Shown: piece after piece, positions 1 to 64,000 of the stretch
Position numbering within the stretch: the stretch's first letter is position 1
Layout: each line of letters begins with the position of its first letter
From: Pseudobutyrivibrio xylanivorans DSM 14809
GTDB taxonomy: Bacteria; Bacillota; Clostridia; Lachnospirales; Lachnospiraceae
DNA: 64,000 bases
Reading direction: 5' to 3'
Assembly: GCF_900141825.1 (NCBI RefSeq)
Contig: NZ_FQYQ01000002.1
Location: 124,001-188,000, forward strand
Program-made: the position numbers and the translations under genes
Notes under the pieces: generated by a model
What the model saw: only the letters and a program-made list of their open reading frames with translations
Told to the model about the DNA's origin: nothing
Databases searched by the model: none

Positions 1-1095
1 TACATTGGAAAGACTATTGCAGGAAAGAATATTAGCCCACAGGTTGCTACACAGCTTTTGACAGAAGGCAAAACAGATACTTTACGAGGCTTTAAAGGAA
101 AATCTGGAAAGAAATTTGATGCGGTACTAATTCTTAAAAAGAATGAAGAGTCTGGTAGGACTGAGGTTGTGTTTGACTTTGATAATGCTGAGCCTAATTT
201 TGTTCCTGATATTGTTTGTCCTGATTGTGGAAGCAAAATAGTAAAGACTAATTTTGGATTTGCATGTGAAAAGTATTTTGATAAAGAGAACAAATGTGAT
301 TTTGTAATTGGTGAAATTGCATCTAAAAAGCTTACAGATGCTGATGTTAAGGAGTTGCTTTCAACAGGAAGTACAAAGACAGTCAGAGGATTTAAGGGAA
401 AGTCTGGTAAAAAGTTTGATGCCTGCCTTGTTTTAAAGAAGAATGAAGAATCAGGAAAGCACGAAATCACCTTTGACTTTGACAACGTGGAGGCAAAAGA
501 AATAAAGGATGTTGCCTGCCCAATCTGTGGTGGTAAGATTGTGGTTACTCCATTTGGATATGGATGCAGCAATTACAATAAAGACGACCCAGATAATTCC
601 TGCAAATTTAATATTGGCCAGGTGGCTGGAGTGAAGCTTAAGGAAGCTCAGGTTAAAGAACTTCTTTCTAATGGTATAACAGATACCATATCAGGCTTTA
701 AATCCAAAAAGGGCACTAAATTTGATGCGAAGCTTACCCTTTCAAAAGATGAAAACGGCAAGGTAACTGGAATAGGATTTGTGTTTGAAGATGAAACAAA
801 GGAGATGCCAGGATTAGCATGTCCTAAATGCGGTGGTCCAATTATAAAAAATCATTTTGGATATAAATGTAAGAATAATATTCAGGGAAACGTGGACAGC
901 TGCAGCTTCTTTGTAGGTAAGGTAGCAGGTGTAGATATTCCAGAAGATCAGTTTACAAAATTAATCAAGGAAAAACGTACTGATGTTATTACTGGATTTT
1001 TGAGCAAAAAAGGTTTATTCTTTGATGCGAGATTAAAACTTAATGATGAGTTTAGAACAGAGTTTGATTTTGAGAACTTTAATGGTCAAAACTAA
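1..1095 (+). CDS. topB: DNA topoisomerase III, C-terminal part (5' end outside window)
   Basis: The frame is open from base 1, so this is the 3' end of a longer gene. What remains is about four tandem units of roughly 100 residues. Each has a motif like GFKGKSGKKFDA followed by Cys pairs (CPDCG, CPICG, CPKCG, each with later Cys residues) and a phrase like FVIGxxAxxKL. This layout matches the C-terminal zinc-ribbon repeats found on clostridial type IA topoisomerase III, which bind single-stranded DNA beside the catalytic core. The last unit lacks the Cys pairs. The catalytic Tyr and Toprim domain are not in the window, so the family call rests on the tail alone. The next gene follows after 18 bases. 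Confidence 0.8.
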   Translation, partial: YIGKTIAGKNISPQVATQLLTEGKTDTLRGFKGKSGKKFDAVLILKKNEESGRTEVVFDFDNAEPNFVPDIVCPDCGSKIVKTNFGFACEKYFDKENKCDFVIGEIASKKLTDADVKELLSTGSTKTVRGFKGKSGKKFDACLVLKKNEESGKHEITFDFDNVEAKEIKDVACPICGGKIVVTPFGYGCSNYNKDDPDNSCKFNIGQVAGVKLKEAQVKELLSNGITDTISGFKSKKGTKFDAKLTLSKDENGKVTGIGFVFEDETKEMPGLACPKCGGPIIKNHFGYKCKNNIQGNVDSCSFFVGKVAGVDIPEDQFTKLIKEKRTDVITGFLSKKGLFFDARLKLNDEFRTEFDFENFNGQN

Positions 1096-1113
1096 TTAAG
1101 ATAGGAGTTTACA

Positions 1114-1782
1114 ATGGAACAAGCTAAAATTAAATCTATGTATAATTTAAATGAAACTATTGCTGCAGACTTATTCGAGGACAAGGATTATCCTTGGGAG
1201 GTTCTTCCAGAGATTTCTGATTTCATTAAGAAGTTAGGACCTACTCTTGATCCAGAGAAGTTTGAACAGCGTGGAGAGGATATCTGGGTTGCAAAGTCTG
1301 CAAAGGTTTTTGATTCAGCATATCTTAATGGACCACTTATTATTGATGAGGATGCTGAGGTTCGTCAGTGTGCTTTTGTTAGAGGTTCAGCAATTGTTGG
1401 TAAGAACTGCGTAGTAGGAAATTCTACAGAGCTTAAGAATGTTGTTCTTTTCAATAATGTTCAGGTTCCTCACTACAATTACGTAGGTGATTCAATATTA
1501 GGCTACAAATCTCACATGGGAGCTGGCTCTATTACTTCAAATGTTAAGTCTGATAAGACATTAGTTGTAGTAAAGGCTCGTGATGGAGAGCAGATTGAGA
1601 CTGGTCTTAAGAAATTTGGAGCTATGCTTGGAGACAATGTAGAGGTTGGTTGCAATTCTGTACTTAACCCTGGCACAGTTGTTTGTCCTCGTTCTAATAT
1701 TTATCCTCTTTCACCAGTTCGTGGAGTCATCGAATCTGACAGTATTTTTAAGTCACAGGATAATATTGTAAAAAAGAATTAA
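1114..1782 (+). CDS. Left-handed beta-helix protein, GlmU-like hexapeptide family
   Basis: This 222-residue protein is often annotated in Lachnospiraceae as UDP-N-acetylglucosamine pyrophosphorylase. It has no visible nucleotidyltransferase domain. Residues of about 60-200 show hexapeptide-repeat spacing (AEVRQCAFVRGSAIVGKNCVVG, then GDNVEVGCNSVLNPGTVV in short turns), as in the acyltransferase half of GlmU. The N-terminal 55 residues are a separate acidic helical lead (ADLFEDKDYPWEVLPEI). A likely role is sugar-nucleotide acyl transfer or binding, but the substrate is unknown. TAGGAG upstream of the ATG supports this start. It probably shares a transcript with topB and ends at the hairpin at 1810. 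Confidence 0.6.
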   Translation: MEQAKIKSMYNLNETIAADLFEDKDYPWEVLPEISDFIKKLGPTLDPEKFEQRGEDIWVAKSAKVFDSAYLNGPLIIDEDAEVRQCAFVRGSAIVGKNCVVGNSTELKNVVLFNNVQVPHYNYVGDSILGYKSHMGAGSITSNVKSDKTLVVVKARDGEQIETGLKKFGAMLGDNVEVGCNSVLNPGTVVCPRSNIYPLSPVRGVIESDSIFKSQDNIVKKN

Positions 1783-1809
1783 ACTAAATCAATATTAATA
1801 TATTAATAC

Positions 1810-1882
1810 GCCTGCTCAGGTGATTGAATCCTTCCACTAATAAATTAGGAGAAGGATACCAATCTCTTGGACAGGCTTTTTT
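1810..1882 (+). terminator. Long stepped intrinsic terminator
   Basis: GCCTG (1810-1814) pairs with CAGGC (1871-1875), GATTG with CAATC, and ATCCTTC (1828-1834) with GAAGGAT (1851-1857). A run of T follows. The internal loop and apical CTAAT/ATTAG sequence make it longer than a usual terminator. It separates the topB-side genes from the signalling operon. Confidence 0.7.
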
Positions 1883-1965
1883 AATATTTAATAAACAAAA
1901 TAAACATATTATTGTTATAAGATATTTATGTACTGTGTACTCTAGGTTTTTGCGGGGGTGTGGTT

Positions 1966-4095
1966 TTGAGCTTTCACTATACTAAAAGAAACTATAGCAA
2001 ATATTATCTTATTATCTTTAGTGTTGCAGGTATATTATTGAATGTCTGCTTAAATTATCTTGCTTTAAAAATGGATCTTCCTATGTACTTAGATATTGTA
2101 GGAACCATTTTTGTCACATTTCTTGGAGGCGTTTTGCCTGGCATTATTGTTAGTTTAATAACAAGCATGCTTTTAAATATTTTTTCTCCTGGATATCTAT
2201 ATTATTCTTTAATTACAGTCATTATCGCTATTTTAGCAGGCTGGTTTTTCCGTTACTCAAAGTCTTCAAAAATTCTAAAATTTCTATATTCTGTTCTAAC
2301 GGCAGCACTGGTATGTTCTGTTTTCGGAGTTTTTATTCAGAACTACATTTCTGGCCTTCCTTTTGAAGAATATGTTGAAGAAATATTCCAGTATGTAAAT
2401 GTGAAAAATGAATTTAGCTATATGCTTGTTGTTATTTTTGCTGTTTTTTTACTAAATATCGTTGATAAAGGTATTGCTATTGGATTGGCTACCTTATTTT
2501 TCCATCTTATTCCAGAAAGAACGAGAGACTATATTGCAAATTATGGATGGAAACAAAAACCATTAACATTACAGGAAATCAGAGAAGCCAGAAATATAAG
2601 TACCAATAAAGCTATTCATAAAAAAATAAGTGTTATGCTTTCTACAACAATTTGTTTACTAAGCGTTATTATGATTTGGATTAGTATTACTTTCTATTAT
2701 GAAGATTGTAAAGAAGAGTATTCAGATGAGGCTTTTGCAATAGTAGAAAACGCTGCATCAATCTTAGATGGTGATGAAATATATGAATATGTAAAGTGGG
2801 GTGACAAAGCCAAAGGGTATCATGATGTAGAAAATCAAATGAAAATGCTGTTAAACAACACACAGGGTGTTGTAAAACTTTCATTTTTTATTCCTGAACA
2901 GAATGGTTTTTTATACCTATTTCAGGTAGGAAAAGAAGGGGTTACTCTTTCAGATAATGGAATAATCATTCCTTATTATGATGAGTTTTCTAAGTACAAT
3001 GATTATTTTAAAAATAAAGAAGTAATCCATGAGATTATGTTTAATAGTGATAAATCCGTTATGTTTGCTTCTTACCCTGTAAGAAATTCCAATGGGGAAA
3101 TAGTTTGTTATGCTATTTCTGACGTGTATATGTCATTTCTTTCCGAATATGCCAGGGATTATTTGATGAAAATTTTCCTATGTTTTTCCGGATTTGTTGT
3201 TATGATTATGATTTTTGCTTTTACTCTGGCAGGATATGAGCTTGTTATTCCTATTAATTGTATTACAAATGCTGCATGTGAGTTCCTGGATAGCCATGGT
3301 GATCAAAATGCATTAGATGAAAATGTTCGAAAGACACGTTCAATAGGCATTTGCACAGGGGATGAGGTAGAACAGCTTTATAGAACTATATGTCAAATGG
3401 AATCAGAAATGGCTGAATATGTTAGAGATTTACGGCATTTTGCGAATACAACAAGAAAAACTCAGACGGGGCTTATTATTACTTTGGCAGGTATTGTTGA
3501 GAGTAGAGACATCAATTCTACTTCTCATGTTCATAATACAGCAGCATATGTTCGAATTATATTAAATGGTTTAAAGAAAAAGGGCTATTATTCTGAAAAG
3601 CTTTCTGATGAGTATATGGAGGAGGTTGAAATGTCTGCGCCTCTTCATGATATAGGAAAGATTCAGATTTCAGATTCTATTATAAATAAGCGAGATGAAC
3701 TTACTAATGAGGAAGAGGAGATATACAAATTACATACGGTTTACGGAAGACGTATTATGGAAAAGGCTATAACAATAGTAAATGATGATACGTATCTGAA
3801 AGAAGCCAGAAATATGGCAGCTTATCACCATGAAAGATGGGATGGAAAGGGCTTTCCTGAGGGACTTCACGGAGAAGTTATACCACTGTCAGCAAGAGTT
3901 ATGGGACTGGCTAATGAGCTTGATGAATTAATCTCACCTAGAGGCTTTAAAATCTCCTGCACATTGGATGAAGCTATAGAGATTATTAAATCTGAGTCGG
4001 GAAAAAAGTTTGATCCTAAATGTGTTGATGCATTATTGGAATGTATCAGTGATGTTAAAACAGTTATAAACAACAGTAATTTTAGAAGATATTGA
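1966..4095 (+). CDS. Membrane HD-GYP-family signalling protein (c-di-GMP phosphodiesterase-like)
   Basis: This protein of about 709 residues probably hydrolyses c-di-GMP at the membrane. The N-terminal ~190 residues hold several membrane segments resembling ECF S-component-like sensor domains (LDIVGTIFVTFLGGVLPG). A further membrane segment lies near 220-240, followed by an extracellular sensor of about 150 residues, a membrane segment near 405, and a HAMP-like linker. The C-terminal third has HDIGKI, a later His, HHERWDGKGFP and a final helix, as in HD-GYP domains. GYP is replaced by GFP. The usual AD before xxDAL reads AN (codon 3913-3915), so one conserved Asp may be missing. I chose the TTG at 1966 because GGGGGTG (1954-1960) is well spaced from it. 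A GTG at 1960 is possible. The stop lies next to the following gene. Confidence 0.75.
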   Translation: MSFHYTKRNYSKYYLIIFSVAGILLNVCLNYLALKMDLPMYLDIVGTIFVTFLGGVLPGIIVSLITSMLLNIFSPGYLYYSLITVIIAILAGWFFRYSKSSKILKFLYSVLTAALVCSVFGVFIQNYISGLPFEEYVEEIFQYVNVKNEFSYMLVVIFAVFLLNIVDKGIAIGLATLFFHLIPERTRDYIANYGWKQKPLTLQEIREARNISTNKAIHKKISVMLSTTICLLSVIMIWISITFYYEDCKEEYSDEAFAIVENAASILDGDEIYEYVKWGDKAKGYHDVENQMKMLLNNTQGVVKLSFFIPEQNGFLYLFQVGKEGVTLSDNGIIIPYYDEFSKYNDYFKNKEVIHEIMFNSDKSVMFASYPVRNSNGEIVCYAISDVYMSFLSEYARDYLMKIFLCFSGFVVMIMIFAFTLAGYELVIPINCITNAACEFLDSHGDQNALDENVRKTRSIGICTGDEVEQLYRTICQMESEMAEYVRDLRHFANTTRKTQTGLIITLAGIVESRDINSTSHVHNTAAYVRIILNGLKKKGYYSEKLSDEYMEEVEMSAPLHDIGKIQISDSIINKRDELTNEEEEIYKLHTVYGRRIMEKAITIVNDDTYLKEARNMAAYHHERWDGKGFPEGLHGEVIPLSARVMGLANELDELISPRGFKISCTLDEAIEIIKSESGKKFDPKCVDALLECISDVKTVINNSNFRRY

Positions 4096-4112
4096 TGGGG
4101 GCAATTTATAGT

Positions 4113-7100
4113 ATGAGTCGAAGAATAAAAGTATTGCCATTATTAATATTGATTTTTGCTTTGATGGTTTCTTTCGAAAATAAACCTTATGTCTATGGAA
4201 AAGATACTGAGATAAAGCAGGAGAAAACGGAGAAAAAAGGCGGCGGTGGATATGCTGCCTCTAATCAGCTCAACGGTTTTGGATATACGGCAAAAGTATA
4301 TGATTCTACAAATGGTCTACCTACTTCAGATGCTAATTATATTTTGTGTTCTGATTCTGGTTATATTTGGATAGGAGGATATAGTGGAATAATAAGATAT
4401 GACGGAGCTGATTTTGAAAGGCTCGATTCATACGATGGACTTACTAATAGTAGAACCCTGTATCAGGACAGAAATGGCCGTATGTGGGTGGGTACAAATG
4501 ATAATGGCTTGGTTATTCTTGATGAACAGAGGAATAGAAGACATATTACAGATGAAGACGGCCTGCCTTCCCGATGCATTATGTCCATAATTGAGGATGG
4601 TAGAGAAAACTTTATTATTGGAACCTCAAAAGGTATTGCTGTTATCGATAAAGATGACAATATTAAATATATTGATGACAGTAGATTAGATTCTGGAAGG
4701 ATAGTCAGACTTACACGAGATTATTATGGCGATATATATGGATATTGCGATAATGGTAATATATTCAAACTTATAGATGGAAAAGTAGAACGAATTCTTA
4801 GAGCTTCAGATTTAGATTTGGATTTTATTACCACAATTATTGCTGATCCTAATGATGTTGGAAAGGTATATATAGGTACAGAATCGGGATTAATCTACTA
4901 CGGAAATTTTGGTGATTCCTATTCGGATTTACGAAAAATTAATGCCAAGCCACTAGATTACATTTATTGGGTTAGTATTGATTGCGACAGGGTATGGGCA
5001 GCATCACACACTTCTATTGGTTATATAGATGAACATAAAAATTTCAAGGAAATAAAAGATCTTCCGCTGAATACGGATATAGAAATGCTCACGTCTGATT
5101 ACCAGGGGAATCTTTGGATTGCTTCATCTACAGCAGGTGTTATGAAAATAGTTACCTGCAATTTTACCAGCGTTACCAGTCGTTATGATTTTAATAATCT
5201 TGTGGTTTACGCAAATTATATAAATAAAGGTTACCTTTATATGGGAACAGAGGAAGGCCTTTATATATTAGATATTTATGGAAATCAAGTTACAAATAAA
5301 CTAACAGAGTATATAGGAAAATCTTGTGTTCGGCATATAATGAGTGATTCACAGGATAATTTATGGTTATGCGTATACAACAATGGATTAGGCCTTGTAT
5401 GTCAGAAAAAAAGTGGTGAAATTATAAACTTTACTACGAAAGAGGGATTACCTAGTGTGCAGGCTCGCTGCTCATTAGAGTTATCCGATGGCACAATAGT
5501 AGTTGGTGGTAATAAAGGAATAAGTTATATTAAGGATTTTAAAGTCCAATCGAAGAAGAATATTGAAAGCTTAAGAATAGATGACAGTATTTTGTCTCTT
5601 TATGAAAAAGATAAAGATTTATATATAGGCACAAATGGAAACGGAATATATATTTTGAACGAAAGAGGTCTAAGACATTATAGTATCAACAATGGTTTGA
5701 CCTCTGATATTGTTATGCGAATTATCTGGGACAAAACAAGGGAAGTATTTTGGGTAATTACTTCAAACTCCATACAATATATTAAAAATGACATTATTGT
5801 TAATGTAACATCTTTCCCTTACAACAATTGTTATGATGTATATTTTAAAGAAAATGGTAAGGATTTATGGGTTCTTGCTTCTGATGGTATTTATTGCGTA
5901 AATGCTCAGAGCATGATTGATGATAATGTTAATGAATATAAACATTATAATCTTTTGAATGGCTTGCCAAGTATTCCTACGGGAAATAGTTACAGTTCTT
6001 TAGATGAGAATTCAAATTTATATGTATCAAGTCGTAAGGGTGTTTGTAAATTTAACATAGAAAAGTTTGTGGAAGAATATGTTGATTTAAATTTTGAATT
6101 ACGTTCGGTTATATGTGACGGCAAATTCATTTATCCCGATAAAAATGGAAAATATATCATTCCAGCAGGGGCTAATCGAATTACTTTTGTTCCAGCTATT
6201 TTGGATTATTCTGAAACTAATCCTAAGATACATATATGTCTAGAGGGAGTGAAGGATCAGGGGGCAACTGAGCTTCTTAATAAACTTAGACCGTTGGAAT
6301 TTACCGGTCTTAGATATGGAACATACAATCTACATCTTCAAATGCTGAATCAAAGTGGAAACGAAATTCTTCGGGAAAAAAAGTTTCTCATTGAAAAGAA
6401 ACCATTACTTTATGAAATGGCTTTTGTTCAGGCTGTTATTTTATTATTGTTCCTAATTATAGGTGGTGTTTTGGCATGGAGAATATTGTATAAAACAACT
6501 ATAAGTAAACAGTATGAAAAATTACAGGAAACCACTGATGAACTGGCAAGAGCAAATAGCGTAAAAGAACGATTCCTTGCTAATATTTCAAATTTCCTTA
6601 GGACCCCATTGATTACGATTATGGGTGCCGATGAAATGATTCTTAGAAGAGATCCTACAGTTTCTTCTAATGAATATTTCTTCTCAGTTATTAATGATGC
6701 TATGGAAATAAAAAATGAATCTGAAAATCTATTGGAGTTAATTGATTCGTTAATATATATATCCAATATAGAATCAGGAAAGGCTACAGTTAGTGAAAAG
6801 GAATACGATACTGTGGAGGCTATGCAAAGCGCAATATCAATAACGAGACATCTTTGCAATGAAAAAGGCCTATCTTTTGAGTTCGAAGTGGATGAAAAGA
6901 TGCCAGTCCGCCTTTTTGGAGATGTTGATAAATTAAGCCAGATTATTTGGACATTGATTAATAATGGGGTTAAGTATACTTCTGATGGCGGTGTGACTAT
7001 ACGGGCAACAGTTGATTCAATAGAGAATAATTATTGTGATTTGAACATTTCTGTAAAGGATACAGGACCAGGAATTAGTGATGAATTCAAGGATGTTATA

Positions 7101-8123
7101 TTTAACTCCTTTGAAACTATTGGATATATGACGGTAGGTCTTCCTTATGAATTTGGATTGGGACTTACTTTATCTAGAATGTTCGCTAATCTAATGAATG
7201 GAACAATCGAGGTTTCCAGTGAAGAGGGGCAGGGGGCAACCTTCACTTTTAAGGTTAGACAAAAAATAGTTAATTCAACACCAGTTAGTGTATTTAAGGA
7301 AAAAGAGGACAGGGTAACCCAGGGACTTTATATTCCTAGTTTTGTTGCTCCAGAGGCGGAAGTTCTTGTTGTAGATAACAATATGAAAAGCTTGAATATT
7401 GTCAAGAACATTCTGAAAGAAACAAAGATGTTTGTAGGAACAGCCATAACAGGTGAAGAATGCCTTGAGAAAATAAAATTTGGAAGCTATAACCTTGTAT
7501 TGATGGATTATCATATGCCTGACATAACTGCTTCAGAACTTTTAATTCGTGTACGTGATATTGTTCCCGATATTCCTGTTTATGCTATTTCTTCCATACC
7601 AATGGAGGATGAAGAATTCTATCAGTCTAAAGGTTTTAATGGTGTATTGTTAAAACCTGTTGATAGCAAATTGTTGGAAAAAACAATTTTAAAGCACATT
7701 CCTACAAAAATTTACATGAAGCTATCTGATACGGAAGGTTATGAAGAGGATTCTGAACTTCCAAAAGATAAAGAATGGCTTTATAACATTAAGGAACTTA
7801 ATGTACGAGATGGAATTAGAGATAATGGTGGGGCTGGTCAATATCTGGCATCATTGCTTGCATTTATGGATGCCATAAATAAATATGTTAACGGTATTGA
7901 TGATGCATATAAGAATTTAGATATCAAGTTATACACTATTAAAATGCATAGTTTAAGAACCTCCTGTTCAATTGTAGGCGCTAATGATTTGGTGGCAGTT
8001 GCAGAGTCTTTGGAGGCTGCAGGAAATCGTAATGATTTAGATTATATAGCAGATAATACAGACAGTTTCCTATCTGAATGTAGAAGTCTATATACCAAGC
8101 TTACAAAATTACACTCATTGTAG
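4113..8123 (+). CDS. Giant hybrid sensor: Reg_prop beta-propeller, HisKA-like, HATPase, REC, Hpt
   Basis: This protein of about 1336 residues has a signal peptide and roughly 650 residues of two-component-regulator propeller repeats (IWIGGYSGIIRYDG, MWVGTNDNGL and many similar). A Y_Y_Y-like domain and one membrane segment (near 765-790) follow, then kinase, receiver and Hpt domains. The HATPase boxes look intact (DTGPGI, GLGL). REC keeps the phospho-Asp in LVLMDYHMP, a Ser and the Lys of LLKPV. Hpt keeps a His in KMHSLRTSC. In the HisKA motif the sequence is SNFLRTP where SHEIRTP is expected: codon 6591-6593 is AAT (Asn). The protein may bind ATP but cannot use the normal phosphoacceptor. 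I chose ATG 4113 because GGGGGC lies about 11 bases upstream and the signal peptide then starts MSRRIK. ATG 4095 is the alternative. It sits between two HD-GYP genes in one operon. Confidence 0.8.
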   Translation: MSRRIKVLPLLILIFALMVSFENKPYVYGKDTEIKQEKTEKKGGGGYAASNQLNGFGYTAKVYDSTNGLPTSDANYILCSDSGYIWIGGYSGIIRYDGADFERLDSYDGLTNSRTLYQDRNGRMWVGTNDNGLVILDEQRNRRHITDEDGLPSRCIMSIIEDGRENFIIGTSKGIAVIDKDDNIKYIDDSRLDSGRIVRLTRDYYGDIYGYCDNGNIFKLIDGKVERILRASDLDLDFITTIIADPNDVGKVYIGTESGLIYYGNFGDSYSDLRKINAKPLDYIYWVSIDCDRVWAASHTSIGYIDEHKNFKEIKDLPLNTDIEMLTSDYQGNLWIASSTAGVMKIVTCNFTSVTSRYDFNNLVVYANYINKGYLYMGTEEGLYILDIYGNQVTNKLTEYIGKSCVRHIMSDSQDNLWLCVYNNGLGLVCQKKSGEIINFTTKEGLPSVQARCSLELSDGTIVVGGNKGISYIKDFKVQSKKNIESLRIDDSILSLYEKDKDLYIGTNGNGIYILNERGLRHYSINNGLTSDIVMRIIWDKTREVFWVITSNSIQYIKNDIIVNVTSFPYNNCYDVYFKENGKDLWVLASDGIYCVNAQSMIDDNVNEYKHYNLLNGLPSIPTGNSYSSLDENSNLYVSSRKGVCKFNIEKFVEEYVDLNFELRSVICDGKFIYPDKNGKYIIPAGANRITFVPAILDYSETNPKIHICLEGVKDQGATELLNKLRPLEFTGLRYGTYNLHLQMLNQSGNEILREKKFLIEKKPLLYEMAFVQAVILLLFLIIGGVLAWRILYKTTISKQYEKLQETTDELARANSVKERFLANISNFLRTPLITIMGADEMILRRDPTVSSNEYFFSVINDAMEIKNESENLLELIDSLIYISNIESGKATVSEKEYDTVEAMQSAISITRHLCNEKGLSFEFEVDEKMPVRLFGDVDKLSQIIWTLINNGVKYTSDGGVTIRATVDSIENNYCDLNISVKDTGPGISDEFKDVIFNSFETIGYMTVGLPYEFGLGLTLSRMFANLMNGTIEVSSEEGQGATFTFKVRQKIVNSTPVSVFKEKEDRVTQGLYIPSFVAPEAEVLVVDNNMKSLNIVKNILKETKMFVGTAITGEECLEKIKFGSYNLVLMDYHMPDITASELLIRVRDIVPDIPVYAISSIPMEDEEFYQSKGFNGVLLKPVDSKLLEKTILKHIPTKIYMKLSDTEGYEEDSELPKDKEWLYNIKELNVRDGIRDNGGAGQYLASLLAFMDAINKYVNGIDDAYKNLDIKLYTIKMHSLRTSCSIVGANDLVAVAESLEAAGNRNDLDYIADNTDSFLSECRSLYTKLTKLHSL

Positions 8124-8139
8124 AGAGGATGAAAGAAGG

Positions 8140-10521
8140 ATGTTAGAATTTTTTATCAAACATCAATTGGATCTGATGCTGGCTCTAAGCAGTATATGCG
8201 GAACAATAGCAATTTTTGTTGTTGTAGCTAGAGCTTTGCCATTAAGCAGAAGAATTGTGCTGCTGTTTCTGGAATTAAGCGCAATGACTTTGCTTTATTC
8301 TGATAGACTTTCATACTTCTACAATGGTGATATATCCCAATTAGGTTTTTTCATGCATCGTCTTTCTATTTTCATGGATTACCTATTTACTGATGTTATT
8401 GTATTGGCATTCAATCTATATCTTATTGATTTATATAAGAATGAAGGAAAGATGAAGAAGACTCCGCTACGACTGGATTTTTGCACGATATTTATGATTA
8501 TTGGAATTATACTTTGTATTTTCTGTGGCTTATCAGGAATATATTATACATTTGATTCAAATAATATTTACAGCAGAGGACCGGGATATATTATAAGTTA
8601 TATTTTCCCATTCTTCGTGCCTTTGATTCAATTGACTGCAATTATAAAATATAAAAGATATTTAGATTGGATAATTAATCTTTCAAATACGCTTTTTATT
8701 GTTGTTCCTTTAATCTGCTCAATTGCTCAATTATTTATAGCGGGAACATCAATGACCAATATAGGAATTATTATTACTTGCATATTTATTTACATAGTAG
8801 CTTTATTTAAGCTTAATCGAGAAATGGAGGAGGGCAAGCGTAGCGAGATTGACTTTTTGAAAAAAGAGCAGGAGAGTATGCAACGTCTTTTCTATCAGAC
8901 ATCATCTGCTTTCATGGGGGCTATTGAGGCTAAGGATGTATATACATTAGGTCATTCGGATCGTGTTGCAAATTATGCAAAAGCTATTGCTAAAACCTGC
9001 GGTAAAAGTGACAAAGAATGTGATGAAATATATTATGCTGCACTGTTACATGATATTGGAAAGGTTGGACTTCCAGAATCCATTGTTAGTAAGGGCAAGG
9101 ATTTAAATGATGAAGAATTAAAAATCTATCGAAGAAAGACGGTTATTGGTGCAGATATTCTTTCTAATATTACTGAATATCCTTTCTTAAAGGATGGAGC
9201 ACATTATCATCATGAAAGATATGATGGAAGTGGGTATCCTGACCATTTAAAAGGTGATGAGATTCCAGAGATAGCCAGAATAATTGCTGTTGCAGATTAT
9301 TATGACAATATGACTTCAAGAAAAAGTGACAGGGATGCGTATCCTCAAGTGATTGTTAGAGAAGAATTTCTAAAAAAATCAGGAACAACATTTGATCCAC
9401 GTTTTGCAGCTATTATGATTAGTCTTATTGACAGCGATAAGGACTATAAGTTACGTGAAAATGTGGAAGATATAGATAATAAGCCTGATGAATACTTCTC
9501 TGTTAATGAATATAGAAGTAATGTTACAAAGGGAATTCTTATTGATGATAAGTTTACAAAAATCGGTTTTGAATGGAGCCTTAATAGCGATTCGCCAACG
9601 GGATTTTCGGCACCATCAATTATTGTTTTTGATGCTTACGATGGAAGAATCCATTCTGATGAGAAGAGTATAAGCGCGTTTGGGTATTTAGAATTTGGGG
9701 AGATTTGGTTTAATGGGCACTATAATTCCACTAAGGCTAAGAACATGGAAGTTACAATTTCTCAAAAAGGTGGAAGCATTTCGGAGTTTTACGGTGCTGC
9801 CTATGAGATGACTGCAGCTAAATGTGGGGATCATCTAAAGATAAGCATATCAAGTGATTCTGAAGTTATAGATGTTATTATGGCTTTACCTGAGAATTCA
9901 AAGTACGCCTATATAGGCATCACAGGTGAATATTGTAATATTAGTAACATAAATATAGAACGTACAGAAGAGATATTTACAGATGATCAGTTCACACGAA
10001 TTGCTCCAGCCAACAATTACATTAACAGACTTGAAGGAGATTTACCTAATCTTCAGATTGATCGTTTCCGTTCGGCATCGTCTGTTGGTACTCTTATAAC
10101 GGATGGATTGAATTGTGAATTCCATACAATGAGCCTTCCAATGGCAAATTTCATTTGGAATTGCCCTTTTATAGTCGTGTACTCTTCAGATGATGGCAAG
10201 GTTGATGGGGAAAATTATTTGGAATATGCTCTTATTCAAATGAATGGTGAACTAAAGAGTGATTCAACACTTGCTACCAATGATCCTACAGTTAAAAAAA
10301 CTAGGGAATTTAAGAATTGGGATACTTGGAAAGAGAAAAATAAAAAGGGAATGGAATGCCATATTTCATTTAGAATATCTGGCGACACTCTGGAGATGGC
10401 CATTGAAAATTCTGATTTTAAAATCAAGAATAAAACTATGTTTCTTCTTATGCCAGAAAAACTATATTTTTCTATTACAGGTGACCAATGTGCCATTACG
10501 GACATTAGAATTTATGAATAG
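8140..10521 (+). CDS. Membrane HD-GYP protein with duplicated C-terminal beta-rich domain
   Basis: This 793-residue protein has an N-terminal block of about seven membrane segments (residues ~5-225), a short coiled linker, an HD-GYP domain (~255-440) and about 320 further residues. The HD-GYP signature looks complete: HSDRVANYAKAIA, LLHDIGKVG, YHHERYDGSGYP, and VADYYDNMTS with its Asp kept. It should be an active c-di-GMP phosphodiesterase. The C-terminal region appears to hold two copies of one module, each ending in a similar phrase (IGITGEYCNISNINI and FSITGDQCAITDIRI). I do not recognise this module. The gene follows the hybrid sensor by 16 bases, so it is probably a downstream output of the same operon. 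Confidence 0.8.
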   Translation: MLEFFIKHQLDLMLALSSICGTIAIFVVVARALPLSRRIVLLFLELSAMTLLYSDRLSYFYNGDISQLGFFMHRLSIFMDYLFTDVIVLAFNLYLIDLYKNEGKMKKTPLRLDFCTIFMIIGIILCIFCGLSGIYYTFDSNNIYSRGPGYIISYIFPFFVPLIQLTAIIKYKRYLDWIINLSNTLFIVVPLICSIAQLFIAGTSMTNIGIIITCIFIYIVALFKLNREMEEGKRSEIDFLKKEQESMQRLFYQTSSAFMGAIEAKDVYTLGHSDRVANYAKAIAKTCGKSDKECDEIYYAALLHDIGKVGLPESIVSKGKDLNDEELKIYRRKTVIGADILSNITEYPFLKDGAHYHHERYDGSGYPDHLKGDEIPEIARIIAVADYYDNMTSRKSDRDAYPQVIVREEFLKKSGTTFDPRFAAIMISLIDSDKDYKLRENVEDIDNKPDEYFSVNEYRSNVTKGILIDDKFTKIGFEWSLNSDSPTGFSAPSIIVFDAYDGRIHSDEKSISAFGYLEFGEIWFNGHYNSTKAKNMEVTISQKGGSISEFYGAAYEMTAAKCGDHLKISISSDSEVIDVIMALPENSKYAYIGITGEYCNISNINIERTEEIFTDDQFTRIAPANNYINRLEGDLPNLQIDRFRSASSVGTLITDGLNCEFHTMSLPMANFIWNCPFIVVYSSDDGKVDGENYLEYALIQMNGELKSDSTLATNDPTVKKTREFKNWDTWKEKNKKGMECHISFRISGDTLEMAIENSDFKIKNKTMFLLMPEKLYFSITGDQCAITDIRIYE

Positions 10522-10626
10522 AATGATGAGTTAGGTTCTATGCATAACTCTTAGTCAAATTTTTAACAAAAAGTTCAAAAGAATACTTTACTAAATAAAC
10601 AAAAAATGAGAAAATATTCTCGATAG

Positions 10627-10652
10627 CGCGCTTATGTTTATAAGCACGTTTT
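10627..10652 (+). terminator. Probable terminator of the signalling operon
   Basis: CG-c-GCTTAT, loop gttt, then ATAAGC-a-CG followed by TTTT. It lies in the 203-base gap after the second HD-GYP gene. A weaker GAGTTA/TAACTC stem sits at 10528-10550. Confidence 0.5.
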
Positions 10653-10662
10653 AAATTATGTC

Positions 10663-10691
10663 ATTAATGTAAGTAGCAATTACATTTTAAT
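10663..10691 (+). promoter_or_regulatory. Imperfect inverted repeat upstream of the Fe-S scaffold-like gene
   Basis: ATTAATGTAA and TTACATTTTAAT face each other across seven bases. A second GTCATTAAT copy follows at about 10693. It lies 35-60 bases before the start codon at 10725, a place suited to an operator. No clear -35/-10 pair could be fixed here. Confidence 0.35.
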
Positions 10692-10724
10692 GGTCATTAA
10701 TCGAACGAAGAAAGGAGTTCTACA

Positions 10725-11417
10725 ATGATTTACACAAAAGAAGTAGAAAACATGTGTCCTGTAGCTAAGGGCGCAAAGCATGAACCAGCTCCTATCCCTG
10801 AAGAGGGAAAATGGGTACACGCTAAGCAGATTTCTGATATTAGCGGTTTCACACACGGTGTAGGCTGGTGTGCTCCACAGCAGGGTGCCTGCAAATTATC
10901 TTTAAATGTTAAGAATGGTGTTATTGAGGAAGCTCTTGTTGAGACAATTGGTTGCTCAGGTATGACACATTCAGCTGCTATGGCAGCAGAGATCCTTCAG
11001 GGAAAGACAATCCTTGAGGCTCTTAATACAGACCTTGTTTGTGATGCTATCAATACAGCTATGAGAGAGCTTTTCCTTCAGATCGTTTACGGACGTACAC
11101 AGTCTGCATTCTCTGATGACGGACTTGCAGTTGGTGCTGGTCTTGAGGATCTTGGAAAGGGTCTTCGTTCACAGGTTGGTACAATGTACGCAACAAAGGA
11201 AAAGGGTGTTCGTTACCTTGAGATGGCTGAAGGCTATGTAACAGGTATCGCACTTGATGCTGATAACGAAGTTATCGGTTACCAGTTTGTTTCTCTTGGA
11301 AAGATGACAGACTTCATTAAGAAGGGTGATGATCCTAACACAGCATGGGAGAAGGCAAAGGGCCAGTACGGTCGTGTTGACGATGCTGTTAAGATTATCG
11401 ATCCACGTCAGGAATAA
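10725..11417 (+). CDS. Iron-sulfur cluster scaffold-like protein (NifU/IscU N-terminal type)
   Basis: This 230-residue protein has spaced Cys residues: Cys in ENMCPVAKG, WCAPQQGAC and GCSGMTHSAA. The last two resemble the cluster-binding Cys of IscU/NifU scaffolds, so it may bind a metal or Fe-S cluster. It is longer than IscU (~130 residues) and has an unfamiliar C-terminal third. It is followed after 21 bases by a GGGtGRT protein, and this pairing is characteristic of Lachnospiraceae. Codon choice is strongly biased and the Shine-Dalgarno site (AAAGGAG) is strong, suggesting high expression. No other suf or isc assembly gene is adjacent; the window's only cysteine desulfurase gene lies about 27 kb away beside thiI. 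A dedicated role with its partner is therefore more likely than general cluster assembly. Confidence 0.65.
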   Translation: MIYTKEVENMCPVAKGAKHEPAPIPEEGKWVHAKQISDISGFTHGVGWCAPQQGACKLSLNVKNGVIEEALVETIGCSGMTHSAAMAAEILQGKTILEALNTDLVCDAINTAMRELFLQIVYGRTQSAFSDDGLAVGAGLEDLGKGLRSQVGTMYATKEKGVRYLEMAEGYVTGIALDADNEVIGYQFVSLGKMTDFIKKGDDPNTAWEKAKGQYGRVDDAVKIIDPRQE

Positions 11418-11438
11418 TTATAGAAAGGAGAAACAATA

Positions 11439-12449
11439 ATGTCTTTATTTGAATCATATGAGAGAAGAATTGATCAGATCAATGCTGTTCTTAATAAGTA
11501 TGGTATCAGCTCAATCGAAGAAGCTGAGAAGATTACAAAGGACGCTGGTCTTGATGTATACGAGCAGGTTAAGAAGATTCAGCCTATCTGCTTCGAGAAC
11601 GCTTGCTGGGCTTACACTGTAGGTGCTGCAATCGCAATTAAGAAGGATTGCCGTAAGGCTGCTGATGCAGCTGCTGCAATCGGAGAGGGTCTTCAGGCTT
11701 TCTGTATCCCTGGTTCTGTAGCTGATCACCGTAAGGTAGGTCTTGGCCATGGTAACCTTGGTAAGATGCTCCTTGAGGAGGAGACAGAGTGCTTCTGCTT
11801 CCTCGCAGGTCACGAGTCATTCGCTGCAGCTGAGGGTGCTATCGGTATCGCTGAGAAGGCTAACAAGGTTCGTCAGAAGCCTCTTCGTGTTATCCTTAAC
11901 GGTCTTGGTAAGGACGCTGCACAGATTATCTCACGTATCAACGGTTTCACATTTGTTGAGACAAAGTACGATTATAAGGAAGCAAAGCTTAACATCGTTT
12001 CTGAGAAGGCATACTCAAATGGTCTTCGTGCAACAGTTAAGTGCTACGGCGCTGATGATGTTCAGGAAGGTGTTGCTATCATGCACCACGAGAACGTTGG
12101 TGTTTCTATCACAGGTAACTCTACAAACCCTACACGTTTCCAGCATCCAGTAGCTGGTACATACAAGAAGGAGTGCGTAGACCTTGGTAAGAAGTACTTC
12201 TCAGTTGCTTCAGGTGGTGGTACAGGACGTACACTTCACCCAGATAACATGGCAGCAGGTCCTGCTTCATATGGTATGACAGATACTCTTGGACGTATGC
12301 ACTCAGATGCTCAGTTCGCTGGTTCATCTTCAGTTCCTGCACACGTTGAGATGATGGGTCTTATCGGTATGGGTAACAACCCAATGGTTGGTGCTACAGT
12401 TGCAGTTGCAGTTTCAGTTGAGGAAGCTGCTACAGCTGGTAAGTTCTAA
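11439..12449 (+). CDS. GGGtGRT protein, function unknown
   Basis: This 336-residue soluble protein carries the family's name-giving motif in VASGGGTGRTLHPDN near residue 275. Other features are a Cys in CFENACWAYT, a Cys-rich ETECFCFLAGHES, and a possible nucleotide or substrate loop (HGNLGKMLLEEE). The reaction is unknown. Codon use is extremely biased, as for an abundant protein, and GAAAGGAG precedes the ATG. Because it always seems to travel with the scaffold-like gene just upstream, the two probably form one complex or pathway (inference). A strong terminator follows. Confidence 0.75.
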   Translation: MSLFESYERRIDQINAVLNKYGISSIEEAEKITKDAGLDVYEQVKKIQPICFENACWAYTVGAAIAIKKDCRKAADAAAAIGEGLQAFCIPGSVADHRKVGLGHGNLGKMLLEEETECFCFLAGHESFAAAEGAIGIAEKANKVRQKPLRVILNGLGKDAAQIISRINGFTFVETKYDYKEAKLNIVSEKAYSNGLRATVKCYGADDVQEGVAIMHHENVGVSITGNSTNPTRFQHPVAGTYKKECVDLGKKYFSVASGGGTGRTLHPDNMAAGPASYGMTDTLGRMHSDAQFAGSSSVPAHVEMMGLIGMGNNPMVGATVAVAVSVEEAATAGKF

Positions 12450-12467
12450 TTATACTTAAATTATTAA

Positions 12468-12499
12468 AGAGCTCTCAGGCTTCCTGAGGGCTCTTTTTT
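12468..12499 (+). terminator. Intrinsic terminator after GGGtGRT gene
   Basis: AGAGC-t-CTCAGG, short loop, CCTGAG-g-GCTCT, then six T. It closes the two-gene operon. Confidence 0.9.
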
Positions 12500-12509
12500 A
12501 TTGCCCTTG

Positions 12510-12538
12510 TTGACAATTCTGTAACATTTATATGCTAT
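12510..12538 (+). promoter_or_regulatory. Sigma-A-like promoter for the solute-binding protein gene
   Basis: A perfect TTGACA (12510-12515) is followed by TATGCTAT (12531-12538). The best -10 reading is TATGCT at a short 15-base spacing, or TGCTAT at 17. It lies 43 bases before the start codon. Confidence 0.5.
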
Positions 12539-12580
12539 TGTATTGTTATCAATTGATTTATGCATGTAGGAGGTTTTTCT

Positions 12581-14008
12581 ATGAGCAAAAGGTTTTTTAG
12601 TTTTTTTGTTTCTCTATTGTTAATCACAGCTCTTTTCGCAGGATGTGGTTCCAAGGAGGAGACTGCAGCAACAGCCGAAGCTCCTGAGGAAGAGACTGGA
12701 TTGCCATCGGGTGATGTTTCTCTAAGAGTTTGGGGAGCCGATGAAGATGAAGAGCTGGTTAATCAAATAATTAGTGGCTTCATTAAAGAATATGGTAGTA
12801 TGGCAAATTTCAATATTACCTTTGAGGCTCATAGTGAATCCAGTGCTAAGGATGAAATACTTGGAGATGTGTTAAATGCTCCAGATGTATTCACTTTTGC
12901 TGATGATCAGCTCATGGCTTTAGTTGCTTCTGGTGTCCTTAAAAAAGTTGAAAATGACAGTGAGATTTCAGGTAGAAATTTAGCAGCTGCAAGTGACGCT
13001 GCTTCCGTAAATGGAACATTATATGCTTATCCTCTTACTGCAGATAATGGATATTTCCTTTTTTATAATAAAGCTGTTATAAGTGATGAAGCAGTTCAGT
13101 CTATGGATAGTCTTTTGGCAGCTGCAGGTGCGGCAGGACAAAAGGTATTTATGGAGATGAATTCTGGTTGGTACATGTATGCGTTTTTTGGAAACACAGA
13201 CATGGAGATTGGTCTTAATGATGACGGAATTTCTACCTACTGCAATTGGAATGCAAAATACACAAATATAACTGGTCGAGATGTTGCAGAGGCTATGGCT
13301 GCAATTGGTAGAAATCCAGCATTTACATGTGAGAGTAATGATGGATTTGTAGGTGGGGCAGCTGATGGCACCTTTGCAGCTGGTGTTAGTGGTATTTGGG
13401 ATGAAAATGGAATAAAGGAAGCTTGGGGTGATAATTATGCAGCATGTAAGCTTCCTACATATACAGTAGCAGGACAGCAGGTTCAGATGTCCAGCTATGC
13501 AGGATATAAGCTTGTAGGCGTTAATTCTTATTCTAAAAATCAGGCTTGGGCAGCGAAATTTGCAGATTGGATGACTAATGAGCAAAATCAAACTTTAAGA
13601 TTTGAAATGAGAGGTCAGGGACCATCTAATACAAATGCGTCAGGCTCAGGTGCTGTTGCAGAATCTAAAGCTATTCAGGCATTACAACAGCAGGCAGAAT
13701 ATTCAAGCTTGCAGAGAGTTGGCGGAACCTATTGGGATCCGGCAGCTAACTTTGGAACGCTTATGAGCCAGGGTAATCCTTCGGGTAAAGATGTTCAGGT
13801 TCTTTTAAATGAAATGGTAACAGAAATTACTGGAGAGGAATCTACTGGTGACCTGGTAACAGAAGAAGGTGAAGCTGCTCCAGAAGAAAATAAAGAAGAA
13901 GCAACTGAAGATGTTGTAGAAGAAGCTACAGAAGAGACAACAGAAGAAACAACAGAGGAAATTATAGAAGAAACTACAACAGAAAATTCAGAGGAAAATA
14001 AGCAATAG
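12581..14008 (+). CDS. Extracellular solute-binding lipoprotein, family 1 (sugar type)
   Basis: This protein of about 475 residues has a lipoprotein signal peptide ending LFAGC with the lipid-anchored Cys at 22. The body (~50-415) resembles maltose/maltodextrin-type binding proteins (VSLRVWGADEDEELVNQIISGF, later APDVFTFADDQ, then WAAKFADWMT). The last ~60 residues are a Glu/Thr-rich repetitive tail (EEATEETTEETTEE-like) not needed for binding. No permease or ATPase gene adjoins it. A chemoreceptor gene starts 12 bases after the stop, so it may deliver ligand to chemotaxis or share a distant permease. An AGGAGG (12568-12573) sets the start at ATG 12581. Confidence 0.8.
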   Translation: MSKRFFSFFVSLLLITALFAGCGSKEETAATAEAPEEETGLPSGDVSLRVWGADEDEELVNQIISGFIKEYGSMANFNITFEAHSESSAKDEILGDVLNAPDVFTFADDQLMALVASGVLKKVENDSEISGRNLAAASDAASVNGTLYAYPLTADNGYFLFYNKAVISDEAVQSMDSLLAAAGAAGQKVFMEMNSGWYMYAFFGNTDMEIGLNDDGISTYCNWNAKYTNITGRDVAEAMAAIGRNPAFTCESNDGFVGGAADGTFAAGVSGIWDENGIKEAWGDNYAACKLPTYTVAGQQVQMSSYAGYKLVGVNSYSKNQAWAAKFADWMTNEQNQTLRFEMRGQGPSNTNASGSGAVAESKAIQALQQQAEYSSLQRVGGTYWDPAANFGTLMSQGNPSGKDVQVLLNEMVTEITGEESTGDLVTEEGEAAPEENKEEATEDVVEEATEETTEETTEEIIEETTTENSEENKQ

Positions 14009-14020
14009 GAGGACTCTAGG

Positions 14021-15745
14021 ATGAATAAGAAAACAAGTATCAGATTATATATTTTAATCCCAGTCCTTTTATTGGGAATATTATCAATTTTTTCTAATGT
14101 AATGGCTCTGTTTAATTTAAGCAAGGTAAATCATACAGCAACAAAGATTGCGGATGAATATATGGTGGCAATAACAGAGCTTGATACAATTGGCCAGACA
14201 GCTAAGGATATTCATTCTCTTGCATTATCACACATTGTTGCAACAGATTTTGAGACTATGACGTCTGTGGTATTGAAAATAGAAGAAGAGGAAGCGGTTT
14301 TGGACAGCGTCATGAGTGAGTATGGAAATCAATTTGCTAATGAAGATGCAAATTTTGAGACTATGAAAGCTGATTTTCAAAGCTTCAAGGATTCTATTAT
14401 GATTCTTCTTGCTCAGAGTGCTAATCAAAGAACTAAGGATGCCTATGCCACAGCTAATGGTCAGGTAGCTGAGAATGCTCAGAAGCTTAATCAGGATATA
14501 GATAATGTTATAGCTGCGATTCATACCCAGTCTGATGCACAAAGACAGGCTTTATCTACAGCAAATATGGTTGCAAGCTTTGCGAGTTTAATAATTGTAA
14601 TTATTAGTTTGATAGCAGTAATTGCCGCTGTTATTGTTGTAGCAAGAAAAATTTTAAAGCCTGTTACTAAGGCAGAATCTGAACTTCATGAAATTATTGA
14701 AGGAATAAATAATAGAGAAGGCGATTTGACCAGAAGATTGACTATCGAGTCTCACGATGAAATAGGAATGCTTAGTCAGGGAATAAATGACTTTATAGAA
14801 CGTCTTCAAAGTATATTTATGATGATAACTGATAACTCGACAGCCATGGATAAGGTTGTTAACGATGTTTTGGGAAGCGTTAAAACATCCAATGACAGTG
14901 CTTCGGATTTGTCGGCGTTAACTGAAGAGCTTTCTGCTACAATGCAGGAGGTTGCAAACAGTGCGGGCGCTATTAATAATAACACTGAACAGGTAAGAAT
15001 TGAAGTTGATGAGATGGCTGACAAGAGCCGCGAAATCAACGAATATTCAAAGACAATGAAGGAACATGCTGATGTTATGGAGCAGAATGCAAGAGAAAAT
15101 ATGGATGAGACTAATAAAAAGGTTGATGATATCCTTGCAGCTCTTAATCAGGCAATAACTGATAGCCAGAGTGTTGATCAGGTTAATTCCCTCACTGATG
15201 ATATTATGAGTATCGCAAGCCAAACAAATCTGCTTTCACTAAATGCTTCAATAGAGGCTGCAAGAGCAGGAGAAGCAGGAAAAGGTTTTGCAGTTGTTGC
15301 TGATGAAATTGGAGGTCTTGCTGAAAATAGCCGTCAAACAGCAGCGAATATTCAGGAGATTAACTCTGTAGTAGTTAATGCGGTTCATAATCTTGCTGAT
15401 AATGCTAATGAATTAGTAGATTATATGCAAAATTCTATTCTTCCTGAATTTGAACGATTTGTAGAAGACGGCGAAAAATATAAGGATAATGCTAATTATA
15501 TAGAATCTGTAATGGCAGATTTTACAAATAAGACGGAAGGATTTAAAGATACCTTCACAGAAATTGCTGAGTCAATAAGTAGCATTACTTCTGCTATTGA
15601 AGATGGTGTAAGAGGTGTATCTTCAGCTGCTGAAAGTACGCAGAATCTTGTATATGATATGGATAATATTACAAAGCGTATGGATGAAAATATGAGAATA
15701 GCTGAAGAACTTGAAGAAAAAACGGCTATATTTAAAAAAATATAA
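14021..15745 (+). CDS. Methyl-accepting chemotaxis protein (4HB-type sensor)
   Basis: This 574-residue receptor has a membrane segment at about 10-32, a helical extracellular sensor (~33-180, four-helix-bundle type), a second membrane segment (~185-207), HAMP, and a cytoplasmic signalling coiled coil. The hairpin tip is canonical: [33 protein letters not shown] (quoted only as a landmark in two parts: IASQTNLL and [12 protein letters not shown]). It should control CheA and flagellar rotation. The ribosome site AGGAGG overlaps the stop of the binding-protein gene, so the two are translationally close and in one operon. This suggests that the receptor senses the binding protein's ligand (inference). 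Confidence 0.9.
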
Positions 15746-15756
15746 TATTAGTTAAT

Positions 15757-15785
15757 GGAGCTCTTAGTTTGCTAAGGGCTCTTTT
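15757..15785 (+). terminator. Intrinsic terminator after first chemoreceptor
   Basis: GAGC-t-CTTAG, loop tttg, CTAAG-g-GCTC, then TTTT. It ends the binding-protein/chemoreceptor operon. Confidence 0.85.
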
Positions 15786-15881
15786 AGTTCTTAAAATGAG
15801 ATTAATCAAATGTTTTATCTCATAAAAATCCTTAGAATTTGTACATTCTTTAAACATTATATGTATTTTTTGTGACACCTC

Positions 15882-15911
15882 TTAACCAATTGAAAAGTAT
15901 GGGTATATAAT
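15882..15911 (+). promoter_or_regulatory. Promoter of second chemoreceptor
   Basis: TATAAT at 15906-15911 is a perfect -10. A weak TTAACC at 15882-15887 sits 18 bases upstream. I saw no flagellar sigma-28 pattern here. Confidence 0.5.
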
Positions 15912-15957
15912 TTCTTTAAACGGAATTATTGGGCATTAATTTAAATGGGGGTGCACA

Positions 15958-17718
15958 ATGGCAAAAAATAAAGGCATTTTTTTCCAATCAATTACTTTTC
16001 AAAACATAATTTTAAATGTTGTTATACTTGTGGCATTTATAATTTATGCACTGATTTCCAAATCAGCTATGCAAAGCGTAAAGTCACTGGCTCAAGTAGC
16101 AAGTGAAAATGAACTTATTTGCGCACAGGAATCGGCCGCATTACGTCAAGATGTAGTTCGTATTTCAGCTGAAATTAATCGTACATTAGGACAATTTGAG
16201 GCAGGCAAGGAAATGCCAGCTGATGAATTTGCGGATATGGAAGGTTATATGAATGATATTGGCTCTCATCTTGATTATATGGATTCTAGTATACTGGTTG
16301 GAAACCTACCAGATGGGCAGGAGAGAGTTGATAATCTCAGAGCTAGCGCAGAGGCATTTGTTGCTGCAGCTGGTGCTATGGAAAACTTTATCATATCAGG
16401 TGATTTTACGGGAGCAATTGGCTGTGTATCTGGTGATTACGGAGCAAACCTTGTTGCAACAAATGATGCTTTAGATGCTATTGATGAGGGAATTAATTCT
16501 CTAAGCGTGGGCTTTAGCGCTTATTTGGATGGTTACATTGCTCAGGTTTCTGTAAAGGGATATATAGTCATGGCATTGGTTGTTGTCTTGATTATACTTA
16601 GCTTTGTACTTTCATTTTTTAGAATTAATAAGACTATACTTGGTATTTCAAATGAATTACAAGCTATCATTAATAATATCAATAAGGGCAAGGGCGATTT
16701 AACTGCCCGAATAAACACAAAAACAAAAACAGAACTTGCACTTATATCTGATTGTATCAATCAGTTTTTAGGAACATTGCAGGGTGTTATTAAGGATGTT
16801 AAGGATGGTGCAACAGTACTTAGCTCATCTGCAGACAGCATGGTTGTTAAAATCCAGAGTGCTTCTGATAATGTAACAAATACATCTGCTGCTATGGAAG
16901 AGCTTGCAGCATCAATGCAAAATGTATCGGCTACTACATCAGAGCTAAATGATAAGGTTCTTGAGGTTAGAGATGCTTCTGACGCTATTGATACTGAGGC
17001 AAAGGCAGGGGCTGATAAGGCCAACGAGATTAAAGAGGCAGCTAACGCAATCAAGAGAGAGGCTACAGAGAAGAAGGACAACACTGGAGCTAAGATGGAA
17101 GAGCTTTCTAAAGTCCTTGAAGCTTCTGTTAAGGAGTCAGAACAGGTTAACCAGATTAGTGATTTGACTAATGAGATTTTAGATATTGCTAGTCAGACAA
17201 ACTTACTTGCATTAAATGCTTCTATTGAAGCAGCTCGTGCTGGTGAAGCTGGAAAGGGCTTTGCTGTTGTTGCGGATGAAATCAGTAAGCTTGCAGCAAA
17301 TTCTAGAGATACAGCTGGTAATATTCAGGAGATTTCTGGTAAGGTTACAGCTGCTGTTAAGACACTTTCAGATAATGCTATTCAGGTTATTGAATTTATC
17401 AATGAAAATGTACTTGCTGATTATGATGCCTTTGTAGAAACTGGTTCTAAATATGAAGATACAGCTTCTATGATTGAGGATATGCTTGCTACTTTTACTG
17501 AAAAAGCTGACAATCTAAATGCTGTGATGAATGAGATGGCTGGACAGATTGAAACTATTTCTCGTTCGGTTGAAGAAAGCTCTAGTGCTATTGGTATGTC
17601 AGCAGCCTCAGCAACAGAAATCGTTGGTGAAATCCAGGGCATTAATGAAGCGATGGATCAGAATAATGATGTAACCAAGCAATTGAATGCTAGCACTCAG
17701 AAGTTTGAGATAGTATAA
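15958..17718 (+). CDS. Methyl-accepting chemotaxis protein
   Basis: This 586-residue receptor has a membrane segment at ~14-34, an extracellular helical region (~35-198) with Gly/Ala-rich stretches, a second membrane segment (~200-222), HAMP and a signalling domain. The tip reads [20 protein letters not shown] with the usual [11 protein letters not shown] after it. Sensor and promoter differ from the preceding receptor, so the ligand is probably different, but the cytoplasmic halves are close relatives and look like an old duplication. The Shine-Dalgarno site is GGGGGTG, as for the HD-GYP gene at 1966. The gene is transcribed alone. Confidence 0.9.
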
Positions 17719-17745
17719 TCCCTTTAGAACTTAATAATATTATTG

Positions 17746-17784
17746 TTGACAGTGCCTCCTGGTATGTTTATACTAGGAGGTACT
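17746..17784 (+). promoter_or_regulatory. Strong sigma-A promoter overlapped by a 15-bp inverted repeat
   Basis: TTGACA (17746-17751), 17 bases, TATACT (17769-17774) is near consensus. The same bases form an inverted repeat: AGTGCCTCCTGGTAT (17751-17765), loop GTTT, ATACTAGGAGGTACT (17770-17784). All 15 pairs form in RNA, counting two G-U. On read-through from the chemoreceptor it could act as a weak terminator. On DNA it could be an operator. Confidence 0.75.
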
Positions 17785-17825
17785 TTAATACTTTTAAGCA
17801 CTAAAGCAACCGGAGGACCACATAA

Positions 17826-18803
17826 ATGAAAAAAGAAATATCTAAGCTTTTAGAGGTAAGAGAGAGCGTCAGAGTTGTTGATGCAACTTTACGTGATGGA
17901 GGTCTTGTAAATGATTTTTATTTTACAGATGAATTTGCAAAGGCTCTTTATCTTACAAATGTAAAGGCTGGAGTTGACTATATGGAAATGGGCTACAGAG
18001 CCGATAAAGAGCAGTTTGATGAGGATAAATTTGGTCCTTGGAAGTTTTCATCTGATGATTATATTAGAAAAATCGTTGGTGATAACGATACAGATTTAAA
18101 GCTTGCTATTATGGCTGATGTAGGAAGATGTAATTACAAGGAAGATATTCGTCCAAAGGCTGAAAGTCCTGTGGATTTAATTAGAGTTGCTACATATCTT
18201 CATCAGCTTCCAGGAGCTGTTCAAATGATAGAGGACGCATATAATAAGGGCTACGAGACTACCTGTAATATTATGGCTATTTCTACAGCTTCTATGGAAG
18301 ATATCAAATCAGCCCTTGATATTGTTTGTCAGACACCAATTTCATGTATTTATATAGTAGATAGTTATGGTTCACTTTATCCAGAACAGACAGAGCGTAT
18401 AGCTGATATGTACTACGAAATCGCATCAAAATATGGTAAGCGTGTGGGAATGCATGCTCATGATAATCAAAAGCTTGCATTCGCTAATACCATAGAGGCA
18501 GTTGGAGATAATGTTGATTATCTTGATGCTACATATTGCAGCATGGGACGTGGTGCAGGAAACTGTGCAATGGAGCTTCTTTTAGGATTTTTAAAGAATC
18601 CTAAGTATAAAGAAAGATATGCCATCAAGTTTGTAGAGGACTTTATGCTTCCTCTAAAAGAGCAGGGAGTTGTATGGGGCTACGATATGCAGTACCTTAC
18701 AACTGGTCTTTTGAATCAACATCCAAGGACTGCTATAGAGTTTACTAAGCAGGGCAGAAAGGATTACTTTGCTTTCTACCAGGAGATGCTGAATTTAGAT
18801 TAA
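17826..18803 (+). CDS. HMGL-like aldolase-family (DRE-TIM metallolyase) protein
   Basis: This 325-residue TIM-barrel protein has VDATLRDGGLVNDF near residue 20 (the DRE-TIM metal and substrate motif), MHAHDNQ near 215 (metal His pair) and a Gly-rich GRGAGNC. This matches the aldolase/acyltransferase superfamily of isopropylmalate synthase and 4-hydroxy-2-oxovalerate aldolase. It lacks the LeuA regulatory domain. The reaction is unknown. Such genes often sit near polysaccharide or sugar-acid genes, which fits the glycosyltransferase beside it. Its own promoter with an inverted repeat lies just upstream, and GGAGG precedes the ATG. Its stop is four bases from the stop of the convergent gene, with no terminator between. 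Confidence 0.7.
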   Translation: MKKEISKLLEVRESVRVVDATLRDGGLVNDFYFTDEFAKALYLTNVKAGVDYMEMGYRADKEQFDEDKFGPWKFSSDDYIRKIVGDNDTDLKLAIMADVGRCNYKEDIRPKAESPVDLIRVATYLHQLPGAVQMIEDAYNKGYETTCNIMAISTASMEDIKSALDIVCQTPISCIYIVDSYGSLYPEQTERIADMYYEIASKYGKRVGMHAHDNQKLAFANTIEAVGDNVDYLDATYCSMGRGAGNCAMELLLGFLKNPKYKERYAIKFVEDFMLPLKEQGVVWGYDMQYLTTGLLNQHPRTAIEFTKQGRKDYFAFYQEMLNLD

Positions 18804-18807
18804 TAAT

Positions 18808-19962
18808 TTATAGTGCGCTTAATAGCTTTTTTGCTATTTCAGTCCAGGTGTGGTTTTTTGATGCTACTTCAAAACCGGCCTGGGCTATTTTTTTGAGCTT
18901 ATCCAGGTCTTTTAAATTCTCGTCTACTATAAATGTAGATTCATCTATATCTTTCAGGTCGTAGAACAGTATATTGTCCCCATGTTTATATTCATTTCTA
19001 AGCAAAGTGGTAGGGTCGGTGAGAGTGACGGCGCCATTTAGCTGGGAAGAGAAGACTCTGTCGTGGCTTCCGGCTTTGAAATTTGGCATGATATTTACAG
19101 AGATTTTTGCTTTCGTAAATACGGTAAATGTGAGATTGAAAGGAATCTCTCTGTGAATGGTGGCATGCTTAAGTGGAAGCTCCTCCCAAAGGGCTCCAAA
19201 AAGGTGCAGTTCATGTTCACATTTATCCAGGGCTTCTACAAGTTTCTTTCTATTTAGACAACGAACATAGGCGTCAGCTAAATAGAAGGTTTGAGTATGC
19301 AGAGGCTTATCGAGATTTATATAATCATAGATTTCCGTTTCAGATAGCGTATCAACGGCCTCTTCTATAGTAAGGTCGCTGTCAGATTTAAGCATTTCTA
19401 TCAGCTCATAGACTGTCTTAGCAACAGGCACTGGCATTTTATTAATAGCAGTTTCAAGTCTTTCTGGAGCAGTATATGTTCCAGAAAACAGAATATCGTA
19501 TTTACGGTTATTAAATTCATCCCAGTCTATTTTTTCTTTGCCAAAGGCAAGTTCGCCTGTCATAGGGGTGACTGTAACGGATTTAATGTGAGGATAATAT
19601 TTCTCGATATATTTTTTGTGATTATCATCAAGACATACTACATGAAAATTTTTAAGCTTATGCTTTAGGGAATCATGATGATATAAAGGATGATCCAAAA
19701 TGAAATCAAAAAATGGGGCATCTACATGATCTAAGAAATAAGAATCATCATCCATCAGAGCTCTTGGTAAATCAGAATTAAAATCAATCATTGCGTCAAA
19801 ATGCTTACCAACATATTGCTCTAAATCATCCAATTGATTTTCATCGACTTTAAAGTATTCTACTGAGTGACCAAGGCTAGTAAGAGCATTGCCCAGAGAG
19901 TCTCCAAAATATAGATAAGAGTTGTAGCATACTGTTTTCATTTCAAAGATAAGAAAGTTCAT
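18808..19962 (-). CDS. Glycosyltransferase family 1-like (CgeB-type)
   Basis: This protein of about 384 residues resembles CgeB/GT4-like glycosyltransferases. It has an N-terminal Rossmann-like half with conserved LGNALTSLGHSVEYF and a C-terminal half containing ISVNIMPNFKAGSHDRVFSSQLNGAVTLTD, the region where donor nucleotide is usually held. It probably modifies a surface glycan or protein. The longest frame begins at 19980, but GGTGAGG (19972-19978) is placed for the ATG at 19962. Acceptor and donor cannot be told. It is divergent from the phosphopantetheinyl transferase gene and convergent with the aldolase gene. Confidence 0.65.
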   Translation of the reverse strand: MNFLIFEMKTVCYNSYLYFGDSLGNALTSLGHSVEYFKVDENQLDDLEQYVGKHFDAMIDFNSDLPRALMDDDSYFLDHVDAPFFDFILDHPLYHHDSLKHKLKNFHVVCLDDNHKKYIEKYYPHIKSVTVTPMTGELAFGKEKIDWDEFNNRKYDILFSGTYTAPERLETAINKMPVPVAKTVYELIEMLKSDSDLTIEEAVDTLSETEIYDYINLDKPLHTQTFYLADAYVRCLNRKKLVEALDKCEHELHLFGALWEELPLKHATIHREIPFNLTFTVFTKAKISVNIMPNFKAGSHDRVFSSQLNGAVTLTDPTTLLRNEYKHGDNILFYDLKDIDESTFIVDENLKDLDKLKKIAQAGFEVASKNHTWTEIAKKLLSAL

Positions 19963-20016
19963 AGCTAAAAACCTCACCAATTGTTCATAATTTGTTCCCC
20001 ATATTTACTTTAAAGT

Positions 20017-20047
20017 TTAACATACTTTATACCCACTATGTTATACT
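20017..20047 (+). promoter_or_regulatory. Extended -10 promoter of the sfp-type gene
   Basis: TG-t-TATACT (20039-20047) with TTAACA at 20017-20022, spacing 19. The gap between the divergent genes is only about 110 bases. Confidence 0.5.
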
Positions 20048-20073
20048 TTGTATAAAGAGAGAAAGGGGAATCT

Positions 20074-20730
20074 ATGATTAAAGCGGCTGCATACAATTGC
20101 GAACCACTACAGAATCCATTTATCTTTGATGAAGTGTATGACATGATTAGTCCTCAGCGTAGGGCGCACGTTGATGAAGCTAAGACACTTAAAGGAAAGT
20201 GTGAGCGACTTGGTGCCTCTCATCTTTTGGAAAAGCTTTTATGGGAGAATCATATTCAAAGACCTTACGTTTATGCAAACACTTCTCAGGGAAAACCAAT
20301 TTTCATACAGCCAAAGAATGTTGATTTTAGTATCAGTCATGCAGATTTTTTTGCTGTGGCAGCTATTTCAGATAAGCCGGTAGGTATTGATGTGGAAAGA
20401 ATCAGGCCATATGATCCGGATTTGGTTAAGAGATTTTTTACAAAATATGATTTAGAACTTTTAGAATCGGTAAAAAGAAGCGAGGTAAACAAGAAGTTTA
20501 CTGAGGTTTGGACCTTCAAGGAAGCCACCTGCAAGATGATGGATCGCCCGCTGATGCAGGTACTGCAGTGGGTGGATTACAGTGAATACTGTGATTGCGA
20601 AAAAGGCAACGTGGAATGGACCAAGCAGGGCTTCGAGTTCAGAGATTATTACATTACACTTTGTTATGAGGACAAGAGACAGCCTATTCAGATGGGCTTG
20701 TACAATCCGTATGATGGGAAGTACTACTAA
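20074..20730 (+). CDS. 4'-phosphopantetheinyl transferase, Sfp type
   Basis: This 218-residue enzyme moves the phosphopantetheine arm of CoA onto a Ser of carrier proteins. The motifs are clear: FSISHADFFAV, VGIDVERIRPYD (Mg-binding Asp and Glu) and FTEVWTFKEATCKM (the WxxKEA motif). The length fits the Sfp group rather than AcpS (~120). No fatty-acid, polyketide or nonribosomal synthetase gene is near, so its carrier protein is not known from this window. It is monocistronic: own promoter before, terminator overlapping its last codons after. Confidence 0.85.
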   Translation: MIKAAAYNCEPLQNPFIFDEVYDMISPQRRAHVDEAKTLKGKCERLGASHLLEKLLWENHIQRPYVYANTSQGKPIFIQPKNVDFSISHADFFAVAAISDKPVGIDVERIRPYDPDLVKRFFTKYDLELLESVKRSEVNKKFTEVWTFKEATCKMMDRPLMQVLQWVDYSEYCDCEKGNVEWTKQGFEFRDYYITLCYEDKRQPIQMGLYNPYDGKYY

Positions 20731-20750
20731 AGAACTAGTACTTCCTTTTT
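20717..20750 (+). terminator. Terminator overlapping the sfp-type stop codon
   Basis: GGAAGTACT (20717-20725) and AGTACTTCC (20737-20745) form a perfect 9-bp stem, then five T. The stem begins inside the coding sequence before TAA 20728-20730. Confidence 0.85.
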
Positions 20751-20786
20751 ATTTAAATATGATTTAAATAAGATTTCAAATAATTA

Positions 20787-20814
20787 TTGACATATACGTT
20801 GTTTGTGATAGAAT
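20787..20814 (+). promoter_or_regulatory. Promoter and short leader of ilvN-ilvC
   Basis: TTGACA, 16 bases, TAGAAT, with an extended TG before the -10. The leader holds a small hairpin, CTTCAC-agta-GTGAAG (20831-20846), just before the ribosome site. It is too short for a T-box. Confidence 0.7.
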
Positions 20815-20865
20815 TCTATTTAGTTTCATGCTTCACAGTAGTGAAGTGGAAAAGGAGTATAATTT

Positions 20866-22423
<1,558 letters not shown>

Positions 22424-22431
22424 AGTCTAAG

Positions 22432-22470
22432 AAAGCCACTGATACGCTTTTGTTACCGGTGGCTTTTTTT
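22432..22470 (+). terminator. Intrinsic terminator after ilvC
   Basis: AAAGCCAC (22432-22439) pairs with GTGGCTTT (22459-22466), then T to 22470. The stem also lies just past the stop of the convergent AP2-like gene. Confidence 0.9.
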
Positions 22471-22476
22471 ATATCT

Positions 22477-23286
22477 TTATGCTTCTCTAAAGTTTTTGTT
22501 TCTGAAAAACTTGTATAGATGTGAAGATATTTTTATTTCTGTGTAAATGTCTGCGTATTCCCTTGGTGAATATTCGCTTACGAAATTCGTAGGGAATTTG
22601 CGAGTCATTCCACGTGATTTACAAAGGTCTACGGCTTTATTGTACGCGATGGCAGCCTTTGCTTCGGAAGAATATCTTCCCACTATAAAGTCTCCATTGA
22701 GATGTATTTTGGCAACGTATTTTACCTTGCCTTTTTTTTCTTCTTTTGAGACACCGTGATATTTGTTAACAAGAATGATATTGGAATATCGTAAATCCGT
22801 ATCATCTCCATTGGCAAATTTATAATCACGATCCTTTACACTATATGGCTTGATTCCATATCTACTGAGAATGTTGTACTGCATTCCGTAATCGCTCACA
22901 AACATGTGGCCTCCACGGTTCTGTATCTTGTGAGTCGAGTAGTAGAACAAGTCATCATTATCAAATTTAAGGACTGTAGATGGGTCCAAATAATAAACAA
23001 AGTAATTTCGATGAAGGTAAACAGGGTTTTTAATGTAAATGTTATTGTCCCTGTAATTAATAAGAGTTACACATTTTTCAAATGGTAATTCTTTTATTGA
23101 ATTCTGATAGGAAAGTAAAGTGATTTTTTTATCCTTTAGAATTTTCCACGCTTCTTTATAGGCGCGATTACATTGAGCCTCGGTGTTAAAGCTTCCGATG
23201 CTGATGTGCTTACCATTGTAGGTTATGTTACCTCGATAATAGGTAGTGCCATTCTTACGTGTTGCTTGATAAACTCCAGGCTTCAT
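22477..23286 (-). CDS. AP2-domain protein with degenerate HNH-like middle
   Basis: This 269-residue basic protein has two AP2-like DNA-binding segments. One is at ~4-50 (GVYQATRKNGTTYYRGNI, then SIGSFNTEAQCNRAYKEA). The other is at ~177-225 (YHGVSKEEKKGKVKYVAKI, then VGRYSSEAKAAIAYNKA). Between them, NGDDTDLRYSNIILVN resembles the Asn-rich end of HNH homing endonucleases of the AP2 type, but the expected DHIDG-like His motif is not visible. It may be a former mobile-intron-type endonuclease now used only for DNA binding. A good GGGGAGG site supports the start. It is alone on this strand between ilvC and azlC. Confidence 0.6.
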   Translation of the reverse strand: MKPGVYQATRKNGTTYYRGNITYNGKHISIGSFNTEAQCNRAYKEAWKILKDKKITLLSYQNSIKELPFEKCVTLINYRDNNIYIKNPVYLHRNYFVYYLDPSTVLKFDNDDLFYYSTHKIQNRGGHMFVSDYGMQYNILSRYGIKPYSVKDRDYKFANGDDTDLRYSNIILVNKYHGVSKEEKKGKVKYVAKIHLNGDFIVGRYSSEAKAAIAYNKAVDLCKSRGMTRKFPTNFVSEYSPREYADIYTEIKISSHLYKFFRNKNFREA

Positions 23287-23354
23287 ATTGTTTGCCTCCC
23301 CGTGTTCTTAATTATTATTGTACACTTTTGAGAAAATGAAAGTATTAAAAAACT

Positions 23355-24086
23355 ATGAATAATTCTATGATTAGCACCAAAACATTAGCTTATAGAGAGG
23401 GTACCAAAGACGGTGTTCCAATAGCACTGGGATATTTCGCTGTGGCCTTTTCTCTTGGCATTCTTGCGAGAAATGCAAATTTCACTCCGCTGCAGGGATT
23501 TATCAATTCATTTTTGAATCATGCCAGCGCAGGAGAGTATGCAGTTTACACTGTTGTGGCTGCCGGGGCCAGCTATGTGGAAATGGCCATTATGACTTTA
23601 GTTGTAAATGCAAGATACCTGCTTATGTCCACAGCTCTCAGCCAGAAATTTGATTCTAAGACATCCATGCTTCACAGAATGTGTGTAGGCTTCACTGTGA
23701 CTGATGAATTATTCGCAATTACGATAAAACGACCGGGTCATATTGAGCCCTTCTATAATTACGGAGCTTTTATTATAGCTGCTCTTGGCTGGTGTTTTGG
23801 AACCTCCTGCGGAATCATTGCAGGAGAACTGATGCCATTGAGACTTGTCAGTGCATTTTCAGTTGCATTGTATGGAATGTTTTTGGCCTGCATCATGCCT
23901 GAGGCTAGAAAGCACAGAATTGTAGCAGTATTGATTATCATTAGTTTTGTTCTAAGTTATATTGCATCGAGAGTATCGCTATTTGCAGGCATTTCTTCTG
24001 GAACTAAAACTATTATTCTTACAGTAGTTATTGCATCTATTGCTGCTATAGCATTTCCACATCCGGAGGAAGAGGACGATGACTAA
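23355..24086 (+). CDS. azlC: AzlC family branched-chain amino acid exporter, large subunit
   Basis: This 243-residue membrane protein has several hydrophobic segments and the family-typical start GVPIALGYFAVAFSLGILAR followed by SFLNHASAGEYA and NARYLLMSTAL. Together with AzlD it exports branched-chain amino acids and their analogues. The stop overlaps the azlD start by eight bases, indicating translational coupling. No clear Shine-Dalgarno site precedes either ATG 23355 or ATG 23367. Closeness to ilvN-ilvC suggests an overflow function. Confidence 0.88.
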   Translation: MNNSMISTKTLAYREGTKDGVPIALGYFAVAFSLGILARNANFTPLQGFINSFLNHASAGEYAVYTVVAAGASYVEMAIMTLVVNARYLLMSTALSQKFDSKTSMLHRMCVGFTVTDELFAITIKRPGHIEPFYNYGAFIIAALGWCFGTSCGIIAGELMPLRLVSAFSVALYGMFLACIMPEARKHRIVAVLIIISFVLSYIASRVSLFAGISSGTKTIILTVVIASIAAIAFPHPEEEDDD

Positions 24087-24384
24087 AACATACATTTATA
24101 TATTGGTAGCAGGTATAGTTAGTACCATTATCAGAGTGCTCCCAGTAACAGTATTTAGAAAACCTATAAAGAATCGCTTTGTAAGGTCATTTCTTTATTA
24201 TGTGCCATATGTGACACTTGCAGTCATGACTTTTCCAGCCATCATTGATGCCACACAAAGTAAAATATCAGGAATATTTGCACTTGTCTGCGGCACCATA
24301 GCAGCCCTGCTGAATCAGAGTTTATTCAAGGTAGCCTGTATCTGCTGTGCAGTAGTGTTTATAAGTGAATTAGTTTTATGTTAA
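24079..24384 (+). CDS. azlD: AzlD family branched-chain amino acid exporter, small subunit
   Basis: This 101-residue protein has three to four membrane segments, with the family pattern RVLPVTVFRKPI and FLYYVPYVTLAVMTFPAI. It is the small partner of AzlC. An in-frame GAGGAAGAGGACG stretch in the end of azlC serves as its ribosome site. A terminator follows at once. Confidence 0.85.
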   Translation: MTKTYIYILVAGIVSTIIRVLPVTVFRKPIKNRFVRSFLYYVPYVTLAVMTFPAIIDATQSKISGIFALVCGTIAALLNQSLFKVACICCAVVFISELVLC

Positions 24385-24394
24385 GAAAATCTTA

Positions 24395-24424
24395 GGTCCA
24401 GCTTTTAAGGCTGGACCTTTTTTG
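24395..24424 (+). terminator. Intrinsic terminator after azlD
   Basis: GGTCCAGC and GCTGGACC form a perfect 8-bp stem, then six or more T. It lies directly before the palindrome array. Confidence 0.92.
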
Positions 24425-24426
24425 GA

Positions 24427-24814
24427 TTTTCAATATATGGGAGTTTAGGTTCTGTATTGAAAAAAAATAGAGGGGATTTTCAATATAGAAGAGTATATTT
24501 TCTATATTGAAAAAAATAAGAGGATATTTTCAATATAGAGTAGATTTGTTTGTATATTGAAAAAATGTGGGTGGAAATTTTCAACAGAGAAAAGAAATGT
24601 TCTTATATTGAAAAAATGAGCAAATTATTTTCAACAGAGGAAGAAAAAGTTCCTATATTGAAAATCCAAGAGATATATTTTCAATAGAGGAAGAAAAAGT
24701 GCCTCTATTGAAAATCCAGGAGATATATTTTCAATAGGGAAAGAAAAAGTGGCTATATTGAAAATCTAGGGAATTTATTTTCAACAGAATAAGATATCAT
24801 CCATATATTGAAAA
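24427..24814. repeat. Array of eight 37-bp palindromes at a 50-bp period
   Basis: Units start at 24427, 24477, 24527, 24578, 24628, 24678, 24728 and 24778. Each is a 13-base left arm (TTTTCAATATAGA or near), an 11-base loop, and a 13-base right arm (TCTATATTGAAAA or near). Spacers of 13 bases (one of 14) are themselves related and purine-rich, so the whole 50-bp block was duplicated. Unit 2 has perfect arms. Unit 6 also has perfect arms but with two paired changes (TTTTCAATAGAGG with CCTCTATTGAAAA). Units 4, 5 and 8 carry CAACA in the left arm only. The array fills most of the 606-base gap between azlD and chvE. It contains no gene and is unlike CRISPR because spacers are short and similar. 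Confidence 0.92.
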
Positions 24815-24849
24815 TCCAGATATTTTTATATTACTGGAAAAAGAATATG

Positions 24850-24874
24850 TGAAAATTCTGTGTGTAGAATTTCA
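24850..24874 (+). promoter_or_regulatory. Dyad upstream of the chvE promoter
   Basis: TGAAAATTCT, six bases, AGAATTTCA: near-perfect twofold symmetry with one extra A. It lies 24 bases upstream of the likely -35, a place for an activator or repressor of the sugar transporter. Confidence 0.4.
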
Positions 24875-24897
24875 AAGATTTAACATAGAATTTTATA

Positions 24898-24926
24898 TTT
24901 TAAACAAATATGAGAGCTGATAATAT
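24898..24926 (+). promoter_or_regulatory. Probable chvE operon promoter
   Basis: TTTAAA, 17 bases, TAATAT with an extended TG at 24918-24919. The leader then has a GCCCAA/TTGGGC hairpin (24943-24960) without a T run, and a strong AGGAGGAGAAGGA ribosome site. Confidence 0.45.
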
Positions 24927-24990
24927 CTAAATATAGTAAAAATGCCCAAGGGGTTTGGGCTGTAAACACAAATTTTAGGAGGAGAAGGAA

Positions 24991-26130
24991 ATGAAAAAAA
25001 GAGTTCTTAGTTTAATGCTCACTGCGGTGATGGCTATGGGATTAGCAGTTGGATGTGGACCTGCTGATACAGGTGCTCCAGCCGACACAGCAGCAGATGC
25101 TGCTACAGAGACAACAGATGAAGGTGGCTCAGCAGCTTCTACAGGAAAGAAGGTCGCAGTAGCAATGCCTACACAGTCTTCTGAGAGATGGATTAATGAT
25201 GGTAGCAACATGAAGGAAAAGCTTGAGGCTCTTGGCTATGAAGTAGACCTTCAGTACGCTGAGGATGATGTACAGGCTCAGGTTTCTCAGATTGAAAACA
25301 TGATTGCTGCAGGTGCTGATTGCTTAGTTATCGCAGCTGTTGATTCATCAGCTCTTGTAAACGTAGAGGCACAGGCAAAGGAAGCTGGTATTCCTATTAT
25401 CGCTTATGATCGTCTTCTTATGGACACAGATGCTGTTAGCTACTATGCAACATTCGATAACAAGGGTGTTGGTACAGCAATTGGTAAGTACATTGAGGAG
25501 TCTAAGGATCTTGCAAATGCAACAGATTCTTATACAATCGAGTTCTTCATGGGCTCTCCAGATGATAACAACGCTGTAATGCTTTACAACGGACTTATGG
25601 AAGTTCTTCAGCCATATCTTGATAATGGAACATTGGTATGTAAGTCAGGCAGAACATCTTTCGAGGATACATGTATTCTTAGATGGTCTCAGGAAGGTGC
25701 TCAGAAGAACTGTGAAGATTATCTTACAGGTTTCTATGCTAACGACAAGTTAGATATCTGCGCTACAGCTTTTGATGGTTTCGCTTATGGATGTAAGGCA
25801 GCTCTTGAGGGAGCAGGCTACAAGGTAGGCGAGGATTGGCCACTTATCACAGGCCAGGATGCTGAGCTTATGGCTACAAAGAACATCATTGCTGGTTCTC
25901 AGACAATGTCTATCTACAAGGATACACGTCTCCTTGCTGACAAGTGCGTAACAATGGTTCAGGCAGTTCTTGAAGGCACAGAGCCAGAAATCAACGATAA
26001 AGAGCAGTATGACAATGGAAAGCTTGTAGTTCCTTCATACCTCTGCACACCTGTTGCAGTTGATAAGGACAACTACAAAGAAATCATTGTAGATGGTGGT
26101 TACTATACAGAAGAGCAGTTAGCAGACTAA
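24991..26130 (+). CDS. chvE: Multiple-monosaccharide ABC transporter substrate-binding lipoprotein
   Basis: This 379-residue protein has a lipoprotein signal peptide (GLAVGC, lipid Cys 22), a linker rich in Ala, Asp and Thr, and a type I periplasmic-binding fold. The start VAVAMPTQSSERWINDGSNM, the middle LDICATAFDGFAYGCKAALEGAGY and the end VVPSYLCTPVAVDKDNYKEI are typical of ChvE/XylF-like sugar receptors for xylose, glucose, galactose or arabinose. The codon bias suggests high expression. It begins the operon with the ATPase and permease genes. A REP-like hairpin after it may let it be made in excess. Confidence 0.9.
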   Translation: MKKRVLSLMLTAVMAMGLAVGCGPADTGAPADTAADAATETTDEGGSAASTGKKVAVAMPTQSSERWINDGSNMKEKLEALGYEVDLQYAEDDVQAQVSQIENMIAAGADCLVIAAVDSSALVNVEAQAKEAGIPIIAYDRLLMDTDAVSYYATFDNKGVGTAIGKYIEESKDLANATDSYTIEFFMGSPDDNNAVMLYNGLMEVLQPYLDNGTLVCKSGRTSFEDTCILRWSQEGAQKNCEDYLTGFYANDKLDICATAFDGFAYGCKAALEGAGYKVGEDWPLITGQDAELMATKNIIAGSQTMSIYKDTRLLADKCVTMVQAVLEGTEPEINDKEQYDNGKLVVPSYLCTPVAVDKDNYKEIIVDGGYYTEEQLAD

Positions 26131-26144
26131 TTAGTAAATCATTT

Positions 26145-26207
26145 ACACCTCATCAGTCAGCTCCGCTGACAGCTTCCCCTCAAGGGGAAGCCTGATGGGG
26201 TGTTTTT
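26145..26207 (+). repeat. REP-like three-way-junction hairpin between chvE and mmsA
   Basis: An outer stem ACACCTCATCAG (26145-26156) with CTGATGGGGTGT (26192-26203) encloses two hairpins, TCAGC-tcc-GCTGA and GCTTCCCC-tcaa-GGGGAAGC. TTTTT follows. It can act as a partial terminator or as an end that protects chvE mRNA. The clover-like form and G/C content differ from other terminators in the window and suggest a dispersed repeat family. Confidence 0.8.
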
Positions 26208-26226
26208 ATAAGAAGGAGAAGTTAAT

Positions 26227-27789
26227 ATGTCAGATTACATCTTGGAAATGAAACATATCACTAAAGAGTTCTCCGGGGTGAAGGCTCTTGATGATGTAAA
26301 TCTGCAGGTGAAAAAGGGAGAAATCCATGCTCTTTGTGGAGAAAATGGAGCTGGTAAGTCTACACTGATGAATGTTCTTTCGGGAGTGTATCCTTACGGT
26401 ACCTATGAGGGTGACGTTGAGTATCATGGTGAGGTTTGTAAATTCCATAACCTTAGGGATTCAGAAGCCAAGGGTATTGTTATTATTCATCAGGAGCTTG
26501 CATTAAGTCCTCTTCTTTCCATTGCAGAAAACGTATTCTTAGGTAACGAACAGCTTTCTATGAAGGGTGTTATAGATTGGACTAAGACAAGACAGCGTGC
26601 CCAGGAAATGCTTGCTAAGGTTGGCCTGGAAAATGAAAATGTAAATGCCCCTGTAAATTCATTGGGTGTTGGAAAACAGCAGCTCATTGAAATTGCAAAG
26701 GCAATGGCTAAAAAGGTAGAGCTTCTCATTTTGGACGAGCCGACAGCAGCCCTTAATGATGAGGAGTCCAGAAAGCTTCTTGATATTATGCTGGAGCTTA
26801 AGAACCATGGAATTACCTGCATCATCATCTCTCATAAGTTAAATGAGATAAGCTATGTTGCAGATGCGGTTACTGTAATTCGTGATGGTAAAACAATCGA
26901 GACTCTTGTAAAGGGAGTTGATGATTTCTCAGAGGACAGAGTTATCAAAGCCATGGTTGGTCGTGAGCTTACTAACAGATATCCTGTTCGAGAGGGTGTT
27001 ACCATAGGTGATACTATTTTTGAGGTTAAGAACTGGAATGTTTATCATCCAGATGATGCAAATCGTCAGGTTCTTAAAGATATTAACATCGAAGTTAAGG
27101 CAGGAGAGGTAGTTGGTCTGGCAGGACTTATGGGCGCTGGTCGTACAGAATTTGCCATGAGTGTTTTCGGGCACAGCTACGGACAGAAAATCTCAGGTAC
27201 AGTTAAGATTAATGGAAAAGAAGTTAATCTTCATACTGTTAAAGATGCTATTGATAATAAGCTTGCTTATGTTACAGAGGATAGAAAGACAAATGGTCTT
27301 ATCCTGATAGGTGATATCAAGGAAAACATGACTATTGCAGCTCGTCCAAAGTTCTTCGCTAAGCGCGGTGTAATCAATGGTAACGAAGAGATTTTAGCTG
27401 CAGAAGAATATAAAAAGAAAATTAACGTAAAAGCGAATTCCATCAATCAGGTGGTTGGTTCACTTTCAGGTGGTAACCAGCAGAAGGTTGTTCTTGCAAA
27501 GTGGATGCTTACTCAGCCAGATGTTTTGATTTTGGATGAGCCAACACGAGGCATCGATGTAGGTGCTAAATATGAAATTTACTGCGTCATTAATGAACTT
27601 GCAAAGCAGGGAAAAGCGGTAATCGTAATTTCATCAGAAATGCCTGAAATTATTGGTACCTGCGATAGAATTTATGTCATTAATGAGGGAGAGATTGCGG
27701 GCGAGCTTTCAAGCGCAGAGGTATCTCAGGAGAAGATTATGCAATGCGTAATGGCCCACAATAGAAAGGATGATGGAAATGGAAAATAA
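26227..27789 (+). CDS. mmsA: Multiple-monosaccharide ABC transporter ATP-binding protein
   Basis: This 520-residue duplicated ATPase powers sugar import. The first half has Walker [13 protein letters not shown], a signature [16 protein letters not shown] and Walker [12 protein letters not shown]. The second half has a degenerate Walker A ([10 protein letters not shown]), signature [16 protein letters not shown] and [19 protein letters not shown]. This asymmetry is normal for the XylG/GguA group. It overlaps the permease gene by 11 bases. Confidence 0.93.
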
Positions 27790-28945
27790 GAGAGTTAATT
27801 TAGACATGAAACAATATGGCATGTTCATTGCTCTTATTGTTATTTATTTAATATTCGCCCTTCTTACAGGGGGCAAAAACCTTACACCAATGAACATTAA
27901 CAACCTTGTTATGCAAAACGGTTATGTAGTCATTCTTGCAATTGGTATGTTGCTTTGCGTATTAACTGGTAACGTCGACCTTGGTGTTGGTTCTGTAGTA
28001 GCTCTTTGTGGTGCCACAGCTGGTATCATGATGATGGATCTGAAAATGAATATGTGGGTGGCAATTTTAGCTGCTCTCGTAATTGGTCTTTTGGTTGGTA
28101 TGTTTGCAGGTTTCTTCATTGCTTACCTAAGCATTCCACCATTCGTAGTAACACTTGCTACAATGCTTATGGGCCGCGGTCTTACTTATACACTTTTACA
28201 GGCTCAGACAAAGGGACCTCTTCCTACAGAATACAACTTCATTGGAGCAGGTTTCCTTCCAACCTACAAGATTTTCTTCGGTGATGGAATTCTTGATTTG
28301 GTTTCAATTGCAGTTGCTATTATTGCTTCCGCAGCACTTATCTGGTCAGAGCTTCGAGAAATCAAGACAAAGAAAAAGTACAACTTTGCACTTGCTCCAG
28401 CTTGGCAGACAGTATTAAAGGTTGCAATCGAGCTTTTCATTCTTTGGTTCTTCCTTTACAAGCTTGCTCGTTACAACGGACTTCCATTTGTACTTCTTAT
28501 CATGGTTGTTCTCATTGCAATTTATGCTTTTGTTACAACAAAGACTGTAGCTGGTCGTCAGATTTACGCACTTGGTGGTAACAGAAAAGCAGCAAACCTT
28601 TCAGGTATTGATACTAATAAGGTTTTCTTCTGGGTATACACTAACATGGGTGTTTTATCAGCTATCGCTGGTATCGTACTTTCAGCAAGAAACGGTTCAT
28701 CTACACCAAAAGCTGGTGATGGTTTCGAGATGGATGCCATTGCATCATGCTACATTGGTGGTGCTGCTGTAGCCGGTGGTTCTGGTACAATTCTTGGAGC
28801 TGTTGTCGGTGCCTTCGTAATGGGTGTACTTAACAATGGTATGTCACTTTTTGGATGGTCTACAGATATCCAGAAAATTGTAAAGGGTGCTGTACTTCTC
28901 GGTGCCGTAACAGTGGATGTAATGTCTAAACGTAAGAAGAATTAA
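27779..28945 (+). CDS. mmsB: Multiple-monosaccharide ABC transporter permease
   Basis: This inner-membrane protein of about 388 residues has roughly ten hydrophobic segments and family phrases such as [35 protein letters not shown] and [16 protein letters not shown], as in XylH/GguB. It forms the sugar channel. Three ATG codons lie close together (27770, 27773, 27779). The GAAAGGA at 27764-27770 suits the ATG at 27779. It ends the transporter operon before a large terminator. Confidence 0.92.
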
Positions 28946-28968
28946 GTCCCTATTTCATAGACTAGGGT

Positions 28969-29061
28969 AAAGCCGGTAGGCAACAAGCTCTTAGGTTTCT
29001 GAATGAAGCATTCTAAGCTGAATGAAGAAACACTAAGGCTTGTAGCTGTGACCGGCTTTTT
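28969..29061 (+). terminator. Large two-tier terminator after the sugar transporter
   Basis: AAAGCCGGT (28969-28977) pairs with ACCGGCTTT (29051-29059). Inside it, AAGCTCTTAGGTTTC pairs with GAAACACTAAGGCTT (29027-29041). Five T follow. The ~90-base length is like the stepped hairpin at 1810 and longer than needed for termination. Confidence 0.8.
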
Positions 29062-29069
29062 GTTATACT
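29061..29069 (+). promoter_or_regulatory. Extended -10 of the sensor cassette
   Basis: TG-t-TATACT, 30 bases before the response-regulator start, without a clear -35. It overlaps the T run of the preceding terminator. Confidence 0.45.
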
Positions 29070-29099
29070 AGGTCTAGGGTTTTATAGGGAGAATATGGT

Positions 29100-29879
29100 A
29101 TGTATAATGTTATGTTAGTAGATGACGAGGAGGAAATCCGTCTCGCCATTGAAAAGAAAATTAATTGGGAAGAATTGGGTTTTAAGGTAGTTGGTACAGC
29201 AGAGAATGGTTATGAGGCTCTTGATATGGCATTGGAGCGTCATCCTGATGTAGTGCTGACTGACATCAACATGCCTTTTATGAATGGCTTGGAATTTTCC
29301 AAGCAGCTTAAGGCTGAACTTCCTTCTACAAAATTTGTTATTCTTTCAGGCTATGATGAGTTTGAGTACGCTAAAGAAGCAATTGAGATTGCTGTTGTGG
29401 AGTACATTCTTAAGCCTGTTAATTCTGATGAGCTGTATCAGCTTTTTTCACGTCTTAAGGTGCGTCTTGATGATGAATCAGAACAGAGACGTAATCTTGA
29501 AAATCTGGAGAAATATTATCAGGAAACTTTTTTACAATTTAAAGATATAAATAACTATGACCTTGTTGAAAAAGCCAAGGTTTATATTGCTGAGCACTAT
29601 AATGAGTGCGATTTGTCAGTAGATAAACTTTCATCGTATCTAAATGTTACTCCTAATTATTTTTCTACTTTGTTTAGAAAGAAGACGGGATTAACTTTTG
29701 TATCATATCTTACAAATCTTAGAATGGAAAAGGCTAAGTGGTTACTAGATAACACTGATGAGAAGGCTTATATTATTGCCGGCTTGATTGGTTATGATGA
29801 GCCTAATTATTTCAGCTACGTGTTCAAAAAGGCATATGGAATTTCACCATCAAAGTACAGACTAAAAAAGGAACAATAA
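29100..29879 (+). CDS. AraC-type response regulator (YesN-like)
   Basis: This 259-residue protein has an N-terminal receiver domain (MLVDDEEEIR, phospho-Asp in VVLTDINMP, Lys in ILKPV) and a C-terminal AraC helix-turn-helix pair (DLSVDKLSSYLNVTPNYFS, then GYDEPNYFSYVFKKAYGISPSKYR). It is much shorter than many YesN proteins because the middle region is only a short coiled linker. It likely activates the ChvE transporter operon upstream. The kinase gene follows without a gap. Confidence 0.9.
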   Translation: MYNVMLVDDEEEIRLAIEKKINWEELGFKVVGTAENGYEALDMALERHPDVVLTDINMPFMNGLEFSKQLKAELPSTKFVILSGYDEFEYAKEAIEIAVVEYILKPVNSDELYQLFSRLKVRLDDESEQRRNLENLEKYYQETFLQFKDINNYDLVEKAKVYIAEHYNECDLSVDKLSSYLNVTPNYFSTLFRKKTGLTFVSYLTNLRMEKAKWLLDNTDEKAYIIAGLIGYDEPNYFSYVFKKAYGISPSKYRLKKEQ

Positions 29880-31697
29880 ATGAAGGAACTGGACGTTAAA
29901 AGGCAACTGTCTCGTGTTAAAAGAGCGTCTAAGAGAAGAAGCATTCAGTTGATTATTTCTTTTTCATTTACAATTGTTTCCATCTTGAGTATGGCCTTTA
30001 TGACCTTTGCCTTTTACACAAACTACATCAACACCGCAAAAGCTACGGCTATTGAAAATAACAAGCAGGTTATAGAGCAGATTAGCTGGAATCTCAATTC
30101 ATATCTTAAGAATATGATGAGAATTTCAGATAGTATGTATTACAACGTAATTAAGAACCTCGACCTGACCAGCGACACCATGAATAAAGAAATGGATCTT
30201 CTTTATGAGGCAAACAAGGATAACCTTATCAGTATTGCCTGCATTTCTCAGGATGGTGCCCTTATTTCTGCTGCTCCTATTGCTACCCGTAAAGCGGGCG
30301 TGGATTTTACAGACCAGTCATGGTTTTCAAGTACAGAAGAGCGTATCGAAAATTTTCATTTTTCATCTCCCCACGTACAAAACATGTTTGAAAGTAGTAA
30401 CTACCGATATTATTGGGTAGTGTCGTTGACCCGAAGTGTAGATTTAAATTACATGGGGTACAACAGACGAGGAATACTTCTTGTCGACATGAACTATTCT
30501 GCCATAGAGCAGATGTTTTCAAGAGTAAATAAAGGCGGTACAGGATACGTATATTTAATAGATTCTGAGGGAGAGATTATCTATCACCCAAAACAGAAGG
30601 CCATTTATACAGGCCTGGTAAATGAAAACAATACCCTGGCTGCAACCTACGAGGATGGAAATCATATTGAGAGATTTGAGGGAAAAGAACGTTCAATTAT
30701 CGTAAAGACGGTAGGCTATACAGGATGGAAAATTGTTTCTGTTGTACCGAGTAAGGATTTGGCTGCGCCATATAATCAGCTGAGAGCCTTTATGCTGATT
30801 ATCATCACTGTTACAATTTTTCTTATCGTATATGGAAATATTTTTATTTCTAAAATTGTAACTGATCCAATCAGAAGATTGGAGGATTCTCTTAATTACA
30901 TTGAACATGGAAAATTTGATGAGTCAGATATTTATATTGGTGGCTCCCACGAAATTAGACATCTAGGACGTACCATAAAATCTCTTGTTGGACAGATGCA
31001 CAAGCTGATGGATGAGAGAGTAAAGGAGCAGAAAGAAAAACGTAAATCCGAATTGAATGCACTTCAGGCTCAGATTAATCCGCATTTCCTTTACAACACT
31101 TTGGATTCTGTCATCTGGATGATTGAAGCGGAAAAATATCCTGAGGCTATTTCTATGATTAAGAGCCTTGCTTCATTATTCAGAATAAGTCTTAGTAAGG
31201 GCAATAATATTATCACTATTAAGGACGAGATTACTCACGCTAGGAACTATCTTGCTATACAGAAGGTACGATATAAAAATCGATTCGAGGCAAATATCGA
31301 AATTGACCCTGAAATTGAAAACTGTGTAACCATAAAGCTAATCATTCAGCCACTTATAGAGAACGCTATTTATCATGCTGTAGGTGAAATGGAGGATGAT
31401 GGCTTAATCGATATAAAGGGTTATGAGAAGGATGGAGATATTTACATTGAGGTTATAGATAATGGAATGGGTATTCCACAGGATGTTTTAGATAATTTAC
31501 TTACTGAGAAAACTGAATCCAAGGGCAAAGGCTCTGGAATCGGATTATGGAATATTAATCAGCGTATCAATCTTTACTTCAAGGAGGATTATGGTCTGAA
31601 GCTGTATAGCGAACTTGATGAAGGCACCAGAGCTGTCATTCGTTTGCCAAAGCTTACCATGGAAGAATATCTGGGAGGTGAGGGCAATGAAAAATAA
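29880..31697 (+). CDS. Sensor histidine kinase, YesM/LytS-like
   Basis: This 605-residue kinase has a membrane segment at ~20-45, an extracellular Cache-like sensor (~46-295), a second membrane segment (~300-322) and HAMP. The His_kinase motif follows (INPHFLYNTLDSVIWM, phosphoacceptor His) and then a HATPase domain with IENAIYHAV and VIDNGMGIPQ. The partner is the response regulator just upstream. The next gene starts inside its end, and the binding-protein-like products downstream are plausible ligand-sensing partners. Confidence 0.9.
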   Translation: MKELDVKRQLSRVKRASKRRSIQLIISFSFTIVSILSMAFMTFAFYTNYINTAKATAIENNKQVIEQISWNLNSYLKNMMRISDSMYYNVIKNLDLTSDTMNKEMDLLYEANKDNLISIACISQDGALISAAPIATRKAGVDFTDQSWFSSTEERIENFHFSSPHVQNMFESSNYRYYWVVSLTRSVDLNYMGYNRRGILLVDMNYSAIEQMFSRVNKGGTGYVYLIDSEGEIIYHPKQKAIYTGLVNENNTLAATYEDGNHIERFEGKERSIIVKTVGYTGWKIVSVVPSKDLAAPYNQLRAFMLIIITVTIFLIVYGNIFISKIVTDPIRRLEDSLNYIEHGKFDESDIYIGGSHEIRHLGRTIKSLVGQMHKLMDERVKEQKEKRKSELNALQAQINPHFLYNTLDSVIWMIEAEKYPEAISMIKSLASLFRISLSKGNNIITIKDEITHARNYLAIQKVRYKNRFEANIEIDPEIENCVTIKLIIQPLIENAIYHAVGEMEDDGLIDIKGYEKDGDIYIEVIDNGMGIPQDVLDNLLTEKTESKGKGSGIGLWNINQRINLYFKEDYGLKLYSELDEGTRAVIRLPKLTMEEYLGGEGNEK

Positions 31698-32634
31698 AAA
31701 GCTTATTACAGGATTTATAGTGGCTGTTGTACTTCTCCTTGTGGTTGAGTCATATATTTATATTAATAACAATAGGCAACAGAAGAATCATACCAAGATA
31801 ACCTTCGTGGTTACAGGGGATAATTTTGATAATTATGAGAATATGATAGCCGGGGCGGAGACTGCGGCCATGGATGAGGACTGTTTTGTAGATTTCATAA
31901 ACTCTCCAACGGAATATGGAATTGAAGGGGAGATAGAGCTGTTAGAGCGTCAGTTAACTGATGGTGCTGATTACATTGTGACAGTCTCAAGTGATTATGA
32001 AGCCATGAAGGAATACGTAAATAAAGCGAATGTATCTGGTAAGGTTCTTTTTGTTGAAAATGGAATTTATGGTGACTTGAAAAATTCGATTATGGTTGAT
32101 GACAAGGAGCTTGCAGGAGATTTTGCAAACTATATTATTGAAAAATCTAAGGCATCAAAACTTCTATTGGTTTCAACTAAGGAGGATATTAATACAAAAA
32201 CTCTGAGAACTGAAATTGAAAATGCTCTTGAGGGTTCTGATATAATACTTGAATACAGATTACTGTCTGCAACCACTGGCACAATTAATCAGAGTATGTA
32301 TAATCTTGGCCAGTCAGGATTTTTTGACGGCTTTATAACTCTTGATTATGAGACATTGGAAGCGGCAGCAAAGGCTCAATCCAAGCTTAAAAAGTCAGTG
32401 GAAGTTTACTCTGTTGATAATAGTAAGGAGGCTGTTTATTATCTTGATTCAAATCTGATAAATGCCCTTGCTTTTAAGGATGATTATTCAATGGGCTTTT
32501 TGGCAGTTAAGGATGCGCTGGCAGGAAATTTACGAAAGCAGTCTGAGTCAGATGAAAAGCTTTATTACATTTCTGATAAGGAGACGATTCATTCAGATAA
32601 GTTGGAAAAGGTATTGTTTCCGTTTGTTAAATAG
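31687..32634 (+). CDS. Membrane-anchored sugar-binding-like protein, probable sensor accessory
   Basis: This protein of about 315 residues has an uncleaved N-terminal membrane segment (residues 5-24, no lipobox Cys) and a type I periplasmic-binding fold. The fold is poorly conserved (TKITFVVTGDNFDNYENMIAGAE, ERQLTDGADYIVTVS). Position just after the kinase, with an 11-base overlap, resembles the XylFII-LytS arrangement of clostridia, where a binding protein hands a sugar signal to the kinase. That role is inference. GGGAGGTGAG precedes the ATG at 31687, and longer frames to the left lie within the kinase gene. Confidence 0.7.
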   Translation: MKNKKLITGFIVAVVLLLVVESYIYINNNRQQKNHTKITFVVTGDNFDNYENMIAGAETAAMDEDCFVDFINSPTEYGIEGEIELLERQLTDGADYIVTVSSDYEAMKEYVNKANVSGKVLFVENGIYGDLKNSIMVDDKELAGDFANYIIEKSKASKLLLVSTKEDINTKTLRTEIENALEGSDIILEYRLLSATTGTINQSMYNLGQSGFFDGFITLDYETLEAAAKAQSKLKKSVEVYSVDNSKEAVYYLDSNLINALAFKDDYSMGFLAVKDALAGNLRKQSESDEKLYYISDKETIHSDKLEKVLFPFVK

Positions 32635-32646
32635 TTGGTGATTTAC

Positions 32647-33669
32647 ATGAAAAGAATTTTAATAATGCTGATATCAACAGTGATACTTGCAGGCTTGATG
32701 GGGTGCAGAAACTCTGATGATAGCGAGAAGAAGGATAGCATCAAGGTGGGAATAACCATGTATAATGAGTTTGACCCATTTACTGAGGATATCAGACATA
32801 ACATCGAGGAAAATTTAATAAAATATCAGGAGGAATACGGTGTAGAAATCACATCGACTGTGTCTTATGCAGGAAAGAGCCAGTTCCTTCAGAATGATCA
32901 GGTTCAGGATTTTATTGATAAGGGCTATGATGTGATTTGTGTAAATCTTGTAGACCGCACTGATCCATCAGTGATTATTGAAGCAGCAAAGGCTGCAGAT
33001 ATTCCTATCATTTTCTTTAACAGAGAGCTTGTAGAAGATGATTTAAAACGCTTTAATAAGCTTTATTATGTTGGAGCCCACCCAGAGGAGAGTGGTAAAA
33101 TCCAGGGACAGATTGTCATTGAAGCAGTTAATGACAGGATGGATGAGGTGGATTTGAATCACGATGGAGTAATTCAGTATGTGATGCTGGAGGGGGAGCC
33201 GGGACATCAAGACGCCATAGTTCGAAGCAGAGTTTCAGTGGATACCATAACGGGAGCTGGAATTCAGCTTGAACGTCTGGGAGATGAAATTGCAAACTGG
33301 GACAGACAGCAGGCCCAGACTAAAGTAACTTCTCTTTTGGCTGGCTACCCTCGACATATCGAGTTGATTCTTGCAAATGATGATAATATGGCGCTTGGGG
33401 CTCTTGATGCGCTTACAAGCTATGGAGTACAGACACTGCCAATGATTGTTGGAGTAAATGGCCAGGAAGAAGCTATTGATATGATTCAGGATGGTCTTAT
33501 GGAGGGCACCGTACTAAACGATTCCGCTGAAAAGGGACATATTATTGCGAAAATGGCGGTAGGTCTTGGTGTATATGGAAAAGTTCCAGCAGATATTTCC
33601 CTCTACAACAACAAGTATTATTATGTCCCATATAGAAAAGTAGATAGAAATAGTTACTATTCACAGTAA
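32647..33669 (+). CDS. Galactose/glucose-binding lipoprotein, MglB-like
   Basis: This protein of about 340 residues has a lipoprotein signal (LAGLMGC, Cys 20). The body matches MglB-type receptors: VGITMYNEFDPFTEDIR, a Ca-loop-like DLNHDGVIQYVMLEGEPGHQDA, and NDDNMALGALDAL. It has no permease beside it. As the fourth gene of the two-component cassette it may sense galactose or serve the ChvE-type permease upstream. The ATG at 32647 has GGTGA about six bases before it. Confidence 0.82.
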   Translation: MKRILIMLISTVILAGLMGCRNSDDSEKKDSIKVGITMYNEFDPFTEDIRHNIEENLIKYQEEYGVEITSTVSYAGKSQFLQNDQVQDFIDKGYDVICVNLVDRTDPSVIIEAAKAADIPIIFFNRELVEDDLKRFNKLYYVGAHPEESGKIQGQIVIEAVNDRMDEVDLNHDGVIQYVMLEGEPGHQDAIVRSRVSVDTITGAGIQLERLGDEIANWDRQQAQTKVTSLLAGYPRHIELILANDDNMALGALDALTSYGVQTLPMIVGVNGQEEAIDMIQDGLMEGTVLNDSAEKGHIIAKMAVGLGVYGKVPADISLYNNKYYYVPYRKVDRNSYYSQ

Positions 33670-33681
33670 CTAAAAATAATG

Positions 33682-33711
33682 TTGCTAACATAGGCTTTAA
33701 AGGGTTATAAT
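33682..33711 (+). promoter_or_regulatory. Promoter before the rhomboid-like gene
   Basis: TTGCTA, 18 bases, TATAAT (33706-33711), about 45 bases before the TTG start. Confidence 0.6.
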
Positions 33712-33757
33712 CTTTAAAGTCTATTATTATGTCTATATTGACTTGTGGAGGTTTAAA

Positions 33758-34618
33758 TTGCTAGATAAATTAGAGAAAAAATTCGGAAGATATGCAGTAC
33801 CTAATCTTATAGTTTACCTTCTAATTGGCTATGTTATTGGGTATTTGCTTCAGTTCGGTCAGAAATATACAGGGGTTCCATATCTCAGTTACTTAACATT
33901 GGAGCCATATTACATATTTAAGGGACAGGTTTGGAGACTTATCTCATGGATAATAATTCCACCTGACACCAGCTTTATTTGGGCTATTATCATGTTCATG
34001 CTTTACTATCAGCTTGGTTCCAGCCTTGAAAACACTTGGGGCTCATTCCGCTTCAATGTTTACATTTTCGGAGGTATGCTCTTTACAATAATCGGAGCTT
34101 TTATTACTTACGCTATTTATGGACCAACAGTTCCAATTGGCCAGTTTATCAGCACATATTACATTAACTTATCAATATTCCTTGCATTTTCTACATGTTT
34201 CCCAGATATGCAGGTGCTTTTATATTTCATCATTCCAGTAAAGATGAAATGGATGTCGATTTTCTATCTGATTATTGTAGGATATTCAATCGTCAATTAC
34301 CTCATGGCAGGCTATTTGTTTGCAGCCATGCCTATTATTGCATCGCTTTTAAATTGGCTCATCTTCTTTATGATGACAAGAAACCTACAGCGATACAATC
34401 CAAAGGATATTCACCGCAGAGCGGAGTTTAGACGTCAGGCTACACCACCTCGCACACAGTACAGAGATGGCACACCTATCGCAAGACATAAATGTGCAGT
34501 ATGTGGACGCACAGAGATTTCAAATCCAGAGCTTGAGTTCAGATTTTGTAGCAAGTGTAATGGAAATTATGAGTATTGCAGTGAGCATCTGTTTACTCAT
34601 CAACATATTAAAAAATAA
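33758..34618 (+). CDS. Rhomboid-like membrane protein with C-terminal zinc ribbon
   Basis: This protein of about 286 residues has six or so membrane segments in residues 12-200. The phrase GQVWRLISWIIIPP and LGSSLENTWGSFRFNVYIFGG follow the rhomboid pattern. The GxSG active-site Ser and the catalytic His of rhomboid proteases are not visible, so it is probably an inactive family member. The C-terminus has CAVCG and CSKC pairs (zinc ribbon) plus further Cys and His. The TTG at 33758 is favoured because GGAGG lies seven bases before it. The role is unknown. glnS follows after 20 bases. Confidence 0.6.
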   Translation: MLDKLEKKFGRYAVPNLIVYLLIGYVIGYLLQFGQKYTGVPYLSYLTLEPYYIFKGQVWRLISWIIIPPDTSFIWAIIMFMLYYQLGSSLENTWGSFRFNVYIFGGMLFTIIGAFITYAIYGPTVPIGQFISTYYINLSIFLAFSTCFPDMQVLLYFIIPVKMKWMSIFYLIIVGYSIVNYLMAGYLFAAMPIIASLLNWLIFFMMTRNLQRYNPKDIHRRAEFRRQATPPRTQYRDGTPIARHKCAVCGRTEISNPELEFRFCSKCNGNYEYCSEHLFTHQHIKK

Positions 34619-34638
34619 TGAAGGGATATACATAAATA

Positions 34639-36309
34639 ATGAGTGAAGAAGTAGTAAGCAAAAATTTTATCGAGCTTGAAATCGAAAAGGACTTAAGGGA
34701 AGGGGTTTACGACCATGTTTGTACACGCTTCCCTCCAGAGCCTAATGGATATTTACATATAGGACATGCAAAATCTATCATCTTAAACTATGGTCTTGCT
34801 AAGAAGTACAATGGCGAGTTCCACATGAGATTCGATGATACAAACCCTACAAAGGAAAAGGTAGAGTTTGTTGATTCTATCAAGGCCGATATTCAGTGGC
34901 TTGGTGCAGATTGGGGCGAGCACCTTTATTTTGCATCAAATTATTTCGATAAAATGTATGAGGTTGCTGTTGATCTTATCAAGAAAGGTCTCGCTTATGT
35001 TTCTGACCTTACAGCAGAGGAAATGAGAGAGTACCGTGGTGATTTCGAGCACCCAGGTAAGGAAGATCCAAACAGAAACCGTTCAGTAGAAGAGAATCTT
35101 CAGATGTTCGAGGATATGAAGAACGGTAAATACGAGGATGGTAGCCACACACTTCGTGCAAAGATTGATATGGCATCACCTAACATCAACATGCGTGATC
35201 CAATCCTTTACAGAGTAGCACACATGACACATCACAACACTGGTGACAAGTGGTGCATCTATCCAATGTACGATTTTGCTCATCCACTTGAGGATGCCTT
35301 CGAAAATATTACACATTCTATCTGTACACTAGAGTTTGAGGATCACAGACCTCTTTATGACTGGGTAGTTAAGTCAGCAGGCTTTGCTAATCCACCTCGT
35401 CAGATTGAGTTCGCTAAGATGTACCTTACAAACGTTGTTACAGGTAAGAGATACATTAAGAAGCTTGTTGAGGACGGAATTGTTGATGGATGGGACGATC
35501 CACGTCTTGTTTCAATCGCAGCTCTTCGTCGTCGTGGCTTCACACCAGAGTCATTAAGAAAGTTTGTTGAGCTTTCTGGCGTTTCAAAGGCTAATTCATC
35601 ATCTGACTACGCTATGCTTGAGTACTGTATCCGTGAGGATCTTAAGACTAGCCGTAGCCGTGTAATGGCAGTCCTTGATCCAGTTAAGCTTGTTATTGAT
35701 AACTACGAGAGTGACGAAGTAGAGTGGCTTGAGGCTCCAAACAACCTTGAGAACCCTGAGCTTGGTAGCCGTAAGGTTCCATTTGGTAAGGAACTTTATA
35801 TCGACAGAGAGGATTTCATGATTGAGCCTCCTAAGAAATACTTTAGACTTTATCCAGGAAATGAAGTACGTCTCATGAATGCTTATTTTGTTACATGTAC
35901 TTCATACGAGACAGATGAAAATGGCAATGTTACATGCATTCACTGTACATATGACCCTGCTACAAAGGGTGGAGATGCTCCAGATGGCCGCAAGGTTAAG
36001 GGTACAATCCACTGGGTTGCAGCAAAGACTGCTCTCAATGCAGAGGTTCGTCTCTACGAAAATATTGTAGACGAGGAAAAAGGAGTGTATAATGAAGATG
36101 GTAGTTTGAATCTCAATCCAAACTCACTTACAGTTCTTAAAAACTGTCTTGTGGAGCCATCTTTAAAAGATGCAAAAGCCTACGACAGTTTCCAATTTGT
36201 AAGACAGGGATTCTTCTGTGTAGATGCTAAGGATTCTAAGGAAGATGCTTTAGTATTTAACAGAATCGTGTCTTTAAAGAGTTCTTTTAAGTTACCTACA
36301 AATAACTAA
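34639..36309 (+). CDS. glnS: Glutaminyl-tRNA synthetase
   Basis: This 556-residue class I enzyme charges tRNA-Gln directly. [19 protein letters not shown] holds the HIGH motif. The usual MSKR site reads [11 protein letters not shown]. Later parts ([16 protein letters not shown], and the anticodon-binding beta barrels after ~350) fit GlnRS rather than GluRS. Many Firmicutes lack GlnRS and use GatCAB, so its presence marks an acquired enzyme now usual in Lachnospiraceae. Codon bias is high. Confidence 0.93.
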
Positions 36310-36338
36310 TTGTTTACTCACAAAGAAGAGGACGAGTT

Positions 36339-37220
36339 ATGAATTTACTTTCTGGAATGGAAAAGTTCGGTTTCTCAATGGATGGGGAACTGGATATTTT
36401 GGCGGATGAGAAGCCAAAAGCAGGGGAGAATGCTGGAGCCAAAACTGCAGCGCCAGTTGTAAAGCAGGAAAAGGACTTTGTTATTGATAAGAAGGTCCGT
36501 TGTCCTGTATGTGACAAGGATTTTCCTATTAAAGCAGTTCTTGCCACAAAGCTTAAACGACTTGAGCCAGATTTTGATTTGAGACCTAATTACGAGCATG
36601 TTGACAAGATTAAATATGATTTTTTGTCATGCCCTAACTGTGGTTTTTCAGCGCTTGATACCACATTCTCTAAAATTGATACTGCTCGTGTTAAGCTGAT
36701 TCGTGCGGATTTTTGTCCAAGCTTCAAACCGCAGCCAAACGAACCGCTTCCAGAGTTATATTCATACGAATATTCAGTAGAGAAATTCAAGCTTGCACTT
36801 ATCTGTACCATGAAGAAAAAGGCAAAGATGTCTGAAAAGGCTTATGTTTGTCTTAAGATTGCCTGGTTAAGACGTGCGCAGCTTAAAGAGTTAGAGCAGG
36901 ATAAGGATGCTGATCCAAAGGTTGTTGAGATGGTAAAGAAGGAATATGAAGGCTTTTACAGTCAGGCCTATGAGGGATTCATGAAAGCTATTTCTTCTGA
37001 AACACCACCATATTGCGGAATGGCTTCTGAGGCAGTAGATTTCATGCTTGCTAATATGTCTATGTATTACAAGAAATATGATGCAGCCATGAAGCTTGTT
37101 GCAAGACTTATCCAGTCACCTAGCACATCCCGTAAGCTTAAAGACAAATGTGTTGATCTTAAAGACGAGATTACCGCAAAGGTTGCGGCTGAAAAAGCAG
37201 CGGCGGCAGAAAATAAATAA
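36339..37220 (+). CDS. DUF2225 family protein
   Basis: This 293-residue cytoplasmic protein has zinc-ligand pairs CPVC (near 55) and CPNCGF (near 97), then an all-helical TPR-like region and an Ala/Glu/Lys-rich end. This is the DUF2225 layout found in clostridia and spirochaetes. The function is unknown. It starts 30 bases after glnS with GAAGAGGA as ribosome site and ends before a weak hairpin. Confidence 0.75.
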   Translation: MNLLSGMEKFGFSMDGELDILADEKPKAGENAGAKTAAPVVKQEKDFVIDKKVRCPVCDKDFPIKAVLATKLKRLEPDFDLRPNYEHVDKIKYDFLSCPNCGFSALDTTFSKIDTARVKLIRADFCPSFKPQPNEPLPELYSYEYSVEKFKLALICTMKKKAKMSEKAYVCLKIAWLRRAQLKELEQDKDADPKVVEMVKKEYEGFYSQAYEGFMKAISSETPPYCGMASEAVDFMLANMSMYYKKYDAAMKLVARLIQSPSTSRKLKDKCVDLKDEITAKVAAEKAAAAENK

Positions 37221-37240
37221 TTATAAAATAAAGACTTATG

Positions 37241-37267
37241 GACCACATATCATTTCGATATGTGGTC
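37241..37267 (+). terminator. Perfect hairpin with weak T run
   Basis: GACCACATATC, loop atttc, GATATGTGGTC, then TTAAAAT. It may end the glnS transcript partly or set mRNA stability before prmA. Confidence 0.45.
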
Positions 37268-37289
37268 TTAAAATGTATAGAGGTAGACT

Positions 37290-38249
37290 ATGAATTGGAT
37301 TAAATATTCCATCAACACAACTACAGAGGCAGAGGATATCGTTGGTGCTACTCTTATGGAACTTGGTATTGTTTCAATTGAAATTGAAAACAATATTCCA
37401 GTTGATGACGGAGATAGACAGGGCGGAGTTTTTGAAGAGCTTCAGCCAGATCTTCCAGAGGATGAAGGCTTATCAAGGGTAAGCTTTTATTTAGGCGAGG
37501 ATGAGGATCACGAATCACTCATTCTTCAGGTTAAGGCAGCTCTTGATGAGCTTAGAGATACTATGGATATCGGCCAGGGGACAATCGATACTTCTGTTAC
37601 AAAGCAGGAAGACTGGATTAATAACTGGAAGCAGTTCTTTAAATCCTTCTATATCGATGATATTCTCATAAAGCCTACATGGGAGGAGATTGATCCTGAG
37701 GATAAGGGCAAGATATTTGTTGAGATTGATCCAGGTGTATCTTTTGGTACAGGAAAGCACGAGACTACACAGCTTTGCATTCGTCAGCTTAAGAAATATT
37801 TGAAGGCTGGCGATGAGATTCTTGATGTAGGTTGTGGTTCTGGAATCCTTTCAATTATTGCTAATAAGTTGTTAGATGGAAATTGCCATCTTGTAGGTAC
37901 TGATATTGATGAAGATTGTATCTCATCTACTTACGAGAATTTCGAAGTAAATCATATTGATAAATCTGCAGGAGATTTCTATGTAGGAAATCTTATTGAT
38001 GATAAGGATTTGCAGGATAAGGTTGGTTACGAAAAATATGATGTCGTTGTAGCAAACATTTTAGCAGACATCATCATTGCTATGGCACCTGCAATTCCAC
38101 CTGCTATGAAAGATGGAGCATATTTCATTACTTCTGGAATTATCAATTTCAAGGAGAACGAGGTAAAGGATGCTCTTGAGGCTGTTGGGCTTAAGATTTT
38201 AGAGATTAATCACCAGGGTGAGTGGGTTAATATTACTGCTCAGAAATAA
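37290..38249 (+). CDS. prmA: Ribosomal protein L11 methyltransferase
   Basis: This 319-residue enzyme trimethylates ribosomal protein L11 with S-adenosylmethionine. The Rossmann site reads ILDVGCGSGILSIIANKLL near residue 180. It is preceded by PGVSFGTGKHETT and followed by VVANILADIIIAMAP (the NIL motif), all diagnostic of PrmA. The rRNA methyltransferase gene rsmE follows after eight bases. Confidence 0.93.
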   Translation: MNWIKYSINTTTEAEDIVGATLMELGIVSIEIENNIPVDDGDRQGGVFEELQPDLPEDEGLSRVSFYLGEDEDHESLILQVKAALDELRDTMDIGQGTIDTSVTKQEDWINNWKQFFKSFYIDDILIKPTWEEIDPEDKGKIFVEIDPGVSFGTGKHETTQLCIRQLKKYLKAGDEILDVGCGSGILSIIANKLLDGNCHLVGTDIDEDCISSTYENFEVNHIDKSAGDFYVGNLIDDKDLQDKVGYEKYDVVVANILADIIIAMAPAIPPAMKDGAYFITSGIINFKENEVKDALEAVGLKILEINHQGEWVNITAQK

Positions 38250-38257
38250 GAGAGATT

Positions 38258-38989
38258 ATGCAACAGGTATTTGTTAATGAACAACCGGTAGACGGCAAAT
38301 TTAATATAACAGGGCAGGATGCTCATCACCTTACAAAGGTAGTGAGACTTCGTCCGGGAGAACGTATTCGCGTATCAGTAGCTGATGGAACAAATTATAT
38401 TTGTGAAGTATCAGACTACGTAGATAAGGACTTGGTTGCCACTATAGTGGAGGGGGTTCCATCTACTGAGCTTCCAAATAAGATTTATCTGTTTCAGGCT
38501 TTGCCAAAGGGTGATAGAATGGAGACTATCATTGAAAAATGCGTGGAGCTTGGAGCGTACGAAATCATCCCAGTGGAAATGAAAAACTGTATTGTGAAGC
38601 TGGATGATAAAAAGAAGAAATCCAAGGTAGAGCGTTATCAGGCAATTGCCAAATCTGCTGCAGAGCAGTCAAAGCGTTCTATCATACCTAATATTCATTC
38701 GGTTATGACTTTCAAGGAAGCCTTTGAATATGCAAAGGAGTTTGATGTTCTTTTACTTCCGTTTGAAAGCAAGAATGGAATGAAGGATACGTATGATTGC
38801 CTTTCAGAACTTAAAGCAGGCCAGAGTATCGGCGTGTTTATTGGACCTGAAGGTGGATTTGCTCCAAACGAAATAGAAATGGTGGAAGACAGTGTTAAGC
38901 TTATTTCACTTGGACACCGAATACTTAGAACTGACACAGCAGCAATATGCTCACTTAGTATGTTGATGCTTAAATGCGAGGAATTTTAG
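38258..38989 (+). CDS. rsmE: 16S rRNA (uracil1498-N3)-methyltransferase
   Basis: This 243-residue SPOUT enzyme methylates U1498 of 16S rRNA. The N-terminal PUA-like part (HHLTKVVRLRPGERI) leads to the trefoil-knot SAM site IGPEGGFAPNEIEMV and SLGHRILRTDTAA. It is part of a conserved prmA-rsmE-desulfurase-thiI order. Its stop is two bases before the next ATG. Confidence 0.93.
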   Translation: MQQVFVNEQPVDGKFNITGQDAHHLTKVVRLRPGERIRVSVADGTNYICEVSDYVDKDLVATIVEGVPSTELPNKIYLFQALPKGDRMETIIEKCVELGAYEIIPVEMKNCIVKLDDKKKKSKVERYQAIAKSAAEQSKRSIIPNIHSVMTFKEAFEYAKEFDVLLLPFESKNGMKDTYDCLSELKAGQSIGVFIGPEGGFAPNEIEMVEDSVKLISLGHRILRTDTAAICSLSMLMLKCEEF

Positions 38990-38991
38990 AA

Positions 38992-40149
38992 ATGATATAT
39001 TTTGACAACTCAGCTACTACTAAATGCGATGAAGACGCAGTTGCTTTAATGAATAAATGCCTTTTGGAGGATTTTGGAAACCCATCATCACTTCATGGAA
39101 TGGGAGCAAAGGGCAAGGATTATTTAAAGGAATCCAGAGAGATAATCGCTGGTATTTTAAAGGCGCAGCCAAAGGAAATTTATTTTACTTCAGGCGGTAC
39201 AGAAAGCAATAACTTAGCTATAAAGGGCGGTGTTGCTGCAAAAAAGCGTCGTGGTAATCATATTATCACTACAAAGATTGAGCATGCTTCAGTACTTAAT
39301 CCAATCAAATACCTTGAAAAGAAAGAAGGTTTCGAGGTTACTTATCTTGGAACAGATGAATTTGGGGTTATCAGCCTTGATGAATTAAAGGCATCTCTTC
39401 GTGAGGATACCATTTTTGTTTCTATCATGATGGTTAACAACGAGATTGGCGCCCTTCAGCCAATAGAGGAAGCTTCGAAGATTATTAAGAGCTTCAATAA
39501 AGAAATTCTTTTCCATGTTGATGCAATTCAGGCTTTTGGAAAGCTTACAATTCAGCCAAAGAAGATGGGAATCGATCTTCTTACAGTCAGCGGACATAAG
39601 ATTCACGGACCAAAGGGTTCTGGATTTATATATATTAACGAGGCAATCTATAATATCATGGTGCCTCAGATTCTCGGTGGCGGACATGAGCGTGGTATGC
39701 GTTCAGGAACAGAGAATGTTCCAGCTATCGCAGCACTTGGTGTGGCTGCTAAAAAAGCCTACGAAAACCTTGACGAGAATCAAAAACGATTGTATGCTAT
39801 GAGACATCGTTTGATTGAAGGAGTTTCTGAAATCGAGGGCGTATCTGTAAATGGTCACCTTGATGAGAACAGTGCTCCACAGATTGTCAGCGTTTCCATA
39901 AAAGGAAATCGTACAAGAGCCCAGGTTATTTTAAATGCTCTTCAGGATAATTATGGTATTTACGTATCAGCAGGTTCAGCATGTTCATCTAACAAGCCTG
40001 CTATTAGCGAGACATTAAAATCAATCGGACTTGAGAAGGATTTATTAGAGCGTACTATTCGTTTCAGCTTCTGTCCAGAAAACACAATGGAAGAAGTTGA
40101 GACTGCAATAAAAGCGCTTACAGAATTAGTTCCAATGATGCAGTTATAG
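38992..40149 (+). CDS. Cysteine desulfurase (NifS/IscS family)
   Basis: This PLP enzyme of about 385 residues mobilises sulfur from cysteine. Its substrate-binding start is YFDNSATT, the PLP Lys lies in VSGHKIHGPKG, and the active Cys in VSAGSACSSNKPA. It likely gives sulfur to ThiI, whose gene follows after 25 bases. ATG 38992 is preferred over 38974 because GAGGAA lies before it. Confidence 0.92.
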   Translation: MIYFDNSATTKCDEDAVALMNKCLLEDFGNPSSLHGMGAKGKDYLKESREIIAGILKAQPKEIYFTSGGTESNNLAIKGGVAAKKRRGNHIITTKIEHASVLNPIKYLEKKEGFEVTYLGTDEFGVISLDELKASLREDTIFVSIMMVNNEIGALQPIEEASKIIKSFNKEILFHVDAIQAFGKLTIQPKKMGIDLLTVSGHKIHGPKGSGFIYINEAIYNIMVPQILGGGHERGMRSGTENVPAIAALGVAAKKAYENLDENQKRLYAMRHRLIEGVSEIEGVSVNGHLDENSAPQIVSVSIKGNRTRAQVILNALQDNYGIYVSAGSACSSNKPAISETLKSIGLEKDLLERTIRFSFCPENTMEEVETAIKALTELVPMMQL

Positions 40150-40174
40150 TTGATGGTATAACAGAAAGGTTAAT

Positions 40175-41356
40175 ATGACATATCAAGCATTTTTAATTAA
40201 GTATTCAGAAATTGGTGTTAAGGGAAAGAATCGTTACATCTTTGAGGATGCCCTTGTACGCCAGATTAAGAGATCACTTTACGAGGTTGATGGCAAATTT
40301 ATCGTTAAGAAGCAGAGTGGCCGTATCTTCATCTCTGTTGAGGGCGATTATGATTATGATGAAGCTGTTAAGGCACTTCAGCACGTATTCGGTATCAGCG
40401 CAATCTGTCCAACAGTAGTTGTTCCAGATGAGGGCTTCGATGCTCTTGCAGATGCTGTTGTTAAGTATGTTGATGAAGAGTTTGAAGATAAGAATTTCAG
40501 TTTCAAGGTTATGGGACGTCGTGCTAACAAGCAGTACCCAATGACTTCTATGGAGGTCGCTGCAGAGGTAGGTGCACGTCTTCTTGATGCATTCCCTGAG
40601 ATGCATGTAGATGTACATAACCCAGATAAGATTATTTATGTAGAGGTTCGTGAGAATATCGCTATTTACTCTACAGAGATTCCTGGACCATGCGGTATGC
40701 CTGTAGGTACAGCTGGAAAGGCTATGCTTCTTCTTTCTGGTGGTATTGACTCACCAGTTGCAGGTTACATGATTTCTAAGCGTGGTGTTACACTTTCAGC
40801 TACATATTTCCATGCACCACCTTACACATCAGAGCAGGCAAAGCAGAAGGTAGTTGACCTTGCAAAGCTTGTTGCAAAGTATTCAGGTCCTATCGATTTA
40901 CATATTGTAAACTTTACAGATATTCAGCTTTATATCTATCAGCAGTGTGCTCATGATGAGCTTACTATTATCATGCGTCGTTACATGATGAGAATAGCAG
41001 AGCATTTTGCTAAGGAGAACGACTGTCTTGGTCTTGTTACAGGTGAGTCTATCGGCCAGGTAGCATCACAGACTATGCAGTCACTTAACTGCACAAACGC
41101 AGTTTGCTCACTTCCAGTTTACCGTCCACTTATCGCTTTTGATAAGCAGGATATCGTAGATATTTCTGAGAAGATTGATACATACGAGACTTCAATCTTA
41201 CCATACGAGGATTGCTGTACTATTTTCGTGGCAAAGCATCCTGTTACAAAGCCAAAGCTTGAGGCTATTGAAAAGCATGAGCACAATCTTGACGAGAAGA
41301 TTGACGAGCTTATGAAACAGGCTATCGAGTCAGTTGAGATTATCAAAGTAAAATAA
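40175..41356 (+). CDS. thiI: tRNA 4-thiouridine synthase ThiI
   Basis: This 393-residue enzyme makes s4U at tRNA position 8 and can serve thiamine synthesis. It has an N-terminal ferredoxin-like and THUMP region (~1-165) and a PP-loop ATPase with LLLSGGIDSPVAGYMISKRG near residue 185. It has no C-terminal rhodanese domain, so sulfur must pass from the desulfurase by another Cys, as in Bacillus. Confidence 0.93.
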   Translation: MTYQAFLIKYSEIGVKGKNRYIFEDALVRQIKRSLYEVDGKFIVKKQSGRIFISVEGDYDYDEAVKALQHVFGISAICPTVVVPDEGFDALADAVVKYVDEEFEDKNFSFKVMGRRANKQYPMTSMEVAAEVGARLLDAFPEMHVDVHNPDKIIYVEVRENIAIYSTEIPGPCGMPVGTAGKAMLLLSGGIDSPVAGYMISKRGVTLSATYFHAPPYTSEQAKQKVVDLAKLVAKYSGPIDLHIVNFTDIQLYIYQQCAHDELTIIMRRYMMRIAEHFAKENDCLGLVTGESIGQVASQTMQSLNCTNAVCSLPVYRPLIAFDKQDIVDISEKIDTYETSILPYEDCCTIFVAKHPVTKPKLEAIEKHEHNLDEKIDELMKQAIESVEIIKVK

Positions 41357-41366
41357 AGCAATAAAA

Positions 41367-41390
41367 AAGGCCAGACATAAGTCTGGTCTT
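41367..41390. terminator. Shared terminator of thiI and the HPr-like gene
   Basis: AAGGCCAGAC, loop ataa, GTCTGGTCTT. An A run before and T-rich sequence after let it work from both sides between converging genes. Confidence 0.75.
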
Positions 41391-41419
41391 TAGAATTACT
41401 TTTTTAAGGTAAAAAAGGA

Positions 41420-41650
41420 TTAAACAATATAATCCTTTAATGTAGACATTACATCTTCTGCATCGCCATCAGCGTGAACAGTAAGATCGATTGGCTTAGA
41501 AAGATCAAGAGAGAAAATTCCCATGATAGACTTAGCATCAATCACATAACGTCCGCTAACAAGATCAAAGTCATAATCGAACTGGCTAATAGTATTAACA
41601 AATGACTTTACCTTGTCGATTGAATTAAGAGAAATTTGAACTGTTTTCAT
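41420..41650 (-). CDS. HPr-like protein lacking the catalytic His
   Basis: This 76-residue protein aligns by eye with HPr of the phosphotransferase system. AKSIMGIFSLDL matches the region with regulatory Ser46. The GIHARP site with the phosphorylated His15 is absent (NSIDKVKSF instead). It cannot carry phosphate by the usual route but could still be a Ser-phosphorylated regulator. The start at 41650 follows GGAGGAGG. The longer frame to 41725 lacks a ribosome site. Confidence 0.75.
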   Translation of the reverse strand: MKTVQISLNSIDKVKSFVNTISQFDYDFDLVSGRYVIDAKSIMGIFSLDLSKPIDLTVHADGDAEDVMSTLKDYIV

Positions 41651-41769
41651 TTCCTTATGTGCCTCCTCCGTGAAAATATGTTTGAATACAGCTTTTATAC
41701 TAATGCAATGGTACCTAAAAGTCAATAAACTCTTAGATTTTTACAAGATTCAGAAAGGTTTTTTATACA

Positions 41770-43095
41770 ATGAAAAAAGCTGCTTTACACAACCTTGGAT
41801 GTAAGGTAAACGCATACGAGACAGAAGCTATGGAAGAGCTTCTTAAGAAAGACGGGTTTACAATAGTAGAATTTGACGAAATCGCTGATGTGTATGTTAT
41901 CAATACATGCTCAGTTACTAATATAGCTGACAGAAAATCTCGTCAGATGATTCATAAATGTAAAAAGCTCAACCCTACAGCATGCGTAGTTGCTGCAGGT
42001 TGCTACGTTCAGAACTTCGGTAACGAAGTGGCAGATGAGCTTGGTGCTGATATCATTCTTGGTAACAATAAAAAGAATGAATTAGTTGATAGAATTCATG
42101 ATTACTTTGGAAATTTAGATTCCAATGATGGCCCTATCATGGATTGGATCGATATTAATGATGGCAATGTTTCTTACGAGAACATGCACATAGAAAAGGA
42201 TTCTGAGCACACAAGAGCTTTTGTTAAGGTTCAGGATGGTTGCAATCAGTTCTGTAGCTACTGCATCATTCCATTTGCACGTGGTCGTATCAGAAGCCGT
42301 GATATCGATGATGTTGTAGAAGAGGTAACAGGCCTTGCAGCAAACGGCTATAAGGAAGTTGTTATCACAGGTATCCACCTTAGTTCTTATGGCAATGGCA
42401 CAGATTACAATCTTGCAGATTTGCTTGAGGCTATTCAGAAGATTGATGGTGTGGAACGTATTCGTCTTGGGTCTCTTGAGCCACAAATTGTTACAGAGGA
42501 TTTTGCAAAGAGAGTTTCCGCTCTTTCAAAAATGTGTCCTCATTTCCACCTTTCTCTTCAGTCAGGTTGTGACACTGTTTTAGTTCGAATGAACAGAAAA
42601 TACACAATTGAAGAGTATACTAGAGGAGTAGAAATTCTTAGAAAGTATTTCGAAAATCCAGCAATTACAACTGACATAATCGTAGGTTTCCCTGGAGAAA
42701 CAGAAGAGGAATTTGATATTACTGCGAATTACGTAAAAGAGATTGCCTTTTACGAGCTTCACGTGTTTGCGTATTCAAAGCGTAAAGGCACTAAGGCGGC
42801 TACTATGCCTGGCCAGCTTACAAATGCAGTAAAGAAGGAGAGAAGTGCAAAGCTTATCTCTATTGGAAACGAAACAACAGAGGCTTACAGAACTTCATTT
42901 ATCGGTAAAGATTTAGATATTCTTTTTGAAGAGAAGGCTGTAATTGATGGCAAGGAATACTTTATTGGATTCTCTCGCGAGTACATTAAATGTGCCATTT
43001 TAGCAGAGGATTCTAAGGATTATACAAATCAGATTTTAGTGGCAAAGGGTACTGTTTTATCAAAGGATAAGCAATACTTGATTGTTGAAATTTAA
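41770..43095 (+). CDS. mtaB: tRNA (t6A37) methylthiotransferase
   Basis: This 441-residue radical-SAM enzyme adds a methylthio group to t6A37. The N-terminal UPF0004 domain has cluster Cys in HNLGCKVNAYE, INTCSVTN and AAGCYVQ. The radical-SAM Cys are in CNQFCSYCIIPFARGRIRS. A TRAM-like end follows. The length and HNLGCKVN start fit MtaB rather than MiaB or RimO. Confidence 0.92.
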   Translation: MKKAALHNLGCKVNAYETEAMEELLKKDGFTIVEFDEIADVYVINTCSVTNIADRKSRQMIHKCKKLNPTACVVAAGCYVQNFGNEVADELGADIILGNNKKNELVDRIHDYFGNLDSNDGPIMDWIDINDGNVSYENMHIEKDSEHTRAFVKVQDGCNQFCSYCIIPFARGRIRSRDIDDVVEEVTGLAANGYKEVVITGIHLSSYGNGTDYNLADLLEAIQKIDGVERIRLGSLEPQIVTEDFAKRVSALSKMCPHFHLSLQSGCDTVLVRMNRKYTIEEYTRGVEILRKYFENPAITTDIIVGFPGETEEEFDITANYVKEIAFYELHVFAYSKRKGTKAATMPGQLTNAVKKERSAKLISIGNETTEAYRTSFIGKDLDILFEEKAVIDGKEYFIGFSREYIKCAILAEDSKDYTNQILVAKGTVLSKDKQYLIVEI

Positions 43096-43163
43096 AGGTT
43101 TGTATATTACAATTATCTTGATTTAGTTTTTATTGTGGTACGGTTTTAAGAGACGAGGTAGAT

Positions 43164-43430
43164 ATGGCAGAGTTAAGTAACACACAATACTTTAAGGTTC
43201 AAAAGGATAATCCTGTAGGGGTAAAAGAGGTCCTCGAACAGGTTTATAGCGCCCTTTCGGAAAAGGGTTATAATCCTGTGAATCAGATAGTAGGATACAT
43301 TATGTCAGGAGACCCTACGTATATTACCAGTCACAATAATGCACGTAGCCTTATTATGAAAGTAGAACGTGATGAGCTCGTAGAGGAGCTTCTTAAGGAA
43401 TATATAGCTAGTGAAAGCTGGAGTAAATAA
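43164..43430 (+). CDS. IreB family regulatory protein
   Basis: This 88-residue protein, UPF0297/IreB family, has [39 protein letters not shown] in family order (two parts: [13 protein letters not shown] and [12 protein letters not shown]). It always precedes ruvX in Firmicutes. In Enterococcus IreB is a substrate of the PASTA kinase and affects cell-envelope stress. It overlaps ruvX by one base. Confidence 0.9.
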
Positions 43431-43855
43431 TGAGCAGGATTCTTGGTCTTGATTATGGGACGAAAACAGTTGGGGTCGCTATTAGTGACCCTTTACTTTT
43501 GACTGCGCAGGAATTTGAGACAATCACCCGTGAAAGAGCCAGTGCGCTTCGACACACCTTAGTTAGAATCAAGGAAATCTGCGAAGAGTATCAGGTAGAA
43601 AAGATTGTTTTAGGATATCCTCGCAACATGGACGATAGCGAGGGCTTTCGTTGTGAAGACACACTTGAGTTTAAAAAATTATTAGAAAAAAGAGTTACTA
43701 TACCAATTGAGCTTGTTGATGAGCGACTTACTACCGTATATGCGGATGAGATTTTAGAGGAATCAGGCGTAGCGAAGAAGGATCGAAAGAAGGTTATCGA
43801 TCAGATTGCTGCGGCTATAATATTACAGGATTATTTGGATAATTATAGGAGTTAA
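43430..43855 (+). CDS. ruvX: Holliday junction resolvase-like RuvX (YqgF)
   Basis: This 141-residue RNase-H-fold nuclease, annotated as a resolvase and involved in pre-16S rRNA 5' processing, has LGLDYGTKTVGVAISDPL at the start, LGYPRNMD in the middle and DERLTT plus DQIAAAIILQDYL at the end. It is part of the conserved IreB-ruvX-DUF1292 block. Confidence 0.92.
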   Translation: MSRILGLDYGTKTVGVAISDPLLLTAQEFETITRERASALRHTLVRIKEICEEYQVEKIVLGYPRNMDDSEGFRCEDTLEFKKLLEKRVTIPIELVDERLTTVYADEILEESGVAKKDRKKVIDQIAAAIILQDYLDNYRS

Positions 43856-43857
43856 AA

Positions 43858-44121
43858 ATGGAAAAAATCATTTTATCTGGTGATGATGGAGAAGATATCG
43901 AGTTTTTTGTATTAGAGGAAACATTGGTATCTGGAAATAAATATCTTCTTGTATGTGACAGTGAAGATGAAAATGAAGATGCTGACGCAACAATTTTAAA
44001 AGAGGTTTCAGTAGAAGGCGATGACGTAGTCTATGAGTTTGTCGAGGACGACGTTGAGTTTGATGCTGTAGCTAAGCTTTTTGATGAATTAGTTGGCGAC
44101 GAAGCTGACATTGAAATGTAA
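43858..44121 (+). CDS. DUF1292 family acidic protein
   Basis: This 87-residue, strongly acidic protein has the family form: FFVLEETLVSGNKYLLV near the start and an Asp/Glu-rich middle. Function unknown. It sits two bases after ruvX as in Bacillus (yrzL-yrrK-yrzB order). Confidence 0.82.
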   Translation: MEKIILSGDDGEDIEFFVLEETLVSGNKYLLVCDSEDENEDADATILKEVSVEGDDVVYEFVEDDVEFDAVAKLFDELVGDEADIEM

Positions 44122-44160
44122 TAAAAGATTATTTTTGAATTGAAATAGGAGGTTATTTTT

Positions 44161-45837
44161 TTGAAGAAGAAAACTGAACAGACAGCTGAAAGGCTGAAGA
44201 TTATTCCACTTGGCGGTCTTGAGCAAATCGGCATGAATATTACTGCTTTCGAGTATGGAGACAGTATTATTGTTGTGGATTGCGGACTTTCATTTCCTGA
44301 GGATGATATGTTGGGCGTGGATCTGGTTATTCCAGATATATCATATCTGAAAGACAATCAGGATAAGCTAAAGGGATTCTTTATTACCCATGGTCACGAG
44401 GACCACATTGGGGCGATTCCTTATGTCTTTAAGGAGCTTAACGTATGCCCTATTTACTCTACAAAGCTTACTAATGGTCTTATTGAGCATAAGCTTGAGG
44501 AGCACAAGATGCTCACTAAGGTTAAGCGTAAGGTTGTTAAGTATGGCACACATATTAATGCAGGTGAATTTAGAGTAGAGTTTATCCGTACAAATCACAG
44601 TATTCAGGATGCGGCTGCACTTGCGATTTATTCGCCAGCAGGTATCGTTGTACATACAGGCGATTTCAAGGTTGATTACACACCAGTTTACGGTGATCCA
44701 ATCGACTTACAGCGTCTTGGCGAGATCGGTAAGAAGGGCGTACTTGCTCTTATGTGTGATTCTACAAATGCAGAGCGCCCAGGCTTTACTGCGTCAGAAA
44801 AGACAGTAGGTAAGACTATCGATTCTATCTTTGCTGATAATACTACCAGCAGAATTATCATCGCTACCTTCGCGTCAAACGTTGACCGTGTTCAGCAGAT
44901 TATTAATTCAGCTGATAAATATGGACGTAAGGTTTGTGTGGAAGGCCGTTCAATGGTTAACACTATTGATACAGCACAGAAGCTTGGATATCTTCACATT
45001 CCTGACAATACACTTATCGATATCGAGTCACTTAAGGCATACCCAGATGAGAAGATTGTACTTGTTACAACAGGTTCTCAGGGTGAGTCTATGGCAGCTC
45101 TTTCTCGTATGGCAAATGGTACTCACAAAAAGGTGCAGATTAAGCTTGGTGATATGATTGTATTTTCATCTCACCCAATTCCAGGAAATGAGAAGGCTGT
45201 ATCAAATGTTATTAACGATTTAACAATGCGTGGCGCACAGATTGTTATGCAGGATGTTCACGTTTCAGGTCATGCCTGCGCAGAAGAGATTAAGCTTATT
45301 TACTCTCTTGTACGTCCACAGTTTTCTATTCCTGTTCATGGCGAGTTCAAGCATCTTACAGCTCAAGCTCGTATCGCAGAGTCACTTGGCTGGGATCACG
45401 ACCATATTAAGATTATCCGTTCAGGTGATGTGCTTGAGCTTGGAGATAATTACTCTAAGGTTACAGGTCATGTTCACACTGGAGCTATCATGGTTGATGG
45501 TATCGGCGTAGGTGATGTTGGAAACATCGTACTTCGTGATAGACAGAAGCTTGCTGAGGATGGAATCATCATCGTTGTGCTTACATTAGACAGCGCATCA
45601 GGTACAGTTCTTGCTGGTCCTGATATTGTATCCCGCGGTTTCGTTTATGTTAGAGATTCTGAGGACCTTATGGAAAGCGCTCGTGCAGTCCTTACAGAGA
45701 CAATGGAGGTTCTTGAGGAAAAGAATATTACAGATTGGAACAAGATTAAGTCAGACATCAGAGACAATCTTTCTGATTTCGTATGGCATGAGACTCAGAG
45801 ACGTCCAATGATTATTCCAATCATCATGGAAGTATAA
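44161..45837 (+). CDS. Ribonuclease J
   Basis: This 558-residue metallo-beta-lactamase RNase has endo- and 5'-exonuclease action in mRNA decay and rRNA maturation. The metal site reads ITHGHEDHIGAIPYVF. Later, HTGDFKVDYTP, SDPTNAERPG-like (DSTNAERPGFT) and SGHACAEEIKLI are family landmarks. A TTG start at 44161 follows a perfect AGGAGG. Strong codon bias. In Bacillus this slot near ruvX holds mltG instead. Confidence 0.93.
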   Translation: MKKKTEQTAERLKIIPLGGLEQIGMNITAFEYGDSIIVVDCGLSFPEDDMLGVDLVIPDISYLKDNQDKLKGFFITHGHEDHIGAIPYVFKELNVCPIYSTKLTNGLIEHKLEEHKMLTKVKRKVVKYGTHINAGEFRVEFIRTNHSIQDAAALAIYSPAGIVVHTGDFKVDYTPVYGDPIDLQRLGEIGKKGVLALMCDSTNAERPGFTASEKTVGKTIDSIFADNTTSRIIIATFASNVDRVQQIINSADKYGRKVCVEGRSMVNTIDTAQKLGYLHIPDNTLIDIESLKAYPDEKIVLVTTGSQGESMAALSRMANGTHKKVQIKLGDMIVFSSHPIPGNEKAVSNVINDLTMRGAQIVMQDVHVSGHACAEEIKLIYSLVRPQFSIPVHGEFKHLTAQARIAESLGWDHDHIKIIRSGDVLELGDNYSKVTGHVHTGAIMVDGIGVGDVGNIVLRDRQKLAEDGIIIVVLTLDSASGTVLAGPDIVSRGFVYVRDSEDLMESARAVLTETMEVLEEKNITDWNKIKSDIRDNLSDFVWHETQRRPMIIPIIMEV

Positions 45838-45838
45838 A

Positions 45839-46486
45839 ATGATAGTTGATGAGAGATATACCACTTATTTGAATAGCCTTTATCCAGAGCTTAGCCCTGT
45901 GTTAAAGGAGATTCAAAAAGAAGCAATAGAATCCTTCGTTCCAATAATAAGACCGGAGACAGTTAATTTACTTCAGCTTCTTGTCAAGATGAACAGACCA
46001 AAACGAATATTGGAAGTTGGAGCTGCCGTTGGTTTTTCTGCAAATGTAATTGCGGAAGCGGCAGGAGATGATGTTACTATTACCACCATCGAAAATTATG
46101 AGCCTCGCATTCCTATCGCAAATGCGAATTTCAAGAGAACAGGCAGAGATAAGCAAATCACTCTTTTAGAGGGAGATGCCATGGAAATCTTACCTACTCT
46201 TGAAGGTCCATACGATTTCATTTTCATGGATGCGGCAAAAGGTCAGTACATTAATTTCTGGCCTGAAATAAAGAGGCTTATTGCTGATGATGGTTTAATT
46301 GTTACTGATAATGTATTACAGGATGGGGATATAATTGAGTCCAGGTACGCTATTACAAGACGTAATCGTACTATTCACAAGCGAATGAGAGATTATCTCT
46401 ACGAGCTGACTCACGATGAAGGTTTTACTACTACGATTCTTCCTCTGGGAGATGGCGTTAGTATCAGCGTGAAAGGAAAGAAATGA
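45839..46486 (+). CDS. SAM-dependent O-methyltransferase, probable TrmR
   Basis: This 215-residue enzyme has the class I SAM site ILEVGAAVGFSANVIAEAA, followed by FIFMDAAKGQYINFWPEI and VTDNVLQDG as in the caffeoyl-CoA-like group. In Bacillus the same context (yrrM, after IreB-ruvX-DUF1292 and before U32 peptidase genes) encodes TrmR, which methylates 5-hydroxyuridine at tRNA position 34. The four-base overlap with the U32 gene supports that reading. Confidence 0.8.
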   Translation: MIVDERYTTYLNSLYPELSPVLKEIQKEAIESFVPIIRPETVNLLQLLVKMNRPKRILEVGAAVGFSANVIAEAAGDDVTITTIENYEPRIPIANANFKRTGRDKQITLLEGDAMEILPTLEGPYDFIFMDAAKGQYINFWPEIKRLIADDGLIVTDNVLQDGDIIESRYAITRRNRTIHKRMRDYLYELTHDEGFTTTILPLGDGVSISVKGKK

Positions 46487-47715
46487 GAAATACAGAATTA
46501 TTAGTTCCTGCAAGCAGTCTTGAGGTACTTAAGGTTGCTGTTATTTATGGAGCAGATGCAGTTTTTATTGGTGGAGAAGTTTTTGGTCTTAGAGCTAAGG
46601 CAAAGAATTTTTCTAAAGAAGATATGATTGAGGGTGTAAAGTTTGCCCATGATCACGGTGTAAAGGTTCACGTTACTGTTAATATTTTAGCTCATAATAA
46701 TGACCTCGAGGGCGTTAGAGAGTATTTAAAGGAACTGAAGGAAATTGGTCCGGATGCTCTTATTATTGCAGACCCTGCAATCTTTATGATGGCTAAAGAG
46801 ATTTGTCCTGAAATCGAGCGTCATGTAAGTACTCAGGCAAATAATACAAACTATGGTACATATAAGTTCTGGTATGATTTAGGTGCATCAAGAGTTGTTT
46901 CTGCAAGAGAGCTTTCATTGGCGGAAATCAAAGAGATTAGAGCGAACATCCCTGACGATTTAGAGATAGAGTCATTCATTCATGGTGCAATGTGCATTTC
47001 TTATTCAGGAAGATGTCTTCTTTCAAATTATTTTACAGGTAGAGATGCGAATCAGGGTGCTTGCACACATCCATGCAGATGGAAGTATGCTGTTGTTGAA
47101 GAGCAGCGTCCAGGAGAGTATTTCCCTGTATATGAGAACGAGAGAGGGACATACATCTTCAATTCTAAGGACTTATGTATGATTGAACATATTCCTGACT
47201 TAATTGACGCTGGTATCGACAGCTTTAAGATTGAAGGCCGCATGAAGACTGCTCTTTATGTAGCAACAGTTGCCCGTACATATCGTAAGGCAATTGATGA
47301 TTACAAAGAGTCGCCTGAGAAATACGAGGCAAACCTTGATTGGTACAAGGAGCAGATTTCTGCATGTACATATCGTCAGTTTACAACTGGCTTCTATTAT
47401 GGAAAGCCATCTGAGGAATCTCAGATTTATGACAATAATACATACAATATTGGCTATACATACCTTGGCATCTGCGGGGCTCCTAATAGCGAGGGCTTTG
47501 TGGAGATTGAACAGAGAAATAAATTTTCAGTTGGCGAAACTATTGAAATTATGAAGCCAAACGGAGATAATGTAGAGGTAGAAGTATTAGGAATAAAGAA
47601 TGAAGATGGTGAGGATATGGAGAGTTGTCCACATCCAAAGCAGAAGCTTTTCATTAAGCTTAGCACTACACCAGAAGAGTTCGACATTCTTAGAAGAAAA
47701 GAAGAAGAAGCATAA
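46483..47715 (+). CDS. U32 peptidase-family protein, probable tRNA hydroxylase TrhP
   Basis: This 410-residue protein has ELLVPASSLEVLKVAVIYGADAVFIGG at the start, HGAMCISYSGRCLLSNYFTGRDANQGAC (Cys-rich U32 signature, in parts) and IDSFKIEGRMKTALYVA. U32 proteins of this type make 5-hydroxyuridine at tRNA position 34 with prephenate as donor, the step before TrmR. It is one gene here, where Bacillus has two (yrrN, yrrO). Confidence 0.82.
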   Translation: MRNTELLVPASSLEVLKVAVIYGADAVFIGGEVFGLRAKAKNFSKEDMIEGVKFAHDHGVKVHVTVNILAHNNDLEGVREYLKELKEIGPDALIIADPAIFMMAKEICPEIERHVSTQANNTNYGTYKFWYDLGASRVVSARELSLAEIKEIRANIPDDLEIESFIHGAMCISYSGRCLLSNYFTGRDANQGACTHPCRWKYAVVEEQRPGEYFPVYENERGTYIFNSKDLCMIEHIPDLIDAGIDSFKIEGRMKTALYVATVARTYRKAIDDYKESPEKYEANLDWYKEQISACTYRQFTTGFYYGKPSEESQIYDNNTYNIGYTYLGICGAPNSEGFVEIEQRNKFSVGETIEIMKPNGDNVEVEVLGIKNEDGEDMESCPHPKQKLFIKLSTTPEEFDILRRKEEEA

Positions 47716-47735
47716 GTTAAAACAAGGAGAATACA

Positions 47736-48788
47736 ATGGCAGAAAAATATGTTGCTTATGTGGGTACCTATACACACGAGACAAGCGTTGGTATCTATGT
47801 TTATGATGTTAATCCTGACACAGGACTACTTACTGAGCAGAGCGTTGCTCCAATTAATAATCCTTCGGATATTATTAATTCTCACGATAACAAATTCCTT
47901 TATTCAATTGCTGATGAAGGTGTTGCAGCTTTCAAGATTCTTGAAAACGGTGATCTTGAGAAGATGAATCAGGAGTGGGTTGGAGGCATGCGTGGTTGCA
48001 ATCTCTGCGTTGATTCTCAGAATAGATATTTATTCGTAGCTGGCTATCACGATGGCCGAGTTACTATGATGAAGCTTAATGAAGATGGAAGTATTAATGG
48101 TATCGCTGACGGTATCTTCCACCAGGGTATTGGAAAGTCAGTTGCTGACAGACCTTTATATCCACATTGTACATGCGTTGAGCTTACTCCAGAGGAGAAG
48201 TATCTTTGTGTTGTAGAGAATGGTCTTCATCAGATTAAAATCTACGAGGTAGATTACGAGGCTGGAAAGCTTCACCTTGCAGACATCATCAGATGTCCAA
48301 TGGGTTCAGCTCCACTTAAGATGAAGTTCTCTCACGACGGACAGTATGCATATGTTATTACAGAGATGTCAAACGAGATTCTCGTTTATGATTATCATAT
48401 CATTGGAGATCGTCCTGATTTCGAGAACATCCAGACAGTTTCATTACTTGTAGGTGTTGATGAGGAAATCTCTACAGGAACTAATATTAAGTTTGGTGAT
48501 GATGATAAATATTTATACGCAAGTGTAGATGGCCTTAATGCTGTTTGTATGTATGAGAGAAATGTTAGATCTGGAAAGATTGAATACTTCTCACACAATT
48601 TTATAAGCGGCGATTATCCAAAGAGCTTTGCAGTTCTTCCAAAGGATAAGTATTTTGTATCACTTAACCATGATACAAATGAAATCCGAAGCTTTACAAT
48701 TGATAAGAAGACTGGTCATTCTCTTATGCAGAATCCACCAATCAAAATTGCTAAGCCAAACAGTATTGTAATTGTAAAGATTAAATAG
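47736..48788 (+). CDS. Lactonase family beta-propeller protein
   Basis: This 350-residue protein has repeated strands of a seven-bladed propeller (YVGTYTHETSVGIYVYDV, FLYSIADEGVAAFKI, YAYVITEMSNEILVYDY, KYFVSLNHDTNEIRSF). This is the family of bacterial 6-phosphogluconolactonase (Pgl) and muconate lactonising enzyme. The substrate is not proven. AAGGAG precedes the ATG. It may be the last gene of the trmR-trhP transcript. Confidence 0.8.
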   Translation: MAEKYVAYVGTYTHETSVGIYVYDVNPDTGLLTEQSVAPINNPSDIINSHDNKFLYSIADEGVAAFKILENGDLEKMNQEWVGGMRGCNLCVDSQNRYLFVAGYHDGRVTMMKLNEDGSINGIADGIFHQGIGKSVADRPLYPHCTCVELTPEEKYLCVVENGLHQIKIYEVDYEAGKLHLADIIRCPMGSAPLKMKFSHDGQYAYVITEMSNEILVYDYHIIGDRPDFENIQTVSLLVGVDEEISTGTNIKFGDDDKYLYASVDGLNAVCMYERNVRSGKIEYFSHNFISGDYPKSFAVLPKDKYFVSLNHDTNEIRSFTIDKKTGHSLMQNPPIKIAKPNSIVIVKIK

Positions 48789-48798
48789 GAGTGGTTCA

Positions 48799-48823
48799 GG
48801 GGCTGTTAATGTCAGCCCCTTTC
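48799..48823 (+). terminator. Terminator after the lactonase gene
   Basis: GGGGCTG, loop ttaatgt, CAGCCCC, then TTTCTTT. Confidence 0.8.
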
Positions 48824-48861
48824 TTTACTATATAGGGTTTCTTTTTTAGGAGGGCATCATT

Positions 48862-49956
48862 ATGGCAGGTTCAACATTTGGTAATAGAATTTCAATCACT
48901 ACTTGGGGAGAATCCCACGGGGCAGCTCTTGGGGTTGTTATAGATGGTTTTCCAGCTGGTCTTAAGCTTTGTGCTGCAGATATTCAGATGTATTTGGACA
49001 GAAGAAAGCCAGGACAGTCAAAATTTACTACAGCCCGAGCAGAGGGCGATGAGGTTGAGATTCTTTCGGGAGTATTCGAAGGACGTACTACAGGCACTCC
49101 AATTTCTCTTATGGTTAGAAATAATGATCAGCACTCAAAGGATTATGGCGATATAGCTACTACCTATAGACCTGGTCATGCTGATTTTGGCTTCCATGAG
49201 AAATTTGGATTTAGAGATTACCGAGGAGGTGGCCGCTCTTCAGGTAGAGAGACTATCGGACGTGTAGCCGCTGGCGCAATTTGTGCAAAGCTTTTAAGAG
49301 AACTTGGCATTGAAGTGTTCGCATATACGAAATCAATTGGTGATATCACTATATCTGATTTCGAATTAGGCTACAGAGATCAGAATCCTCTTGCTATGCC
49401 AGATTCAAAGGCTGCAGATGATGCTGCTGAATATTTAGCTGCGTGTATGCTTAATAACGACAGTGCAGGTGGTGTTATTGAATGTGTAATTACAGGTGTT
49501 CCTGCTGGAATAGGTGATCCTGTATTTGATAAGCTGGATGCAAAGCTTGCACAGGCGGTTGTTTCTATCGGAGCTGTTAAGGGTGTAGAAATCGGCGATG
49601 GTTTTAAGGCTTCCAAAAATGTAGGAAGCTTGAATAATGATGAGTTTGAAATGAACTGTGAAAAGGTAGTAAAGGCTACTAACCATAGTGGTGGCATCTT
49701 AGGCGGTATCTCTGATGGTGATGACATTATTCTCAGAGCTGCAATAAAGCCTACTCCATCCATTTCAAAGATGCAGCACACAGTTAACGAGGCTGGAGAA
49801 GAGGTTGATATAGAAATACATGGTCGTCACGATCCTATAATTGTTCCTAGAGCAGTAGTTGTTGTGGAGGCTATGTGTGCGATTACAGTTTGTGATGCTT
49901 TGCTTGGTCATATGACTGACAGAGTTGAGTATATTAAGGAGTTTTATAAGAATTGA
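48862..49956 (+). CDS. aroC: Chorismate synthase
   Basis: This 364-residue enzyme makes chorismate from EPSP with reduced FMN. Diagnostic parts are GNRISITTWGESHGAALG, YRPGHADFGFHEKFGFRDYRGGGRSSGRET (in parts) and a late RHDPIIVPRAVVV. Its product feeds prephenate, which is used by the TrhP-like enzyme nearby. AGGAGG precedes the ATG. The stop overlaps the tgt start. Confidence 0.95.
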   Translation: MAGSTFGNRISITTWGESHGAALGVVIDGFPAGLKLCAADIQMYLDRRKPGQSKFTTARAEGDEVEILSGVFEGRTTGTPISLMVRNNDQHSKDYGDIATTYRPGHADFGFHEKFGFRDYRGGGRSSGRETIGRVAAGAICAKLLRELGIEVFAYTKSIGDITISDFELGYRDQNPLAMPDSKAADDAAEYLAACMLNNDSAGGVIECVITGVPAGIGDPVFDKLDAKLAQAVVSIGAVKGVEIGDGFKASKNVGSLNNDEFEMNCEKVVKATNHSGGILGGISDGDDIILRAAIKPTPSISKMQHTVNEAGEEVDIEIHGRHDPIIVPRAVVVVEAMCAITVCDALLGHMTDRVEYIKEFYKN

Positions 49957-51089
49957 AATACGAGTTATTAAAGACAGAGGGAAGAGCAAAAAGGGGACGT
50001 TTTCACACAGTACACGGTGTTATTGAGACACCTGTATTTATGAATGTTGGAACAGTTGCTGCCATTAAGGGGGCTGTTTCTACTGATGATTTACGTGAGA
50101 TTAAATGTCAGGTTGAGCTTTCTAATACTTATCATCTTCATGTTAGAACAGGTGATAAGCTTATTAAGGAGCTTGGCGGTCTTCATAAATTTATGAATTG
50201 GGACAGACCAATCCTTACAGATTCAGGCGGATTTCAGGTATTTTCTTTAGCTGGTATCAGAAAGATTAAGGAAGAGGGCGTTACCTTTAATTCTCATATT
50301 GATGGTCGCAAGATTTTTATGGGACCAGAGGAGTCTATGCAGATTCAGTCAAATCTTGGATCTACAATCGCCATGGCATTTGATGAATGTCCACCAGCAC
50401 TTGCAGAACGTAAATACGTAGAGGATTCTGTAGCACGTACTACAAGATGGCTTTATCGCTGTAAGGAAGAGATGGCTCGTCTAAATAGCCTTGAAAAAAC
50501 AATCAATAAGGAACAGCTTCTTTTCGGTATTAACCAGGGTGCTGTTTTCAATGATATCAGAATAGAACATGCAAAGATTATTTCTGAGCTTGATTTACCT
50601 GGATATGCAGTAGGAGGTCTTGCTGTAGGTGAGAGCCATGAACAGATGTATGACGTTTTGGATCATGTAGTTCCTTATCTTCCACAGAACAAGCCTACTT
50701 ACCTGATGGGCGTTGGTACACCAGCAAACATTTTGGAAGCAGTTGATCGAGGTGTAGATTTCTTCGACTGTGTATATCCTAGCCGTAATGGTCGTCACGG
50801 TCACGTATATACAAACCATGGAAAGCTTAATCTTTTCAATCAGAAATTTGAGAAGGATATGCGTCCAATTGAGGAAGGCTGTGGATGTCCTACATGCCGT
50901 TCATACTCTAGAGCATACGTACGTCACTTGCTTAAGGCAAAGGAAATGCTTGGAATGAGACTTTGTGTATTACATAATCTTTATTTCTATAACACAATGA
51001 TGGAAGAGATTAGAGATGCACTTGATGCTGGAGAGTTTGCAGCTTATAAGAAGCGCAAATTAGATTCAATGGCTCAGGGACAGGATTAA
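49953..51089 (+). CDS. tgt: tRNA-guanine transglycosylase
   Basis: This 378-residue enzyme replaces G34 with preQ1 in queuosine tRNAs. It shows LTDSGGFQVFSLAG (substrate pocket), FDCVYPSRNGRHGHVYT (catalytic Asp near DFFDCVYP) and the zinc site CGCPTCRSYSRAYVRHL. A TTG start (49953) overlaps the aroC TGA. Confidence 0.95.
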   Translation: MKYELLKTEGRAKRGRFHTVHGVIETPVFMNVGTVAAIKGAVSTDDLREIKCQVELSNTYHLHVRTGDKLIKELGGLHKFMNWDRPILTDSGGFQVFSLAGIRKIKEEGVTFNSHIDGRKIFMGPEESMQIQSNLGSTIAMAFDECPPALAERKYVEDSVARTTRWLYRCKEEMARLNSLEKTINKEQLLFGINQGAVFNDIRIEHAKIISELDLPGYAVGGLAVGESHEQMYDVLDHVVPYLPQNKPTYLMGVGTPANILEAVDRGVDFFDCVYPSRNGRHGHVYTNHGKLNLFNQKFEKDMRPIEEGCGCPTCRSYSRAYVRHLLKAKEMLGMRLCVLHNLYFYNTMMEEIRDALDAGEFAAYKKRKLDSMAQGQD

Positions 51090-51120
51090 TCTTAAATATT
51101 TATTAATTAGCCTTTTTTTC

Positions 51121-51149
51121 TTGCCTAAGTTGAGAAATTTAGATAAAAT
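51121..51149 (+). promoter_or_regulatory. Promoter of yajC
   Basis: TTGCCT, 17 bases, TAAAAT. A small GTGG/CCAC hairpin follows before the AGGAGG ribosome site. Confidence 0.55.
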
Positions 51150-51196
51150 TAATTTCAGTGATTTGTGGTTCGGCCACGTAGTAGGAGGATAACTTA

Positions 51197-51496
51197 ATGA
51201 ATAGTTCAATTAGCTTAATTATTTGGGTAGTAGTACTTTTCGTATTCATGTATTTCTTCATGATTCGCCCACAGCAGAAGGAGCAGAAAGAAAAGACTGC
51301 AATGATGTCATCTCTTTCAGTAGGAGATACAATTCTTACAACAAGCGGTTTTTATGGTGTTATTATTGCTATTCCTGATGATTCTACAGTTATCGTAGAG
51401 TTCGGAAGCAACAAGAACTGCCGCATCCCTATGACAAAGAACGCTATTGCACAGGTTGAGAAGCCTGAGGATGCTGTTAAGACTACAGAGAAATAA
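51197..51496 (+). CDS. yajC: Preprotein translocase subunit YajC
   Basis: This 99-residue protein has one membrane segment (residues 5-24), then the family motif FMIRPQQKEQKEK and VGDTILTTSGFYGVI. It joins SecDF in the Sec complex. Position after tgt is classical, but secD and secF do not follow here. Confidence 0.92.
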   Translation: MNSSISLIIWVVVLFVFMYFFMIRPQQKEQKEKTAMMSSLSVGDTILTTSGFYGVIIAIPDDSTVIVEFGSNKNCRIPMTKNAIAQVEKPEDAVKTTEK

Positions 51497-51511
51497 TTAA
51501 AATGATTTTAA

Positions 51512-51548
51512 AATAGGGATTTGGCTTTTGACCAAATCCCTATTTTTT
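51512..51548. terminator. Shared terminator of yajC and the convergent membrane gene
   Basis: AATAGGGATTTGG (51512-51524) pairs with CCAAATCCCTATT (51532-51544). A run of T follows. The last bases touch the convergent gene's stop region. Confidence 0.88.
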
Positions 51549-52410
51549 ATTCTTTCTTTTTATGTCTTAAGAATTCTGAACCCTTCTCAAGCAAAGCCTT
51601 GGTTGAGGCTACAGGGTGTGTGAATTTTGCAATATGTCTAAACTGTCCACGCTGAGTCTCTGTGGCATTTAATACCCATTGCTTAACAGCTTCAGTAGAA
51701 AGCTGTTCTTTTATTTCAGCAAGCTTTTCTGCATTTAATTCCTTTTTCATAAGAGCTGCTTCTTTCTTTACTGCAGCTTTTTCAATTCTGGCAATTTTTG
51801 ATTCTTCTAAGTTAGTCTGTAGTGCAGCGACTCTTTCAGCCATCTGATTGTTAATCTGCTCGTTTATTCTTTCGAAATCCTTAGCAAATGTTGTAAGAGC
51901 TGATATTGTAAGTGCCATATCCATGCCAAAGAGAAACATGAATATTAGGGCTAATAGCTCAATTACAAAAGAAGGAAATAGTGCTATAAGCTCAACTATT
52001 GGTGGAATTATGATTTGTGTAACCAGGATTCCAGCAAACCCAAAACAAAGTGTGAAAATAAGGCAAACTCTTCCGTTAATATTTAATGGAAAATCCGAAT
52101 AATCCCACCATCTGGCGTGGAATCTTTTTTCCAAAACATATGAAGTCCCATATTCTAGGAAAAATGAACCAACGGCACAGCCTATAAAAACTGTGAGATA
52201 TGATGGTTCGCACGAGGTGCAATAGATAGGTAAATCTATGAAAAGTATCTGCGCCAGAGTGGCACCGACTCCGTATAGTGGAATGCATGGACCATAAAGA
52301 AATCCTCGATTTTCCCATGTCTTTTCGTGAATAGTACAGTAGCATGTCTCGTATATCCAGCCCAGAAAACTGTATATAATGAAATATAGAAAATATCTGC
52401 AGATAATCAT
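51547..52410 (-). CDS. Putative ABC-transporter permease-type membrane protein (CmpB-like)
   Basis: This 287-residue protein has five or so membrane segments in residues 1-175, starting YFLYFIIYSFLGWIYETCYC and RGFLYGPCIPLYGVGA, the pattern of the PF06541 putative ABC permease family. A charged helical tail of ~110 residues (coiled coil rich in Glu, Lys, Ala) follows. No ATPase is adjacent. Function unknown. GGAGGGA precedes the ATG. Confidence 0.72.
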   Translation of the reverse strand: MIICRYFLYFIIYSFLGWIYETCYCTIHEKTWENRGFLYGPCIPLYGVGATLAQILFIDLPIYCTSCEPSYLTVFIGCAVGSFFLEYGTSYVLEKRFHARWWDYSDFPLNINGRVCLIFTLCFGFAGILVTQIIIPPIVELIALFPSFVIELLALIFMFLFGMDMALTISALTTFAKDFERINEQINNQMAERVAALQTNLEESKIARIEKAAVKKEAALMKKELNAEKLAEIKEQLSTEAVKQWVLNATETQRGQFRHIAKFTHPVASTKALLEKGSEFLRHKKKE

Positions 52411-52550
52411 TATTCTGTCCCTCCGATACTTTAGTATAAAATAAGTGAGGTGAAAATTAAAGAATAACAGGGATTGTTCATAGTTATTTACGATTTTAAT
52501 GATATATTTAAACTAGCCGAAAGTATGTAGTTTTTTGGGTGGTGGTTTTT

Positions 52551-53072
52551 ATGTTAGGTATTAATTCTATTGGGCAAAATCCATACGTTAATAGCCCATC
52601 TATGGATTTATCTAATTATGGTTCCTCAAAAGTTGCAGACGAATTAAAGGCCGAAGGTAAAAGTACTGATTTAGCAAAGAATTATGCTTCTGAACGTGCA
52701 GCTAAAAGAGCGGGGGTTATTGAATGTGAGACCTGTGCCAGCCGTAAATATCAGGATGGCAGTGATGAGCAGGTTTCTTTTAAGTCTGCCCAGCATATTT
52801 CACCAAGAGCAGCAGCTGCCAGGGTAAGAGGTCACGAGGCTGAACACGTTAGTAATGCATATGATAAGGCAAAAGAGAAGGGTGGAAAGGTGCTTAATGC
52901 CACTGTATCCATTCATACTGCCGTATGTCCAGAGTGTGGCAGGACATATGTTTCCGGTGGAACAACACATACTCAAATTAAGTATCCAAATGAGGAGAAT
53001 CCATATCAGAAAAACAGGAAAAATGCAGATGGCGGATTGCTTGCAGGAATGAATTTCGACGCAGAGGTTTAA
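52551..53072 (+). CDS. Small HExxH metal-binding protein, SprA-like
   Basis: This protein of about 173 residues has no signal peptide. It holds the zinc-protease-type motif RGHEAEHVSNA near residue 105, two Cys pairs (CETCASRKY and CPECGRTYV) and a Ser/Asn-rich start. It resembles the SprA-related family, but the function is unproven. The ATG at 52551 follows GGGTGGTGG. It stands alone between two promoters. Confidence 0.55.
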   Translation: MLGINSIGQNPYVNSPSMDLSNYGSSKVADELKAEGKSTDLAKNYASERAAKRAGVIECETCASRKYQDGSDEQVSFKSAQHISPRAAAARVRGHEAEHVSNAYDKAKEKGGKVLNATVSIHTAVCPECGRTYVSGGTTHTQIKYPNEENPYQKNRKNADGGLLAGMNFDAEV

Positions 53073-53107
53073 TGGGAGTCTTTTTTTATAAAAGTGTGTA
53101 TTAACTA

Positions 53108-53137
53108 TTGAAAATAATAGGGTTCCTGTGATATACT
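53108..53137 (+). promoter_or_regulatory. Promoter of secG-rnr
   Basis: TTGAAA, 18 bases, TATACT with extended TG. A GTTGCG/CGTAAC stem sits in the leader at 53145-53161. Confidence 0.7.
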
Positions 53138-53183
53138 TCATTTGTTGCGTGAAGCGTAACACTTTTTCTATTAGGAGGAAATT

Positions 53184-53426
53184 ATGCAAGCATTAAAGTA
53201 TGTTCTTATTATATTATTAATCGTCATTTGTGTGGCACTTACAGTTATCATTCTTTTCCAGGAGGGCAAGCAGAACGGACTTGGTTCTTTATCAGGCCAG
53301 CAGTTCGATTCATACTGGAGCCGTAATAAGGGACGTTCACGCGAGGGCTTATTAGTTAAGCTTACAAGCGTATGTGTAATCCTTTTCTTCGTGCTTTCTG
53401 CTGTTCTTAATATTGGTAGCTTCTAG
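53184..53426 (+). CDS. secG: Preprotein translocase subunit SecG
   Basis: This 80-residue protein has two membrane segments around a short loop with GKQNGLGSLSGQQFDSYW, the SecG pattern. It stabilises the SecYEG channel. The order secG-rnr-smpB-ssrA is conserved in Firmicutes. Confidence 0.92.
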   Translation: MQALKYVLIILLIVICVALTVIILFQEGKQNGLGSLSGQQFDSYWSRNKGRSREGLLVKLTSVCVILFFVLSAVLNIGSF

Positions 53427-53442
53427 GATTAAGTTTTTAATT

Positions 53443-53464
53443 GCCACCCGTATGGGTGGCTTTT
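53443..53464 (+). terminator. Terminator or attenuator after secG
   Basis: GCCACCC, loop gtat, GGGTGGC, TTTT. Only four T, so read-through into rnr is likely. Confidence 0.7.
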
Positions 53465-53495
53465 CGTATTTATAAGAGTTTTATTTAGGAGGAAT

Positions 53496-55751
53496 ATGAA
53501 AGATTTCGATAAGCAGAGACACTTTTTAATGGACGTTTTTAAAAGTCCAGCATATATACCGATGAAGAAGAAAGACCTTGAGATTCTTTTAGATGTTGAG
53601 AAGGACAAAAGGGCTGAATTCGCAGAGGTTTTACAGGATTTAGTTGATGATGGTCAGGTAGAGATTACAAAGCGTGGTAAGTATCAGATTCCTGAGAATC
53701 GTCCTAAGTTTATCAAGACTAAGGATCATAGGTCAAAGAAGGCTACAAAAGCTGAGACTGCAACAAAGAAGCAGTCCCTTAATCAGGTGGCAAAGCGTGC
53801 TAACAGACCATCAAATGATAATATCGAGCCAGATATCATTGGAAGATTTATTTCACATAAGGATGGTTTCGGTTTCATAGAGGTCGAAGGCCAGGAAGAA
53901 GATTACTTCGTTGGAAGAGATAATACCGGTTTTGCTATGCAGGACGATATCGTTGCTGCTGTACTTACATTTGGTGCGTCAGGTAAGCGCCAGGAGGCAC
54001 GTGTAATAAGGATCATTACTCACGGTTTTTCTGATGTTGTAGGTACTTACGAAGATAGCGGTACATTTGGCTTTGTTGTCGCAGATAGCCAGAAGATGCT
54101 TAGGGATATTTTTATTCCATCTGGAAAAAGCATGGGTGCTGTTTCCGGACATAAGGTGGTATGTCACATTGATGATTACGGCGATGATGACCACAAGCCA
54201 GAGGGGCATATTACAGAGATTCTTGGTCATAAGAATGATCCAGGAGTAGATATCCTTTCAATCGTAAAGGCATTTGGCATTACAACTGAGTTCCCTGATA
54301 AGGTTATCAAGCAGGCATCCACTGTAGCTAAGCCAGTTTCTGAAGCTGATATGGCTGGAAGAAATGACATAAGAGATTTGTGTGTTGTTACTATTGACGG
54401 TGAGGATACAAAAGATATTGATGATGGCGTTTCACTTGTTATGGATGGTGACAATTATGTCCTTGGCGTTCATATTGCAGACGTTACTAATTATGTTCAG
54501 GAGTCATCGGCACTTGATGTGGAGGCACTGAAGCGAGGCACTTCCGTATATCTTGCAGACCGAGTTATTCCGATGCTTCCTCACACATTATCAAATGGCA
54601 TGTGTTCACTTAACGAGGGCGAGGACCGACTTGCTCTTTCATGTATCATGACATTTGATAAGAAGGGTAATCTTGTAGATCATGAGATTTGCGAATCAGT
54701 AATCCACAGCAATCACCGCATGACATATACAAGCGTTTATGCCATAATGACTGGTGACGCTGAGGAGCGTGAAAAGTACGCTGATGTGGCCGAGATGATT
54801 GATAACATGGCAGAGCTTTCAAAGATTCTTCGTGCTAAGCGTAAAAAGAGAGGTTCTATAGATTTTGATTTCCCAGAGACTCACATTCTTATTGATGAAA
54901 ATGGAAAGGTAATAGGTCTTGCACCATACGAGAGAAATGATGCCCATAAGCTTATTGAGGATTTCATGCTTGCAGCTAATGAGACAGTTGCAGAGCATTT
55001 CAATCTTATGGAATCACCATTTGTATATCGTGTCCACGGGGCACCAGAACCAGAGAAGATTCAATCTTTAGGTAAGTTCCTTGGAGCCTGCGGTTATTCA
55101 CTTAAGGGTAATAAGGAAAGCATTCATCCAAAGGAAATCCAGAAGATGTTAGATTCTTTGAAGGGTCATGAGGATGAGGCAGTCATCACAAAGATGACGC
55201 TTCGCAGTATGCAACAAGCCAGATATGATACAGAGTGCAAGGGACATTTCGGCCTTGCAGCTAAGTATTATTGTCACTTTACTTCGCCTATACGAAGATA
55301 TCCTGATTTGCAGATTCATAGAATCATTAAGGATCACCTGCGTGGTCGTATGAATGAGCGTAAGATTTCTCACTACGAGTCAATCCTTCCACAGGTGGCT
55401 CTCGACACTAGTAAGCTTGAGCGTCGAGCTGAGGATTGTGAGCGTGAGGTAGATAAGCTTAAGATGGTTCAATACATGAAGGAATTCATTGGACAGACAT
55501 TCCAAGGCAGTATTTCTTCAATTACAGGTTGGGGAATGTATGTTGAGCTCGAGAACACGGTGGAGGGACTTGTTCATGTATCTACGCTCTATGATGATCA
55601 CTATGAATTCATCGAAGAGAATCTCACACTTGTGGGCGAGTGTACAGGCCGTATCTTTAAGCTTGGTCAGCCAGTCACTGTAGTATTAGACAGTGTGGAC
55701 GAGCAGGCCCGTACGATAGATTTTATACTAGAAGAATTTCAGAGGTTTTAA
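53496..55751 (+). CDS. rnr: Ribonuclease R
   Basis: This 751-residue 3'-5' exonuclease has an N-terminal winged-helix part, cold-shock OB domains ([18 protein letters not shown]), the RNB core ([16 protein letters not shown] with the metal Asp residues, then [19 protein letters not shown]) and an S1 end ([15 protein letters not shown]). It degrades structured RNA and works with tmRNA-SmpB. A basic Lys-rich stretch lies near residue 75-105. AGGAGG precedes the ATG. Confidence 0.95.
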
Positions 55752-55753
55752 AC

Positions 55754-56221
55754 ATGAATAAAGAAGGCAGAAAGTTAATTGCTAATAATAAGAAGGCTTA
55801 TCATGAGTACTTCATGGAAGAGGAATATGAAGCAGGTATCGAGCTTCACGGCACTGAGGTAAAATCCATGAGAATGGGTCAGTGCTCTATCAAAGAAGCT
55901 TTTGTCAGAATCGACAACGGAGAGATGTTCATTTACCAGATGCATGTTAATCCTTATGAAAAGGGGAACATCTTCAACAGAGACCCACTTCGACCAAGAA
56001 AGCTTCTTCTTCACAAGTCTGAGATAAACAGACTTCTCAGTAAGATAAAGGAAAGCGGTTACACAATTGTTCCGTTGGAGGTTTATCTTAACAACGGACT
56101 TGTAAAGGTTAAGATTGCCTTGGCGAAAGGTAAAAAACTTTATGACAAGAGAGCTGATATTCAGAAGAAGGATATGAAGCGCGAAGCAGAAAGAGACTTT
56201 AAGATAAGGAATTTAGGATAA
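55754..56221 (+). CDS. smpB: SsrA-binding protein SmpB
   Basis: This 155-residue protein holds tmRNA on stalled ribosomes. Landmarks are [35 protein letters not shown] and the basic end [13 protein letters not shown]. It begins two bases after rnr and overlaps maf by one base. Confidence 0.95.
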
Positions 56222-56772
56222 TGAAAATTGTACTTGCATCGAACTCACCACGTAGAAAAGAATTATTAGCACAGGCTGGAATAGAATTTATTGTCGATCC
56301 AGCTGATATTGATGAGGTTACCTCAGAAACATTTCCTGCAAAGGTTGTAGAGGATTTGAGCCGCCAGAAAGCTCTTGCAGTAGCAGGAAAGCATAAGGGC
56401 GAGATAGTCCTTGCTGCAGATACAGTTGTTGCTTTTGACGACAAAATCCTTGGTAAGCCAAAGGATGAAGAGGATGCCTTTAGAATGCTTACAGAGCTTT
56501 CAGGAAGAGCACATCAGGTTTATACAGGTGTTACTATTGTAGATGCAGGTGGAGAGGTTAAGACTTTCTCTGAGTGTACAGAAGTAACAATGTATGAAAA
56601 CTCACCAGAGGCTATCAGAAGCTATATTGCATCAAAAGAGCCTATAGATAAGGCTGGTGCTTACGGCATCCAGGGCCTGGGGGCAGTGTTGGTTAAGGGA
56701 ATTGAAGGTGATTACAATAATGTTGTAGGATTGCCTCTTGCTAAAGTATACAGAGTACTATATAATGTGTAA
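56221..56772 (+). CDS. maf: Maf family nucleoside triphosphate pyrophosphatase
   Basis: This 183-residue protein has LASNSPRRKELLAQAGIEF, LAADTVVAFDDKILGKPKD and GAYGIQGLGAVLV, the Maf signature. It removes non-standard or modified nucleotides (dTTP/UTP type). It is inserted between smpB and ssrA. Its final codons hold the promoter that most likely drives the tmRNA. Confidence 0.92.
   Translation: MKIVLASNSPRRKELLAQAGIEFIVDPADIDEVTSETFPAKVVEDLSRQKALAVAGKHKGEIVLAADTVVAFDDKILGKPKDEEDAFRMLTELSGRAHQVYTGVTIVDAGGEVKTFSECTEVTMYENSPEAIRSYIASKEPIDKAGAYGIQGLGAVLVKGIEGDYNNVVGLPLAKVYRVLYNV
56738..56766 (+). promoter_or_regulatory. Probable ssrA promoter inside the end of maf
   Basis: TTGCTA, 17 bases, TATAAT (56761-56766). 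Transcription should begin near 56773, about 100 bases before the mature tmRNA 5' end. No comparable promoter is seen directly before 56875. Confidence 0.65.
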
Positions 56773-56780
56773 TGCTTTAA

Positions 56781-56895
56781 GGGCTAGTCATGGTTTCGAC
56801 ATAGTGATGTTAAAAGCAGAATGAAATGAATGCTTTTAATATCAGAAACCTGTATAGTCATTTATTTAGTTTTTGGGCTAGTCATGGTTTCGACA
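56781..56895 (+). repeat. 21-bp direct repeat of the tmRNA 5' end, 94 bp apart
   Basis: Bases 56781-56801 are identical to the first 21 bases of the tmRNA (56875-56895), including the acceptor-stem half GGGCTAG. Between them is a hairpin TTAAAAGCA/TGCTTTTAA (about 56810-56839). The first copy begins only a few bases after the expected transcription start. Confidence 0.9.
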
Positions 56896-57213
56896 GGGGT
56901 CATGCAGCGGAAGAAGCGAGTCCCACGGCGATGGGTTAAATGGCCAAACTTAAAATTAAACGCTAACGATAATTTAGCATACGCTGCCTAGTTGCGGCAG
57001 TCTGACCTAGAGCACCTACACTTTAGGACCCAGACTTCGACTTTGTAGGAAACGACGTTATCAAAGCTTTGAGATGGCGGGCGTATCATGAAGCTACTAA
57101 AGCATAAAACCTGTTTGTGGGTGTTATGTGGAGGGAATGTAAAAATACAAACTACACTCGTAGAAGGGCCGGGAATTGGCTTTTGGACACGGGTTCGACT
57201 CCCGTCTAGTCCA
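56875..57213 (+). ncRNA. ssrA: Transfer-messenger RNA
   Basis: The 5' GGGCTAG pairs with 3' CTAGTCC (57206-57212, with one G-U) to form the acceptor stem. A TTCGA T-loop arm (ACGGG-TTCGACT-CCCGT) precedes it, and GTTTCGACAGGGG lies at the 5' end as usual. The tag frame ends ANDNLAYAA then TAG (56962-56991). The resume codon could not be fixed. CCA is not encoded at the 3' end. It rescues stalled ribosomes with SmpB, encoded about 650 bases upstream. Confidence 0.95.
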
Positions 57214-57221
57214 CTAATTTA

Positions 57222-57258
57222 AATCCAATTGGAGCGATTTGCTTCAGTTGGATTTTTT
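57222..57258 (+). terminator. Terminator of ssrA
   Basis: AATCCAATTG and CAGTTGGATT pair (one G-U), with inner AGC/GCT, then six T. Confidence 0.9.
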
Positions 57259-57357
57259 ATTTGGACAATAGTCACGAAATGTTTGTTCTGAATTGTTTAT
57301 GGCATGTATGTTTGCTAAACTTTTTGTATCGGTATTGGGGAGATGGAGTATATTGTT

Positions 57358-58500
57358 ATGAGTAATAATTTTAGAAATAGAAATATGTCTGATGATGAGC
57401 GCAGAGCATATCGCAGACGCAAGAAATTGATTCGCAAAATCCAGGTTTATTCTGAAATGGGCTTGATAGCTATAGCAATATTAGTTACAGCCTGTCTTAT
57501 AATTTCCCATATAAAAGGTAAAGAAGATGGTTCTCTTAAGGTAGCAACTGAGGAAAAGACTGTTGCTGAGGCTGAGGTGCAGGAAGAAAAGACTTCAGGT
57601 CTGAAAGTGTCTGCAAAAGCTGTAGAGGAAGAAAAAGAGGAAGAAGAAACTCAGGAGATAGAAGAGGAAGAAGCACCTAAATCAGGCAATTATTCTGCAA
57701 AAGAAACCGAGGAAACAGTTCAGATCGGAGGAGATGTTGTCAGCGAATCCGCAGTGCTTATCAATAATAAAACAAAAAATATAGTTGCAACAAGAAATGC
57801 TACAGAAAAGATTGTTCCAGCATCCATGACAAAGGTTATGACAGTTCTTGTGGCAGCTAATCATATTCCAGCAGAAAAACTGGATGATAAGATTGTTATG
57901 AGCCATGAGGCAATAGATTATTCTTATGCAGGTGGCGGCTCCACATCTGGTTTTGTGGAGGATGAAGAGGTTACAGTTAGGGATTTATTCTACGGAACAA
58001 TTTTACCTTCAGGTGGAGATGCTGCAGCTCAGCTTGCCATTTATGTAGCAGGAGATATAGATAGCTTCGTAAAAATGATGAATGAAGAGTGTGCAACTCT
58101 TGGAATAAATGGAACAACACATTTTACAAATCCAGTTGGATTCCATAGCAAAGAGCACTACAGCACACCATATGACATTGCTGTCATTATGATGGCGGCC
58201 CTTGATAATGAGCTTTGTAAGGAAGTTCTTACTACAAAGGTTTATAATTCTACAGCTACAAACGTAAATCCAGAAGGAATCACTATTTCTAACTGGTTCT
58301 TACGAAGGATAGAGGATAAGGAATTTGGCGGCGAGATTGAAGGCGCCAAGACAGGATATGTAGATGAATCTGGAAGCTGTGCAGTAAGCTCCATGATATC
58401 AGAAAGCGGCACAGAATATATATGCTGCACCGCTCATTCAAGTTCCTCATGGAGATGTATCTATGATCATGTAGATATTTATAAATCTTACGCTAAATAA
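57358..58500 (+). CDS. D-alanyl-D-alanine carboxypeptidase (DacF-like)
   Basis: This protein of about 380 residues is a penicillin-binding protein that trims peptidoglycan. It has a membrane anchor (~30-52), an acidic Glu-rich linker (~60-110) and a peptidase S11 domain. The active Ser and Lys lie in PASMTKVMT and KTG in GAKTGYV. The third motif, usually SGN, reads PSGGDAA, with Gly (codon 58015-58017) where Asn is expected. I chose ATG 57358 because GGAG lies nine bases upstream. ATG 57343 is possible. The stop lies inside the convergent HAD gene. Confidence 0.88.
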   Translation: MSNNFRNRNMSDDERRAYRRRKKLIRKIQVYSEMGLIAIAILVTACLIISHIKGKEDGSLKVATEEKTVAEAEVQEEKTSGLKVSAKAVEEEKEEEETQEIEEEEAPKSGNYSAKETEETVQIGGDVVSESAVLINNKTKNIVATRNATEKIVPASMTKVMTVLVAANHIPAEKLDDKIVMSHEAIDYSYAGGGSTSGFVEDEEVTVRDLFYGTILPSGGDAAAQLAIYVAGDIDSFVKMMNEECATLGINGTTHFTNPVGFHSKEHYSTPYDIAVIMMAALDNELCKEVLTTKVYNSTATNVNPEGITISNWFLRRIEDKEFGGEIEGAKTGYVDESGSCAVSSMISESGTEYICCTAHSSSSWRCIYDHVDIYKSYAK

Positions 58501-59140
58501 TACCAAGAATCTTATCAAAGCTATCTACGTACGCTATTGGATGGAACTGCTGAAGAACATCCATATCGCGGAAGCCGTAGGTGCAAAGGATATAATCGAG
58601 CCCTGCATTTTCAGCTGTTGTTGCATCTACTTCAGAATCGCCTATATATAGCACCTTTGATTTATCGGCTATGCCAAGCTTCTGTAATGCGATTTCGATT
58701 GGCTCTGGATCAGGCTTTCTTTTGTGAATGCCATCATCACCAATTACGATAGTGATGTGTGGAGCAAAAAAATCATCTATAAGAGAATCACTGGCTGTCT
58801 GACCTTTATTGGTTACGATAGCCATTTTCATGCCAAGGGCAGCAAGCTTTTCAGTGGTCTCAATAACACCATCATATGGTTTTGTTTTGATTAGATTGTG
58901 ACAGTTGTAGTATTCGATGAACTCCTTTAAAAATTCTTCGAAATGTTTGTAATCAGGTCCCTCAGGGAGAGCTCGCTCAACAAGCTTTCGAAGTCCATTG
59001 CCTACAAATCTGCGAACGTCATCTATTGAATGAGTTGGAAAACCGTATTTATCCAGCATGTAGTTGATGCTGTCGGTTAAATCTTCAAGAGTGTATAAAA
59101 GTGTTCCATCTAAGTCGAAAAGTATTGCTTCGTATTTCAT
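58493..59140 (-). CDS. HAD-family hydrolase, phosphoglycolate phosphatase-like
   Basis: This 215-residue phosphatase has motif I AILFDLDGTLLYTLED, motif II VTNKGQ, Lys in HKRKPDPEPIEIAL, and motif IV YIGDSEVDATTAENAG. The cap is helical as in Gph. It may clear 2-phosphoglycolate or a similar small phosphate. The start at 59140 has AGGAG eight bases before it. Its 3' end overlaps the carboxypeptidase gene by eight bases on the other strand. Confidence 0.88.
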   Translation of the reverse strand: MKYEAILFDLDGTLLYTLEDLTDSINYMLDKYGFPTHSIDDVRRFVGNGLRKLVERALPEGPDYKHFEEFLKEFIEYYNCHNLIKTKPYDGVIETTEKLAALGMKMAIVTNKGQTASDSLIDDFFAPHITIVIGDDGIHKRKPDPEPIEIALQKLGIADKSKVLYIGDSEVDATTAENAGLDYILCTYGFRDMDVLQQFHPIAYVDSFDKILGII

Positions 59141-59246
59141 GAATAAATCTCCTGTGTCCAAAATAAAAATCTAAGTCATTGTTATAGATGAAATAACGGG
59201 ATTTGTAAAGTTAAATATAAAACAATCTAAAATATGTCTATTTTAT

Positions 59247-59275
59247 TTGAAATAAATATAGGGCTTTGTTATCAT
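59247..59275 (+). promoter_or_regulatory. Promoter of the acetyltransferase operon
   Basis: TTGAAA, 17 bases, TATCAT with an extended TG at 59267-59268. Confidence 0.55.
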
Positions 59276-59306
59276 TTTATCTATACTAGCTTTGAGGAGA
59301 TTGACT

Positions 59307-59834
59307 ATGGATATAGAAATTCGTGACGCTGTGGAAAGTGATGCCAGCGCCATTCATGATATTTATGGCTATTATGCTGAGAATACATCGGTTACTTTTA
59401 CAGAGAAGAATCCTTCTATAGAGGTATACAGACAGAGTATTATCGATACAAAGAAGGCGTATCCTTATATTGTGGCTTGTGATGAGACCGGAAAGATTCT
59501 GGGAATGGCTTATGGCGGCCAGGTTAGACATCATGATGCTTATAAGTTCTCTGTTGAGACTACTATCTATGTTGCAAATGACGCTCCAAAGCGTCAGGGA
59601 ATCGGCAGCAAATTATATACAGCTCTTGAGGAAAGACTCTCCGCAATGGGCTACAAATTCATGTACGGTGTTATTACTGACGATAATGAACCTAGCATAG
59701 CCTTACACAAAGCACTTGGCTTTGAAGAGGTTGGGCATTTCAAAGATATCGGTTACAAATTTGGAAAATGGAAGGGAATAGTGTGGTATCGCAAGCAGAT
59801 TGGTTCGCTTGATGATATGACACTTAGAATATAA
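59307..59834 (+). CDS. GNAT acetyltransferase, phosphinothricin/methionine-sulfone type
   Basis: This 175-residue enzyme uses acetyl-CoA. IRDAVESDASAIHDIYGYYAENTSVTF, KRQGIGSKLYTALEERL (CoA loop) and NEPSIALHKALGFEEVGHF follow the Pat/MnaT pattern, which detoxifies amino-acid analogues. GAGGAG sets the ATG at 59307. The lysozyme gene starts one base after its stop. Confidence 0.82.
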   Translation: MDIEIRDAVESDASAIHDIYGYYAENTSVTFTEKNPSIEVYRQSIIDTKKAYPYIVACDETGKILGMAYGGQVRHHDAYKFSVETTIYVANDAPKRQGIGSKLYTALEERLSAMGYKFMYGVITDDNEPSIALHKALGFEEVGHFKDIGYKFGKWKGIVWYRKQIGSLDDMTLRI

Positions 59835-59835
59835 G

Positions 59836-60834
59836 ATGAGAAAAGCAATCAGATATTTTTTAATATCTATTATTTCGATAATAGTGACACTTATAGCGGT
59901 GGGTGTTATTTACATAGTGATTGATACTAAGGGCCGCATTCAGGTGGAAGAGGGACAGACCTATTCCAGCGAAGAAGTGGAGGCTATGGTAGTTGAAGCC
60001 AAGGAAGAGGGACGTATATCTGTATTGGATTCAATACGTGAATCTCTCGAAAACGGAAATACGATAATTTCTGTTTTAAAATCATTCTATCCGGAATACA
60101 TTGTTGTAGCGGCTAATCAGAAGTACAACTTTGTTCCTATCAACGAGGAGCTTACAAAGAGTGCATTCAACATCGATAATCTTGTGGAAGACGAGACTAC
60201 CGGTAGATACAGCTATGTAGAAGATGGCAATGTTACTTCTAGATTTGGTATTGATGTATCTTCGCACCAGGGTGATATTGATTGGCAGGCTGTTAAGGAT
60301 GACGGCGTAGAGTTTGCTTTTATTCGTGCTGTTTACCGTGGTTATGGTACAGGAAAGCTTGTTGTAGATGAGAAGTGCATCGAGAACATCGAAGGTGCAC
60401 AGGCAGCTGGTATCGATGTAGGTGTTTACGTATTCTCACAGGCTATTTCACAGGCTGAGGTTTTGGAAGAGGCTTCTACTGTACTTAGTCTTTTAGAAGG
60501 CTATGAGCTTCAGCTTCCTATCGTTTTTGATGTTGAGAAGGTTAGCGACAGCGAAGCCCGCACAAATACACTTTCCGTTGAAGATAGAACAAATCTCACC
60601 ATTTCCTTCCTTGATGCAATTAAAAAGGCTGGATATGATGGAATGATTTATCACAACACAGAGATGGGCGCTATGCTTATCGATTTGACACAGCTTACAG
60701 ATTATCCAAAGTGGTTTGCGGGATATAATAAAGAATTCTACTGGCCATATGAATATCAGCTTTGGCAGTATTCAGAAAAAGGTTCAGTTAAGGGAATCAA
60801 AGGTAATGTAGATTTAGACCTTTGGTTACAATAA
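59836..60834 (+). CDS. GH25 family lysozyme, membrane-anchored
   Basis: This 332-residue muramidase has an N-terminal membrane anchor (7-30), a coiled linker (~35-130), and a GH25 domain from RFGIDVSSHQGDIDWQAVK to the end. The catalytic acidic pair should be in FGIDVSSHQG and LPIVFDVEKV. The WQYS near the end is typical. It may cut peptidoglycan during division or growth. Confidence 0.88.
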   Translation: MRKAIRYFLISIISIIVTLIAVGVIYIVIDTKGRIQVEEGQTYSSEEVEAMVVEAKEEGRISVLDSIRESLENGNTIISVLKSFYPEYIVVAANQKYNFVPINEELTKSAFNIDNLVEDETTGRYSYVEDGNVTSRFGIDVSSHQGDIDWQAVKDDGVEFAFIRAVYRGYGTGKLVVDEKCIENIEGAQAAGIDVGVYVFSQAISQAEVLEEASTVLSLLEGYELQLPIVFDVEKVSDSEARTNTLSVEDRTNLTISFLDAIKKAGYDGMIYHNTEMGAMLIDLTQLTDYPKWFAGYNKEFYWPYEYQLWQYSEKGSVKGIKGNVDLDLWLQ

Positions 60835-60851
60835 GAGGAGGATATGGAAAA

Positions 60852-61289
60852 ATGCAATTTGAAACATTACAAAAAGACATGGTTGCGGCAATGAAAGCCA
60901 GAGACAAGGCAAGAAAAGATGCTATTTCTTCACTTGTATCTGATGTTAAGAAGGCTGCTATCGATGCTGGAACCAGAGATAACATTGCGGATGATTTGGT
61001 AGATCAGGTTATTCTTAAGTCTTTAAAGACAGCCAAGGAGCAGCTTGATACATGTCCAGCTGAGAGAACAGATTTAAAGGAAGAGTACCAGTTTAGATAT
61101 GATGTTATTAAAGAATATGCGCCTGCAATGATGAGCGATGATGAGATTCGAGCATTCCTTCAGGAGAAATTCGCTGACGTTATAGCAACTAAGAATAAGG
61201 GCGCAATCATGAAAGAAGTTATGCATGCTCTTAAGGGAAAGGCTGATGGTAAAGCTATCAATATGATTGTTGCTGAACTTTGTAAATAA
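60852..61289 (+). CDS. GatB/YqeY domain protein
   Basis: This 145-residue helical protein starts FETLQKDMVAAMKARDKARKDAISSLVSDVKKAAID and ends with a GatB-like tail (DVIATKNKGAIMKEVMHALKGKADGKAINMIV, in parts). It is the tRNA-binding YqeY module that in Deinococcus is fused to GlnRS. Here a GlnRS gene exists about 25 kb away. AGGAGG fits the ATG at 60852. Confidence 0.9.
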   Translation: MQFETLQKDMVAAMKARDKARKDAISSLVSDVKKAAIDAGTRDNIADDLVDQVILKSLKTAKEQLDTCPAERTDLKEEYQFRYDVIKEYAPAMMSDDEIRAFLQEKFADVIATKNKGAIMKEVMHALKGKADGKAINMIVAELCK

Positions 61290-61297
61290 TACTAGAG

Positions 61298-61330
61298 ATG
61301 AGGCTGGCTTTTTGTCCGCCTCATATTTTT
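61298..61330 (+). terminator. Terminator after yqeY
   Basis: ATGAGGC and GCCTCAT, with inner GG/CC, then ATTTTTATT. Confidence 0.85.
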
Positions 61331-61345
61331 ATTGGAGAAATAGAT

Positions 61346-61651
61346 ATGGAACAATTGCATTGTAAAAATTGTGGGTGTGAATTTTCTGGTGCTATTGCTG
61401 GAAATGCTATATATCTTTGTCCCAAGTGCAAGGAATATGTAAGCTGCATTTGTGATTATGGATTTGGACCTATTACACCATGCAGTATTTTTTTAGGCGA
61501 GAAAGAAATAGCAAGAATAGAAGAGAGAGCGCGCACAAAATATCAATTAAAGTCAGCTGCATTGGGGTTAGATGTTGCTCTTACTAAAGGATACAAGAAC
61601 TTAGAAGTATACAAAGAAGCTTCAAAGATTGTGTCAGAAGCTTTAATGTAA
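61346..61651 (+). CDS. Small zinc-ribbon protein, unknown
   Basis: This 101-residue protein begins LHCKNCGCEFSG and has a second pair LCPKCKEYVSCIC, so a zinc ribbon is likely. The remaining part is helical (LGEKEIARIEERARTKYQL). No known family was recognised. The ATG at 61346 follows GGAG. A longer frame from 61298 begins within the terminator and is not used. Confidence 0.55.
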   Translation: MEQLHCKNCGCEFSGAIAGNAIYLCPKCKEYVSCICDYGFGPITPCSIFLGEKEIARIEERARTKYQLKSAALGLDVALTKGYKNLEVYKEASKIVSEALM

Positions 61652-61697
61652 AGCAATAGCCGATGAACAAATTAAAACTATTACGGGGGCATTCTAA

Positions 61698-62087
61698 TTG
61701 GAAATGAGAGTAGGTAATTTTTTTATATTGATACTAGGAGTAATCGTCACCTTTATAGGACCATGGTTTTTGTATTCTCTTCATAAGTGTACAGAAAAGA
61801 TTACAGCAAAAGTTGAAAAGGTAGAATCTACTAAATCTTATAATTTGATAAGTTTTTCATATATGTATGCTGGGCGCGAATATAATGTACACCAAATGAA
61901 TGTGATATCATCCTTAAAAGCAATTAGATATAAAAGTGGTGAGGAAATATCAGTTTACATAGATCCGAAAAAGCCTCATCATCTCAGGACTAGTGAAAGA
62001 CTAGGGGTTTTAGATATTTTGATACTTGGAGTATTTTCTGTTCTGGTTGGATTGATTTTTATAAAAATAGCCATAGATATGATTTAA
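61698..62087 (+). CDS. DUF3592-like membrane protein
   Basis: This 129-residue protein has two membrane segments (~7-27 and ~105-126). Between them is a beta-rich part with SFSYMYAGREYNV and ISVYIDPKKPHH, the DUF3592 pattern. A TTG start has GGGGGC eight bases before it, the same unusual ribosome site as seen near 1954 and 15945. An ATG at 61704 is possible. Function unknown. Confidence 0.6.
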   Translation: MEMRVGNFFILILGVIVTFIGPWFLYSLHKCTEKITAKVEKVESTKSYNLISFSYMYAGREYNVHQMNVISSLKAIRYKSGEEISVYIDPKKPHHLRTSERLGVLDILILGVFSVLVGLIFIKIAIDMI

Positions 62088-62123
62088 AAACATGAGATTA
62101 AAAAATTATTAAAGGATAAGACA

Positions 62124-62747
62124 TCAATAAAACCTTTCTGTAACCATATCAAGTAAGGCATATGGTATCAATTCTTCGGGATTTTTGGAAGGATTAATCC
62201 AGTCTTCAATTTTATCCTTTGGCAGCATCATAGGCATCCTGTCATGAATTTTACCAAGCTCTATGGTAGGTTCTTTTGTAAGAATTACAAATACAGGATA
62301 ACCTTCTTCAATACGATATAGGCCACAGAGCCAGGTGGCAGTGCAACCAGCTGGCTGAATGGCATATTTATCACCAGTTTTTACCTTACCGTCAGGACTT
62401 TTAAAGTGTTCCCATTCAAAGTAGTAGGATGCTGGAATTATACATCTATGTGATTGCCAGGCATCTTTAAATGTTGGCTTTTCACTGGCTGTTTCAAGTC
62501 TGGCATTAAATAAAGATCTTTTATTATCTCTTGCAGTGAATCCCCATTGCATCGGGAATACACATTTTTCTCCTTTAGAATTAGGAGCGATTACTGGGAC
62601 TATATCTGTAGGGCGGACTTCGCCATCAGTGACAAGTGGTCTTGCATGAGTGTCTACAAATTTAGTAGTGAGACGTGAGTTCTTTGCAATATCTATGATT
62701 TCTTTCAATTCAGGTTGAGTTATATCAAGTGCATATCTAGTACACAT
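62124..62747 (-). CDS. SOS response-associated peptidase-like protein (SRAP, YedK)
   Basis: This 207-residue protein starts MCTRYAL, so Cys2 is placed to cross-link to abasic sites in single-stranded DNA. Other conserved parts are PMQWGFTARD, NARLETASEKPTF, CIIPASYYFEWEH and IHDRMPMML (catalytic Glu and His). AGGAG sits seven bases before the ATG at 62747. The longer frame to 62783 would remove Cys2 from the N-terminus. It is downstream of a Y-family polymerase gene. Confidence 0.9.
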   Translation of the reverse strand: MCTRYALDITQPELKEIIDIAKNSRLTTKFVDTHARPLVTDGEVRPTDIVPVIAPNSKGEKCVFPMQWGFTARDNKRSLFNARLETASEKPTFKDAWQSHRCIIPASYYFEWEHFKSPDGKVKTGDKYAIQPAGCTATWLCGLYRIEEGYPVFVILTKEPTIELGKIHDRMPMMLPKDKIEDWINPSKNPEELIPYALLDMVTERFY

Positions 62748-62757
62748 AGTGAATCTC

Positions 62758-62985
62758 CTATGGATATTCCTCTGCAGGTACATGCTCTAAATCAGAGTAG
62801 TTGGCTTCAAAAGATTGCTCTGTACTTGCGATTTCTTCGTTAAATCCTTTCAGTGCATCGAAAGGGCTGAATATTTTGGCACGTCTGGATAAATCCATAG
62901 CCGGATGTTTGATTGAAAAATCATCAAAAGGAGAGTGCTTTGGTTTGCCTCTTTCGTACACTTTTTTGTATCTATCATTAATCAT
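62758..62985 (-). CDS. Small protein of the polymerase-SRAP group
   Basis: This 75-residue basic/acidic protein has the phrase HPAMDLSRRAKIFSPFDALKGFNEEI. I do not recognise it with certainty. The PFDALKG part is somewhat like YolD-type partners of Y-family polymerases. It lies 10 bases before the SRAP start and 38 after the polymerase, so it is probably in the same operon. GGATGA precedes the ATG. Confidence 0.5.
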   Translation of the reverse strand: MINDRYKKVYERGKPKHSPFDDFSIKHPAMDLSRRAKIFSPFDALKGFNEEIASTEQSFEANYSDLEHVPAEEYP

Positions 62986-63023
62986 ATCATTTCATCCAAT
63001 CTTATAAAATAAATGTTATTAAA

Positions 63024-64000
63024 TTAAGCTTTATGTCCGCCGATTTGAACATTTCGCTCTCTTGTGGTAGCACCTTCTAGAAGATTAATGCCTTTTAATA
63101 TTGCATTTGCTCCGTACCTAGTCCTTACCTCTAAAAGTGCAGAATGAATGAGCTGTTCTTTGTTAAGCGCTTCATAGTCAGTGAATAGATCCATTTGAAA
63201 ATAGCCGCCATCATTTTGGACATTACAAGCACATATGCCAAGTCTGCGAAATAGTATTCTATGGTCAGTTTTCTTTATCACATCATTCATGATTGCTTCA
63301 ATTACAAGCTTAGAAGTGTTTGTCGCATTACGTAGGTTTACTGTGCCATTAGAATGTGCTGGATGGAGTCTGCCATACCAATCTATTGCAAGTGGGCCAT
63401 CGTAGTGAGGGCAGTATTCAAGACTTTTGTAGTCGTAGCTTACCCACCAAGTGAATTTTGAAGATACCAGATTCTTCTTGTACATGTCACAACATAGGAT
63501 ATCAATCATCTCTTTTAGGACAATACATGCCTCTTCGTACTTATATGGTCTAGGCAATACTTGTCCATTGGAAAGAGAGTGGTTATCGGATTTGTAGTTT
63601 TTAATATCATGCATTGTAACAGGTTCGATTCCCCAGGCATGATCTATTAATATCTCAGCATCGATGCCAAAGGATTTATAAAACCATTCTTCATCTATTT
63701 GAGAGCGTTCGGCAACATCGCCCATGGTGTACATCATATTTCGTTCCAAGCGACGAGCTTTACCATTTCCTATTTGCCAAAAGTCTGTGAGAGGCCTATG
63801 TGGCCATAATAAAGATTTATATGAATCTTCAGTAAGAGCAGCTATGCGGACGCCATCTTTATCGGCAGGGGCTTTTTTAGCTACGATATCCATAGCTACT
63901 TTTGCAAGATATAGATTAGTTCCAACTCCGACTGTGGCTGTAATGCCAGTTTGCTTGAGTACATCTCTAATCATTGTCATAGCCATGACGTGAGCAGGAG
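63024..64000 (-). CDS. Y-family DNA polymerase (DinB/UmuC type), 5' end outside window
   Basis: The frame is open to base 64000, so the N-terminal catalytic part is missing. What remains begins in the palm region (IRDVLKQTGITATVGVGTNLYLAKVAMDIVAK, in parts) and goes through the thumb and little-finger domains, ending GGHKA. It performs error-prone bypass of DNA damage. It would be followed by the small protein and SRAP genes. The promoter and any LexA site lie beyond the window. Confidence 0.85.
   Translation of the reverse strand, partial: PAHVMAMTMIRDVLKQTGITATVGVGTNLYLAKVAMDIVAKKAPADKDGVRIAALTEDSYKSLLWPHRPLTDFWQIGNGKARRLERNMMYTMGDVAERSQIDEEWFYKSFGIDAEILIDHAWGIEPVTMHDIKNYKSDNHSLSNGQVLPRPYKYEEACIVLKEMIDILCCDMYKKNLVSSKFTWWVSYDYKSLEYCPHYDGPLAIDWYGRLHPAHSNGTVNLRNATNTSKLVIEAIMNDVIKKTDHRILFRRLGICACNVQNDGGYFQMDLFTDYEALNKEQLIHSALLEVRTRYGANAILKGINLLEGATTRERNVQIGGHKA

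Follow-up and report, generated by a model that had tools for sequence, protein, structure and literature searches.

What does a regular run of palindromes do between azlD and the gene of a sugar-binding protein in Pseudobutyrivibrio xylanivorans DSM 14809, and how did it come to lie there? The locus belongs to contig C27 of the 3.42-Mb genome (G000), within the stretch of 64,000 nucleotides (contig positions 124001-188000) that was analysed as a whole and that we call the window. The original prediction described eight 37-bp dyads recurring every 50 bp, with one step of 51, and saw in them a possible platform for a DNA-binding protein or a possible source of hairpins. The comparison of related genomes, copy numbers and neighbours that it proposed turned up more arrays, other words and a linked gene family.

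The array downstream of azlD

The unit coordinates confirm the described geometry. The array, to which no strand is assigned, spans 24427..24814 and carries the word TTTTCAAT/ATTGAAAA in alternating orientation, its dyads lying at 24427..24463 (unit 1), 24477..24513 (unit 2), 24527..24563 (unit 3), 24578..24614 (unit 4), 24628..24664 (unit 5), 24678..24714 (unit 6), 24728..24764 (unit 7) and 24778..24814 (unit 8). The steps between them are 50, 50, 51, 50, 50, 50 and 50 bp, so that unit 4 stands after the only 51-bp step. The arms are perfect over 14 bp in unit 2 and, counting one base outside the dyad, also in unit 6; each of the other six units has at least one unpaired position within 13. 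As had been noted, positions 10 and 13 of the arms are not the same in units 2 and 6, and the difference is present in both arms. Among the TTTTCAAT units, arm complementarity extends to 9-14 bp in places.

Upstream lies azlD (24079..24384, + strand, PF05437), followed by a terminator-like hairpin (24394..24418, +), in agreement with the earlier statement that the array is located after a terminator. A similar terminator-like hairpin is found in G009, a genome that has no array at azlD. The downstream neighbour is the gene of a sugar-binding protein (24991..26130, +, PF13407), originally called chvE. The array was found by a detector that makes no assumption on the arms, and block shuffles used as controls gave 0. 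In addition, the pattern TTTTCAAYA-N19-TATTGAAAA has 23 matches in the G000 genome (14 forward, 9 reverse), all of them inside three arrays, and its reversed control has none there.

A protein of 269 residues encoded nearby (22477-23286, - strand), whose two repeats resemble AP2 on visual inspection, was weighed as the binding factor of the array and dropped: it adjoins azlC throughout the genus, whether or not the array is present. Pfam, NCBIfam and PDB sequences gave no significant match to it, and a PF00847 search of the G000 genome gave none either. An Rfam scan of the window returned a tmRNA gene alone (RF00023, 56875-57216, +), and the same scan of 13 loci returned a tRNA in one and nothing else.

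Conservation of half-site words

Pooled over 17 arrays and 140 units, arm complementarity amounts to 0.89-0.98 over eight positions and to 0.18-0.56 outside them. Identity between units is 0.81-1.00 for the words, 0.33-0.74 for the loops and 0.27-0.80 for the spacers, and the near-constant length of loops and spacers seen in the window holds across the arrays compared. These pairing and identity sets leave out C10atg, with its two badly paired units, and keep some loosely matching end units.

The paired differences between units 2 and 6 had been taken as a sign that symmetry itself is selected, both arms changing together. Our results do not sustain this reading. When the right arms were dealt out among the units of the window array, complementarity was 86.0 +/- 2.1, as compared to 87 within the real units, and 14 of the 17 arrays, the window included, show no within-unit excess of pairing; block-wise switches of the word occur in the other three (G012, G020C11 and G020C16a). 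Moreover, pairing across the spacer is, over all arrays pooled, as good as pairing within the unit.

The comparison of sister species locates the constraint. Words had changed at 5 of 372 sites and loops plus spacers at 80 of 746 (Fisher p 6e-10), a count that comprises three G020/G012 arrays, two of them partial (C16a from unit 2 on; C15 over its first 245 bases, with no alignment beyond), together with two window units, and in which misaligned units would inflate the loop figure. The gene-less array C16a by itself gives 4 of 152 for the words versus 37 of 301 for loops and spacers. For the window alone, the words of G000 and G005 agree at all 32 positions and the loops differ at 6 of 42, as compared to 49 differences among 298 four-fold sites of azlC, azlD and a portion of chvE. 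Words being far less changed than loops and spacers, the half-sites are held by selection while the loops drift. Each half-site is conserved by itself, and not through hairpin covariation.

These figures bear on the idea that the array is a neutral minisatellite or a decayed mobile repeat with no present role, which the original prediction had named, in the form of random arm decay or a minisatellite that keeps no symmetry, as the outcome that would speak against it. Unit number does change, from eight at the azlD end in G000 to two in G005 (the counterparts of units 1 and 8, respectively) and from 11 units in G013 to one in G017, as such a repeat would do. However, words far tighter than loops in arrays common to sister species, and lengths that are nearly fixed, make a repeat with no present role very improbable.

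Helical phasing and position between genes

The step of 50 bp had been thought to lie close to whole helical turns, and the periods of 15 words extend the observation: they fall at 50-54, 63-64, 74-75, 83.4-83.5 and 90 bp and cluster near whole turns. A common divisor of 10.45 bp fits them best, and its offset is close to zero (R 0.75). The fit has p ~0.0002 at 10.5 bp, independence assumed, and 0.0004 both at 10.0 and at 11.0 bp; for the seven periods above 55 bp alone, p is 0.055 at 10.5 bp. The set keeps the worst outlier, the ATATGA array of G003 (period 90), which is probably another kind of array. Since some words may share ancestry, the fit is to be read as support and not as proof.

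Many arrays stand between the 3' end of one gene and the next gene. Based on crude longest-ORF calls, the neighbours of 28 arrays, orthologous pairs included, are 19 tandem, 5 convergent, 0 divergent and 4 unclassified; the convergent call at L359 rests on an ORF of masked bases, and its real neighbours make it tandem, changing the counts to 20, 4 and 0. No array among the 24 classified therefore occupies a divergent gap, while gaps of at least 150 bp sampled from the same genome comprise 66 tandem, 8 convergent and 19 divergent ones.

Arrays at gene 3' ends might act as RNA, the untranslated 3' part of a transcript forming successive hairpins that a protein binds or processes, and the folding z-score of -8.7 points in the same direction. 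Covariation within units is absent, however, and the sense-strand mismatches counted in 12 tandem arrays (9 G-T, 19 C-A and 18 others) show no preference for G-U wobble, which speaks against RNA hairpins. Pooled stems stop at 8 bp around loops of ~20, the period fits the DNA helix, and in the window a terminator-like hairpin precedes the array. We regard an RNA role as very unlikely. The same lack of covariation and of G-U preference counts against the hairpin source that was first suggested. Of the functions originally proposed, the phased DNA-binding platform stands as the best reading, in keeping with the conserved words, the nearly fixed lengths and the phasing; selected arm pairing and hairpin supply are not supported.

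Copies of the same word

Besides the window array, G000 holds two further TTTTCAAT arrays: a gene-less one of six units (C10:351257-351544) and one of seven units (C19:127078-127415) that lies ~10 bp after the end of a linked gene, gene and array together occupying G000:C19:126306-127415. The single 51-bp step is the third step in all three arrays, and unit 4 of the window is 86% identical to unit 4 of C19 over the inner 21 bp. Given this common step and the matching unit, the three arrays look like copies of one multi-unit ancestor rather than independent growths. The window array is most likely a dispersed gene-less copy of the TTTTCAAT family, and the C10 copy likewise. The cognate nuclease-like gene had escaped the original prediction because it is located outside the window. 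None of ATG, GTG and TTG occurs in its open frame ahead of codon 78, so that the gene may be poorly expressed. In three linked genes of G000, L042:4304, L474 and L476, these start codons are missing near the expected start and an ATA follows GGAGG by 8-9 nt, which makes weak or non-standard initiation possible at these loci.

G005 keeps only a two-unit site and a one-unit site of this word. It has no linked gene at the C19 site, and arrays of other words occupy its C10 and C19 sites. Such a remnant would fit arrays that dwindle once their protein is missing, a reading qualified by the presence of at least eight linked-family genes elsewhere in the G005 genome. Farther afield, a scan of GTDB contigs with the pattern gave at least 115 stretches; among the matches listed, 166 loci were checked, and two units in register were found, G000's own aside, only in L132 (P. 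ruminis CF1b). The viral contigs that match the pattern hold isolated units and no arrays.

Arrays of other words in the genus

The same array design occurs with other 8-bp words in G000 and its relatives. At the azlD end, G003 has five units of a different word (TACTATCT type), and G009, G014 and G022 have the next gene without the array. Downstream of nuoI, for which 23 genomes were listed, arrays or units of five words are carried by G000, G005 (by eye), G013, G016, G017 and G020, while G012, the sister of G020, has no array. When the filled nuoI-hypF interval of G020 (L237) is set against the empty one of G012 (L245), AATAATA looks, by eye, possibly duplicated at the two insert ends.

TACTRYC arrays account for 51 matches in G000 and 68 in G019, against 0-4 per genome in the reversed control; matches are found in 25 of 29 genomes of the genus, about half of these being no higher than the control. 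GACTATA arrays occur in 6 of the 29. In contiguous samples, the strict detector called four arrays in 400 kb of G000:C10, one in 200 kb of G012, one in 400 kb of G003 and G008, none in 220 kb of G005 and none in 271 kb of contig starts from 19 other members of the genus; a few more appear when the settings are relaxed. A 291-kb sample of contig starts from the genus likewise gave no array at the strict setting. Other genera, sampled over 312 kb, gave none with the strict detector and one, in G056, with a looser setting.

Some arrays are part of larger structures. The TACTACCT arrays of L340-L348 (G000 contigs C10, C17, C19, C21, C23, C30, C54 and C56) are enclosed in a larger element that is dispersed and contains nested hairpins; AGAGGTTTAG...CTAAACCTCT bound several of its copies, and several are found at contig ends; a tRNA gene (L340:2424-2495, -) stands near the end of one copy. 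In G005, L436:19600-20000 combines a ACCCGTAA array (period 63) with a single ATGCATCC-type dyad, and the flanking motifs resemble, by eye, those of the G000 TACTACCT element, as if one frame held different words. The ATATGA array of G003 exists in two copies (L445:10205-10390 and L441:3-188), the first adjoining a gene that looks ParA-like by eye (L445:9384-10196); these arrays are probably a partition site outside the present family.

A gene family linked to the arrays

Comparison of neighbours revealed that one protein family without a Pfam entry adjoins arrays of TACTACCT, TACTATCT, ATGCATCC, GACTATAT and TTTTCAAT, and further members were collected by a profile search of the DNA under study. 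Fourteen genes could be counted regardless of arrays: three on 400 kb of G000:C10, one on the G008 stretch, one each in G016 and G028 loci that had been included for the sake of other genes, and eight reached by homology from G000, G054, G056, G107, G139 and G247. L363 and L452 had first been met as array neighbours and were counted since the listing covered all homologs in the contiguous stretches concerned. Of the 14, 13 adjoin an array as identified by the chain detector or by counting exact 7-mers; for the remaining one (L365) the array was recognised by eye. For 11 of the 14 genes, one 7-mer occurs five or more times without mismatch, in both orientations, in one of two 700-bp stretches; in the control this was so for 22 of 1680 single stretches, true arrays being present in some of them. 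Irregular arrays make up five of the 14, namely L474, L476, L481 and L366/L367 (7-mer counts 5, 5, 5 and 6) and L365 (0, seen by eye only), and the chain detector misses all five.

Where gene-linked copies were sought, that is, for words other than GGCAGTGC, TTATCA and ACCCGTAA, gene-less and gene-linked copies of one and the same word were found for TTTTCAAT, TACTACCT and GCATATAA in G000, for TACGGTTC in G056 and for TACTATCT and GACTATAT in G020. The GCATATAA copies of G000, at L425 and L475, both have a period of 74. Similar words tend to go with proteins of higher identity (Mantel r 0.48, p 0.0002, n 19), a correlation that is lost once pairs above 45% identity are removed (r 0.13, p 0.09). 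Matches to the linked protein were obtained in 101 of 295 related genomes and in 28 of 29 of the genus, with at most eight candidates scored per genome and with weak matches that may be helicase-fused relatives.

It could be argued that the arrays are a regulatory or insulating platform of the chromosome for a host DNA-binding protein and that the nuclease-like gene is just a frequent neighbour. The words are conserved in the gene-less array C16a too, and many arrays sit past the 3' end of one gene and ahead of the next. On the other hand, words differ between close species at one site (at the XRE site, TTTTCAAT in G000 and TTATCA in G005), several words coexist per genome, and all 14 genes counted regardless of arrays adjoin one, a single case being by eye only. 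We consider a host platform unlikely, albeit the most serious of the alternatives.

A nuclease-like domain in the linked protein

The linked protein, of ~250-275 residues, consists of an N-terminal region and a C-terminal PD-(D/E)XK nuclease-like domain. RSKSE, YE, PDF and EH-G are invariant in the ten members first read, as are E160, D191, E206 and K223 (10 of 10); L476, one of nine members read afterwards, has no RSKSE motif (1 of 19 proteins). The lysine is absent from its usual ExK position, the sequence there being E206-H-F/L. A Pfam scan of the ten members and NCBIfam gave no significant family. Among PADLOC profiles, HEAT_CxxC_PDDEXK matches 6 of the 10 members (best E 4.6e-6) and PDC-S68 all 10, and PDC-S69 also matches.

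The domain is common to the linked proteins and to large helicase-fused proteins, and hhalign pairs it with C-terminal domains of viral proteins (E 2e-34). A model of the homologous viral domain (pLDDT 82) weakly resembles R2, TnsA, XisH and other restriction-like folds, with Foldseek E values above 0.01 for R2 and TnsA and none below 0.001. The linked protein is a putative nuclease, with a candidate PD-(D/E)XK-like domain that may be catalytic.

Viral and phage records contain large relatives fused to helicases, and the detector called no array beside them; such relatives also occur in eight plasmid records. A full-length homolog of the linked protein is present in L482 (MT839528.1, a fecal phage record marked as unverified); downstream of it lies an irregular run of GCAAC/GTTGC, which is not called by the detector.

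Comparison with described systems

The organisation most resembles that of REPINs and RAYTs, in which, as outlined in PMC3116915, each repeat family has a gene with an adjoining cluster and dispersed gene-less extragenic copies, several families share a genome and coevolution of protein and repeat is suspected. Here too, repeats beside a gene and dispersed gene-less copies go together for six words in G000, G020 and G056. However, RAYTs are Y1 (HUH) transposases, whereas the linked proteins are PD-(D/E)XK-like with no Pfam family in ten members, and the REP palindromes characterised in PMC3733652 are of 20-40 bp and tagged GTAG or CGTC, in contrast to the 8-bp words and long phased arrays described here; among the units listed, neither tag is present at the unit ends.

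TIGR arrays offer a second parallel. As described in PMC12045711, dual repeats of 8-12 nt alternate with variable stretches of fixed length, mostly in 5-15 units, beside one protein gene, and the repeats stay the same within one locus while differing from locus to locus. Our arrays share this layout and this pattern of constancy, which raises the possibility that the stretches between words guide the nuclease-like protein. Tas proteins carry a Nop domain, and TIGR spacers are mostly 9 nt, with units giving rise to 36-nt RNAs. In our case no Nop family came up when ten members were scanned with Pfam, each of the two words is the reverse complement of the other and periods are 50-84 bp. Furthermore, the point changes by which the loops differ are about as frequent as those at four-fold sites in the G000-G005 comparison given above, and the two window loops tried had no exact match in viral contigs. 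A TIGR-like guide array is accordingly very doubtful.

Other repeat systems were compared as well. CRISPR arrays consist of direct repeats of 24-48 bp with unrelated spacers, unlike 8-bp words in alternating orientation whose neighbouring loops are in many cases related by point changes. MITE-like repeats and BIMEs are, like our arrays, dispersed, intergenic and palindromic, and some TACTACCT arrays do lie within the larger dispersed element of L340-L348, but the arrays studied here consist of phased words in which chiefly 8 bp are conserved. Each 43-bp repeat of F-plasmid sopC contains an inverted repeat. Twelve such repeats, with their ParB-binding sites, form sopC (PMC8465637), and our arrays share with sopC/parS a tandem arrangement beside the gene of a (here putative) binding protein. 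They differ in the nuclease-like nature of that protein and in the many arrays and words per chromosome, and no ParA or ParB was found by Pfam among 28 array-near proteins; the ParA-like gene of the G003 ATATGA array was noted by eye.

The REPIN-RAYT model fails on the protein and the type of repeat, and TIGR on the Nop domain, and hence we place the arrays under neither. They are therefore called a new kind of system, REPIN-RAYT-like in its apparent organisation. In the literature searched, no described system of this arrangement was found.

A model for word-specific arrays

The findings presented here lead us to favour, with reasonable though far from full confidence, a model in which each family would consist of a short nuclease-like protein beside an array of its own 8-bp word, the window array being a gene-less copy. 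The words are conserved and nearly fixed in spacing, and we infer that the protein binds them as double-stranded half-sites and that bound copies stack along the array at whole-turn spacing. With gene linkage, dispersal and 3'-end positions being observed, the nuclease-like domain would, now or formerly, have cut DNA so as to copy arrays to new places, and the new copies would land at the 3' ends of genes. Copying and maintenance of the arrays may be REPIN-like, as proposed for RAYTs and REPINs. It seems somewhat more probable than otherwise that we are dealing with an unreported class, in which nuclease-like proteins with private 8-bp words build and maintain helically phased arrays next to their own genes and, elsewhere, at the 3' ends of other genes, several codes being present on one chromosome. 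A bolder form of this reading, in which the variable stretches serve as guides, we hold to be very improbable.

If this is true, these bacteria would have found, independently, another way of doing what REPINs and RAYTs do, by means of a compact gene and a DNA code with copies spread over the chromosome. The many pairs of word and protein to be expected in the genomes with matches (101 of 295) would show how specificity for 8 bp evolves, and the phasing of the arrays yields a clear structural prediction. Should the protein prove to be an active site-specific nuclease, the family would also represent a new family of tools.
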